NCBI GenBank assembly: GCA_003023725.1
Contig: PXYT01000037.1
Location: forward strand, 1 to 38,897
DNA: 38,897 nt
Source: Sulfobacillus benefaciens
GTDB lineage: Bacteria; Bacillota; Sulfobacillia; Sulfobacillales; Sulfobacillaceae
Reading direction: 5' to 3'
The notes under the pieces were generated by a model. The model saw nothing but the letters and a program-made list of their open reading frames with translations. It was not told the origin of the DNA and ran no database searches. Both the position numbers and the translations under genes were made by a program. Positions 1 to 38,897 of the stretch are shown here, piece by piece. Position 1 is the first letter of the stretch. Each line of letters opens with the position of its first letter.

Positions 1-96
1 GTCGGTCTCTCCGTGGTGGCAGCGATTCTGTCCGCTTTTCGGATCGCTTCGCAGGAAAGCACATCAAAAATGGAGAAAATGCCCATGGAGTGGTAA
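1..96 (+). CDS. C-terminal tail of a membrane protein (partial)
   Basis: An open frame runs from the first base to a TAA at 94-96 and gives 31 residues. It begins with a hydrophobic stretch (VGLSVVAAILSAFR) and ends in a short charged, Met-rich tail. That is what the last transmembrane helix and cytoplasmic tail of a transporter, such as an MFS permease, look like, but the piece is too short to name a family. A good terminator lies about 60 bases downstream and supports this as a real gene end. The start lies outside the window. Confidence 0.55.
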   Translation, partial: VGLSVVAAILSAFRIASQESTSKMEKMPMEW

Positions 97-157
97 CATG
101 TTCCGGTGAACCACTTCCGGGGATTCCCTCTCGCGTCAGAAGGCCGGGGAAGAGGGG

Positions 158-190
158 GTGGTGTTCCGACACGGAGCACCACTTTTTTCT
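158..190 (+). terminator. Rho-independent terminator
   Basis: The arms GTGGTGTTCCG (158-168) and CGGAGCACCAC (172-182) pair over 11 bp with one G-U wobble, enclose a 3-base ACA loop and are followed at once by six T. It points rightward and ends transcription of the partial gene at 1-96. Confidence 0.85.
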
Positions 191-290
191 TTGCCAGCTC
201 GGGGAGATGGGCCGGTCGGATGGAGAGAGGTTTTGCGGAAGGTAGACATCTGGTCCCCGGCATTGGGCCCCGTTGGATTTCCTACAGAAC

Positions 291-845
291 TTATGAATTG
301 CGGGCCGCCTTCCAGTCGTTGTACAATAGCCCATAAACGATGTGATCCACAAAGTGGTCGTAGAGCCATTCCGCCTGACGTCTGTGCCCTTCTTTTTGAA
401 ATCCCAGGCGTTCGGCAATGGCCTGGCTTTTGCGGTTGTCTGCGGCGACCTGGATTTCCACCCGGTTCAAATCATATTCTTCGAATAGAATCGTTATGAG
501 AGCACGGCAGGACTGCGTCATAATTCCGCGGCCTTGAAATGGTGTTCCCAGCCAATATCCCAGGCTGGTGAAGCGGTCGCTCCAATTGAGATCATGCATT
601 CCCAAAACTCCAGCTAACTCGCCCCGGTACCAAATTCCTAGCTGAGAGCCATTGTTTGAAGCGAATTGGTTAAGTCCGGCTCGTATAAAATTTTCGGTAT
701 CTTGCACCGTAGACGTGCCGTCAACCCAGGGAAGCCATTCCCGGAGTTGTTGCCGGGATATGTTGATTAACGCAAGTAAGGGATAAGCGTCGCGAATTTC
801 CAAGATGCGCAGAAAGATGTCCTGCGTCACAGCATGTCTAAACAC
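291..845 (-). CDS. GNAT N-acetyltransferase, RimJ/RimL type
   Basis: The 184-residue protein has the layout of the RimJ/RimL/YdaF branch of GNAT acetyltransferases, which move acetyl from acetyl-CoA to an amino group, often the N-terminus of a ribosomal protein. Seen directly are the acetyl-CoA loop GRGIMT, a preceding strand (TSLGYWLG) and the C-terminal ADNRKSQAIAERLGF segment, where the Asn and the second helix close the CoA site. Length is usual for the family. The start is GTG at 845: AAGGAGG lies 8 bases upstream. It stands alone and faces the terminator at 158-190. A perfect inverted repeat lies just upstream of its ribosome site. The substrate cannot be read from sequence. Confidence 0.88.
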   Translation of the reverse strand: MFRHAVTQDIFLRILEIRDAYPLLALINISRQQLREWLPWVDGTSTVQDTENFIRAGLNQFASNNGSQLGIWYRGELAGVLGMHDLNWSDRFTSLGYWLGTPFQGRGIMTQSCRALITILFEEYDLNRVEIQVAADNRKSQAIAERLGFQKEGHRRQAEWLYDHFVDHIVYGLLYNDWKAARNS

Positions 846-876
846 ACCTGATTCCTCCTTGACATGTTCTCGCGTC

Positions 877-900
877 TAAAGAAGAGAGAATACTTCTTTA
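877..900. repeat. 8-bp perfect inverted repeat upstream of the acetyltransferase gene
   Basis: TAAAGAAG (877-884) and CTTCTTTA (893-900) are exact reverse complements with an 8-base spacer. They lie about 30 bases upstream of the GTG start of the acetyltransferase gene. It could be an operator or a leader hairpin. No -10/-35 pair was convincing around it. Confidence 0.4.
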
Positions 901-979
901 TCTCAGAAAAGACCTGGTCGGATGAAGGAGCGTTCTACACAAGGCATGGCGGCTGTCCTCACTTTGTTTGTCCCTTCAA

Positions 980-1700
980 TCATGACAGTTGACAGCATTG
1001 TTCGAAACGCCGCCAAACTATTGGCCAGATTTCCCCGCTGGATATTGTAATGGACAGGGGCGCGTGGGGGAAGACTTCGAAAATCTCCGTTCCAGTGACG
1101 GGATTGCTGAACTGGTCGAATGGTACTGCCGTAACCTGGTACGACGTATCCGGGTTTATTCCCCTTACCGAATCCTCGTGGGACGAATCTGTTATGGGTA
1201 TTAGCCGGGTTCCTGATGAGGAACCCAGGGATGTTATATCGGGCCCTTTGAACACCGGGACCGGAACCGGCCGGAGCACGAGAAGACAGCTATGCCCTGG
1301 ATGAAACGTCAAAACGGCAGCGGATGTTCTCCCACCTTCACGTAGGTGCATTGCCTGCCGTGTTGTAGAGGTCCTTGTTCAGAACCGGCCCCGGGAAGGA
1401 CCGGGGGGCCGCGGCCGATGGAGAGAACTGCAGAACAATAGGGTGAGAGGATTGCATCGTCAGCATAGGTGGTCTGTAGTGGTGTGCCACAGGCGTTGAC
1501 TGGTTTGAGGGTTACAGGAATTAATGTATAGAGAGGACAGGACGAAACATGGGACACCGACAAGACGTGTAAAGAGGAAATGCGCTGGCCGGTGGCTATG
1601 AATAGCCCGTAGCCAATCCGGGTGGTTTTGCTGGGGATTGTCACGTACAAGTTCACCGCTTGCGATTTGAAAGATGACGGATCTGGAGAGTCCCTGTCTT
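980..1700 (-). other. Possible decayed remnant of a surface protein with Ig-like repeats
   Basis: Two leftward open frames cover this stretch (980-1351 and 1309-1656) but neither has a ribosome site. The first contains TSYQVTAVPFDQFSNPVTG, resembling the YDQYGNPV segment of bacterial Ig-like (Big) domains. The second contains VTLKPVNACGTPLQTTYADD, which resembles the start of another such repeat. The frames do not join into one protein. The reading is a fragment of a secreted repeat protein that has lost its reading frame; chance similarity is possible. A perfect 8-bp hairpin (GGGTTCCT, loop GATG, AGGAACCC) sits at 1207-1226 without a T tract. Confidence 0.25.
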
Positions 1701-2389
1701 TCCGATGGCGTCATGTCCCTGAATGCTGAATAAGCTTGCCAAGTTTAGTTTCCGCTCTTTAAGTACCATCGCTGATGGAATCAGAGAGTTCCGCAACTGA
1801 AAACGCCGCGGAAGCATACACAGAAACCGTAACGGGTTCCGAACACGTATTCACACGGTTTCCGGCGGCATTTTTAGCACGATCGCGGGGAAAGACAGTA
1901 CCGATATGCCTTTAACGCTGTTGTCTCATTGAATCGTTGAGCCAGCATTGGGCGTGGGTCGATCGGAGGCGGGAACCGTTCCTCTGTATATTAGTCACTT
2001 CGCCGCACTTCGCGATAAATCCTTTGATGACCAAGAATTTTGGCACCTGGGTCGCAATCGAAGGGCGGGATTAACGGACCCTTTCACAGGGGTTCGATGC
2101 CAGCCCGTTTTTCGGATTATGCCGCTACCCCGGGTAAATAACAATCCAAATGAGGAGTCCCCGTTTCCTTGGGCCTCAGCGCTCCTAAATGGACAATGAG
2201 GCCGTTTCCCCGGGAACCTTACGGCATAACAGCGGATTACGGGTGCTGCTTGGTTTTTGTGTGTGCATAAATGAAATTTTTGAAGATTTCCTGAACGTGG
2301 TCAGCGGTCACTCGCCGGACCGGACAAATTGCGGGTCAGTTCCGTCTGCCACTGGTCTTACAAATTCTTGCGGGTGCGGAGCTCTCGAG
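1701..2389. other. No recognisable gene
   Basis: Short open frames occur on both strands but none has a plausible ribosome site or a product I recognise. A loose inverted repeat (GAAACCGT at about 1823 and ACGGTTTC at about 1855) is visible. With the broken gene to its right, this looks like non-coding or degraded sequence. Confidence 0.35.
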
Positions 2390-2705
2390 ATTAAGCACGA
2401 CAACAGCCGCGCCAATTTCAACGATTAACGGATCGGGCACACCCATGACGTAGGCTTGTTGACCCGAGGACGCCGAGCCAGGATATCTTCCGCTTTCTTC
2501 GGTACAACATTTTCTCCGGATAATCTAAACAGATTCTTGCGGCGTTCCAAAAATTCAACATACCTGCATTCTTCAATGCGCCCCTGGCCCCCGCTGCGAA
2601 ACCATCCGTCGTTGTCAAAGGACTATGCGGTTTCATCAGATTTTCGGTAGTAACCCCTGCTGACCATGTTGCCCCGGGCAGCCGGTTCGCCGATGCTACC
2701 GTCAT
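2390..2705 (-). pseudogene. Remnant of an AMP-forming acyl-CoA synthetase (C-terminal part)
   Basis: Reading leftward from about 2700 gives a run typical of the AMP-binding (acyl-CoA ligase) family: a GSIGEP segment, NMVSRGYYRKSDETA, then GWFRSGGQGRIEE, YVEFLERRKN and SGENVVPKKAEDIL, matching the family motifs GWFxTGD, DRxKD and GENVxPxExE. Two lesions are seen. An in-frame TAG at 2623-2625 interrupts it, and near 2465 the frame shifts, after which another frame continues with YVMGVPDPLIVEIGAAVVVL. The N-terminal adenylation core is missing upstream and the catalytic C-terminal Lys region is not recognisable. It lies directly downstream of the two-adaptor export operon. Confidence 0.8.
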
Positions 2706-2783
2706 TCTAGGCGCACCCCGTTTGTGCCGGCTCCAATCGACAACGTAAGGCAGCGGCTTGGGTCGTCTTGGCTCAAATCGCTT

Positions 2784-3755
2784 CTAAAAGGTAAATATTT
2801 GCACCGTCACCGGCTGTTGAGTGGCAGGAAGTGGTGCGTTCACGGTTGCGTTGCCGGTTAGTCCTTTGATGACAATTGCGTTATGGGTGCCGACGAGTCC
2901 CAGCGTTACCGAAATTTTGTGCCCGTTCTCTACAACATAGTCGCTTCCAGAAGACGTAGTGTGAATAGCGGCAATGGGCACGGTGAACCCCTTAGCCATG
3001 GCTACCGGCACAAAAACTTGAACCGACATTCCCAAAAAGGGCGTGGGTGCACCCTTCGGAATTTCCAGTGACAGCGTGACGGGATAAGTTACCGCCGAGC
3101 CCGTGGTGACAGGGTTTTGGCTGATTGCTTGCACCTGACCGGAATAGGTGTACCCTGGTTCTCCCGGTATGATAAAGGTTGCGGGTTGTCCAGCCGTAAA
3201 CCAATGCTCGTCCAATTCGCTGACAGAGGCTGTCACATTGACGTCATGGGTATTGGCAAGGGTGATAGACAAAGAAGAGCTTGAGGACGATACAACACTT
3301 TGACCTCCGGCAGGTGCACGCGCCGAAAAGGTGGAGCTGCTGATTCCTGCGAATTGGCCGGTTTCTGGTGACGCCGTGGCGGATGAGGCGGATGACGATA
3401 AGGAGGGAACAACATTTCCCGCGGTCAGATTCAGTTGAACCACTTTACCGGAAAAGGGTGCCGTGAGCGCAATACCGTTGGCCATGGTCGCCAATGTCTG
3501 TCCACTAGTCACGGATTGACCTACACTGACAGCAACCGAAGAGACCGTGGTTTGCCGTCCGCTATAGGAAACAGAGGCTTCGCTGGTACTCGTGATGACT
3601 CCCGCCAGAGGTTCGGTTCGGATAACGGTGCCCGGAGTCACTCTGATTGTGTGGACTGCAGTGGCCGCCTCCACCGGACTCCGGTGAAGGCCGATCGAGA
3701 CGAAGCCCAGCAGTCCGGCCGTCAAGAGACTGATCGTCAATGCTTTGTTGTTCAT
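2784..3755 (-). CDS. Secreted efflux adaptor (HlyD/MFP-type), second adaptor of the operon
   Basis: The 323-residue protein starts with a signal peptide or N-terminal anchor (hydrophobic core TISLLTAGLLGFVSIGL) followed by a small-residue stretch. The rest has the biotinyl-lipoyl-like pattern of membrane-fusion adaptors: a short half-motif around SVAVSVGQSVTSGQTLATM, then LTAPFSGKVVQLNLTAGNVV, which is the paired lipoyl half. A Ser/Ala-rich linker and a beta-barrel part (PGEPGYTYSGQVQAIS) follow. There is almost no coiled-coil hairpin, so it is shorter than Gram-negative MacA. Start ATG 3755 has AGGAGAAGGAAG just upstream. It is last in the operon, 10 bases after the permease gene. Its role with the MacB-like permease is inferred; the partner substrate is unknown. 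Confidence 0.8.
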   Translation of the reverse strand: MNNKALTISLLTAGLLGFVSIGLHRSPVEAATAVHTIRVTPGTVIRTEPLAGVITSTSEASVSYSGRQTTVSSVAVSVGQSVTSGQTLATMANGIALTAPFSGKVVQLNLTAGNVVPSLSSSASSATASPETGQFAGISSSTFSARAPAGGQSVVSSSSSSLSITLANTHDVNVTASVSELDEHWFTAGQPATFIIPGEPGYTYSGQVQAISQNPVTTGSAVTYPVTLSLEIPKGAPTPFLGMSVQVFVPVAMAKGFTVPIAAIHTTSSGSDYVVENGHKISVTLGLVGTHNAIVIKGLTGNATVNAPLPATQQPVTVQIFTF

Positions 3756-3765
3756 CTTCCTTCTC

Positions 3766-4974
3766 CTATTCTACTCGCAGGGCATCGACCGGATGCAAAG
3801 ACGCTGCCCGACTGGCAGGCCAGAGTCCAAATACCAAGCCAACTGTCAGGGAAAACCCGAAGGCAAGCAACGCGGTGGAAGCAGAAAAAGTCGTTGTTGC
3901 GCCCAGAACCCCGCCTAGCACATCGGAAATGACGGTTCCCAGCACAATGCCGATGAGGCCGCCCAATCCTGCCAAAGTGAGCGACTCAACCAGGAACTGC
4001 AGAAGAATAGCACCGTGGGACGCACCAATCGCTTTTCGAATTCCGATTTCCCGGGTTCTTTCGGTGACCGACACCAGCATAATGTTCATGATCCCGATAC
4101 CGCCAACAATGAGGGAGATCCCGGCAATTCCGCCTAAAACGTCTTGCATGGTTGTAGTGATGGAACTTAATGTGGATAGAATTTGGGACTGGGTGGTGAC
4201 GCTAAAGTTGTTGGCGCTGCCCAGCCAGGTCAACAGTTTTAAGTTGAGCCGATTGGTCAATGCCGTGACGTTGGCATTGCCTTTGGCCGACAAATAAATG
4301 TTGCTAATGTTAGTTTGACCCAGCACACTTTGGGCCACGGTCCAAGGGATAGCCACGAAGTCATCCGAACTCTGGCCGAACAGCGACCCTTTAGGAGCTA
4401 GTACACCCACCACCTTAAAGGGAATGCCGTTTATGGTCATGACGTTGTTTACTGGATTTGCGGCCCCAAATAAATTGGTCGCTTCTTGGGAACCCAGAAC
4501 GGCAACGTTGGCATCACTGGAAATGTCGAGGGGACTCAGAAAGCGTCCTTCAGCCAATTGATAGTTCATGATATGCTGGTACGCGGCGTTGGTTCCCACT
4601 AAACCGACAGAACTGGTGGTATCGCCCACCGCAAAGGTTGCAGACCCTGCCACGATAGGTGCCACGCGGGCGATGCCGGGAACCCTTCCCAACGAGAGAG
4701 CTTCTTGGGCTGTCAGCTGGCCCGGAGGCAAGAGCGGGGTTGTAGCCGTGGAGGACGAGGATAAGGGGGAGCCCTGAGTAGTGGTGCTGACAGTGATGAG
4801 ATTGGAGCCCAAGCCCTCAATTTTGGAAGAAATCGACTGAGTGGCTCCTCGTGCCAAACTGATCAAGGCGATGACCGCGGCCACCCCGATGATGACACCA
4901 AGCATGGTGAGCAAGGAGCGGAGTTTTTGAGCCCATATTGCGCTCATGGACACTTTTAGCGTCTGGCTAAACAT
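3766..4974 (-). CDS. MacB/FtsX-type ABC transporter permease
   Basis: The 402-residue protein has the MacB-type order: N-terminal transmembrane helix (LLTMLGVIIGVAAVIALISL) after an amphipathic start, a large extracytoplasmic domain (about residues 50-270), then three C-terminal helices. The FtsX signature is clear in GGIGIMNIMLVSVTERTREIGIRKAIGA and the end reads LWPASRAASLHPVDALRVE, as in LolC/MacB permeases. Such permeases use ATP-driven mechanotransmission to push or extract substrates such as peptides, lipids or antibiotics at the membrane face. ATG 4974 has GGAGG upstream and overlaps the end of the ATPase gene by 8 bases, so the two are translationally coupled. Confidence 0.92.
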   Translation of the reverse strand: MFSQTLKVSMSAIWAQKLRSLLTMLGVIIGVAAVIALISLARGATQSISSKIEGLGSNLITVSTTTQGSPLSSSSTATTPLLPPGQLTAQEALSLGRVPGIARVAPIVAGSATFAVGDTTSSVGLVGTNAAYQHIMNYQLAEGRFLSPLDISSDANVAVLGSQEATNLFGAANPVNNVMTINGIPFKVVGVLAPKGSLFGQSSDDFVAIPWTVAQSVLGQTNISNIYLSAKGNANVTALTNRLNLKLLTWLGSANNFSVTTQSQILSTLSSITTTMQDVLGGIAGISLIVGGIGIMNIMLVSVTERTREIGIRKAIGASHGAILLQFLVESLTLAGLGGLIGIVLGTVISDVLGGVLGATTTFSASTALLAFGFSLTVGLVFGLWPASRAASLHPVDALRVE

Positions 4975-5656
4975 GAGTCACCTCCTGACTCGATACAATA
5001 GTGCCGTCGAGAATCTGGATAATGCGATTGGCATGATGGGCAATTTGGGCATCATGGGTAATCACGACCACGGTTTGCCCGGAGTCGTGAAGTCGGGTAA
5101 AGATACTCAGCACTTCTTGTCCAGCGTGGCTGTCGAGATTTCCCGTCGGCTCGTCGGCCAAAAGTAGCGGAGGGTTGGATACAATAGCCCGGGCTATGGC
5201 CACTCGCTGCTGCTGACCGCCGGATAACTGACTGGGACGGTGGTGCAGCCGATCACCTAGACCGACGAGAGTCAATGCCTCTTTGGCCCGCTCTCGTTGT
5301 ATGCGCGGTGGCGTGCCCTGATAAAGCAGGGGCAAGGCCACATTTTCCAAAGCATTCAAAGCCGTCAGCAAATTGAAACTTTGAAAGACAAATCCAATTT
5401 GCTGACGGCGAATCGTGGCCAGTTTGGATTCCTGAAACCGGCTAATATCTTTTCCGGCAAGAAAATAATGACCCGAAGTCGGAACATCAAGGCAACCCAG
5501 AATGTGCATTAGAGTGGATTTTCCCGAACCCGACGGGCCCATGATAGCCACATAGTCGCCTTGGTCAATGCTCAAAGAGATACCTCTGAGTACCTCCAGG
5601 TAGTCGCCACCCATTTTGTACGATTTTCTTATTTGTTCCATCTCTATCAACGCCAT
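4967..5656 (-). CDS. ABC transporter ATP-binding protein, LolD/MacB type
   Basis: The ATPase (229 residues) powers the MacB-like permease encoded just downstream. Walker A is GPSGSGKST at residues 40-48, the Q-loop is in FVFQSFNLL, the signature LSGGQQQRVAIARA starts at 144, Walker B LLLADEP is at 164-170 and the H-loop His is in VVITHD. This is the standard MacB/LolD/FtsE layout. An upstream ATG in the same frame would extend it back into the adaptor gene. The start chosen is ATG 5656, because GGAGG lies 14-18 bases upstream inside the end of the adaptor gene and the protein then begins as its relatives do (MALIEMEQIRKSYKMG). Only four bases separate it from the upstream stop. Confidence 0.93.
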   Translation of the reverse strand: MALIEMEQIRKSYKMGGDYLEVLRGISLSIDQGDYVAIMGPSGSGKSTLMHILGCLDVPTSGHYFLAGKDISRFQESKLATIRRQQIGFVFQSFNLLTALNALENVALPLLYQGTPPRIQRERAKEALTLVGLGDRLHHRPSQLSGGQQQRVAIARAIVSNPPLLLADEPTGNLDSHAGQEVLSIFTRLHDSGQTVVVITHDAQIAHHANRIIQILDGTIVSSQEVTHV

Positions 5657-5660
5657 GACG

Positions 5661-6725
5661 TTACTGCCCTCCTCCAAATCCGCCGCCAAAGCCGCCGCCG
5701 AAATGGCCGGCAGTTGGGGTTGTTGTGGCCGAGGGATTGGGTATGAGTACGGTTTGTCCAGCGCTGATACCACTGGTGATTTGAGTTGCCGAGAGATTCA
5801 TGAGACCGGTTTTCACAGGCACTTCAACGGGAATGGTGGATGCGAGAGACGTCCCGAATTTGGCGGTGCCACTACCGCCAAAGAGTCTGCCGAACAATCC
5901 CCCGGTGTGGGCACTGCCGGCTGCGCCAGTGCCCACACCACTGAATCCGTTGCCCCCGAATCGCGCTGGGGAACCGGCGAGCCGCTTTGTCAAACCGGGT
6001 CCGGGCTCCAGCACATAAAATTTACCGTTGAGAGTGACTAATGCAGAGGTAGGCACGTAGACAGCGTTGTTTACGGTACCCGTATTAATGTCGGCAGTGA
6101 TACTCATGCCAACCAAAATGTGGGAAGGAGAAGAAATTTTAATGGTGGCAGGATATTCCACCACCCCGGAGCTGTTGGCGGTGCCTTGCTCTCCCACTTC
6201 GGTTACGGTGCCGGAAAATGTTTGTCCCACAAGAGCGGGCAGAGTTAATGTGACTGTCTGGCCATCTGCAACTTCCCGAACAAATTGTTCCGGCACTTCT
6301 ACGTTGGCAAAGAGCGTGGACGTGTCGGCAACGGTGGCCAACGTCTCGCCGGCCGTCACGTAACTTCCGGCTGCGACCGGTAGACTAATAACGGTACCTG
6401 TAATGGGACTGGTTAGGGTTTGCCCATTGGACAGCGTCGCCAGGGTTGCTCCAGCGGCTACAGTCTGGTTCAATTTAACCGAGAGAGTTGAAATCGTGTC
6501 GGAGGAGGGACTTTGAACCACCGCGAGGGCATTGGGGGCTACCGAACCGATGGCAGAAACCTGCCCATTAAAGGTTCCTTGTGCCGCCTGGCTGGTTAAA
6601 TAGGCTGCGGTTGTTGTTGTGCCGGGCGCAGCCACGGAGTGACGGTCTCGCAGAACAAAATAGCCAGCCCCGAGCACAATGACGATGATGACGACAATGC
6701 CGAGGGTCTTGATCCATGTTTTCAT
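5661..6725 (-). CDS. Membrane-anchored efflux adaptor (HlyD/MFP-type), first adaptor of the operon
   Basis: The 354-residue adaptor has an N-terminal transmembrane anchor (LGIVVIIVIVLGAGYFVL). Paired lipoyl halves follow: VKLNQTVAAGATLATLSNGQ, then LTSPITGTVISLPVAAG. A beta-barrel segment comes next (VEVPEQFVREVADGQTVTL) and then the YPATIKI/LVGMSITADI barrel typical of HlyD/RND adaptors. An unusual Gly-rich insertion lies near residues 255-290, and the C-terminus is a Gly-Phe repeat ending GGGFGGGFGGGQ. The start is ATG 6725 with AAGGAGA 7 bases upstream; an ATG eight codons earlier lacks such a site. It is the first gene of the leftward operon, and the upstream region holds a promoter and palindrome shared with the divergent MarR gene. 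Confidence 0.87.
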   Translation of the reverse strand: MKTWIKTLGIVVIIVIVLGAGYFVLRDRHSVAAPGTTTTAAYLTSQAAQGTFNGQVSAIGSVAPNALAVVQSPSSDTISTLSVKLNQTVAAGATLATLSNGQTLTSPITGTVISLPVAAGSYVTAGETLATVADTSTLFANVEVPEQFVREVADGQTVTLTLPALVGQTFSGTVTEVGEQGTANSSGVVEYPATIKISSPSHILVGMSITADINTGTVNNAVYVPTSALVTLNGKFYVLEPGPGLTKRLAGSPARFGGNGFSGVGTGAAGSAHTGGLFGRLFGGSGTAKFGTSLASTIPVEVPVKTGLMNLSATQITSGISAGQTVLIPNPSATTTPTAGHFGGGFGGGFGGGQ

Positions 6726-6809
6726 CGATACGTCTCCTTGAAAAACCATATGGTGCTAGTGGTAAACCTGGACTCGGCACATTTTGGGGAAACAACAGGA
6801 TTATAATGT

Positions 6810-6839
6810 ATTATAGGAGTAATAAGTTTAGTTTGTAAA
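6810..6839 (-). promoter_or_regulatory. Promoter of the two-adaptor export operon
   Basis: On the leftward strand TTTACA (6839-6834) and TATAAT (6815-6810) are separated by 18 bases. The -35 box lies inside the palindrome at 6827-6844, so a bound repressor would block it. A second TATAAT-like box lies slightly downstream (6805-6800). Confidence 0.6.
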
Positions 6840-6844
6840 CTAAA
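6827..6844. promoter_or_regulatory. Palindromic operator, probably for the adjacent MarR protein
   Basis: TTTAGTTTGTAAACTAAA is an 8-bp perfect inverted repeat with a 2-base centre, a size and symmetry usual for MarR-family operators. It overlaps the -35 box of the leftward export operon and lies 40 bases before the GTG start of the MarR gene at 6884, so one protein could control both directions. Binding is inferred. Confidence 0.6.
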
Positions 6845-6883
6845 GTTTGTCTGAAATGTCTTTATCGAAAGGATGCGGACGGT

Positions 6884-7330
6884 GTGGATCGAGAAGAATT
6901 GGCGGTCGAATTACAAAAATTAATCCGGGAGATTCAGCGCGGATTTCGTCCACATCCCAAGACATTGACCCTTCGCCCCGGTGAAATGCGGGCCTTATGG
7001 ATTGTCGCACGGCATGGGCCGTTGCGGAAATCGGACTTAGCGGATATCTTGGGTATTTCGAAACCCTTGGTATCTTCTTTGGCCCGCACCCTGGAAAATC
7101 TGGGGCTGATAACCCAAAGCGTTCCGGAACGCGATCACAGACGTCGCGTCATTGCGCTTTCGGAGAAGGGTCAACATGTCCTCGACGAAATGAGAGCTCT
7201 CCGTCAGGAACGCATGACGGCTTTATTCGAACGGCTGACTGAAGAAGAACAGGAAATGCTGTATCATCTCTTGCAGAAATTGCGGGAGCCGGGCGAAGAG
7301 GAAGCGGAACCGCGGCAGCGAATGCGCTAA
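6884..7330 (+). CDS. MarR-family transcriptional regulator (export operon)
   Basis: The 148-residue protein has the MarR winged-helix layout. Helices around MRALWIVARHGPLRKSDLADILG lead to the recognition segment (SKPLVSSLARTLENLGLI) and then the wing with the classic DHRRRVIALSEKG motif. A C-terminal dimerisation helix ends in an acidic/basic tail. It starts with GTG at 6884; AAAGGA lies about 10 bases upstream. It is divergent from the adaptor/ATPase/permease/adaptor operon and separated from it by a palindrome that overlaps that operon's -35 box. The simplest reading is a repressor released by a compound that the exporter removes. The ligand is unknown. Confidence 0.9.
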   Translation: MDREELAVELQKLIREIQRGFRPHPKTLTLRPGEMRALWIVARHGPLRKSDLADILGISKPLVSSLARTLENLGLITQSVPERDHRRRVIALSEKGQHVLDEMRALRQERMTALFERLTEEEQEMLYHLLQKLREPGEEEAEPRQRMR

Positions 7331-7459
7331 AGTATTCACAATATGTCGTTGAACCTTACGAAGATACCATTATGGGTCGGTTTCTTTGATTTGTGGATAT
7401 GGGTATTTTGGTTCTTCGTGCGGTCAAAATTCACTACCGCATGGCATTGGGTGATTGGC

Positions 7460-7948
7460 CTACTTCTGAGGAAGAGCAGGGTTCGGCAGATCGGAGTTGG
7501 CTGAACCGGTTTCCCGCTCTTCGAAGGCCATGGCATTTAATTCGTGGAGAATTCTCAAGAGCTGGGCTTGATCTCCCGCAGGCAGTTTGGAAAGCCACGA
7601 CCCCAGCACTGCCAGGCGCTGAGCACGCACCTTTTCGGCCAAATTTTTGCCCTTAAGAGACAAGGTCACGACGTGCCGCCGTTGATCGGAAGTTGCTGCC
7701 TTTCGCACCACCAAATTCAGATCCGTCAGTCGCTGAACAATGCGCGATATGGCTGAACGTCCAACGCGCAGCGCATCTGCCAACTCGGTCATGGTTACGG
7801 GGGCGTTGCGGGACAGCATCATCAGTGTTTGCGTTTCCGCTCTGCTGATGGAGAGATTTTGGGTGATTGTCCGGTAATGCTTTCGCTGATTGCGAAACAA
7901 TTCGTCAATCGCCATGACCAGTTCATCGGTTATGTCCATGCTTGCCAT
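7460..7948 (-). CDS. MarR-family transcriptional regulator (ABC half-exporter)
   Basis: A 162-residue MarR protein. Helical segment RAETQTLMMLSRNAPVTMTE leads into the recognition helix (VGRSAISRIVQRLTDLNLVV) and the wing SDQRRHVVTLSLKG. The ATG at 7948 is preferred: GGAG lies about 10 bases upstream, and an ATG 12 codons earlier has nothing comparable. It is convergent with the MarR gene at 6884-7330 and divergent from the ABC half-exporter gene, so each of the two regulators flanks its own exporter. The 100 bases between it and the leader of the exporter hold AT-rich inverted repeats. Regulation of the exporter by this protein is inferred from position. Confidence 0.9.
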   Translation of the reverse strand: MASMDITDELVMAIDELFRNQRKHYRTITQNLSISRAETQTLMMLSRNAPVTMTELADALRVGRSAISRIVQRLTDLNLVVRKAATSDQRRHVVTLSLKGKNLAEKVRAQRLAVLGSWLSKLPAGDQAQLLRILHELNAMAFEERETGSANSDLPNPALPQK

Positions 7949-8097
7949 CGTTTCCACTCCAATATCCGAATTTCTCTCATTCATTGTATCGGAAATTCGT
8001 TCTCTTTAACGCAGTTCACCTCGGGTGGACTGGTCCAATGCGGTCGTGACCAACCATCAACCGACGAGCCCGAAACACTTTGAAAGGACTCGCTTTC

Positions 8098-8133
8098 ATT
8101 TACTTTACTTCACAATGTAAATTAGTTAAAGTA
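8098..8133. promoter_or_regulatory. AT-rich inverted repeats between MarR and exporter genes
   Basis: TACTTTA (8101-8107) and TAAAGTA (8127-8133) are exact reverse complements. Nested within them are TTTAC (8104-8108) and GTAAA (8117-8121). A weak rightward promoter (TTTACT, 17 bases, TAAAGT at 8127-8132) can be drawn through the same bases. The arrangement suits a MarR operator, but the promoter match is poor. Confidence 0.4.
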
Positions 8134-8433
8134 TCCTCAGGAGTCGGCATGCGTCCGTTGGCCGTGAGAACCGTGATCATCAATTGGCGGAAGGCAGAAT
8201 CCGGTGATCGAAAAATTTTCTGTGTTCCGCCGTCCGCATTGTTGCCTGCTTATGAATCACCTTCCCCTAACCAGCACGGCGAACCCGGTTCCGCAAAGTG
8301 CATCGGGATGTTATGTGATGGTCTTGTCACCGAGAAATTGGTGTGCCTGTGCGAAAGAGAGTTATTGTGGCTTTCCCTTGGCGGGAACGGTGGAAAGAAT
8401 TCTTGGATTATTTGGGCGGAAGGAGAAACATCG
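8134..8433 (+). other. 300-base leader of the ABC half-exporter gene
   Basis: The exporter frame stays open upstream to 8080, and an in-frame ATG at 8149 has AGGAG five bases before it, so a 95-residue N-terminal extension is formally possible. Its sequence is not transporter-like and the family normally starts near 8434. A separate short frame (GTG 8349 to TAG 8444, 31 codons) with protein-like content (VAFPWRERWKEFLDYLGGR) overlaps the 8434 start by 11 bases and could be a leader peptide that couples translation. Neither is established. Confidence 0.35.
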
Positions 8434-10281
8434 ATGGGACTTAGGGGTGTGCACGGCATTTGGCGGCAGCAGAGAAACCTAGGTGAGTGGAAGACATCTG
8501 AGCCTTTCAATGTCAGGCGAACTGCCCGCCGTATATGGAAAGAAGTTCTGCGGCCATACCAATGGATTTTGGCTGGGGTATTATTCTTCGTGGCCATCAG
8601 TGCCGGTCTGGGACTGATTCCGCCTTTGCTGTTGCGGACATTAATTGACCAGGCAATTCCGCAAGGCCGTCTTATCCTGGTATGGCAATTGGCAGCGGCC
8701 ATGCTGATCGTGCCAATAGTGATCGGCGGTCTTTCGGCCTTGGAAAATTATCTCAACGTCATCGTAAGTCAGCGGATTATGTTTGATTTGCGCAACCGGT
8801 TATATCACCACGGGCAGTTGTTGGGACTTGAGTTCTTCACTGAAACCCGTTCCGGGGAAATCCATTCACGATTTCTCAATGACGTGGGGGCTTTACAGCA
8901 AGTGCTTTCCGGTACCTTAGTCAGCATATTTTCCAATATCCTCACCCTGACTTTCACCATGGTCACGATGTTTTTTCTCAACTGGCACCTGGCCATCATT
9001 AGCGTTTTGGCTCTGCCTTCTTTTGCTTTTCCGGTTCTGCACTTTGGACGCCGGCGTTATGAAGCGGTTACCGAGAGCCAGAAGGCGTTGTCAACGTTGA
9101 CGATGTTACTCGAAGAAACCCTGTCGTTATCGGGGCAAATTATGATGAAAGGATTCGGCACACAGAAACAGGAACGGAAACGGTTTCAAGAGGGAAATGA
9201 GGGAGTCCGTCGGGCCTTGGTTCGGCAGTCTCTGATTGGGCAATGGATGAGCGTGGCTGTTCAGGTTCTTTCATCTATTGGTCCTGCGCTGTTGTATGGG
9301 TATGGAGGATATCTGGCTGTAAGCGGCCAGGTGAAGATCGGAACGGTAGTGGCATTCACTGCCTACCTAGCCCGGCTTTATGCCCCAGCCTCCAGCTTGG
9401 CCGGAGTGAACACGACGCTCATGGGAGGACTCGCGCTGTTTGACCGTATTTTTCGCTTTATTGATTTGCCTGTATCGGTTTCATTTCCCCATCCCGGCCT
9501 TTCTTTGCCGCGAGAACTGCCAAGGGACATACCAGCCGTGGAATTGAATCGGGTAACATTTGGGTATGGTCAGGACCATCCTGTTCTTCATGACCTGTCC
9601 TTCGAAGTCAAGACCGGGACTCTCGTTGCACTGGTCGGGCCCAGCGGCGCCGGGAAAAGTACTGTGCATGCCCTTTTGACGCGGTTTTACGATCCGGATC
9701 AAGGGAGCGTAAAAATTGCCGGCATAGACATTCGGGAGGTCGATGATCAGCAATTAAGACGCACTGTCGGGATGGTCACCCAGGAGATTTTTCTCTTTCA
9801 CACGTCATTACGTGAAAACATTACTTATGGGAGCGGCGAAGTCAGCCAGATCAAAGTGCAGCGTGCCATCGAAGCTGCGCAGTTGCAAGATCTGGTGGGC
9901 CGGCTGCCGGAGGGTCTCGACACCGTTGTGGGGGAAAGGGGTTACCGCCTATCCGGCGGCGAAAAACAGCGTGTGGCGATTGCCCGTGCGATTATTCGCA
10001 ATCCTGCCATTTTGTTGCTGGATGAGGCCACGAGTTCATTGGATTCCCATGCCGAACACCGTATTCAGGACGCCTTAAGCTATTTATTCCAGGGAAGGAC
10101 GGTGGTTGCTATTGCACATCGTTTGTCCACCGTCGTGGCGGCCGACAAGATTTTTGTCTTGTCTGAGGGCCGTTTGGTTGAACAGGGTGGGCATCACGAA
10201 TTACTTCTGGCCAATGGTCTTTACGCCAGTTTGTATCGCGAACAGTTTCGTGAGGAATTGCAGGCTGGAACAGGCGTTTAA
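8434..10281 (+). CDS. ABC half-exporter (MsbA/LmrA/BmrA-type multidrug family)
   Basis: The 615-residue protein fuses six transmembrane helices (about residues 30-330) to one nucleotide-binding domain and should work as a homodimer at the plasma membrane. Walker A GPSGAGKST lies near residue 402, the Q-loop in GMVTQEIFLFHTSL, the signature LSGGEKQRVAIARA near 505, Walker B AILLLDEATSSLD near 525 and the switch His in IAHRLST near 560. These features match lipid and multidrug exporters of the MsbA/BmrA group. ATG 8434 is chosen because AAGGAG lies 8 bases upstream and the resulting length is usual. It is divergent from a MarR gene, as is common for drug-inducible exporters. The substrate cannot be told. 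Confidence 0.93.
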   Translation: MGLRGVHGIWRQQRNLGEWKTSEPFNVRRTARRIWKEVLRPYQWILAGVLFFVAISAGLGLIPPLLLRTLIDQAIPQGRLILVWQLAAAMLIVPIVIGGLSALENYLNVIVSQRIMFDLRNRLYHHGQLLGLEFFTETRSGEIHSRFLNDVGALQQVLSGTLVSIFSNILTLTFTMVTMFFLNWHLAIISVLALPSFAFPVLHFGRRRYEAVTESQKALSTLTMLLEETLSLSGQIMMKGFGTQKQERKRFQEGNEGVRRALVRQSLIGQWMSVAVQVLSSIGPALLYGYGGYLAVSGQVKIGTVVAFTAYLARLYAPASSLAGVNTTLMGGLALFDRIFRFIDLPVSVSFPHPGLSLPRELPRDIPAVELNRVTFGYGQDHPVLHDLSFEVKTGTLVALVGPSGAGKSTVHALLTRFYDPDQGSVKIAGIDIREVDDQQLRRTVGMVTQEIFLFHTSLRENITYGSGEVSQIKVQRAIEAAQLQDLVGRLPEGLDTVVGERGYRLSGGEKQRVAIARAIIRNPAILLLDEATSSLDSHAEHRIQDALSYLFQGRTVVAIAHRLSTVVAADKIFVLSEGRLVEQGGHHELLLANGLYASLYREQFREELQAGTGV

Positions 10282-10510
10282 GCGAATGAACAATCACGAC
10301 AGCAAGTTTTCCAGGGGGATGGTGGGAATCGTAATAACTGGCAGGGGTGGTTATATTCTGTCCGCGACGAATTCACGACGCTTGATGGAACAACTGAACT
10401 TTGAGAGTGAGCAAGACCGAGAGTTTCTTTGTGTGTCACGGGGGAGATCATCCAACAAGTTCATGCCAAAGGTGAATGACTTGTGACCCGAATGGATTAT
10501 CGAGAATGAT
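10282..10510. other. No recognisable gene
   Basis: The stretch after the exporter stop holds only short frames without ribosome sites. No terminator with a T tract is visible, so where the exporter transcript ends is unclear. Together with the doubtful small frames to its right it makes up the 750-base gap before rtcB. Confidence 0.3.
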
Positions 10511-10651
10511 TTGAGGGAAACTCAAGAGGGGAACACGAAGCGATCATTTTATGGATGGAGAGTAGACAATTCCGCAGCGCGGCACTTTCTCCAAGATCTG
10601 GAGGCGGAGTTGGACTCGCTGAAAGCGTTTCGCTTCATGTTAAGAAGGTAA
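10511..10651 (+). CDS. Possible small protein, unknown
   Basis: A 46-codon frame from TTG 10511 to TAA 10651 has protein-like composition, ending with an amphipathic helix (ARHFLQDLEAELDSLKAFRF). No clear ribosome site precedes the TTG and no family is recognised. It may be the tail of a lost gene. Confidence 0.2.
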   Translation: MRETQEGNTKRSFYGWRVDNSAARHFLQDLEAELDSLKAFRFMLRR

Positions 10652-10713
10652 TAGCAAATTAATCGCAAAAATTGGGTATAATTAGGCTACCCAACAGGGG
10701 CAAGGTTTCTGCT

Positions 10714-10938
10714 ATGAGAGATGAGCGGCAACGAAGGATTGAGGAGGGAATCCTCAATCCTTGGCATCGGCCGTTTCCACCCGATGTGGGAAGCATTCTG
10801 AGTTGTCTGATGGGTCCCTTGCTTGGGAAAATTAAGAGGTCTGTCTATTATGCGTTTCGTAATCCCGATGCGTCTCAGCAATTTTCTGGTCTATCCCTAG
10901 TTCGGTGTTCATATTTTGATATGATAGGCGTTGGGTAA
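10714..10938 (+). CDS. Possible small protein, unknown
   Basis: A 74-residue frame starts at ATG 10714, 33 bases after a TATAAT box (10675-10680) and 8 bases after an AAGG that could act as ribosome site. No convincing -35 is present. The sequence is basic at the N-terminus (RDERQRRIEEG), has no recognised domain, and includes a perfect 12-bp hairpin in its first third. It could equally be the untranslated leader of the downstream rtcB transcript. Confidence 0.2.
   Translation: MRDERQRRIEEGILNPWHRPFPPDVGSILSCLMGPLLGKIKRSVYYAFRNPDASQQFSGLSLVRCSYFDMIGVG
10734..10762. repeat. 12-bp perfect hairpin
   Basis: AAGGATTGAGGA (10734-10745) and TCCTCAATCCTT (10751-10762) are exact reverse complements with a GGGAA loop. 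No T tract follows on either strand, so it is not a standard terminator. It lies about 270 bases upstream of rtcB and downstream of a TATAAT box, so it may be a structure in the rtcB leader RNA. Confidence 0.55.
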
Positions 10939-11030
10939 TTTTATGATCTGGATGCTTGGGATGTCTGGACGTTTTCAGAGGAAGCCTCCAGATAGCTGGC
11001 TGTGGAAGTTCCTCGAGGAGAGATGACGGC

Positions 11031-12242
11031 TTGAACAACATCAAAATGTGGACGATTCCGGATATACCAATAGAAGAGAAGGCGCGAGAACAAATTGAAG
11101 GTCTATCCCACTTGCCCGTCTTGGCTGGTCCCATTGCTATCATGCCCGATGTCCATTGGGGGAGAGGGGCTACCATCGGAAGTGTGATTCCCACATCGCA
11201 TGCCATCATCCCAGCAGCGGTCGGAGTGGACATCGGATGCGGAATGGCTGCCATAGCGACCAATGTGTCCGCGGACCGTCTTCCGGATAACCTTGGACAT
11301 CTGCGTGCGGCGATTGAACAAGCCATTCCAGTGGGTTTTAAGTCCCACGATATGGACAGGGCATTGGATCGGGTGATGCGACTTGACGGGCATGAAGTAT
11401 TTGAGCCGGTGCTCAAGGCGTTAAGACAGCGATTTCATAACTTGACGCTTCGTGGACTGATTGGCGATAAATCCCGCGATAAGGTGGAGAATGCCGTATG
11501 GAAACAAGTGGGGACATTGGGGGGAGGCAACCATTTCATCGAGCTGCAGATAGGGGATGATGGAAATATTTGGCTTATGCTGCACTCGGGTTCCCGCTAT
11601 GTCGGTAAAAGTCTGGCTGACGTGGCAATTAGTCAAGCAAGATTTGAAGCCGAGCAACGTGGTGATGTTCTGCCGGATAAAGACATGGCATGGCTGGTTG
11701 AAGGGTCCGATTCATTTGATGCCTACATTGAGACCCTGACATGGGCTCAAGATTATGCCCGAACGAATCGGGAAATGATGCTGGCGTTGTTATGGAGTAG
11801 TTTAAGACCGTTTTTTCCGCCGGATTTGGCGTGGACACAAATGATTAATTGTCATCATAATTATGTGGAGCGTGTGACCGACTACAGGGGGACATACTGG
11901 TTGACCCGGAAGGGTGCCGTTTCGGCCCGCTTGGGTGAATTAGCAATTATTCCCGGAAGTATGGGAACTTCCAGTTACATCGTCCGGGGCAAGGGCAATC
12001 CCGAGTCATATTATTCGTGTTCGCACGGAGCGGGAAGACAGATGAGCCGTCATCAGGCTCAAAAATCGTTTACATTGGACGATTTGATTGTACAGACTCG
12101 TGGCGTGGAAAGCCGAAAGGACAATGCGATTCTTGATGAAATTCCGGGAGCCTACAAGGATATCGATGCCGTGATTCAAGCTCAGTCGGATCTTATTGAA
12201 CCCGTGGTGAGGCTGAAACAAATTCTGTGCGTAAAAGGATAA
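11031..12242 (+). CDS. rtcB: RNA-splicing ligase RtcB (bacterial E. coli type)
   Basis: RtcB joins RNA 2',3'-cyclic phosphate or 3'-phosphate ends to 5'-OH ends with GTP and Mn2+, through a His-GMP intermediate, in RNA repair. The 403-residue product aligns nearly end to end with E. coli RtcB by eye. It shows IMPDVHWGRGATIGSVIP, metal-site Asp67/Cys70 in GVDIGCGM, GGGNHFIEL, INCHHNYV, RKGAVSARLGE, IPGSMG and the guanylated His in SCSHGAGRQMSR. The frame is open further upstream, but TTG 11031 gives the family start (NNIKMWTIP) and has GAGGAG 10 bases before it. No rtcA, rtcR or archease gene is near. It is followed by a metal transporter gene with little or no gap. Confidence 0.95.
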   Translation: MNNIKMWTIPDIPIEEKAREQIEGLSHLPVLAGPIAIMPDVHWGRGATIGSVIPTSHAIIPAAVGVDIGCGMAAIATNVSADRLPDNLGHLRAAIEQAIPVGFKSHDMDRALDRVMRLDGHEVFEPVLKALRQRFHNLTLRGLIGDKSRDKVENAVWKQVGTLGGGNHFIELQIGDDGNIWLMLHSGSRYVGKSLADVAISQARFEAEQRGDVLPDKDMAWLVEGSDSFDAYIETLTWAQDYARTNREMMLALLWSSLRPFFPPDLAWTQMINCHHNYVERVTDYRGTYWLTRKGAVSARLGELAIIPGSMGTSSYIVRGKGNPESYYSCSHGAGRQMSRHQAQKSFTLDDLIVQTRGVESRKDNAILDEIPGAYKDIDAVIQAQSDLIEPVVRLKQILCVKG

Positions 12243-12312
12243 ACAAAATGTGGTGTATGGCGATGTTCACTCAGCAACAAAAATTAAGACCGGGCGGAGG
12301 GAGTACGAGTTA

Positions 12313-13038
12313 GTGGACTCGAGACAACAACATGGCGAAGTCCGAAAACGGCACCCTGAAGGCCATTTGGCGGAACGAGCCGGTTGGCTTAGGGCAGCTG
12401 TTTTGGGTGCGGACGACGGTTTGGTATCAGTGTCGAGTATCATGGTCGGGGTAGCTGCCAGTGGTGCGGGGCTGGCACCGATTTTAACGGCGGGTGCTGC
12501 CGGATTAATGGCGGGAGCCATGTCTATGGCCGCAGGAGAATATGTCTCGGTAAGTGCCCAAAAGGACGTGGAGTTGGCCGACAGACTTCGGGAGCAGGCT
12601 GAACAGGAAGAAGACCCAGAAGGAGAGCTCCGCGAACTGGCCGCAATTTATCAGTCCCGCGGATTGTCACGGGATCTTGCCGAACAGGTTGCGGTCGCAT
12701 TGCATGCCGCAGGACCTCTGGAAGCCCATTTGCGTGATGAGATTGGGCAAACCTCTGATACGGCTGCACGTCCTATGCAGGCAGCCTTGGCCTCGGCGTC
12801 CAGTTTCTTCATTGGAGGACTGGTGCCCTTTCTGGGAATGTTGGCAGGAACCACTCTGAGCCGGATCATTGTCATCGTATGCGTTACGTTGATAGGGCTC
12901 GTTGTCTCAGGTGTGCTTAGCGGCAGGCTTTCAGGGACTCCCCCCATGAAACCGGCATTACGGCTGTTCCTGGGCGGCGGTGCGGCCATGTTGATTACGG
13001 GTTTGGTGGGCCAGCTTGTTCACCAGATCTCTTTGTGA
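12313..13038 (+). CDS. VIT1/CCC1-type iron/manganese transporter
   Basis: The membrane protein (241 residues from this start) belongs to the VIT/CCC1 family of Fe2+/Mn2+ transporters. Marks are GWLRAAVLGADDGLVSVSSIMVGVAA in the first helix, GAMSMAAGEYVSVSAQKDVE with the family's SMxxGEY(V/L)SV motif, and a hydrophilic metal-binding helical insert rich in Glu (REQAEQEEDPEGELRELA). Three more helices follow, and helix 3 carries the usual SSFFIGGLVPFL. GTG 12313 is preferred because GGAGGGAG lies just upstream. A GTG at 12250 in the same frame, 10 bases after AAAAGGA, is the alternative and would leave only 7 bases to the rtcB stop. Co-transcription with rtcB is likely; RtcB needs Mn2+, but the link is inference. 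Confidence 0.88.
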   Translation: MDSRQQHGEVRKRHPEGHLAERAGWLRAAVLGADDGLVSVSSIMVGVAASGAGLAPILTAGAAGLMAGAMSMAAGEYVSVSAQKDVELADRLREQAEQEEDPEGELRELAAIYQSRGLSRDLAEQVAVALHAAGPLEAHLRDEIGQTSDTAARPMQAALASASSFFIGGLVPFLGMLAGTTLSRIIVIVCVTLIGLVVSGVLSGRLSGTPPMKPALRLFLGGGAAMLITGLVGQLVHQISL

Positions 13039-13271
13039 AGACTTCTTTCGTCGCTCTTGCTCCATGCGGATTTTGAAGGGATTCAGAGATCAATGCCATG
13101 AGCTTCCTGCTACAAGACTACCGCATCTGGCAGTCCACAGAGATGGCAGAGCTTGTTTTTGTTACGAAAGAGCAAGCTGACGCTTGTATGCACCTGAATA
13201 AGAGGGTTCCCAGCAATCAAACGGGGCCCTCTTGCGCTGTGACACTCTTCGGATGTTCTCCCTGATTCTTC

Positions 13272-14153
13272 TCACGGAGAGTGTTCACCATGAAATAGGG
13301 ATTGAGCAACCGCGATAAAGGACTGAATGGCTGGCGTGGCTTCGTTGATAAACGGACAGCTGAGATTCAAATACCTCCACATGGATGGTTGCAAGTCTTT
13401 GACAAGGACTCCAGACGGTGTGTCGGGCAAAGACAGTTCGGGAATAATGGTGATGCCCAAACCCTCCCGGACCATATTCAGGATGGTTCCTATGTCTCGC
13501 ACCTCAAATTTGATGCAAGGGGTGCATTGGGACTGCTGGAAGAAGTCCTGGATGAGAGGTTTGCAACCACCGGTGGACATAATGAAGGGATGGCTTTCCA
13601 GATCCGAAAGAGATATCCTGGGTTTTTCTTTCAACTCGTGACTCTTAGGAAGAACAGCCACCATCTTATCTTGAGTTAGGTGGATCATGCCGTTTTCCGG
13701 GGAGCTGTGGGCGACGAATCCCACATCGACAACCCGGGTGCGAAGCCACTCGGCCACCTCCTCGTCGGTTCCCTCGAAGAGTACGATATGGATGTGCGGA
13801 TGCAGCTGCTCGAATACACTCATAATTTTCGGGAAGAGCCGCGCCGCCGCACTGGGAAAACTGCCAACCCGAATGGTTCCTGTCTCCAATCCTTTTATGG
13901 CAGCCGCTTCCTGTTCGATATGAGCGATCCCGTTAAGAATGATTCGAACCGGTTCCAGTACCCGCTTTCCAAAGTCTGATATCAGAACGGGTTGTCTTTT
14001 GTCCCGAATCAACAGCATCCCGCCTAATTCCGCTTCGAGTTCGGCAATGGCGTGGCTCACTGCTGATTGACTGATATTGAGGGTTTGTGCGGCTTTGGTG
14101 AAGCTCCCTTGTTCGGCGACTTGGGAAAAAATCTGTAGTTGGACTAATGTCAT
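13272..14153 (-). CDS. LysR-family transcriptional regulator
   Basis: The 293-residue protein has an N-terminal winged helix-turn-helix (LQIFSQVAEQGSFTKAAQTL, then ISQSAVSHAIAELEAELGGM) and a two-lobed effector domain, starting near residue 90 (TGTIRVGSFPSAAARLFP) with VDVGFVAHS and EGLGITIIPELSL in the expected places. The start is ATG 14153, six bases after GAGGGG; the upstream ATGs are badly spaced. It is divergent from an EamA permease gene, and LysR proteins commonly control the neighbour they face. Similarity to CysL/CbbR-like members is loose, so the effector is unknown. Confidence 0.92.
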   Translation of the reverse strand: MTLVQLQIFSQVAEQGSFTKAAQTLNISQSAVSHAIAELEAELGGMLLIRDKRQPVLISDFGKRVLEPVRIILNGIAHIEQEAAAIKGLETGTIRVGSFPSAAARLFPKIMSVFEQLHPHIHIVLFEGTDEEVAEWLRTRVVDVGFVAHSSPENGMIHLTQDKMVAVLPKSHELKEKPRISLSDLESHPFIMSTGGCKPLIQDFFQQSQCTPCIKFEVRDIGTILNMVREGLGITIIPELSLPDTPSGVLVKDLQPSMWRYLNLSCPFINEATPAIQSFIAVAQSLFHGEHSP

Positions 14154-14259
14154 GAGCATCCCCTCATGTAGTATATCAGAATTATGAATTTTACTGATTA
14201 TACAAGCGGTCATATGCTTGACACAAGCACATCCACGACTTCAATGTGAGGGGATATTC
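14154..14259. promoter_or_regulatory. Divergent control region of the LysR and EamA genes
   Basis: Leftward, TTGTGT (14225-14220), 18 bases, TATAAT (14202-14197) makes a fair promoter for the LysR gene. ATCAG (14175-14179) and CTGAT (14194-14198) form an inverted repeat just downstream of that -10, as expected for an autoregulating LysR site. Rightward, TTGACA at 14218-14223 is a perfect -35 but the matching -10 is poor, as in activator-dependent promoters. Confidence 0.5.
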
Positions 14260-15147
14260 TTGAATGCAAAAGACATTGCCGTATTAGTGCTGCTGGCTGC
14301 GCTATGGGGTGGGTCGTTTCTGTTCATGCGAGTGGCATCTCCGGTACTGGGCCCTGTGGTTCTGATCGATCTCCGTGTCTTGATTGCCGGGTTTACGCTT
14401 CTCCTGTACGCGAGGGCTTTGCACCACCGGGTGAGGCTCCTTCATAAATGGAAAGAGTATTTTCTCTTGGGTTCTTTGAATGCGGCAATCCCTTTTTGTC
14501 TGATTGCGTCGGCGGAATTAATCCTGCCCGCGTCTTGGGCGGCTATTCTCAATGCTGTGACCCCGTTGTTCACGGCCATTGTCGCCTACGGATGGGTCAA
14601 GGAGCCCGTGACGAAAAGAAAACTCATAGGCCTGGTTCTGGGGGTGATCGGCGTGGCGGTGTTGGTCGGGTGGAATTCTCAGCCCGTGAATGAGCGTGTG
14701 ATACTGGCAGTATTTTTCTCCCTCACCGCTGCCCTCTTTTACGGGATTGGCGGTGTCTATACCCGCGTGGGCTTCCCGGGCGAAAAACCACTGGACCTTG
14801 CCATCGGACAACAACTGGCCGCGGGGGTCATCTTGATCCCCTTGGCCCTATTTTTCGTACCACATCAGATGCCGGGATCCGCTGTGATCTGGTCGGTCAT
14901 TGGGCTGGCGCTGCTCTCGACGTCGCTCGCATATCCGCTTTATTTCCGTCTCATCCGCAGTGTTGGGCCTGTCAAAACTCTCGAGGTCACATTTTTGGTG
15001 CCCGTGTTCGGCGTGTTCTGGGGATGGCTGATCCTCCGTGAAGCCGTGTCGGCAGGAACTTTCTTTGGTTTAGTGGTGATTCTTTTGAGTGTGGCATTTG
15101 TGACGGGAGCCGGAACAAAAACCCGTGTCGTTAGGCAAAGAATGTGA
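14260..15147 (+). CDS. EamA/DMT-family permease
   Basis: The 295-residue protein has ten hydrophobic segments in two halves, as in EamA drug/metabolite transporters. The first begins LVLLAALWGGSFLFMRVA, and the repeats include GLVLGVIGVAVLVGW and ASAELILPASWAAILNAVTPLFTAIVAY. Such proteins export amino acids and related metabolites. It starts with TTG 14260, six bases after GAGGGG; the nearby ATG is out of frame. It is divergent from the LysR gene, whose product probably controls it. The substrate is unknown. Confidence 0.9.
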   Translation: MNAKDIAVLVLLAALWGGSFLFMRVASPVLGPVVLIDLRVLIAGFTLLLYARALHHRVRLLHKWKEYFLLGSLNAAIPFCLIASAELILPASWAAILNAVTPLFTAIVAYGWVKEPVTKRKLIGLVLGVIGVAVLVGWNSQPVNERVILAVFFSLTAALFYGIGGVYTRVGFPGEKPLDLAIGQQLAAGVILIPLALFFVPHQMPGSAVIWSVIGLALLSTSLAYPLYFRLIRSVGPVKTLEVTFLVPVFGVFWGWLILREAVSAGTFFGLVVILLSVAFVTGAGTKTRVVRQRM

Positions 15148-15298
15148 TGTTTAGACACGAGCGCCCCACAATCGGAAGAGGCCCAGCCGCACAAAAAGGC
15201 TTCTTTCGAAGAATCAGTGAGGGAACGGAGTGATGTGCAAACGGTATTCAGGGGAGTGCGGTATATGCGGTGTTCTTGCGAAGAAGTTTGGGGACGTA

Positions 15299-16531
15299 TT
15301 AATGCCTCATTAAATTACCGTGAACAAAGACACGATGAACAGGATTGTGTCCCGCACGGTAGGGAATTGTCTCGAGGGTGTTCGTGTCCAAAATGAGGAC
15401 ATCGGCGCGCTTGCCAACTTCCAAGGAACCTACTTCGTGTTCCAGACCGAGTACATAGGCGGGATTGATGGTCGAGGCACTTAAGGCTTCTTCGGGAGAG
15501 AGACCGAAGAAGTGAACAGCCATAGACATGATCAGAGGCATGCTGGAGATGGGTGAGGTGCCCGGGTTAAAATCGCTGGCCAGAGCCACAGCAATGTTCC
15601 GATCGATAAGATTGCGGGCAGGAGGATAGGGTTTGTGATTCAGGCTGTAGGTGGCGCCCGGCAACAAAACCGCCACCGAGTTGCTGTTCTGAAACTGGAT
15701 GATATCCTGGGTGCCGATATGGTCTAGGTGGTCGATTCCTCGCGCCCCCAGTTCGAGAGCCAGTGCCGTGCCCCCAAAATGAGAAAACTGGTCGCTGTGA
15801 ACTCGGATGTTGAGGTTCATCTCCCGAGCTTTACGCAAATACCCTTGGGCTTCATCGGGAGAAAAAGCGGAGGTCTCGACAAAGACATCGACGGCATCGA
15901 GCCATTGCCGCTGATGAGCTTGCGGCAATAGCTCGTTTTCGACCTCCCACAACCACTTTTCTTTTGTTGTGTTTTCAGGCACAGCGTGAAGGAAGAGACC
16001 GGTGGCGGTAATTCTCTGTCTTAAACGGTGACGAAATTCTTGAATGAGTCTTAGCTGCCGCAATTCACCCTCTAAGGACAAGCCATATCCGCTTTTCATT
16101 TCGATAGTAGTGGTGCCGCTCTCAAGCATCTCTTTTGTCAACCGTTCGCAAAACACCATGACGTCCTCATCGGAGCTTTCCAATAATTGCCGGCCGGAAC
16201 GTGCGATACCGCCAAGTTTCCCCATTTCTTGGTAGGTATGACCCATTAAGCGCTGGCGGTATTCGTCGGCCCTCCACCCGGCAAAAGGCAGATGCGTATG
16301 ACAGTCGACAAAGCCAGGGACCACCAGGCATCCGCCGGCGTCGACAAGGTGGGCATCGGCGCCGAAGTCGGTCAAAATCCTTTTCGTCGGGCCAACAGCT
16401 AGAATGATTCCGTGTTCGATGACCAAAGCCCCGTCGTCGATGATACTGTGTTGTGCCATTTCTTGTCCGCGTCGAGGCGGGCGAGGGGTGGTGAGGGAAT
16501 AGATCTTTCCGTGAACTATAATTTGCCGCAT
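15299..16531 (-). CDS. hutI: Imidazolonepropionase
   Basis: HutI opens 4-imidazolone-5-propanoate to N-formimino-L-glutamate, the third step of histidine breakdown, in the cytosol. The 410-residue protein is an amidohydrolase-fold enzyme with metal ligands His78/His80 in VDCHTHLPFAGWRADEYRQR, a family-specific segment IEMKSGYGLSLEGE, the metal and acid/base region VHSDQFSHFGG and LASDFNPGTSP carrying the last metal Asp. These are HutI-specific and the length is usual. ATG 16531 gives the family start (MRQIIVHGKI); a longer TTG start exists. It is convergent with the EamA gene and lies downstream of the permease gene on the same strand, so both likely come from the promoter near 18200. Confidence 0.95.
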   Translation of the reverse strand: MRQIIVHGKIYSLTTPRPPRRGQEMAQHSIIDDGALVIEHGIILAVGPTKRILTDFGADAHLVDAGGCLVVPGFVDCHTHLPFAGWRADEYRQRLMGHTYQEMGKLGGIARSGRQLLESSDEDVMVFCERLTKEMLESGTTTIEMKSGYGLSLEGELRQLRLIQEFRHRLRQRITATGLFLHAVPENTTKEKWLWEVENELLPQAHQRQWLDAVDVFVETSAFSPDEAQGYLRKAREMNLNIRVHSDQFSHFGGTALALELGARGIDHLDHIGTQDIIQFQNSNSVAVLLPGATYSLNHKPYPPARNLIDRNIAVALASDFNPGTSPISSMPLIMSMAVHFFGLSPEEALSASTINPAYVLGLEHEVGSLEVGKRADVLILDTNTLETIPYRAGHNPVHRVFVHGNLMRH

Positions 16532-16715
16532 GATCTCATCTGCCTCTCTCAACCTGGACCAATTCAGGGGGGACTGAGGGACTCATTGTAACCGGGGGCG
16601 GAGAACATAGCCAATGCCTATAGTGCCGGCAGTACCCGTCTTTCGGCATCTCCCGAGACAATACGATCTGGTGTGGGGAGTCCTTCCGGTCTTTTCGAAT
16701 CTATCGCTCTTCTAA

Positions 16716-18107
16716 TTATCCGGCCGGAAGATTTTTATCAGGCATATTTGTCAGGCCCGTCTCCTGACTGACGCGTTCTGATCGCATTAATACATAGTAT
16801 AAGACACTCGCCACAATCAGTCCCACAATCCAGGAGATGTCAGCTCCGCCCATGGCTTTAGCCACGGGGCCCTCATAAAGGGTGGTATTGATAAACGGGA
16901 TTTCGATCACTACCGTAAGCACAAACGTGAGCAGTGCACGGAGGTTAAATGCGGGATATCTGCCGCCCGGACGCAGGATGGAAGAAATGTCATAGTGGCC
17001 ACGCCGGATGACATAAAAATCCATCAGATTGATAGCCGTCCAGGGGATTAGCACATAGAGCAACATTAAAAGAAAATTGCTGTAGTTGTTAAGAAAGTTG
17101 CCTTGCCCCCAAATAGCTAAAGTTGTCCCGACAATGCCAGCCGCCAGTACGATGCCGACGCGGGAGCCTATGCCAAAATGCCAAGGTTTAAGGGCATGTA
17201 AGGTCGTCGTGGTTGACATGAAGGCGCCATACAGGTTCAAAACATTGACACCGATTATGCCCAGAACAATGACGGGAAACACCAGATTAGCCAGCGGTCC
17301 ACCGACTTTGTCGGCAATAAACGCAACACTGTTGGCATTAAAAGCTTTGGCGGCAACACTCATGGACACTGCACCAATGGCCATCATCCACACGGTAGCG
17401 AGAACCGAACCCAGGTACGTATAGCCAAAGCACTGATTGATTGAGGTATCAGCAGGCAAATACCTCGAATAGTCGGCAACGTAGGGTGCATAGGTAATTT
17501 GCCAGGTTGCCGAAATCGACACAGCCAGAAGAAAGGTACTCCAAGCAAATCTCCCGCCGGCAAATGCATCAGCCGGGTAAAGAGTGAGAAGGCGGATGGT
17601 AAGGATGGCAAACACGACAGCGAAAAGGTAGCCCGCCCACCGTTCATATTGATGAATCAGGTCATATCCCACTACAGCCAGAACGATATTAACCACACTC
17701 ACGATAATGATGGCTAAATCCATTGGCACGCCTAGCCAACCGGCCAGGGCCTGCCCACCTAAGACCGCACTGGTGGCGAAGTAGCCCAGGTACATGACGA
17801 CGACGAGGATCAAAGGCAAAATGGCCCCATAAAACCCAAATTGGGCGCGGCTCTGTATCATTTGGGGAATGCCCAGCTTGGGACCTTGGGCTGAGTGGTA
17901 GGCCATGAAAACCGCTCCGAAAACGTTGCCGATCACGATGGCCAGTAAAGCTCCGGTTAAATTGAGTCCGAGAACAACGCCCAAGGCTCCGGTGACTATC
18001 GTGGTTATTTGCATGTTGGCCGAAAACCAGATAAAAAACAGGTTTTGTACCTTTCCATGGCGTTCGGTCTCGGGAATAAAATCAATGGATCGCACTTCCA
18101 ATTTCAT
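16716..18107 (-). CDS. NCS1-family permease (urocanate or related substrate)
   Basis: The 463-residue protein is a nucleobase:cation symporter-1 (cytosine/purine/hydantoin permease) with about twelve transmembrane helices. Family marks are the N-terminal NLFFIWFSANMQITTIVTGAL, the GPKLGIPQMIQSRAQFGFYG segment, TWQITYAPYVADYSRYLP and NLMDFYVIRRGHYD. ATG 18107 has AAGGAGG upstream. It is the first gene of the leftward unit, ahead of hutI, and divergent from the regulator-amidase-deiminase-urocanase unit. The placement suggests that it imports urocanate, histidine or another imidazole. NCS1-type carriers next to hut genes are known in pseudomonads, as far as I recall. A hydantoin or cytosine substrate is the alternative. 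Confidence 0.88.
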   Translation of the reverse strand: MKLEVRSIDFIPETERHGKVQNLFFIWFSANMQITTIVTGALGVVLGLNLTGALLAIVIGNVFGAVFMAYHSAQGPKLGIPQMIQSRAQFGFYGAILPLILVVVMYLGYFATSAVLGGQALAGWLGVPMDLAIIIVSVVNIVLAVVGYDLIHQYERWAGYLFAVVFAILTIRLLTLYPADAFAGGRFAWSTFLLAVSISATWQITYAPYVADYSRYLPADTSINQCFGYTYLGSVLATVWMMAIGAVSMSVAAKAFNANSVAFIADKVGGPLANLVFPVIVLGIIGVNVLNLYGAFMSTTTTLHALKPWHFGIGSRVGIVLAAGIVGTTLAIWGQGNFLNNYSNFLLMLLYVLIPWTAINLMDFYVIRRGHYDISSILRPGGRYPAFNLRALLTFVLTVVIEIPFINTTLYEGPVAKAMGGADISWIVGLIVASVLYYVLMRSERVSQETGLTNMPDKNLPAG

Positions 18108-18178
18108 GAGAATCCTCCTTGACCATTGTGAAAGAGAGGTAAGTCCTATGTGATGGAACTAATCATCGATGGTGGATG

Positions 18179-18208
18179 ATATGAATCGAGTCATTCATAT
18201 GATGTCAA
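18179..18208 (-). promoter_or_regulatory. Promoter with internal palindromic operator, permease-hutI unit
   Basis: On the leftward strand a perfect TTGACA (18208-18203) is followed about 17 bases on by a weak -10 (TTCATA). Between and over them lies a perfect palindrome, ATATGAAT (18179-18186), CGAGTC, ATTCATAT (18193-18200). A protein on this site would block the promoter. TGAAT-N6-ATTCA symmetry suits RpiR/MurR-family repressors, and the divergent gene encodes one. Confidence 0.6.
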
Positions 18209-18509
18209 AAAGTCGAGCGAATTGCAATAATATTCCTTCGAATTTTAAAGAAAATTGCGGTGCCAGACAGTCGGAAAACTTTATGGCGTAAAGCTCAATA
18301 ATATGCCATCCGCTTCTCGATCCCGCTCTCTTCGTCGTTTAAATGAGAGAGGGTATTGGGAAAGAAATGGAACATGGAGCAAGCTTCAAGACTCTCTCCC
18401 GTCTTCTTCAGTGTTTTCAATGTTGTCACCGCGAGATACAAGAGGCGGAATATTTTGGGATCGGGTTGTGTTGCTCTCGCCAAACTCTGTGTCAACGACG
18501 CCATAAGTG
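18209..18509. other. Divergent intergenic region, no gene seen
   Basis: Short frames on both strands lack ribosome sites. The segment is AT-rich near 18225-18260 and otherwise holds nothing recognisable apart from the promoters at either end. Its length (about 450 bases between start codons) leaves room for a leader RNA or further protein sites. Confidence 0.3.
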
Positions 18510-18518
18510 TGCTACAAT
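18510..18518 (+). promoter_or_regulatory. Extended -10 promoter of the regulator-hutU unit
   Basis: TG-C-TACAAT is an extended -10 element 40 bases before the ATG of the regulator gene. The -35 region (TGTCAA, 17 bases upstream) is poor, which an extended -10 can tolerate. Confidence 0.4.
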
Positions 18519-18557
18519 TGTGCAGGAACAATAGATTCACAATATTGGAAAAGTTGA

Positions 18558-19454
18558 ATGGGGTCATTATTCCTTATGAAACCATTAGCCACCGTGGACG
18601 AATTCATGGATCGAATTCGGGATGCTTCACAGGAATCACCTGCTCACCAGCAAATTGGTGAGTTTTTGTCCGGTCATCTGCGTGAAGCCTCTTTTATGAG
18701 TGCAGGAGAACTGGCTAGAGAAGCCAACGTGAGTCAGGCGTCCGTGACCAGGTTCTGTCATACCATGGGTTTTCGGGGGTTCGGCGAATTTATTGCAGCT
18801 TTGCAGGATATGGTGCGGGAGGAATGGCGGGCACCAGAACGTATGGTTTATTTGCGTCCGAGCCTGCCTGCTGACGCCGATCCGTTGCTGGCCCAAGAAA
18901 TTTCCAACTTGGAAGGTCTGCCCGAGATTTTGGACAGTGAGGCGATGAATCGGCTGGTCGACTGCGTGAGTTCCGGTACACGTGTCATCCTGGCCGGGGC
19001 CCGTATTTCCGGAACTTTGATTCCTTATGCGGCGTATTGTCTAGGAAAGATCCGGGACGGGGTGGAGGTGGCGACTCCGGGTTCTGTGTTGTGGGATAAT
19101 TTGGCCTTGTCGCCGGGCGACAACACGGTCATCGTCGGTTGGGTATTCTCACGGTATGCCCGGACTCTTGTGAACTGGATGGCGGACGCCGCGGAAAACG
19201 GGAGTCGGGTCGCGGCCTTGACGGATCGCTGGATGTCGCCCGTGATGGCCTTTGCCGATCCGGTATTGGTCGTTCCGGTGGCAAATGCTTCACTGTTTGA
19301 TTCTTACGCCGCACCGATGTTTGTGGTGAATTATTTGGTGAGACAAGTGGCGCAACGCCTTCCCGGGGTTGCGCCGAGGCTGGAACAATTGGAAGCAAGA
19401 GACCAGCGTTTGGAAGTCTATTGGTCCAGGCGTTCCGGTAAACCCAAGGAGTGA
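18558..19454 (+). CDS. RpiR/MurR-family regulator of the hut locus
   Basis: The 298-residue protein combines an N-terminal RpiR-type helix-turn-helix (about residues 45-80: SAGELAREANVSQASVTRFC, then MGFRGFGEFIAAL) with a C-terminal SIS domain (about 125-260) that normally binds a sugar phosphate or other small effector; RVILAGARISGT and PGDNTVIVGWVFSRYA are SIS-like. ATG 18558 is used, although the ribosome site (GGAAAAG) is weak; an ATG six codons on is no better. It heads the rightward unit with the M20 amidase gene 8 bases on. The usual hut regulators are HutC (GntR) or HutP, so an RpiR protein here is unusual. Likely targets are the palindrome at 18179-18200 and its own promoter. Confidence 0.88.
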   Translation: MGSLFLMKPLATVDEFMDRIRDASQESPAHQQIGEFLSGHLREASFMSAGELAREANVSQASVTRFCHTMGFRGFGEFIAALQDMVREEWRAPERMVYLRPSLPADADPLLAQEISNLEGLPEILDSEAMNRLVDCVSSGTRVILAGARISGTLIPYAAYCLGKIRDGVEVATPGSVLWDNLALSPGDNTVIVGWVFSRYARTLVNWMADAAENGSRVAALTDRWMSPVMAFADPVLVVPVANASLFDSYAAPMFVVNYLVRQVAQRLPGVAPRLEQLEARDQRLEVYWSRRSGKPKE

Positions 19455-19462
19455 CAAACGAC

Positions 19463-20716
19463 ATGCACGAGATCTGGCGGTTTTCGCGGCTGAAGGAGCG
19501 TATTGATGCACTTGGGGAATTTGGCCGGGATCCTTTCGGTGGCATGACCCGTCCCTTCGGCAGTGCAGCCGAGCGAGAGGCCCGGCGATGGTTTTTACAA
19601 GAAGCTTCGAAAACGGGTCTTGAGATCTCGACCGACATGGCCGGAAATATTTGGGCTCTATATCCTGGGGACCGTCCGGAAATTTTAGCCATAGGTTCCC
19701 ATCTCGATACCGTACCCCACGGGGGAGCCTATGACGGGTCCTTGGGCGTGATATTGGGGTTGGAAAGTGTCCAAACTCTTCAAGAACAGGAATATCGACC
19801 GCTGCACACTTTAGGTGTGCTGGTCCTGGCCGGTGAGGAACCGAATCCGTTTCGGCTTTCCACACTAGGCAGCCGATTGCTCACGGGGGTCTTATCATTC
19901 GAAGAGATTGAGGCAGTCAAGGATGATCAGGGGCTTTTGTTGACGGAGGCCCTTGCGCTGGCGGATGCTCCCTCCGGGAACCATCATGAACTTGATGTTG
20001 CCCGGCTGCGCGGATTTATCGAACCGCATATTGAACAAGGGGCACGGCTCAAAGAACAGGGCTTGCCACTGGCTGTGGTTACCACGATTACCGGCATAGT
20101 GCGGCACTCCATCACCATTATTGGCGAACAAAACCATGCCGGGACCACCGCTCCCGAGCAACGGCGGGATGCGGTGCAAGCTTTTGCCGGGACGATGGAG
20201 CTGTTTCAAAGAATGGGACAAGAATTCTCCGGCGAGGTGCGGGGCACGGTGGGATATGTGAGTGTGTTTCCCAATGCGGTGAATATTGTGCCGTCCCGAG
20301 TCGAGTTCATCGTAGAGTGGCGATCACCCCAGGACTCTCTTTTGCACTCCGTCGCCGAAATGTTCTGGACTCAGGTTCAGACTCGCGTTCACGAGATGGG
20401 TCTAGAGCTGACACGAAAAGTGATCCTTTCCCAAAACCCGGTCGTTATGGATCCGCGTATGCAGGAATTATTGCATCAAGCCGTCGGAACCTATATTCCA
20501 CAGCACCCGGGTTTGGTGAGCTGGGCTGGTCATGATGCGGCTCACCTGGCCCAAAAGGTGCCGACCGGTATGTTGTTTATCCGCAGCAACGGCAAAAGCC
20601 ATTGTCCGGACGAAGACTGCGATTCAGACGATATGGCACTGGCGCTGAGAGTGTTGATAACAGCGCTAAGGAGATGGGATCAGAAGGAAAACCCAGGAGC
20701 CTCTCTAAGGAAGTGA
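19463..20716 (+). CDS. M20-family amidase (carbamoylase/allantoate amidohydrolase type), probable N-formylglutamate hydrolase
   Basis: The 417-residue enzyme belongs to the Zn-dependent hydantoinase/carbamoylase branch of peptidase family M20. The expected metal and catalytic residues are His80 and Asp91 in GSHLDTVPHGGAYDGSLGV, Glu125/Glu126 in LAGEEPNPF, His189 in EPHIEQG and His357 in WAGHDAAHLA; the dimer-interface His225 lies in GEQNHAGTT. Such enzymes cleave N-carbamoyl, and often N-formyl, L-amino acids. Between the regulator and a HutF-like deiminase, and with no classical HutG here, the likely job is hydrolysis of N-formylglutamate to glutamate and formate. ATG 19463 is 12 bases after AAGGAG; a GTG overlapping the regulator stop has no room for a ribosome site. 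Four bases separate it from the next gene. Confidence 0.87.
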   Translation: MHEIWRFSRLKERIDALGEFGRDPFGGMTRPFGSAAEREARRWFLQEASKTGLEISTDMAGNIWALYPGDRPEILAIGSHLDTVPHGGAYDGSLGVILGLESVQTLQEQEYRPLHTLGVLVLAGEEPNPFRLSTLGSRLLTGVLSFEEIEAVKDDQGLLLTEALALADAPSGNHHELDVARLRGFIEPHIEQGARLKEQGLPLAVVTTITGIVRHSITIIGEQNHAGTTAPEQRRDAVQAFAGTMELFQRMGQEFSGEVRGTVGYVSVFPNAVNIVPSRVEFIVEWRSPQDSLLHSVAEMFWTQVQTRVHEMGLELTRKVILSQNPVVMDPRMQELLHQAVGTYIPQHPGLVSWAGHDAAHLAQKVPTGMLFIRSNGKSHCPDEDCDSDDMALALRVLITALRRWDQKENPGASLRK

Positions 20717-20720
20717 AAGA

Positions 20721-22046
20721 ATGTTAACGGGATATCAACCCCAGTGGATGTGGGTCCATGGTCGGTTTGCCGAAAATTTCAGTCTGGTTGCCAGTGATGA
20801 CACGGGCCGCATCGTAGCTTTGGGACCAAAGGACGCGGTGAGGGCCCGTTACCCGCGGGCCACTTGGGAACCGTGGCCGAACAAGGTCTTGGTTCCCGGC
20901 ACGGTGAATACGCACAGTCATTCTTTTCAACACCTGCTTCGCGGCCTCGCCGTCGACCAACCTTTTCTGATTTGGCGGGACCAGGCGTTATATCGGCTGA
21001 CACCCTATTTGAACCCGAATGCGTTGTATTTGGGAGCTAAGCTAGCCTTTAGTGAAATGATTCTGCAGGGCATCACCACCGTTGTGGATTTTTTCTATTT
21101 GCATGACCATGGTCTGGATAACGATTTGGCAGTCATTCAGGCGGCACAAGAGGTCGGAATTCGCTTGATTTTGGCCCGGACCTTTTATGACTGGGAGGGT
21201 GCTCCTGAGGCATACCGGGAGACACCGGAAGAAGCGGTGAACCGGACACGAATTCTGGCCGGCCGTTATCGGAATAACCCCATGGTGCATATTCATCCGG
21301 CTCCGCACAGTGTCCATGGAGCATCCGACGCCATGATTGACGCGGCAGTCGGCTTGGCCCGTGATCTCAAGGCGCCCTATCACATGCATATCGCGGAAGA
21401 ACCGTTTGAAGTCGATGAACAGCGGAAGAAAACTGGTTTGAGTCCCGTAGAGCACTTGGCACAGCTCAATGCCCTGGACTCCTCGCTTATTGCTGTCCAC
21501 CTCACCTGGGCCAGTCCCCAAGATGCCGCCTTGTTGGGTCAAGCATCGGCCCGTCTGGCCTATTGCCCCTCCAGCAACATGTTTTTGGCTGACGGGGTGA
21601 CTCCCCTTAAGATGTTGCGAGACGCCGGCGTGCAGGTGGGACTGGGGACCGATGGCGGATGCAGCAACAATCGCGCCAGTGTGTACGAAGAAATGCGCAT
21701 GGCCGCCTTGTTGCAGAAGGTCGGCAGCCTGGACGCCACGATTCTGACTCATCAAGAAGTCTGGAACATGGGGACAGAAAACGGCGCGGATATGCTGCGA
21801 GTGGATGCGGGACGGTTAGAGGAAAATCGGCTGGCGGATTTCGTGGGTATTGATTTGACGCATGTCTCCTTGCTGCCATGGTCGCAGGAAACGCTGTTGG
21901 CCAATATTGTCTACGCTATGAGTCCTGCCGCGGTTCGAAATGTGGTGGTAGGGGGGCGGAAAATCGTTCAGGAAGGACAGCTTGAAACAGAAGATGTGCA
22001 AGCCTTGTCCAGAAATATTCAACAGTTGATCCGGAATTGGATGTAA
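20721..22046 (+). CDS. hutF: HutF-like formiminoglutamate deiminase (amidohydrolase superfamily)
   Basis: HutF converts N-formimino-L-glutamate to N-formylglutamate and ammonia. The 441-residue protein is a deaminase-type amidohydrolase. Metal ligands are His65/His67 in NTHSHSFQ and His223 in HMHIAEE, with His260 in AVHLTW and Asp311 in GTDGG. Gln70 and the IWRD segment with Arg86 match positions used by Pseudomonas HutF for substrate binding. However, the stretch PHSVHG stands where that enzyme has an HSLR motif, and GTDGGCSNN resembles methylthioadenosine/adenosylhomocysteine deaminases, so it is a divergent member. ATG 20721 has AAGGAAG upstream inside the M20 gene end. Position between the amidase and hutU decides the call; another imine or amine substrate is possible. 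Confidence 0.75.
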   Translation: MLTGYQPQWMWVHGRFAENFSLVASDDTGRIVALGPKDAVRARYPRATWEPWPNKVLVPGTVNTHSHSFQHLLRGLAVDQPFLIWRDQALYRLTPYLNPNALYLGAKLAFSEMILQGITTVVDFFYLHDHGLDNDLAVIQAAQEVGIRLILARTFYDWEGAPEAYRETPEEAVNRTRILAGRYRNNPMVHIHPAPHSVHGASDAMIDAAVGLARDLKAPYHMHIAEEPFEVDEQRKKTGLSPVEHLAQLNALDSSLIAVHLTWASPQDAALLGQASARLAYCPSSNMFLADGVTPLKMLRDAGVQVGLGTDGGCSNNRASVYEEMRMAALLQKVGSLDATILTHQEVWNMGTENGADMLRVDAGRLEENRLADFVGIDLTHVSLLPWSQETLLANIVYAMSPAAVRNVVVGGRKIVQEGQLETEDVQALSRNIQQLIRNWM

Positions 22047-22103
22047 TTTTGTCTGATCACCGACAAGGAGCTATCTAGCCCATAAACGTGGGGAGGGAAT
22101 ACT

Positions 22104-23798
22104 ATGACGAATTTCAGCAAACATGAAGGGATTCAAGCTCCCACCGGCCCCACCTTGCATTGCCAGGGATGGGGGCAGGAAGCGGCATTGCGGATGCTCA
22201 TGAACAACCTGGACGCCCGGGTTGGGGAAAACCCCCCGGAACGTATTGTTTATGGAGGACGGGGACGGGCCGCACGCTCTTGGCCGGCCTATGATAAGAT
22301 CGTGGAAAGCTTGCTCGGTCTGGAGAATGATGAAACATTGCTGATCCAGTCGGGGAAACCAGTCGGTATTTTTAAAACACAGAGCCAGGCTCCCCGGGTG
22401 TTGATTGCTAATGCCAATCTTGTGGGAAAGTGGGCGACTTTGGAAGAATTTGATCGGCTTGAGAAAAAAGGGTTAACCATGTTTGGGCAAATGACAGCGG
22501 GTTCTTGGATTTATATTGGCAGTCAAGGTGTGATTCAAGGGACATTCGAAACCCTGGCAGCCCTGGCGGCCAAGCATTTCGATGGGACCCTGCGGGGCAG
22601 GCTTTATGTGTCGGCCGGGTTAGGAGGGATGGGAGCGGCTCAGCCATTGGCTGCCAAGATGCTGGACGGGGTGGCGTTGATTGCGGAGGTTGACGATCAG
22701 CGGATACAGAGGCGGATGGACTCCGGCTATCTGGACGTGGCCTATGAGAGTATCGAGCGGGCGGTCAATGACGCCTTGGCGGCCAAAAGAGAACAGAAAT
22801 CCATTTCTCTTGGCGTTCATTGTCACGCTAATGAATTGTTGCAGTACTTGATTCAACGCCAAATCATTCCGGATGTGCTGTCAGATCAAACAGCCGCGCA
22901 CGATCCTTTGATTGGATACATCCCTGACGAGCTGAGTTCCGACGAAGCCCAGGTTTTGCGCCGTCAGGATGCCCAGAGCTATCTCCAGATGGCTAGACGA
23001 TCTATTGCTCAGCATGTGAGACACTTGCTGGCACTCAAACGAGCTGGGGCAGCGACCTTTGATTACGGCAACAATATCCGCCGTGAAGCTTTTGACCAGG
23101 GAGTGACAGATGCTTTTGAAATTCCCGGATATGTGCCCGCGTACATTCGGGATTTGTTTAACGCAGGCAAAGGACCGTTCCGTTGGGCGGTGCTGTCAGG
23201 AAAAGCCGAAGAGATTCATAAGCTGGATGCCTTGGCACTTGAGATGTTCGGGGACAATCCATTGCTCAGCCGGTGGCTTACCCTGGCTCAGAAATATATT
23301 CACTTTCAAGGGCTTCCGGCCCGTATTGCGTATATGGGGCTGGGAGAGCGGGACCGGTTCGCTTTAAAGGTTAATGAATGGGTAGCCCAAGGCAAGTTGT
23401 CGGCTCCTGTTGTCTTCGGCCGAGACCATCATGACACGGGTTCGGTGGCGTCGCCGTACCGGGAGACTGAAGCCATGCAAGATGGGTCCGATGCTATCGC
23501 TGACTGGCCCATTCTCAATGCCTTACTGAATACCGCCTCGGGTGCTCATTGGGTTTCGTTTCACCATGGTGGGGGAACCGGAATCGGTTATGCCTTGCAC
23601 GCAGGAGCGGTGGTGGTGGCCGATGGCAGCGAAGACAGTGCAGGGCGGCTGTCCCGTGTGTTCTTTAATGATCCGGGTATCGGAGTGATACGTCATGCGG
23701 ATGCGGGATACAGTCTGGCCAAAAAAACAATGGAAGAGCACAAAGACCGCATGCGGGCGCCCTTTGTGGGACCGGATACCAATATACCCATGGACTAG
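22104..23798 (+). CDS. hutU: Urocanate hydratase (urocanase)
   Basis: HutU adds water to urocanate with tightly bound NAD+ as electrophile and gives 4-imidazolone-5-propanoate, in the cytosol. The 564-residue product carries the urocanase hallmarks throughout: IVYGGRGRAARSWPAYDKI near the N-terminus, VSAGLGGMGAAQPLA in the NAD+ domain, TFDYGNNIR, the signature FQGLPARIAYMGLGERDRF near residues 400-418, FGRDHHDTGSVASPYRETEA with DGSDAIADWPILNALLNTA, and the HHGGGTGIGYALHAG loop. Length is usual. ATG 22104 follows GGAGGG. It is the last gene of the rightward unit, 57 bases after the deiminase gene. No T-rich terminator is evident after the stop. Confidence 0.97.
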   Translation: MTNFSKHEGIQAPTGPTLHCQGWGQEAALRMLMNNLDARVGENPPERIVYGGRGRAARSWPAYDKIVESLLGLENDETLLIQSGKPVGIFKTQSQAPRVLIANANLVGKWATLEEFDRLEKKGLTMFGQMTAGSWIYIGSQGVIQGTFETLAALAAKHFDGTLRGRLYVSAGLGGMGAAQPLAAKMLDGVALIAEVDDQRIQRRMDSGYLDVAYESIERAVNDALAAKREQKSISLGVHCHANELLQYLIQRQIIPDVLSDQTAAHDPLIGYIPDELSSDEAQVLRRQDAQSYLQMARRSIAQHVRHLLALKRAGAATFDYGNNIRREAFDQGVTDAFEIPGYVPAYIRDLFNAGKGPFRWAVLSGKAEEIHKLDALALEMFGDNPLLSRWLTLAQKYIHFQGLPARIAYMGLGERDRFALKVNEWVAQGKLSAPVVFGRDHHDTGSVASPYRETEAMQDGSDAIADWPILNALLNTASGAHWVSFHHGGGTGIGYALHAGAVVVADGSEDSAGRLSRVFFNDPGIGVIRHADAGYSLAKKTMEEHKDRMRAPFVGPDTNIPMD

Positions 23799-24350
23799 TC
23801 GTCCAAAGCTTGCTTACGGGACGGGCAAGTGTTGTGCCAATAAAGGTAGGATGACAGGGTTTTCAAAACGGGAAAACTTCTTGGTTTCTGAAGAATCCCG
23901 CCGCAATTTTGGGCCGTGTACTCTGTTTGAACACTGGTTTTGATTCCTCTGGCTCCGGAGACGGATCCGGGAATTCTGGTGTCGGAATGCCTTTCGGTAT
24001 CGTGATGCCAAATTGCCAGAATGAGAATGCCGCGGTAACCATGGGGTGCTCAGCTTTAAGGGGACATTCTCACGGCTGTAGCCGCGGCTTTAGGCCCTGT
24101 TTCGGTAGTATTTTCTTGGCCGCCGCCCCTCCAACGAAAGTTCGACCCGGTGGAGATTCAACGGGATTGGCGGGTTCCATCTAGTGGATGTTATGACATA
24201 AGCTAAAGGTAAGTCATAGTCATGATCATTAGATCGGCCGTGTCGCCGAGTTTCGGTGAATCAGTGCCGGTCCAGGAGCTTTCGATGTCACTAGGCTATG
24301 ATTTGGCCTACATGGACACATCTCTTTCTTCCTGAAAGAAGGTGAATAGG
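23799..24350. other. No supported gene; possibly degraded coding DNA
   Basis: Short frames on both strands lack ribosome sites. One rightward frame near 24075-24190 (TAVAAALGPVSVVFSWPPPL) has membrane-protein-like composition but is cut off by a stop just upstream and matches no family I can name. No histidase motif (such as the MIO triad ASGDLAPL) was seen, so this is not a broken hutH. The last 40 bases hold the ribosome site of the next small gene. Confidence 0.3.
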
Positions 24351-24485
24351 GTGATTATTCGCGAACAATTGAGTCCTGTTTTAGCCTTAGTCGCTGGCAT
24401 CCTAATACTCGTGCGGCCGCGGCTGCTCAATTATGTTGTGGCAATTTATCTCATCGTGGTCGGAATCATTGGTCTGGTTCATTGA
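24351..24485 (+). CDS. DUF3096-type small membrane protein
   Basis: The 44-residue product reads as one hydrophobic hairpin: an LSPVLALVAGILILV helix, a PRLLNY turn and a VVAIYLIVVGIIGLV helix. This is the pattern of the DUF3096 family, very short conserved membrane proteins of unknown function in which the Pro-Arg-Leu-Leu-Asn-Tyr turn is typical. GTG 24351 lies 7 bases after an AAGG and the stop is TGA at 24483-24485. It stands alone, followed after 56 bases by a strong hairpin. Promoter elements are not clear. Confidence 0.8.
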   Translation: MIIREQLSPVLALVAGILILVRPRLLNYVVAIYLIVVGIIGLVH

Positions 24486-24541
24486 CGCACTGCGCAAACC
24501 GGTTTCGCGAAGTAAATTGGGGAATCAGCCGACCTTTCCAG

Positions 24542-24580
24542 GACTAATCCCCCGAAACTCGATGTTCCGGGGGATTAGTC
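24542..24580 (+). terminator. 13-bp hairpin, probable terminator of the DUF3096 gene
   Basis: GACTAATCCCCCG (24542-24554) and CGGGGGATTAGTC (24568-24580) pair perfectly around a 13-base loop. The downstream tail is only moderately T-rich (ATATTTTCT begins about 10 bases on), so it may be a weak terminator or a stabilising 3' structure. Confidence 0.5.
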
Positions 24581-24833
24581 GTCCTTCGATATTTTCTCCA
24601 TTTCAGGAGATCGGTTTAGCTATGCACCATAAAGGGGAATCCGGATACCCCGTCTCAGTCTCTTTGGCCTGGGGAACGGAAGGCTACTGATTCTCACGGT
24701 ATTGTCTTATCGAATCGCGACTTTGGGAGAGTTTGGGCTCTCTTATCTAATGACTGATTCTTTAAAACAAAAGTTTTTTGCGCGATCTCATGACCCCTTA
24801 AGGCCCTTATCAGTTGGCCTCCTGTATGTTTTT
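24581..24833. other. No gene seen, AT-rich end
   Basis: The stretch holds short frames only and becomes very T-rich on the plus strand at 24828-24842, next to the stop of the leftward operon. A small AAAAC/GTTTT hairpin near 24768 and GAGAG/CTCTC repeats near 24728-24745 are weak. No clear terminator of the MoxR-VWA operon can be drawn. Confidence 0.3.
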
Positions 24834-26591
24834 TTATTTTTTAATAATGTATTGTTGCGGAATGCTGTGGCTTCTATTCTTCGCTTCCCGGAGTTTTCGA
24901 GCGTCACCATAGGGCCACAGGACCGCTCCAGCCAGGAGGGCGCATTCGGCTGCCCAGTCGTCCTTGGCTTTCTCCGCGAGCTTTTTCCATTGGTGACGAG
25001 TGATGAGCGTGTCCAGGTCCGCTGAAAATTCTTCGTTATCCCCAGGATCTAACGTCTTTAGGGCAGAAGTTTCTGGCATTGGTCCCAAATACAACACCGG
25101 GTTGTGATATCGTCCGACGTGCCTAACGGAGAAATATTGCGAGGCAACAAGGCTCTTGATCCAGGTGATTATTTGAGACATGGAGTAGACGCCACGAAAT
25201 CGGCCATAGTCGGGATCGTGTGCGTAGTCTTTGGATAAGATTTTCTCTTCGCGGCTGCCTGCCAGAATCCCGGCCAGGGTTTTGGCTCCCATTTTTTGGG
25301 GATGCCGTCTCAGGATGTCGGACAGACAGACGATCACTTCGTTAGGCGGGAAGGAGCGGAGAGTTAGTTGAAGAAGATTGATCAATTGCATGCCGTGATC
25401 AGCAAATTGGGAAGCTAGGTCTTCTAGACTCGGATGCGGCTCACATTCCGGTGCAAGTCGGTAGCCTTCGTGCGTGCTGCTGAGACGGGGATGTTGCCAC
25501 GCCTGAGCCCATCGATAGAGGTTTTCGTAGGAACGTTTCACATTTGGGATGTTGTGTATGGCAATGGGGACTGTCTCCCACTGTTTTTGAACGTGGCACC
25601 AAACTGCCTGTCCCTGGGTTTCCCATAATTGCTGCAACATGGTGCAGCCTTTTGAATTGAGGATGCCGGGGTCGGCCGCCAGAATAGCTTCATCCTCCCT
25701 GAAACGGTGCTCGTACCCGGGAACGTCGGATACGCGCGGAAGTTGCCTGGATTTCCATTTTCTCTTGTCATAACGGACAGGCTCAAGCGGCGTGTCGCAA
25801 AGTAAGAGCCGCAGTTGTTGTAAACGAAGAAAAGCCTGGTGGGATCTGGGTGTCCACAGAATGTCGGTGGATGTTTGAAGGGATAGTGCGGCAGCAACCA
25901 TTGACTCTACGCGGGTCCAGTCCGGGATTTGGTGAACGAAAGCCGACTGTCTGAACCAAATATCCGAGAGATTTCGGATAAGGTCTGCCGAATGTTTAAA
26001 AAAACCGTCGTCTTCAGGGTGCAGATTATCGGTATTGATAAGACGGCGGGGATTAAACGAAAAGGCATGCGACCACGAGCATTCAGGGCAGGTAAGTTGA
26101 ATGCTTCTCCAGAGAAACAAAAAGTCCGGGTGAAGTGTGTGGCACGCCATGGGAGATATCGGAATATCCACAGACCATGAGGAAATCAAATCATTTACCG
26201 CAGTCCATGCTTCTTCGTGGGATTTGTGGAAGCGATCCAAAAGAAATTGCCGGGTCTCTTCGTTGATGTCCCGGGAGGGCGGGATGAAGTCATTTTCGGT
26301 TAAAGAAGGTACAGGCTGATTGTCTTTGAGCTGCCGGACAATGCTTAGAGCCATTTGGTCGGTGATACGCAGGATCCATGATAGAGACGGGTCGCGGTAA
26401 AGTGCCGCAACATATTGCCAGACTTTTCGGGGGATGAGAATCTGCCCGCGAAACAAGATATTTCTTTTATGTGATAGTTTTACCGAATGCGTTTTCCATG
26501 CTGGCAAAGTCGGATCAATTTGCATAAGGCGTTCGCGGATCAGTTTTTCTATAACGGGGATATCCTGATTGGTCAGAGAGACATTTGTCAC
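24834..26591 (-). CDS. Unknown protein with RQC-like winged helix, third gene of a MoxR-VWA operon
   Basis: This 585-residue protein is not recognised over most of its length. Residues about 436-503 look like an RQC-type winged helix, the DNA-binding domain that follows the helicase core in RecQ. They comprise TLAGILAGSREEKIL, a YAHDPDYGRFRGV stretch and MSQIITWIKSLVASQYFSV, and end with NPVLYLGP. There is no helicase motif, Walker A or DExH. A CPEC (168-171) with a preceding Cys-His (150-151) could be part of a metal site, but only three or four ligands are visible. No signal peptide or membrane helix is seen, so it should be cytosolic. Its ATG overlaps the VWA gene stop by 4 bases, so all three genes are translationally coupled and likely act as one complex. 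Confidence 0.75.
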   Translation of the reverse strand: MTNVSLTNQDIPVIEKLIRERLMQIDPTLPAWKTHSVKLSHKRNILFRGQILIPRKVWQYVAALYRDPSLSWILRITDQMALSIVRQLKDNQPVPSLTENDFIPPSRDINEETRQFLLDRFHKSHEEAWTAVNDLISSWSVDIPISPMACHTLHPDFLFLWRSIQLTCPECSWSHAFSFNPRRLINTDNLHPEDDGFFKHSADLIRNLSDIWFRQSAFVHQIPDWTRVESMVAAALSLQTSTDILWTPRSHQAFLRLQQLRLLLCDTPLEPVRYDKRKWKSRQLPRVSDVPGYEHRFREDEAILAADPGILNSKGCTMLQQLWETQGQAVWCHVQKQWETVPIAIHNIPNVKRSYENLYRWAQAWQHPRLSSTHEGYRLAPECEPHPSLEDLASQFADHGMQLINLLQLTLRSFPPNEVIVCLSDILRRHPQKMGAKTLAGILAGSREEKILSKDYAHDPDYGRFRGVYSMSQIITWIKSLVASQYFSVRHVGRYHNPVLYLGPMPETSALKTLDPGDNEEFSADLDTLITRHQWKKLAEKAKDDWAAECALLAGAVLWPYGDARKLREAKNRSHSIPQQYIIKK

Positions 26592-28051
26592 AATATCACC
26601 ATCCCGGGAAGTTTCTGAAGAAAGTCGACTAACTGATTAAATCTTGCGATCTCGACAAATCGGGCATACGGTTTATAGCGGGCGACAGACGAATCTCCCA
26701 GATTCCACTGACTGCGCGGTTCGGGATTAAGCCAATAAATGGCATGCACCCTACGGCTGATGGCACGGAAACGATCTACTTCGGGCGGGTAGCGGTTACT
26801 GCGAGCATCTCCTAATACGAATACGATGGGGTTGTCATCAAAAACTGAGGCATATACCCTCGTCATTTGTTTCCACAGCGCACCGTAGTCTGAGAAGCCT
26901 TGGTAGTCTATGGAGGCATGATTAAGAACTTGGTAGATGAGTTGATGATAGCCCTGGCCGGCAAAGTGCCGTGTGATCTCGTCGGCGGAAGAGACAAACG
27001 CAAAGTGTCGAATTCTTCCCTCGAAGATTTGGTGGAGTCCATAGAGAAAGGCCAGGAAAAGAGAAGACACAGATTGCACTGACCCTGAAATATCGCATAA
27101 GGTCACAATCCGGCGAATGCGCCTAGGCCTCGCCGTCTTAATAAGAATGGCCGGCTCTCCGAATGTGGCCAGACTACGCTTAATTGTCTGGCGGTAATTG
27201 AATACCAAATGTTTTCGCCTTATCTCATGCCCGCGGGAAAAATCTCCTTGCAGATGTTTGGCCAGACTATGGATGGCGGCCGTTAAAGTGTCGCGGTAGG
27301 TGTCCGGCAAGGGGGCTAAGGGTGCATTCCATTCTTGAGTCGATAAGTGCAGAATGTCGGACGACGATAAGTGTTCAGGTTGGTGAAAGTAACCGTTGTC
27401 GCGATTGCGCCGGACGGACCTAAAAGACGAGGGGGACAGTCGCTCCACTACTTCGATCAGACGCCGATAACGCTGCAACACTTCTTCGACATTTGGCCAG
27501 TTTTCTGGGTTAATGATTTGTTGCCGGGCTAAAGCAGCAAGATGCCGCACGATCCAGGTTTTGTCCTGTTGTGTTAACGGATGACGGAAAACAAGAATGG
27601 CGCTGTTTTGATAATGGCCCTCCAAAAATGCTTCAAATGAGGCCAGTTGGCGGGGACCATTGGCTAACCGCTGCAAAAGGGCGTGTTTCCATGATTTCGA
27701 TAACGCTTTTTGGGGAGACGGTGTTGCCGAGTGGAAGATAGCAGGTTCCAGTGTCATGGCCCATTGCCCCGTTGCTTCTTCCGCTCGGGTGTCGTTACGT
27801 GGTGAGAAGTACTCCCAGAATTGTTTGCGAAAGAGGTCGTCTTGAGCAGATGACTTAACCAAGCACGGGTGAATCGTAAGATAGAACTCCAAAAGCGAAT
27901 GCGGCTTAAGAATGGCGCAAGCCATCTCGGCTGTAACCAAATCGTCCGTGGTCACAATGAAGTGGTGGCGGCGCAGGGTGTTGGCAAACCCTGTCAAAGA
28001 CTGGTTAAAATCGGCAGCTGTTAATGCTGCCGAACTAATGGAAGAATTCAT
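26588..28051 (-). CDS. CoxE-type VWA-domain protein
   Basis: The C-terminal third of this 487-residue protein is a von Willebrand A domain of the CoxE type. The MIDAS is Asp320-x-Ser322-x-Ser324 in LCDISGSV; the later metal-site positions are around FSDYG (387-389) and Asp415 in LGDARSN. The end, HAIYWLNPEPRSQWNLGDSS, is a typical CoxE finish. Residues 1-300 are mostly helical and family-specific. CoxE-like proteins work as adaptors of MoxR ATPases, bringing a metal-dependent grip on the target. The gene start overlaps the MoxR stop by 4 bases and its own stop overlaps the next start by 4. No CO-dehydrogenase genes are in the window, so a Cox-like role is not supported. Confidence 0.9.
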   Translation of the reverse strand: MNSSISSAALTAADFNQSLTGFANTLRRHHFIVTTDDLVTAEMACAILKPHSLLEFYLTIHPCLVKSSAQDDLFRKQFWEYFSPRNDTRAEEATGQWAMTLEPAIFHSATPSPQKALSKSWKHALLQRLANGPRQLASFEAFLEGHYQNSAILVFRHPLTQQDKTWIVRHLAALARQQIINPENWPNVEEVLQRYRRLIEVVERLSPSSFRSVRRNRDNGYFHQPEHLSSSDILHLSTQEWNAPLAPLPDTYRDTLTAAIHSLAKHLQGDFSRGHEIRRKHLVFNYRQTIKRSLATFGEPAILIKTARPRRIRRIVTLCDISGSVQSVSSLFLAFLYGLHQIFEGRIRHFAFVSSADEITRHFAGQGYHQLIYQVLNHASIDYQGFSDYGALWKQMTRVYASVFDDNPIVFVLGDARSNRYPPEVDRFRAISRRVHAIYWLNPEPRSQWNLGDSSVARYKPYARFVEIARFNQLVDFLQKLPGMVIL

Positions 28052-28965
28052 GGGCGGGATTTTCTTTCTGCTATTTGGCGTCCCAGCGCCATATCCCGTG
28101 GGTGTTTGGCGAAAATGGGCAATGTCTCGTCAACGTTGTCAGGGGTGAGCGGACGTGGGTTTTCTCCGGTAAGACATAGCGCGGTGGCCAGTTCAACGGC
28201 TTCGGCTATAGACGGGAGATGATGAGGTTTGGCATGTCGGTAGGAGGCAAGAAATTCCGCGACATCCTTAGCAAAGGATTCGCTGGCCTGCGGAACTTGA
28301 GACTGAATAATGGCGGCTTCGCGCTGACGATCCGGCAGCTCAATCCAGACATAAAGACATCGGCGGCGTAAGGCATCGGAAAGCTCCCGACTGCGGTTGG
28401 AAGTCAGGATAACTAGGGGTTTTTGAACAGCCTGGATGGTTCCAAATTCCGGAATGGAGAGTGAGAATTCGGATAAGGGCTCGAGTAACAAGGCCTCGAA
28501 TTCTCTGTCGGCCCGGTCGATCTCGTCAATCAGCAAAACCCGCGGCTTATGATCCGCCGGATCCAACGCCTCAAGTACCGGGCGGCGCGTCAGAAACGGC
28601 CTACCCCACAATGGCAATAATTCCTCCAACTCGGCAACCGCCTGATCGAAACTGCGCTGGCCAAGGATTGCCGCCAGAGGTTCACGTAATGCGTTGATAT
28701 AGAGTAATTGTTTAGCATAATGATATTCATAGAGTGCCTGCGATGCGTCGATCCCCTCATAACATTGCAGACGTATAAACGATGCTTCTAAGATGTGGGC
28801 CGCCGTTCTGGCTAAAAATGTCTTGCCGGCCCCAGGCGGCCCCTCGACCAATAACGGTTTTTCTAAGGATTGAGCCAGGGACAGCGCGATGGTAATTTCC
28901 GGCGTGGGGATATAGTGCCGGGAAACCAGTGATTCCTTCCACGCGTCCGGAGTGAGGATTGTCAT
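28048..28965 (-). CDS. MoxR-family AAA+ ATPase (CoxD-like)
   Basis: The 305-residue ATPase has Walker A GPPGAGKT at residues 42-49, Walker B VLLIDEIDRAD from 143, sensor 1 in ILTSNRSREL near 187 and an arginine-finger run RRR near 200, followed by a small helical lid. The CYEGIDASQALYEY stretch is typical of the MoxR/CoxD branch. MoxR ATPases form hexamers and, with a VWA partner, remodel or metallate target proteins. ATG 28965 follows GGTGGGAG. It is the first gene of a three-gene unit with 4-base overlaps. The target of this unit is unknown and the third gene has no recognised function. Confidence 0.93.
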   Translation of the reverse strand: MTILTPDAWKESLVSRHYIPTPEITIALSLAQSLEKPLLVEGPPGAGKTFLARTAAHILEASFIRLQCYEGIDASQALYEYHYAKQLLYINALREPLAAILGQRSFDQAVAELEELLPLWGRPFLTRRPVLEALDPADHKPRVLLIDEIDRADREFEALLLEPLSEFSLSIPEFGTIQAVQKPLVILTSNRSRELSDALRRRCLYVWIELPDRQREAAIIQSQVPQASESFAKDVAEFLASYRHAKPHHLPSIAEAVELATALCLTGENPRPLTPDNVDETLPIFAKHPRDMALGRQIAERKSRP

Positions 28966-29060
28966 AAACTCCCACCTTTTTCTTAAAACAGGATTTTTGA
29001 GATTTCGTGGTTATGGTGATGTAAGAGAACCAGGCCACAAACGCTTATTTGAATGCCTCC

Positions 29061-29069
29061 ATTGTAGCA
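29061..29069 (-). promoter_or_regulatory. Possible extended -10 promoter of the MoxR operon
   Basis: On the leftward strand TG-C-TACAAT (29068-29061) is an extended -10 about 95 bases before the moxR ATG. No good -35 precedes it. The same TGCTACAAT string is found before the hut regulator gene. Confidence 0.35.
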
Positions 29070-29457
29070 AGCATATGTTGACGAACACTGGCAATTGTTG
29101 TGACAGGGGGACCCCGCAATCATGTTTTAGGGCTGGAAACACCGGGATATGATGAGCGGTACGCTGAGATCTGAACACGATGATGACGGCCCCCGGATAT
29201 CCTCGGGGTCTCTTGTCATAAAAAGAAACCCGAACCAATGAACCAAGCAACGGGTCCGAGTCTCAAGGGTGGGCAACCAGGGGGCTGCTCTCCTCATTTG
29301 AGAGAGCCTCTGTCAGGCATCTTGTTGGGAATCGATCACACTTCGCTCTTTAAAAATTTTACGCCTATTTAGTTTATTAAAGAGGGGTGTGGCAGATTCG
29401 TTTTTTCTTCGTAGCAGCCGTCACTACCAAAGTTAGCGGCTATTTTTGTCTGGTCTT
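29070..29457. other. Intergenic region with several inverted repeats, no gene
   Basis: No credible gene is present. Structures seen are CCCC...GGGG arms around a GGATATCC core near 29190-29206, a GCTCTC/GAGAGC hairpin at 29287-29307, and a perfect 8-bp repeat CTCTTTAA (29346-29353) / TTAAAGAG (29377-29384) with a 23-base spacer. Close to the methyltransferase stop an AGCCG/CGGCT pair is followed by ATTTTTG (29432-29447), a weak rightward terminator. What these do is unknown; a structured RNA is one possibility. Confidence 0.35.
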
Positions 29458-30309
29458 TTAATCTGATCGTTCGCTTTGAGTTTTCCTTGCCCAAAAGTAG
29501 CCGCTGCTATTGGACAGTTTCAGATGACCATATTGGTGAAAGTGGGGGCGGACCACGTTTTCCATGGTTCGGAGCAATTGCTCTTTGAGTGCAGACTGAC
29601 GGTACCGTGCGGGGATTCCCTGCCAGCAAAAACCCGAGCCATAATACGATAAATAGGGGCCGACACCGGGGAATAGAAGTCCTGCCGGCTCTTCCACGAT
29701 ATGAACGGGTACGGGGAAAAATTGAGCGCCGTTTGCCAGAGAAAAACGATCGATTCCGCTAGGAGGCTCGTATGGAATTCCCAGGGTGCGGACCACTTGC
29801 TCATGATACACCCTCATTTCGCGGTAGCTGTTACTGCCATTGGTGCCGGTCAATAAAAGACCGCCGGGACGCACCAGTGCCCAAGCTTTTGACAGAACGT
29901 CACTGATATCAGAAACGTGGTATAGCATGAAGTGAAGTCCAACCCAGTCGAATGACTCGGGAGACTCATCCGGCGCTTCGGCACGGCCGTGCCGGACAGA
30001 TGCCTTGGGGTCGCCTTGCAGACGGTTCTCAAGCTGTTTAACCATAGCGGGCGATTGGTCCACGGCTTCGTAAAGACAGTGCCGACCGACAAGTTGCCTA
30101 ATCCGCTGGTACCAGGCTCCGGTTCCGGCTCCGATGTCGAGAATTTTTCGCGGAACCGATAGCGTCAGGGCGTGACGGGTCATGATATCGAAAACATTTT
30201 CGGTTTGAAGACTGTAGCGTTCATGGCTCAGGATCCGTGTGGCAAGGCCATCTCGGGTTTTGTAGGAGTCGTGCACGAATTTGGGATCCAAAAATTGATC
30301 GGTGTCCAT
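29458..30309 (-). CDS. Class I SAM-dependent methyltransferase
   Basis: The 283-residue protein has the Rossmann methyltransferase core: motif I ILDIGAGTGAWYQRI with the Gly-rich SAM loop, an acidic end of strand 2 (YEAVDQSP), a motif III/IV region in FDWVGLHFMLYHVSDISDVL and LVRPGGLLLTGTNG as the next strand-turn. Residues from about 170 onward vary, so the substrate cannot be read; small-molecule methylation is more likely than rRNA or protein. The longer upstream frame is not used: ATG 30309 lies six to seven bases after AAAGGAGAG. It is a single gene without an evident partner. Confidence 0.9.
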   Translation of the reverse strand: MDTDQFLDPKFVHDSYKTRDGLATRILSHERYSLQTENVFDIMTRHALTLSVPRKILDIGAGTGAWYQRIRQLVGRHCLYEAVDQSPAMVKQLENRLQGDPKASVRHGRAEAPDESPESFDWVGLHFMLYHVSDISDVLSKAWALVRPGGLLLTGTNGSNSYREMRVYHEQVVRTLGIPYEPPSGIDRFSLANGAQFFPVPVHIVEEPAGLLFPGVGPYLSYYGSGFCWQGIPARYRQSALKEQLLRTMENVVRPHFHQYGHLKLSNSSGYFWARKTQSERSD

Positions 30310-30735
30310 TGTTGCTCTCCTTTGATTGATAGGTATCCGCCTATCATGGTGGATCAGCTGGAGGATTTTGTTCCTGTGCCCAGTATAGAACGGAATGTGA
30401 AAATGACGCAAATCGGCGGATGATTCGCATTGACTGTGGCTCGCCTCGGGCTTTCCCAGACTTATGGCGAGGCTTCGACATGACGATAAAGCCGGAGCGT
30501 CCAAAGCGTCCGGCAACGGTGGCCTCAAGTCGAATGCCTATTGGAGCGGGGTCCTATTTCCGTCGTGCTGTCGGAAAACGTCTGGCTCTTTTCGTGAACC
30601 TGATCCACAATGGGAATAACGGACGCCGGAATTTTCTGGGGAAAGCTTAAGGGGATTGGCGAAAGAAAGAATTTGTTTTAACCGGTCGTTAAGAGAGGAA
30701 TGCATGAGCAAGGAAGGAAAGCAAGGAGGAAAGCC
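30310..30735. other. Divergent intergenic region, no supported gene
   Basis: A 76-codon frame (30420-30650) has no ribosome site and no recognised sequence. GC-rich repeats such as GGAGCGTCC/GCGTCC near 30496-30513 are visible. The region separates the methyltransferase gene (leftward) from the zinc-ribbon gene (rightward) and should hold both promoters; none is convincing by eye. Confidence 0.3.
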
Positions 30736-31122
30736 ATGGATGTAAGCAATTGGAAGACGTTTAAAGACAAAGCGCTGACGGCTGTTAACAATGCCGCACA
30801 AGAAGTGGATCATCAACTGGCTCTCACGAAACTGCGGGTCCAGTTAAAACACGACCAGGATTTGCTGGATCGGGAGTACCAACGCCTCGGGACTGTCTGT
30901 TACCAAAGCCTGAGCAAAACAGGTTCGGTTAGCACCGGAAGCCCCGACATCGCCCCGATTCTTACCAATATCTCACGCTATCAGGATGCATTGAGAGCGT
31001 CTCAAAAGGCCGTGGATGAGGCTGCGGCGTCCAGCAGCCGAACGAAATGTCCGGCATGTGGTACTGAAATTACCACTCCGCAGGCCAAATTCTGTTCGAG
31101 CTGTGGAAATGTCCTCTCGTAG
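30736..31122 (+). CDS. Zinc-ribbon protein with coiled-coil region
   Basis: The 128-residue protein begins with a helical, charged region (about residues 8-90, heptad-like LALTKLRVQLKHDQDLLDRE) and ends with a small zinc ribbon, CPACG, a short spacer, then CSSCGN, giving four Cys ligands. Such proteins are common in Firmicutes, often without known function. The start is ATG 30736 just after AAGGAGG; a longer frame upstream lacks a site. It is followed by a strong hairpin terminator, so it is a single-gene unit. Confidence 0.8.
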   Translation: MDVSNWKTFKDKALTAVNNAAQEVDHQLALTKLRVQLKHDQDLLDREYQRLGTVCYQSLSKTGSVSTGSPDIAPILTNISRYQDALRASQKAVDEAAASSSRTKCPACGTEITTPQAKFCSSCGNVLS

Positions 31123-31179
31123 TTCACTTTTGGCAGTGGTACACAAACACTAATCACGTAAAGTTTTCTCATCGGCTAG

Positions 31180-31230
31180 CCGGGTTCGGAACAGGAAGTC
31201 ATGGTCGTTTCGAACCCGGGTTTGTTTTGC
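31180..31230 (+). terminator. Rho-independent terminator of the zinc-ribbon gene
   Basis: CCGGGTTCG (31180-31188) and CGAACCCGG (31211-31219) pair perfectly around a 22-base loop and are followed by GTTTGTTTTG. The T tract is on the right, so it serves rightward transcripts. The loop is large, so strength is uncertain. Confidence 0.6.
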
Positions 31231-31309
31231 ATTGATTAGGGAAAAATCTGTTGGCGTGAGACGTGATGGAGCAAAGCGGCCCAGTGTTAAGACCGTCATC
31301 GTGCCGGCA

Positions 31310-32023
31310 CTAGGTAAGGCCAAAGTAGGCCGCCTTAATGTGTGCATCGGCATCTAAATCCTGGGGTGTACCTTGAAACCGGATTTGTCCGTTATCTAAA
31401 ACATAGACATAATGGGCACCCTCCAGAAATTTTACGTTTTGTTCGGCAATGAGAAACGCAGGACCGTGAGAGCGGTAGGTGTTAAGGATCTGGATCATTT
31501 CATTCACCATAACCGGAGCCAGGCCGGCGGAGGGCTCATCCATGAGAATCAAACGGGGCTGCCCCATCAGTACTTTGGCGAAAGCCAGAATCTTTCGTTG
31601 CCCTCCACTGAGGCTTGAGGCAGGATTCTTGCGTTTTTCGTATAAGATTGGCAGTTGCTGATAAAGCGAGCGGATTTGTTGTCGGCGAAGAGTACGGGTG
31701 AGATAATAGCCGCCAATGTTTAAATTGTCTTCGACACTTAAACTGGCAATGACCCCTATTTCCGACAGGTAAGCCAGTCCGGCGCGAACCCGCGCGCTGG
31801 GGCCCAGTCGGGTAATATCCTGAGTGTCCAGGACAATCTGCCCGGCATGTACCGGAAGAAGGCCCATAAGGGATTTGAGCAAAGTGGTCTTGCCGGATCC
31901 GTTAGCGCCTAAGAGGACCACTTGCGTTCCGGCTTCAACATCCAAATTGACATCAGTTAACACATTCAGTGAATTATAGCCGACGTAAAGTGAGGAAATG
32001 TGTAACAAGGCCATGTTTAGCAT
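31310..32023 (-). CDS. livF: Branched-chain amino-acid ABC transporter ATPase LivF
   Basis: This 237-residue ATPase has Walker A GANGSGKT, the LivF-type GLAYLSEIGVIASLSVEDNL region, signature LSGGQRKILAFAKVL, Walker B LILMDEPSAGLAP and the switch His replaced by Gln in IAEQN, the LivF norm. With LivG it powers uptake through LivHM. Three in-frame ATGs are close together (32044, 32023, 32014); 32023 is chosen because AAGGGG lies upstream at good spacing. It is the last gene of the leftward operon livK-like, livH, livM, livG, livF. Confidence 0.92.
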   Translation of the reverse strand: MLNMALLHISSLYVGYNSLNVLTDVNLDVEAGTQVVLLGANGSGKTTLLKSLMGLLPVHAGQIVLDTQDITRLGPSARVRAGLAYLSEIGVIASLSVEDNLNIGGYYLTRTLRRQQIRSLYQQLPILYEKRKNPASSLSGGQRKILAFAKVLMGQPRLILMDEPSAGLAPVMVNEMIQILNTYRSHGPAFLIAEQNVKFLEGAHYVYVLDNGQIRFQGTPQDLDADAHIKAAYFGLT

Positions 32024-32050
32024 CCCATCCCCTTCAGTATTCATTACCCG

Positions 32051-32764
32051 TTAAGACCCGGTGCCAAGATAGACTGCCGAAACGGTGGGGTCCTGAGCCG
32101 CGCGGCTCAGGGAACCTTGGAATATTTCCTTGCCGGCATTCATCACCATGACCCGTTCGGTTAATTGATTAACAAATCCCAGATGATGTTCGACCACAAT
32201 GAGGGCAATATCCTGTTGAGCCAGCGCCTGGAGATGATCTGCAACCACTTGCAATTCCTGATGGCTGAGACCCGCAGCCAGTTCGTCAATTAACAGAATT
32301 CGAGGGCCGGCAGCTAAAGCCCGTGCCAGATCCAGCAACTTTTGCTGACTGCTGTTCAGTTGCAGGGCCAATTGATTTTTGACGGGAGCCAGACCCACAA
32401 AGTCCAAAGCCTGTTGAGGGCTCATAGCCGGTTTTCGGCCGTAATGGTAGGCTAAGGCAATGTTTTCCTCAACACTCAACGATTTGAAAGGTTTGGGTAT
32501 TTGAAAGGTTCGGTTAATACCCATGCGTGCCCGTTTGTGCATGGGCCAGTGGGTAATATCTTGTTCCTGAGACCGAACGCCCCCTGAATCGGGATAGTAA
32601 AGGCCGGCAATAACGTTAATGAGTGTCGTTTTCCCTGAGCCGTTAGGTCCGACAAGGCCTAGAATCTCGCCTGGCGCGAGAGTTCCGCTGACTCCGTCGA
32701 GGGCGCGAAACGCACCAAATTTCTTGACAATATTCTCGAAGATTAAGATGGGTTCACGGGACAT
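32051..32764 (-). CDS. livG: Branched-chain amino-acid ABC transporter ATPase LivG, unusual signature loop
   Basis: The 237-residue protein has Walker A GPNGSGKTT, the LivG-type MGINRTFQIPKPFKSLSVEEN and IVVEHHLGFVNQLTERVMVM with switch His. The signature loop is odd: LNSSQQKLLDLARAL stands where LivG usually has a (S)YGQQRRLEIARAL type sequence, and Walker B reads ILLIDELAAGLS with Leu in place of Pro after the catalytic Glu. The Asp, Glu and Gln are kept, so activity is plausible. It overlaps the livM end by 11 bases and lies a few bases from the livF gene. Confidence 0.9.
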   Translation of the reverse strand: MSREPILIFENIVKKFGAFRALDGVSGTLAPGEILGLVGPNGSGKTTLINVIAGLYYPDSGGVRSQEQDITHWPMHKRARMGINRTFQIPKPFKSLSVEENIALAYHYGRKPAMSPQQALDFVGLAPVKNQLALQLNSSQQKLLDLARALAAGPRILLIDELAAGLSHQELQVVADHLQALAQQDIALIVVEHHLGFVNQLTERVMVMNAGKEIFQGSLSRAAQDPTVSAVYLGTGS

Positions 32765-33710
32765 AATTTCCCCTCCGCTGAATTAACGAAATAATACCTC
32801 CAGGAAGAAAAAGGACGAGCGCTACGATTAATAGTCCATAGATGAGCTGAAAATATTGCGGATCGGAAATTCCTATCGCGTTATAGAGCCCGTAAAGCAC
32901 AATAGAGCCCAGAACGGGACCTGTCACTGTTCCGTAGCCCCCGAATAGGGTGAATACGATAGCAAGGATACTGATGTTCAAGTCAAAAACGGTGTTCGGG
33001 TAAAACACTGATAAATGCCATCCGAAAATGGCCCCGGTCAGACCCGCAATCAAAGCCGACAATAGCCACACAATGGAACGGGAGCGCACAACGGCGATAC
33101 CGGCCATAGCAGCACTAACCGGGTCTTCGCGGATAGCCATAAGCGCTCTTCCGAAGGGCATATTGCGGATAAAAATCACGGTAACGGTAGTCAAAACCAG
33201 TACAATGACCATGGCCACGTAGGATGTGACGGGATGGTAACTTTGAGTCAGTTGTTCTCCATATGGTCCATTGGTGATGTGAATCATGGCGGAATTGGAG
33301 ACAACATTGCTTAGAACTTCTGCTGCCGCGAGCGAGCTTATGGCGAAATATGCGCCGGATAAGCGCAGAAGCGGTAAAAAAATAATAGCTATAATCGCAG
33401 ACAACAATCCTCCCATAACGACTGCCAGAAGTCCCGGAAAATGCAGTAATTGAATGCTAATGGCCATTCCGTAGGCTCCGATGCCAAAGAATCCAACGTA
33501 TCCAAACGGCAAATAGCCCGTAAATCCGTACAGGAGGTTGACTCCTTGTGCCAAGGCCATAAATGCCATCATTTGAAACAATATGGCCTGATTCGCGTAA
33601 ACAAAGGGGGACAGCGAAAACCCTACCAGCACCAAAAATGGGATGACTCCATTAATTAAGAGCCTTCCCCGCTGCCTTTTGCCGGCTTCGACGAGTTGTG
33701 TGTTAAGCAT
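32754..33710 (-). CDS. livM: Branched-chain amino-acid ABC transporter permease LivM
   Basis: The 318-residue membrane protein has about eight to ten transmembrane helices and LivM/LivH-family signatures: NLLYGFTGYLPFGYVGFFGIGAYG near the start, RALMAIREDPVSAAMAGI with the EAA-like cytoplasmic loop that docks the ATPases, and FTLFGGYGTVTGPVLGSI near the end. ATG 33710 follows AAGGGGG; a longer frame upstream lies within livH. It overlaps livH by 8 bases and livG by 11, so these genes are translationally coupled. Confidence 0.93.
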   Translation of the reverse strand: MLNTQLVEAGKRQRGRLLINGVIPFLVLVGFSLSPFVYANQAILFQMMAFMALAQGVNLLYGFTGYLPFGYVGFFGIGAYGMAISIQLLHFPGLLAVVMGGLLSAIIAIIFLPLLRLSGAYFAISSLAAAEVLSNVVSNSAMIHITNGPYGEQLTQSYHPVTSYVAMVIVLVLTTVTVIFIRNMPFGRALMAIREDPVSAAMAGIAVVRSRSIVWLLSALIAGLTGAIFGWHLSVFYPNTVFDLNISILAIVFTLFGGYGTVTGPVLGSIVLYGLYNAIGISDPQYFQLIYGLLIVALVLFLPGGIISLIQRRGNYVP

Positions 33711-34578
33711 GACGTACCCCCTTGCCCAAGAGTCCGGAGGGTTTGACCAAAACAATGATTAACAGCAAAAGATAGGGAACCAAAACCGACCACGAAGACA
33801 GATAGGTTTGCATCAACATCAAAGAGACACCGTAGACTAGTCCGCCCACAACGGATCCCAGAGGGTTCCCCAGTGATCCAATCACGACTATGGCGAAAGC
33901 TATGGTCGTGAGTCCCAGACCCGATGTCGGATCGAGGCTGCCGATCATTAGAGGGCTCAGTACGCCCGACATGGCGGCCAAACCAATGCCAATGGCAAAA
34001 ATAATGGCAGATGTGCGTTTCACCGGCAGTCCGCTGGCCAAAGCTTCTTCACGGTTGCCCATGACCGCTCTCACAGCGCGGCCAAGGGAGGTATAATACA
34101 GAAACACATACGTAAGAGTAATCATGACAAGACTGACCAACGCAGTCACAATCCAGGCGATTTGGTAACTCTGGCCTAAAAAATGCCACGAAGAGTTGCC
34201 AAACACGGACAACGGAAGCGATTCGGGGTTTACCCCGAATTTGATGACCATCAAGGCTTCGAGAACTTGCGACAAGCCGAAAAAGAGAATAAGGGACAAC
34301 ATTTCCGGGTCTCTCGAATTCGAGAGTCTGGGAATTAACGGGAAAAACAGGCCCAGACCAACCAGGAAGAAGAGAACCAAGGCGATGACCAGACTCACCA
34401 CAGGATTGATGTGCAGCGACGTTAAGGCCATGATCGCGACATAACCCCCTAAAACCACAAAGTCTCCATGGGCTAAATTGACCATTTCCATGACACCGAA
34501 GATTAGGTTAAGTCCTAAGGCCATAAATCCGAAGAAAATACCAAAAAGAATCCCCGAGACAAGGCTGTACGTGAACAT
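33703..34578 (-). CDS. livH: Branched-chain amino-acid ABC transporter permease LivH
   Basis: The 291-residue protein begins LFGIFFGFMALGLNLIFGVMEMVNLAHGDFVVLGGYVA, a LivH hallmark given here by its outline only: the Asn-Leu-Ala-His-Gly turn after the first long helix. It continues with the ATPase-docking segment (RAVMGNREEALASGLP) and ends with LVKPSGLLGK. ATG 34578 follows GGAGGG. It forms the membrane channel with LivM. A strong hairpin lies between it and the binding-protein gene. Confidence 0.93.
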   Translation of the reverse strand: MFTYSLVSGILFGIFFGFMALGLNLIFGVMEMVNLAHGDFVVLGGYVAIMALTSLHINPVVSLVIALVLFFLVGLGLFFPLIPRLSNSRDPEMLSLILFFGLSQVLEALMVIKFGVNPESLPLSVFGNSSWHFLGQSYQIAWIVTALVSLVMITLTYVFLYYTSLGRAVRAVMGNREEALASGLPVKRTSAIIFAIGIGLAAMSGVLSPLMIGSLDPTSGLGLTTIAFAIVVIGSLGNPLGSVVGGLVYGVSLMLMQTYLSSWSVLVPYLLLLIIVLVKPSGLLGKGVRHA

Positions 34579-34595
34579 ATGACCCTCCTGCCGAA

Positions 34596-34637
34596 GGGTT
34601 CCTGCAATGACAGATTAAGGTGTTAATGCAGGAACCC
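34596..34637 (-). repeat. 11-bp hairpin between binding-protein gene and livH
   Basis: GGGTTCCTGCA (34596-34606) and TGCAGGAACCC (34627-34637) are exact reverse complements around 20 bases. On the transcript it lies 8 bases after the binding-protein stop and just before the livH ribosome site, with no T tract. Such structures commonly protect the binding-protein message and lower downstream expression. Confidence 0.6.
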
Positions 34638-34645
34638 GTGCGATG

Positions 34646-35866
34646 TTATGAATTGGGGGATGTAACGAATTGAACCGATACCCGGCCTTTCGAGTTTGTC
34701 GTGATCTTTCCGACCGGTAACGTTTCTCCAATTTGAGCCCCTTTAGAGTCGATTTTGAAAGTTCCGTCCAACGTCGAGAGCGAACCCGAAAAACGGCTTA
34801 CGGCGTGTCGGAGTGAAAGCTGATTCAGACTATTGGCTGTAGACAGAGTCTTCTGAATAATAAGCCCTGTATTATATCCGGCAATGCTTAGGAAGTTTGT
34901 GCTTTGGCCTGTCGCCTTCTTGAATGCCAGGTCAAACTGCGCGGTATTCAGTCCGTAATTGACATGGGAAAAAGTCAGCAATGGCGGAGCAGGATAGGTA
35001 TACGTGTTGTTAATCGAGCTGGGCCCAACACTGCTGACGAAAAGCTGCGGCAATTGCCCCGGGAAAATGGTGAAGACCATGTTGAAGTGGTCGCCGCTGG
35101 CTTTCAGTGCTTGTAAAAAGGCAATGTCGTTATTGGGATAGCCGAGTTCGATAACGGCTTGCGGATTGGTATGAGACATGTTGTTCAATAACACTGAATA
35201 ACTGGAGGTGCTGGTGGGAACCCCGTTATTATAGACTGGCGTAATGTGTGCGGCCTTCAATTTGCTGACCAATGTTTGGTCCTGGGATTGATCAAAGTCA
35301 TTGGTGGCGTAGACGATAGCGATGCGGGAATAGCCTTTATGAATGAGGTACTGCGCCAGTGAAGTCGGCCATAGACCCGAGGTGGGCAAAGAGGTTAAAA
35401 CGATGTAGGGATTCGATGGCGTGAAGAACGACGCGCCTGTGCCGGTTTGGTCGAACAGCAACATTTTCTTTTCTTGGGCTATGGGTACGGCCACCGACGT
35501 GAGCACAGATCCAAAGTCAGCAACCAGAATGTTGACATGATTGACGGTGATTAATTGCGAGTACAGGGTGGTGGCGGTTGTTGCCGAGCTTTGGTCATTA
35601 TAAGCGACAATTTTCACCGGCACTTTCTTGTGGAGTGCCTTCACATAGACGCCGCCGGTTTTGTTGATTTGTGATGCCCAAAACGTTAAACCGCTGTACT
35701 CCGGCATGGAAGATGTGGCAAAAGCCCCAGATTTCGCGTATAAGGTTCCAATCGTAATGTCTTTGATACTTTTGGCGCTGGGAGCGGTAGACGGCGAGGA
35801 ACCGCATCCGGCTAACGAGGCGGAGAGCAAAACCGCCGCCATTCCAAGGATCGCCGTGCTTTTCAT
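34646..35866 (-). CDS. Amino-acid ABC transporter solute-binding lipoprotein (LivK-like)
   Basis: The 406-residue protein begins with a lipoprotein signal peptide; the lipobox LAGC puts the lipid on Cys21, followed by a Ser/Pro linker. The mature part is a type I periplasmic-binding fold of the LivK/amide/urea group: ITIGTLYAKSGAFA, GLTFWASQINKTGGV, ILVADFGSVLTSVAVPIA, RIAIVYATNDFDQSQDQTL and ELGYPNNDIAFLQALKASG. It captures the substrate outside the membrane for LivHM. ATG 35866 lies after GGAGG. It is the first gene of the operon. The exact substrate (branched-chain amino acid, amide or other) is not decidable by eye. Confidence 0.9.
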   Translation of the reverse strand: MKSTAILGMAAVLLSASLAGCGSSPSTAPSAKSIKDITIGTLYAKSGAFATSSMPEYSGLTFWASQINKTGGVYVKALHKKVPVKIVAYNDQSSATTATTLYSQLITVNHVNILVADFGSVLTSVAVPIAQEKKMLLFDQTGTGASFFTPSNPYIVLTSLPTSGLWPTSLAQYLIHKGYSRIAIVYATNDFDQSQDQTLVSKLKAAHITPVYNNGVPTSTSSYSVLLNNMSHTNPQAVIELGYPNNDIAFLQALKASGDHFNMVFTIFPGQLPQLFVSSVGPSSINNTYTYPAPPLLTFSHVNYGLNTAQFDLAFKKATGQSTNFLSIAGYNTGLIIQKTLSTANSLNQLSLRHAVSRFSGSLSTLDGTFKIDSKGAQIGETLPVGKITTNSKGRVSVQFVTSPNS

Positions 35867-36356
35867 AGGGTGTGCCTCCTAGAGTTTAGTGAATCGACAG
35901 GCAAGACAATAATACTCCAAAATGACAGATTTGGTGACATAATACCCGTTGAAAAATTATTCACACCTTTAACAATTTGTATTAATTGTGATGAATTATG
36001 CAGGTGGTTCTTGGAGAAATTCAAGAACGAAAGGGATACCAAAGACGCAAATCTGGAATAAATATGCCAAATCTATCGGAGTGTTGACGCTCTGGGTTTG
36101 GCGCTTAAACCAAACGATGATGGTTGTATGATCGGGGGCATTCGAAGAAGGCTATGGCGGCACTACTTCAGACATTGGAAGGCTGGATCATGATAGACTA
36201 CTGCTATGGGCCAATAAAGGCTCCCGGACGTGTGGCCGCGGGGATCGTGACGAGGTGCAGAGGACTCAGGACGAGGAGAAAGAGTTGTGAAAACCGGCAG
36301 GCTCGTCAGGGAGAGGAAAGTCCAGAAGAAATCCAATATTACCATGTGAGAGAGGC
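35867..36356. other. Divergent region between Liv operon and aminotransferase gene
   Basis: The left half is AT-rich and should hold the Liv promoter; TATTAT boxes on the leftward strand near 35905 and 35939 are candidates but lack a good -35. The right half has a frame (TTG 36124 to TGA 36360) whose stop overlaps the GTG of the aminotransferase by GTGA. Its product of 78 residues is unrecognised and its ribosome site is poor, so it is not annotated as a gene. An AGAGGAAAGTCC string at 36312-36323 is a chance look-alike of RNase P RNA. Confidence 0.35.
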
Positions 36357-37631
36357 GTGAATATATCAGTGAATTCATTTCGACAACCGTCCTCCATCGG
36401 GGACTCCGTGGCGCGCGACTTGGAATTTCGCATCCAAAATCTTTTTGCTGAAGATGTGGATTTCCCTTCCGGAATAGCTGCCAGCGAGTTTACGTCCCGT
36501 CCCGTAACCTATGATGAGAGTATTATCGATCTGGGATTTGGACTTCCTGACCCTAAGTTGTTCCATCTAGATGCATTACGCCGTGCCTCCGATGAAGCCA
36601 TTCGGACAGAAGGTCCGAGAGCTTTGCAATACGGAGGGGGAGCAGGCATGATGCGGTTGCCGGAATGGGTTCGTTTGGTTCAGACGCGCCGCAGGAATAT
36701 CCCCTGTAACCCCGGTGATCTGCTCTTAACTCACGGTTCGTCACAAGGTATGGATTTACTCGGACGTTTATTTTTGAATCCGGGCGACGAGGTTTGGTTT
36801 GAACGTCCCACGTATTTTGGCGCAATCAAGATCTTTGGTCTTCACGGAGCAAAGATGCGCGACTTTCCGATGGATGAGAGCGGGCTTGTGACGGACGTGG
36901 TTGCCAGCGAACTGAAGAAACGTCAGAAGGCAGCACTGCCAATGCCGAAATTATTGTATGTGATGCCAAATTATCAGAATCCCACGGGCCGTACCATGAC
37001 CTTGTCCCGACGTACTGAACTGGTAAATTTGGCCAAAACATATCGTTTTGCAATTGTCGAAGACGATGCCTACGGAGATTTGAGATTTAGCGGAAACCCA
37101 TTGCCGACCCTGCGTCAACTGTGTCCGTCGCATGTGTTTTACTTGAGCACCTTATCTAAAACAGTGGCGCCCGGCTTTCGCATGGGATGGCTCATCGGGC
37201 CCGAAGAAGCTGTTACAAAATTACGGGAACTGAAGGCCGAAGGAGCGAACGGAGGTTTCGTGCAGGAAATCTTGAGCGTATTCTTGGCTTCCATGGACTA
37301 CGACGCCCATATTTCTCATCTTCAAAACTATTACCACCGCCGACGAGATGCCATGGTGAGCTTTTTGGAGCGCGATTTTCCACCCGAGGTCGGGTGGACA
37401 ACACCGGACGGAGGATTTTTTGTCTGGTTGACATTACCAAGCTGGGCTCCTCTTAACAAGGTAATGGATTTGCGCCGCAGCGCCGGAGTGAGCTTTATCC
37501 CCGGTACCGCCTTTTATCTCGGCGAGGGAAGTCAAAATCATGTGCGTTTGAGTTTTTCGTTGTATCCGCCCGAGCTCATTGTTGAAGGGATGCGTCGGCT
37601 TCGAGATCTCATTGAGTCTCTCAGGCCATAA
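36357..37631 (+). CDS. PLP-dependent class I/II aminotransferase (2-aminoadipate/MocR-like type)
   Basis: The 424-residue protein belongs to fold-type I aminotransferases of the 2-aminoadipate/valine-type group related to the C-terminal part of MocR regulators, but has no DNA-binding domain. Seen are LQYGGGAGMMRLPEWV, the PLP phosphate loop THGSSQGMDLLGR, MPNYQNPTGRTM with the PLP-ring Asn, VEDDAYGDLRF with the PLP Asp, and the Schiff-base Lys in LSTLSKTVAPGFRMGW. The substrate carboxylate Arg is in NHVRLSFSL. It transfers amino groups between an amino acid and a 2-oxo acid. GTG 36357 is close to GAGAGG; a GTG four codons on is an alternative. It is divergent from the Liv-type importer and may metabolise its substrate. 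Confidence 0.92.
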   Translation: MNISVNSFRQPSSIGDSVARDLEFRIQNLFAEDVDFPSGIAASEFTSRPVTYDESIIDLGFGLPDPKLFHLDALRRASDEAIRTEGPRALQYGGGAGMMRLPEWVRLVQTRRRNIPCNPGDLLLTHGSSQGMDLLGRLFLNPGDEVWFERPTYFGAIKIFGLHGAKMRDFPMDESGLVTDVVASELKKRQKAALPMPKLLYVMPNYQNPTGRTMTLSRRTELVNLAKTYRFAIVEDDAYGDLRFSGNPLPTLRQLCPSHVFYLSTLSKTVAPGFRMGWLIGPEEAVTKLRELKAEGANGGFVQEILSVFLASMDYDAHISHLQNYYHRRRDAMVSFLERDFPPEVGWTTPDGGFFVWLTLPSWAPLNKVMDLRRSAGVSFIPGTAFYLGEGSQNHVRLSFSLYPPELIVEGMRRLRDLIESLRP

Positions 37632-37950
37632 CTTGTGGAAAAGGACATAAGGAATCGGTTGAGATTTCATTCCCGGTTGCTCCATTGTGAGATGCGGCGG
37701 GGAGATGCTCTCATGCGCCCCATCCTTGAAGTCTCTTGCCGGGATGATAGAGGTGTCATCTTGTTCGGTCCCTGGGTATTCCCCGACCCAACCAAAGGTT
37801 CCGGGGCACATAGGACGTGGCTTTGTGGAACTGGGGCGCGACCTCATTTTCCCAAGGCCGTGCCCTTATTCTCCGAGGAGACCTTAAATCAAGGGGTGTG
37901 CCGTGTTTGCGACCCACGAAACGCCGGGTTGGCGTAATCCGATAAAGTGT
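37632..37950. other. No recognisable gene
   Basis: Overlapping short frames on both strands lack ribosome sites and recognised motifs. A small ACGCC/GGCGT hairpin with a TTT tail at about 37920-37940 faces rightward. The region lies between two convergent genes and probably holds both their transcript ends. Confidence 0.3.
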
Positions 37951-38517
37951 TTAGGCAGTAACGGGGGCTTTTTCTTTCAGGAGTTTTATGAATGCCCGCA
38001 TCCATTCCGGATGGTCAGGCCAAGCTCTTGCGGAAATCATATGACCATCAACGACAGCAGCGGCGTCAACGAATTTTGCTCCCGCTGCCTCCACGTCGGG
38101 CTTTAAGGCCGGATACGCTGCCGAGGTCCGGCCCGTCATCACTCCAGCGGCTGCCAGCGCAATGGGGGCATGGCAGAGCTGGGCCACGGGAACCTGCTTG
38201 TCAAAAAAGACTCGCACAATACGGGTAAAGTCGGGGTCGTTGCGGATATATTCGGGAGCACGTCCTCCCGGGATGACCACTCCAACATAGTCATTAGGAT
38301 TGACGTCTTTGAACGCAATATCCGCTTGCACTCGGTATCCAAGTTTTTCCGTGTAAGTGTCAAAACCGGGTTCAAAGTCATGGACCACAGTCTGTAAGAT
38401 CTTCTTGCTTGGGGCGGCAATATCGACATCATAACCTTCTTCCCGGAGCCGCTGGTAGGGATACATGACTTCCAGCGCCTCTGCGGCGTCACCGGTGAGA
38501 ATTAGAATTCGAGGCAT
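37951..38517 (-). CDS. DJ-1/PfpI-family protein
   Basis: The 188-residue protein has the DJ-1/PfpI fold: start MPRILILTGDAAEALEVMYP, the acidic-Glu helix region, VVIPGGRAPEYIRNDP and the nucleophile elbow AQLCHAPIALAAAG with the catalytic Cys followed by His. The HPEW/WPDHPEWM C-terminal segment matches PfpI-type members. The family covers intracellular peptidases, glyoxalases/deglycases and chaperones, so the exact activity is not settled. ATG 38517 has AAGGGGGAAG upstream. It stands alone, in front of the insertion-sequence end. Confidence 0.93.
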   Translation of the reverse strand: MPRILILTGDAAEALEVMYPYQRLREEGYDVDIAAPSKKILQTVVHDFEPGFDTYTEKLGYRVQADIAFKDVNPNDYVGVVIPGGRAPEYIRNDPDFTRIVRVFFDKQVPVAQLCHAPIALAAAGVMTGRTSAAYPALKPDVEAAGAKFVDAAAVVDGHMISARAWPDHPEWMRAFIKLLKEKAPVTA

Positions 38518-38677
38518 CGAACTTCCCCCTTGTTTGAAATTTAATTTGTGTCGATTATTATCACTGCAGTTCCCTTCAAAGTCATCATTTCGTGTACCGG
38601 GCTCGAATGGGAACCTTAAGCAGTTTGTTCTGAGCCGATATTATGATATCAAAAATCGGCCCAAACTGAAGAGAATT

Positions 38678-38713
38678 CCGGTTATGGCACTCTTCGGGCG
38701 GTGCCATAACCGG
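38678..38713. repeat. 13-bp perfect hairpin beside the TnpB-like gene
   Basis: CCGGTTATGGCAC (38678-38690) and GTGCCATAACCGG (38701-38713) are exact reverse complements with a 10-base loop; one more T-A pair flanks them. A smaller GCCGAT/ATCGGC hairpin lies to its left (about 38634-38660). They sit 130-200 bases before the TnpB-like start and may mark the left end of an IS200/IS605-type element, or a terminator between the neighbouring genes. Confidence 0.5.
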
Positions 38714-38787
38714 AGGGATGTCCCGATTATCAAATGCGCCGTAAAACCCCTTGCTTTAGCTATGGGGATATCAGGCGAAATTTTGGG

Positions 38788-38817
38788 TTGATCCCAGTCA
38801 GATAGTTGCTATATAAT
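38788..38817 (+). promoter_or_regulatory. Promoter of the TnpB-like gene
   Basis: TTGATC (38788-38793), 18 bases, TATAAT (38812-38817) form a good sigma-A promoter. The GTG start follows 26 bases on, with AAGGTGG as ribosome site. Confidence 0.6.
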
Positions 38818-38843
38818 GTATCTGTAGAAAGAAGGTGGTTCTG

Positions 38844-38897
38844 GTGTACCTGACACAACGCAATCAGATTAAAGGCTTAACGAAAACCGAATACGAA
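38844..38897 (+). CDS. TnpB/OrfB-like protein of an IS605-family element (N-terminus only)
   Basis: The window ends after 18 codons from GTG 38844: VYLTQRNQIKGLTKTEYE. This start resembles the beginning of many Firmicute TnpB (OrfB) proteins of IS200/IS605-type elements, which open with a (M)YLTQ(R)N-like strand before the first RuvC-linked region. TnpB is an RNA-guided nuclease that helps the element persist. The GTG lies 5 bases after AAGGTGG and a good promoter is 26 bases upstream. No TnpA transposase is visible to the left, so it would be a stand-alone TnpB copy or the rest lies outside. The call rests on 18 residues. Confidence 0.6.
   Translation, partial: MYLTQRNQIKGLTKTEYE

What the first reader, a model, noticed from the sequence alone, without database searches (positions are those of the whole stretch)
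24834..28965. Three-gene MoxR-VWA operon with an unrecognised RQC-like third protein
Sequence shows a MoxR ATPase, a CoxE-type VWA protein and a 585-residue protein joined by two 4-base ATGA overlaps, so they are made together. MoxR-VWA pairs are known chaperones that work on one target or cofactor step. The third gene has no helicase core yet carries a segment (about residues 436-503) that resembles the RQC winged helix of RecQ, plus a CPEC motif. Inference: a nucleic-acid- or nucleoprotein-remodelling system in which the ATPase and VWA act on, or are directed by, the RQC-like protein. It could be a defence or repair module. No CO-dehydrogenase or methanol-oxidation genes are near to give it a known role.
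Basis: partly seen in the sequence, partly recalled or inferred. Interest (0 to 1): 0.7.

Follow-up and report, generated by a model that had tools for sequence, protein, structure and literature searches.

The report
MoxR-VWA operon with helicase-free RQC protein
An acquired three-gene bacterial cassette couples a MoxR/VWA protein-remodelling motor to an otherwise orphan protein that carries the DNA-docking (RQC) domain of RecQ helicases without the helicase, a combination not described in the papers and databases I could search and found in only two genomes.

Summary
Three genes (MoxR ATPase, CoxE-type VWA, 585-aa protein) lie head to tail with two 4-base overlaps, one ATGA and one GTGA. The RQC segment is real. 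It passes Pfam's RQC cut-off at residues 426-504. A profile I built from 36 RecQ RQC domains scores the window protein 25.8 bits and its 31%-identical homologue 20.7, against a best of 6.0 in 2000 shuffles. Residues 1-400 match nothing.

The same three genes recur once, in another genus, with different neighbours: MoxR 66% identical, VWA 48%, third protein 31%. No other genome among 154 of the class or a sample of 299 of the phylum has them. In congener G006 the site is empty, so the trio looks like an acquired cassette. The genome has two further MoxR-VWA pairs, both beside molybdenum CO/aldehyde-dehydrogenase genes. The trio MoxR forms its own deep clade, away from them and from MadB.

Best reading: a MoxR-VWA ternary remodelling system whose third component is an RQC winged-helix adaptor or client. 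It works like the published ternary systems but shows none of their defining third components. DNA binding and any defence role are inferred. It is a new variant of a known kind.

The parts
28048..28965 (-). MoxR-type AAA+ ATPase, 305 aa (P0003), first gene of the operon
   Evidence: AAA_5 51 bits, MadB_ATPase 236 bits but below its 475 cut-off; Walker A GPPGAGKT 42-49, Walker B DEIDRA 147
26588..28051 (-). CoxE-type VWA protein, 487 aa (P0002), second gene
   Evidence: VWA_CoxE 96 bits at residues 272-460; MIDAS DISGS 320-324
24834..26591 (-). 585-aa orphan protein with a C-terminal RQC winged-helix segment (P0001), third gene, GTG start
   Evidence: no match outside the RQC segment
25080..25316 (-). 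RQC domain, residues 426-504 of the third protein
   Evidence: PF09382 24.4 bits, 26.7 bits in the genome search; RecQ-RQC profile 25.8 bits against a shuffle maximum of 6.0
26079..26090 (-). CPEC motif, residues 168-171, with conserved Cys150 upstream; possible partial zinc knuckle
   Evidence: invariant in the homologue
27080..27094 (-). MIDAS DISGS (residues 320-324) of the VWA domain
   Evidence: DLSGS in the homologue
28819..28842 (-). Walker A GPPGAGKT (residues 42-49) of MoxR
28048..28051 (-). ATGA stop/start overlap MoxR-VWA
26588..26591 (-). GTGA stop/start overlap VWA-third
28969..28977 (-). ribosome-binding site AGGTGGGAG upstream of MoxR ATG (read by eye)
   Evidence: sequence
24488..29486 (.). 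about 5 kb segment absent from the same site of congener G006 (about 330 unrelated bases there); outer limits of the acquired cassette

Best explanation
The three genes make one dedicated ATP-driven remodelling system. Shown: a MoxR AAA+ ATPase with intact Walker motifs, a CoxE-type VWA partner with the DxSxS part of a MIDAS, and a third protein whose only recognisable part is a helicase-free RQC winged helix, encoded as an overlapping operon that stays together between two genera while its surroundings change. Inferred: the MoxR hexamer engages the VWA protein, and the VWA MIDAS grips the third protein or a complex it recruits. ATP hydrolysis then changes the third protein's conformation or dislodges its bound partner. 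The RQC winged helix most likely docks the machine on DNA or a nucleoprotein, as it does in RecQ, and the fast-evolving rest of the protein recognises the actual target. The role is accessory (stress, repair or genetic conflict), because the cassette is rare and acquired.
For: RQC match in two sequences only 31% identical, at the same place, against Pfam, NCBIfam RQC-minor-1 and my own RecQ-derived profile with a shuffle control. A joint RQC profile reaches solved RecQ (4tmu, E 8e-5). The RQC segment is among the best conserved parts (42% against 30% overall). The trio is conserved in order in G010/MAG TL1-3.bin40 with different flanks. Empty site in G006. MoxR-VWA pairs are known to remodel a dedicated target through the MIDAS (PMC9976466, PMC13036017).
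Against: No biochemical data. RQC/winged-helix folds can be protein-protein modules. The RQC score is modest (24-26 bits), and the homologue falls just under the Pfam cut-off as a whole protein (21.4). Structure models are below pLDDT 50 and the fold search gave nothing significant. The joint PDB match rests partly on RQC-minor-1 sequences. Only two genomes have the trio, so no association with a target or phenotype can be read from occurrence.
Confidence: 0.5

Rival explanations
1. A metabolic maturation module like NorQD, CbbQO or CoxDE: MoxR-VWA inserts a cofactor into, or activates, an enzyme encoded elsewhere, and the third protein is a specificity or scaffold subunit whose winged helix is a protein-protein module.
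For: Characterised pairs such as NorQD act this way; the VWA has no fused effector; its relatives in the class are two-gene pairs, several beside genes that look like CO dehydrogenase and electron-transfer proteins (by eye), and those of two plasmid hits sit beside methanol dehydrogenase or acyl-CoA dehydrogenases.
Against: No candidate enzyme shared by the two copies' neighbourhoods; the genome's two cox operons already have their own MoxR-VWA pairs; the trio MoxR is a separate deep clade; a metabolic scaffold has no obvious need of an RQC domain.
Confidence: 0.3
2. An anti-phage or anti-plasmid conflict system of the MoxR-vWA ternary type, with the RQC protein as sensor of foreign or abnormal DNA and MoxR-VWA as its release motor.
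For: Same three-part logic as the published ternary conflict systems (PMC7159879); patchy occurrence and an empty site in a congener; fastest change in the third, sensor-like gene.
Against: No effector domain recognised on any of the three proteins; no PADLOC model above noise for the third protein; no neighbouring defence genes recognised; none in plasmids, phages or viral contigs.
Confidence: 0.2

Closest known systems
MoxR-vWA-centric ternary conflict systems (VMAP, iSTAND, FtsH, beta-propeller; eLife 2020, PMC7159879)
   Same: MoxR plus VWA plus a conserved, fast-evolving third component; patchy occurrence; the iSTAND-class VWAs also have a CoxE-type N-terminal domain
   Different: Third component carries an RQC domain and is recognised as none of the four; no fused effector domain on the VWA; no peptidase, TIR or EAD modules recognised; found here in two members of one Bacillota family; RecQ is not mentioned in that paper
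MadB/MadC (NCBIfam NF047784/NF047783) and CoxD/CoxE MoxR-VWA pairs
   Same: Nearest scored families for the MoxR (236 bits) and VWA (118 bits)
   Different: Far below the equivalog cut-offs (475 and 600); separate clade; a third gene is present; no enzyme beside it
RQC-minor-1 and RQC-minor-2 families (NF041107, NF041108)
   Same: RQC winged helix without a helicase; RQC-minor-2 also has a CxxC region followed by a C-terminal RQC
   Different: Scores far below cut-off; homology limited to the RQC segment; true RQC-minor-2 genes sit beside 5-oxoprolinase-type genes, not MoxR-VWA
RecQ helicase RQC domain
   Same: Same winged-helix profile, DNA-binding in RecQ, WRN and BLM
   Different: No helicase core, no HRDC

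Membership tests
RQC domain superfamily | match to the RQC profile above the curated cut-off | tested here: met
   24.4 bits against 23; homologue 24.5 in the segment search, 21.4 as whole protein; own RecQ profile 25.8 and 20.7 against shuffle maximum 6.0
RecQ helicase | DEAD/DEAH helicase core before the RQC | tested here: not met
   no helicase match in Pfam or NCBIfam
RQC-minor-1 / RQC-minor-2 | score above 115 / 300 bits and full-length homology | tested here: not met
   25.6 and at most 15.7 bits; no N-terminal similarity to RQC-minor-2
MoxR-VWA chaperone pair | MoxR AAA+ gene next to a VWA gene with a MIDAS | tested here: met
   Walker A/B and DISGS present; adjacent in both genomes; the third MIDAS position is Ser387 instead of Thr by eye
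MadBC | equivalog scores above 475 and 600 bits | tested here: not met
   235.7 and 118.5 bits
CoxDE maturation pair | encoded with coxLMS-type molybdenum enzyme genes | tested here: not met
   none in the window or around G010's copy; canonical ones are on other contigs
MoxR-vWA ternary conflict system (published classes) | third component VMAP, iSTAND, FtsH or beta-propeller | tested here: inconclusive
   no such domain found by Pfam/NCBIfam; VMAP and iSTAND models may be absent from these libraries
MoxR-vWA ternary conflict system (published classes) | effector domain fused to the VWA or third component | tested here: not met
   none recognised; the VWA protein ends about 27 residues after the VWA match
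Anti-phage defence system | protection against phage | not testable with these tools
   no strain work possible

The most novel reading that the evidence does not exclude
A fifth class of MoxR-vWA ternary conflict system, in which an RQC winged-helix protein senses unusual DNA (forks, junctions or single-strand gaps of invading elements) and is switched by the MoxR-VWA motor.
Probability: 0.2. Interest if true: 0.75.

Novelty: new variant of a known kind. Interest (0 to 1): 0.5.

Why it matters
Characterised MoxR-VWA pairs remodel enzymes or have been proposed to drive conflict systems. A pair genetically locked to a DNA-docking RQC module would extend this motor family to nucleoprotein remodelling. 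It would also give the helicase-free RQC proteins, currently named only as DNA-binding families, a first mechanistic partner. The trio is small (4.1 kb), self-contained and easy to test.

Tried and rejected
AlphaFold2 on the third protein, full length and residues 395-585, with two-row alignments: mean pLDDT 46.7 and 46.4; Foldseek of the second gave nothing significant (RecQ 4tmu rank 4, E 2.7), so I do not use it. PDB search with the two-row C-terminal profile: best hit a UDP-GlcNAc epimerase at E 0.004, taken as chance. RQC-minor-2 as parent family: only 42 RQC columns, P 0.08, no N-terminal homology, different neighbours. PADLOC hits LmuB and MTase_II at 12-13 bits: noise. Plasmid, phage and viral-contig searches for the third protein: none. 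Other class members of the VWA subfamily: two-gene pairs without an RQC gene. The RQC-minor-1 gene 2.2 kb from coxE on C70 is on the opposite strand with another gene between, not a second trio. Literature: no open-access paper holds MoxR, vWA and RQC together; none names RQC-minor. The Rfam and promoter/terminator scans gave nothing useful.

Full report
Check of the observation. The three ORFs lie on the minus strand as stated: MoxR 28048-28965 (305 aa), VWA 26588-28051 (487 aa), third protein 24834-26591 (585 aa, GTG start). A strong ribosome-binding site (AGGTGGGAG) precedes MoxR (read by eye). No CO-dehydrogenase or methanol-oxidation genes are in the window, which is the complete 38,897-base contig C87 of a 4.56-Mb draft genome.

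Is the RQC segment real? Pfam RQC matches residues 426-504 at 24.4 bits, E 2.7e-5, above the curated 23; the NCBIfam model RQC_minor_1 matches the same stretch at E 7.6e-6. The only homologue, 578 aa and 31% identical, matches RQC at the same place (24.5 bits in the genome search; 21.4 as a whole protein) and RQC_minor_1. I built a profile from 36 RQC regions taken from RecQ helicases of the phylum: it gives 25.8 and 20.7 bits to the two proteins, and at most 6.0 bits to 2000 shuffles of them. A profile of both proteins plus six RQC-minor-1 proteins reaches RecQ of C. sakazakii in the PDB at E 8e-5; that match leans on the RQC-minor-1 rows, since the two-row profile alone does not find RecQ. 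The segment is 42% identical between the two homologues, against 30% for the whole protein. So the RQC resemblance is supported; there is no helicase core. CPEC (168-171) and Cys150 are invariant; a fourth metal ligand (His154) is not, so a zinc site is possible but not shown.

MoxR and VWA. MoxR has GPPGAGKT, DEIDRA and the SNRSR/RRR region; the VWA has the MIDAS start DISGS and, by alignment with other VWAs by eye, Ser387 and Asp415 at the other two positions. The best family models are MadB (236 bits) and MadC (118 bits), both far below their equivalog cut-offs. A maximum-likelihood tree of 25 MoxR proteins puts the two trio MoxRs on their own branch (100/100, length 2.4), apart from the cox-linked MoxRs of the same genome, MadB-like plasmid proteins and relatives in the class; the tree warns of long branches, so only the separateness is used.

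Distribution. Among 154 genomes of the class, and 299 drawn from the phylum, only G000 and G010 (MAG TL1-3.bin40) have the third protein; a pattern scan of about 85,000 species genomes found only the latter, with limited reach because it needs exact peptides. Plasmids, phages and viral contigs have none. In G010 the order MoxR-VWA-third is the same, with identities of 66, 48 and 31%, but the neighbours are ectoine-type genes and malic enzyme, not the histidine-degradation genes of the window. In congener G006 the flanks (window 18503-24487 and 29491-30329) are joined with only about 330 unrelated bases between: the cassette is absent there. Other congeners are uninformative (contig ends or changed synteny). 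Together this points to an acquired unit of three genes. Relatives of this VWA type elsewhere in the class are two-gene pairs without an RQC gene.

Context in the genome. Two other MoxR-VWA pairs exist, both beside molybdenum-enzyme (coxL/M-type) genes, on C70 and C71. The trio is therefore not the genome's CO-dehydrogenase maturation pair. A stand-alone RQC-minor-1 gene (219.9 bits, cut-off 115) sits on C70; no RecQ was found in the order by the RQC model.

How it most likely works. From characterised pairs, the VWA plugs the MoxR ring through a finger and uses its MIDAS to bind the target, and ATP hydrolysis strains the target or linker (NorQD: PMC9976466, PMC13036017). By inference the third protein is that target or an adaptor to it, docked on nucleic acid by its RQC winged helix. 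Published MoxR-vWA ternary systems have the same three-part layout (PMC7159879), and the iSTAND third component is described as rapidly evolving (PMC12839542). Their third components are VMAP, iSTAND, FtsH or beta-propeller proteins, and many carry effectors; none is recognised here. I therefore class it as working like these systems without filing it as a member, at 0.5 confidence for the remodelling model with nucleic-acid docking, 0.3 for enzyme maturation and 0.2 for defence. The defence reading overlaps mechanistically with the first.

Limits. Two sequences are too few for a good structure model, for covariation or for selection tests; predicted models were unusable.

Noticed in passing
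L011 10927-11520 (G000:C70): Stand-alone RQC-minor-1 gene (true NCBIfam member) 2.2 kb from a canonical cox operon and beside an ectoine cluster; similar genes occur in a few other genomes of the order, which has no RecQ detectable by the RQC model.
   Followed up: partly
L028, L073, L074: RQC-minor-2 proteins of Bacilli show a C-x-H...C-x-x-C motif before the C-terminal RQC and a conserved neighbourhood with 5-oxoprolinase-type (PxpABC-like) genes.
   Followed up: partly
L088, L092, L097 and others: MadB/MadC-like MoxR-VWA pairs in other families of the class lie beside genes that look like CooC/CooS-type CO dehydrogenase or heterodisulfide-reductase-like proteins (judged by eye).
   Followed up: no
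window 18558-23798: Histidine-degradation and amidohydrolase cluster (urocanase, imidazolonepropionase-type, M20 peptidase, SIS-type regulator), conserved across the genus.
   Followed up: partly
window 24542-24580: Near-perfect 17-base inverted repeat between the third gene and the small ORF 24342-24485; possibly a terminator.
   Followed up: no
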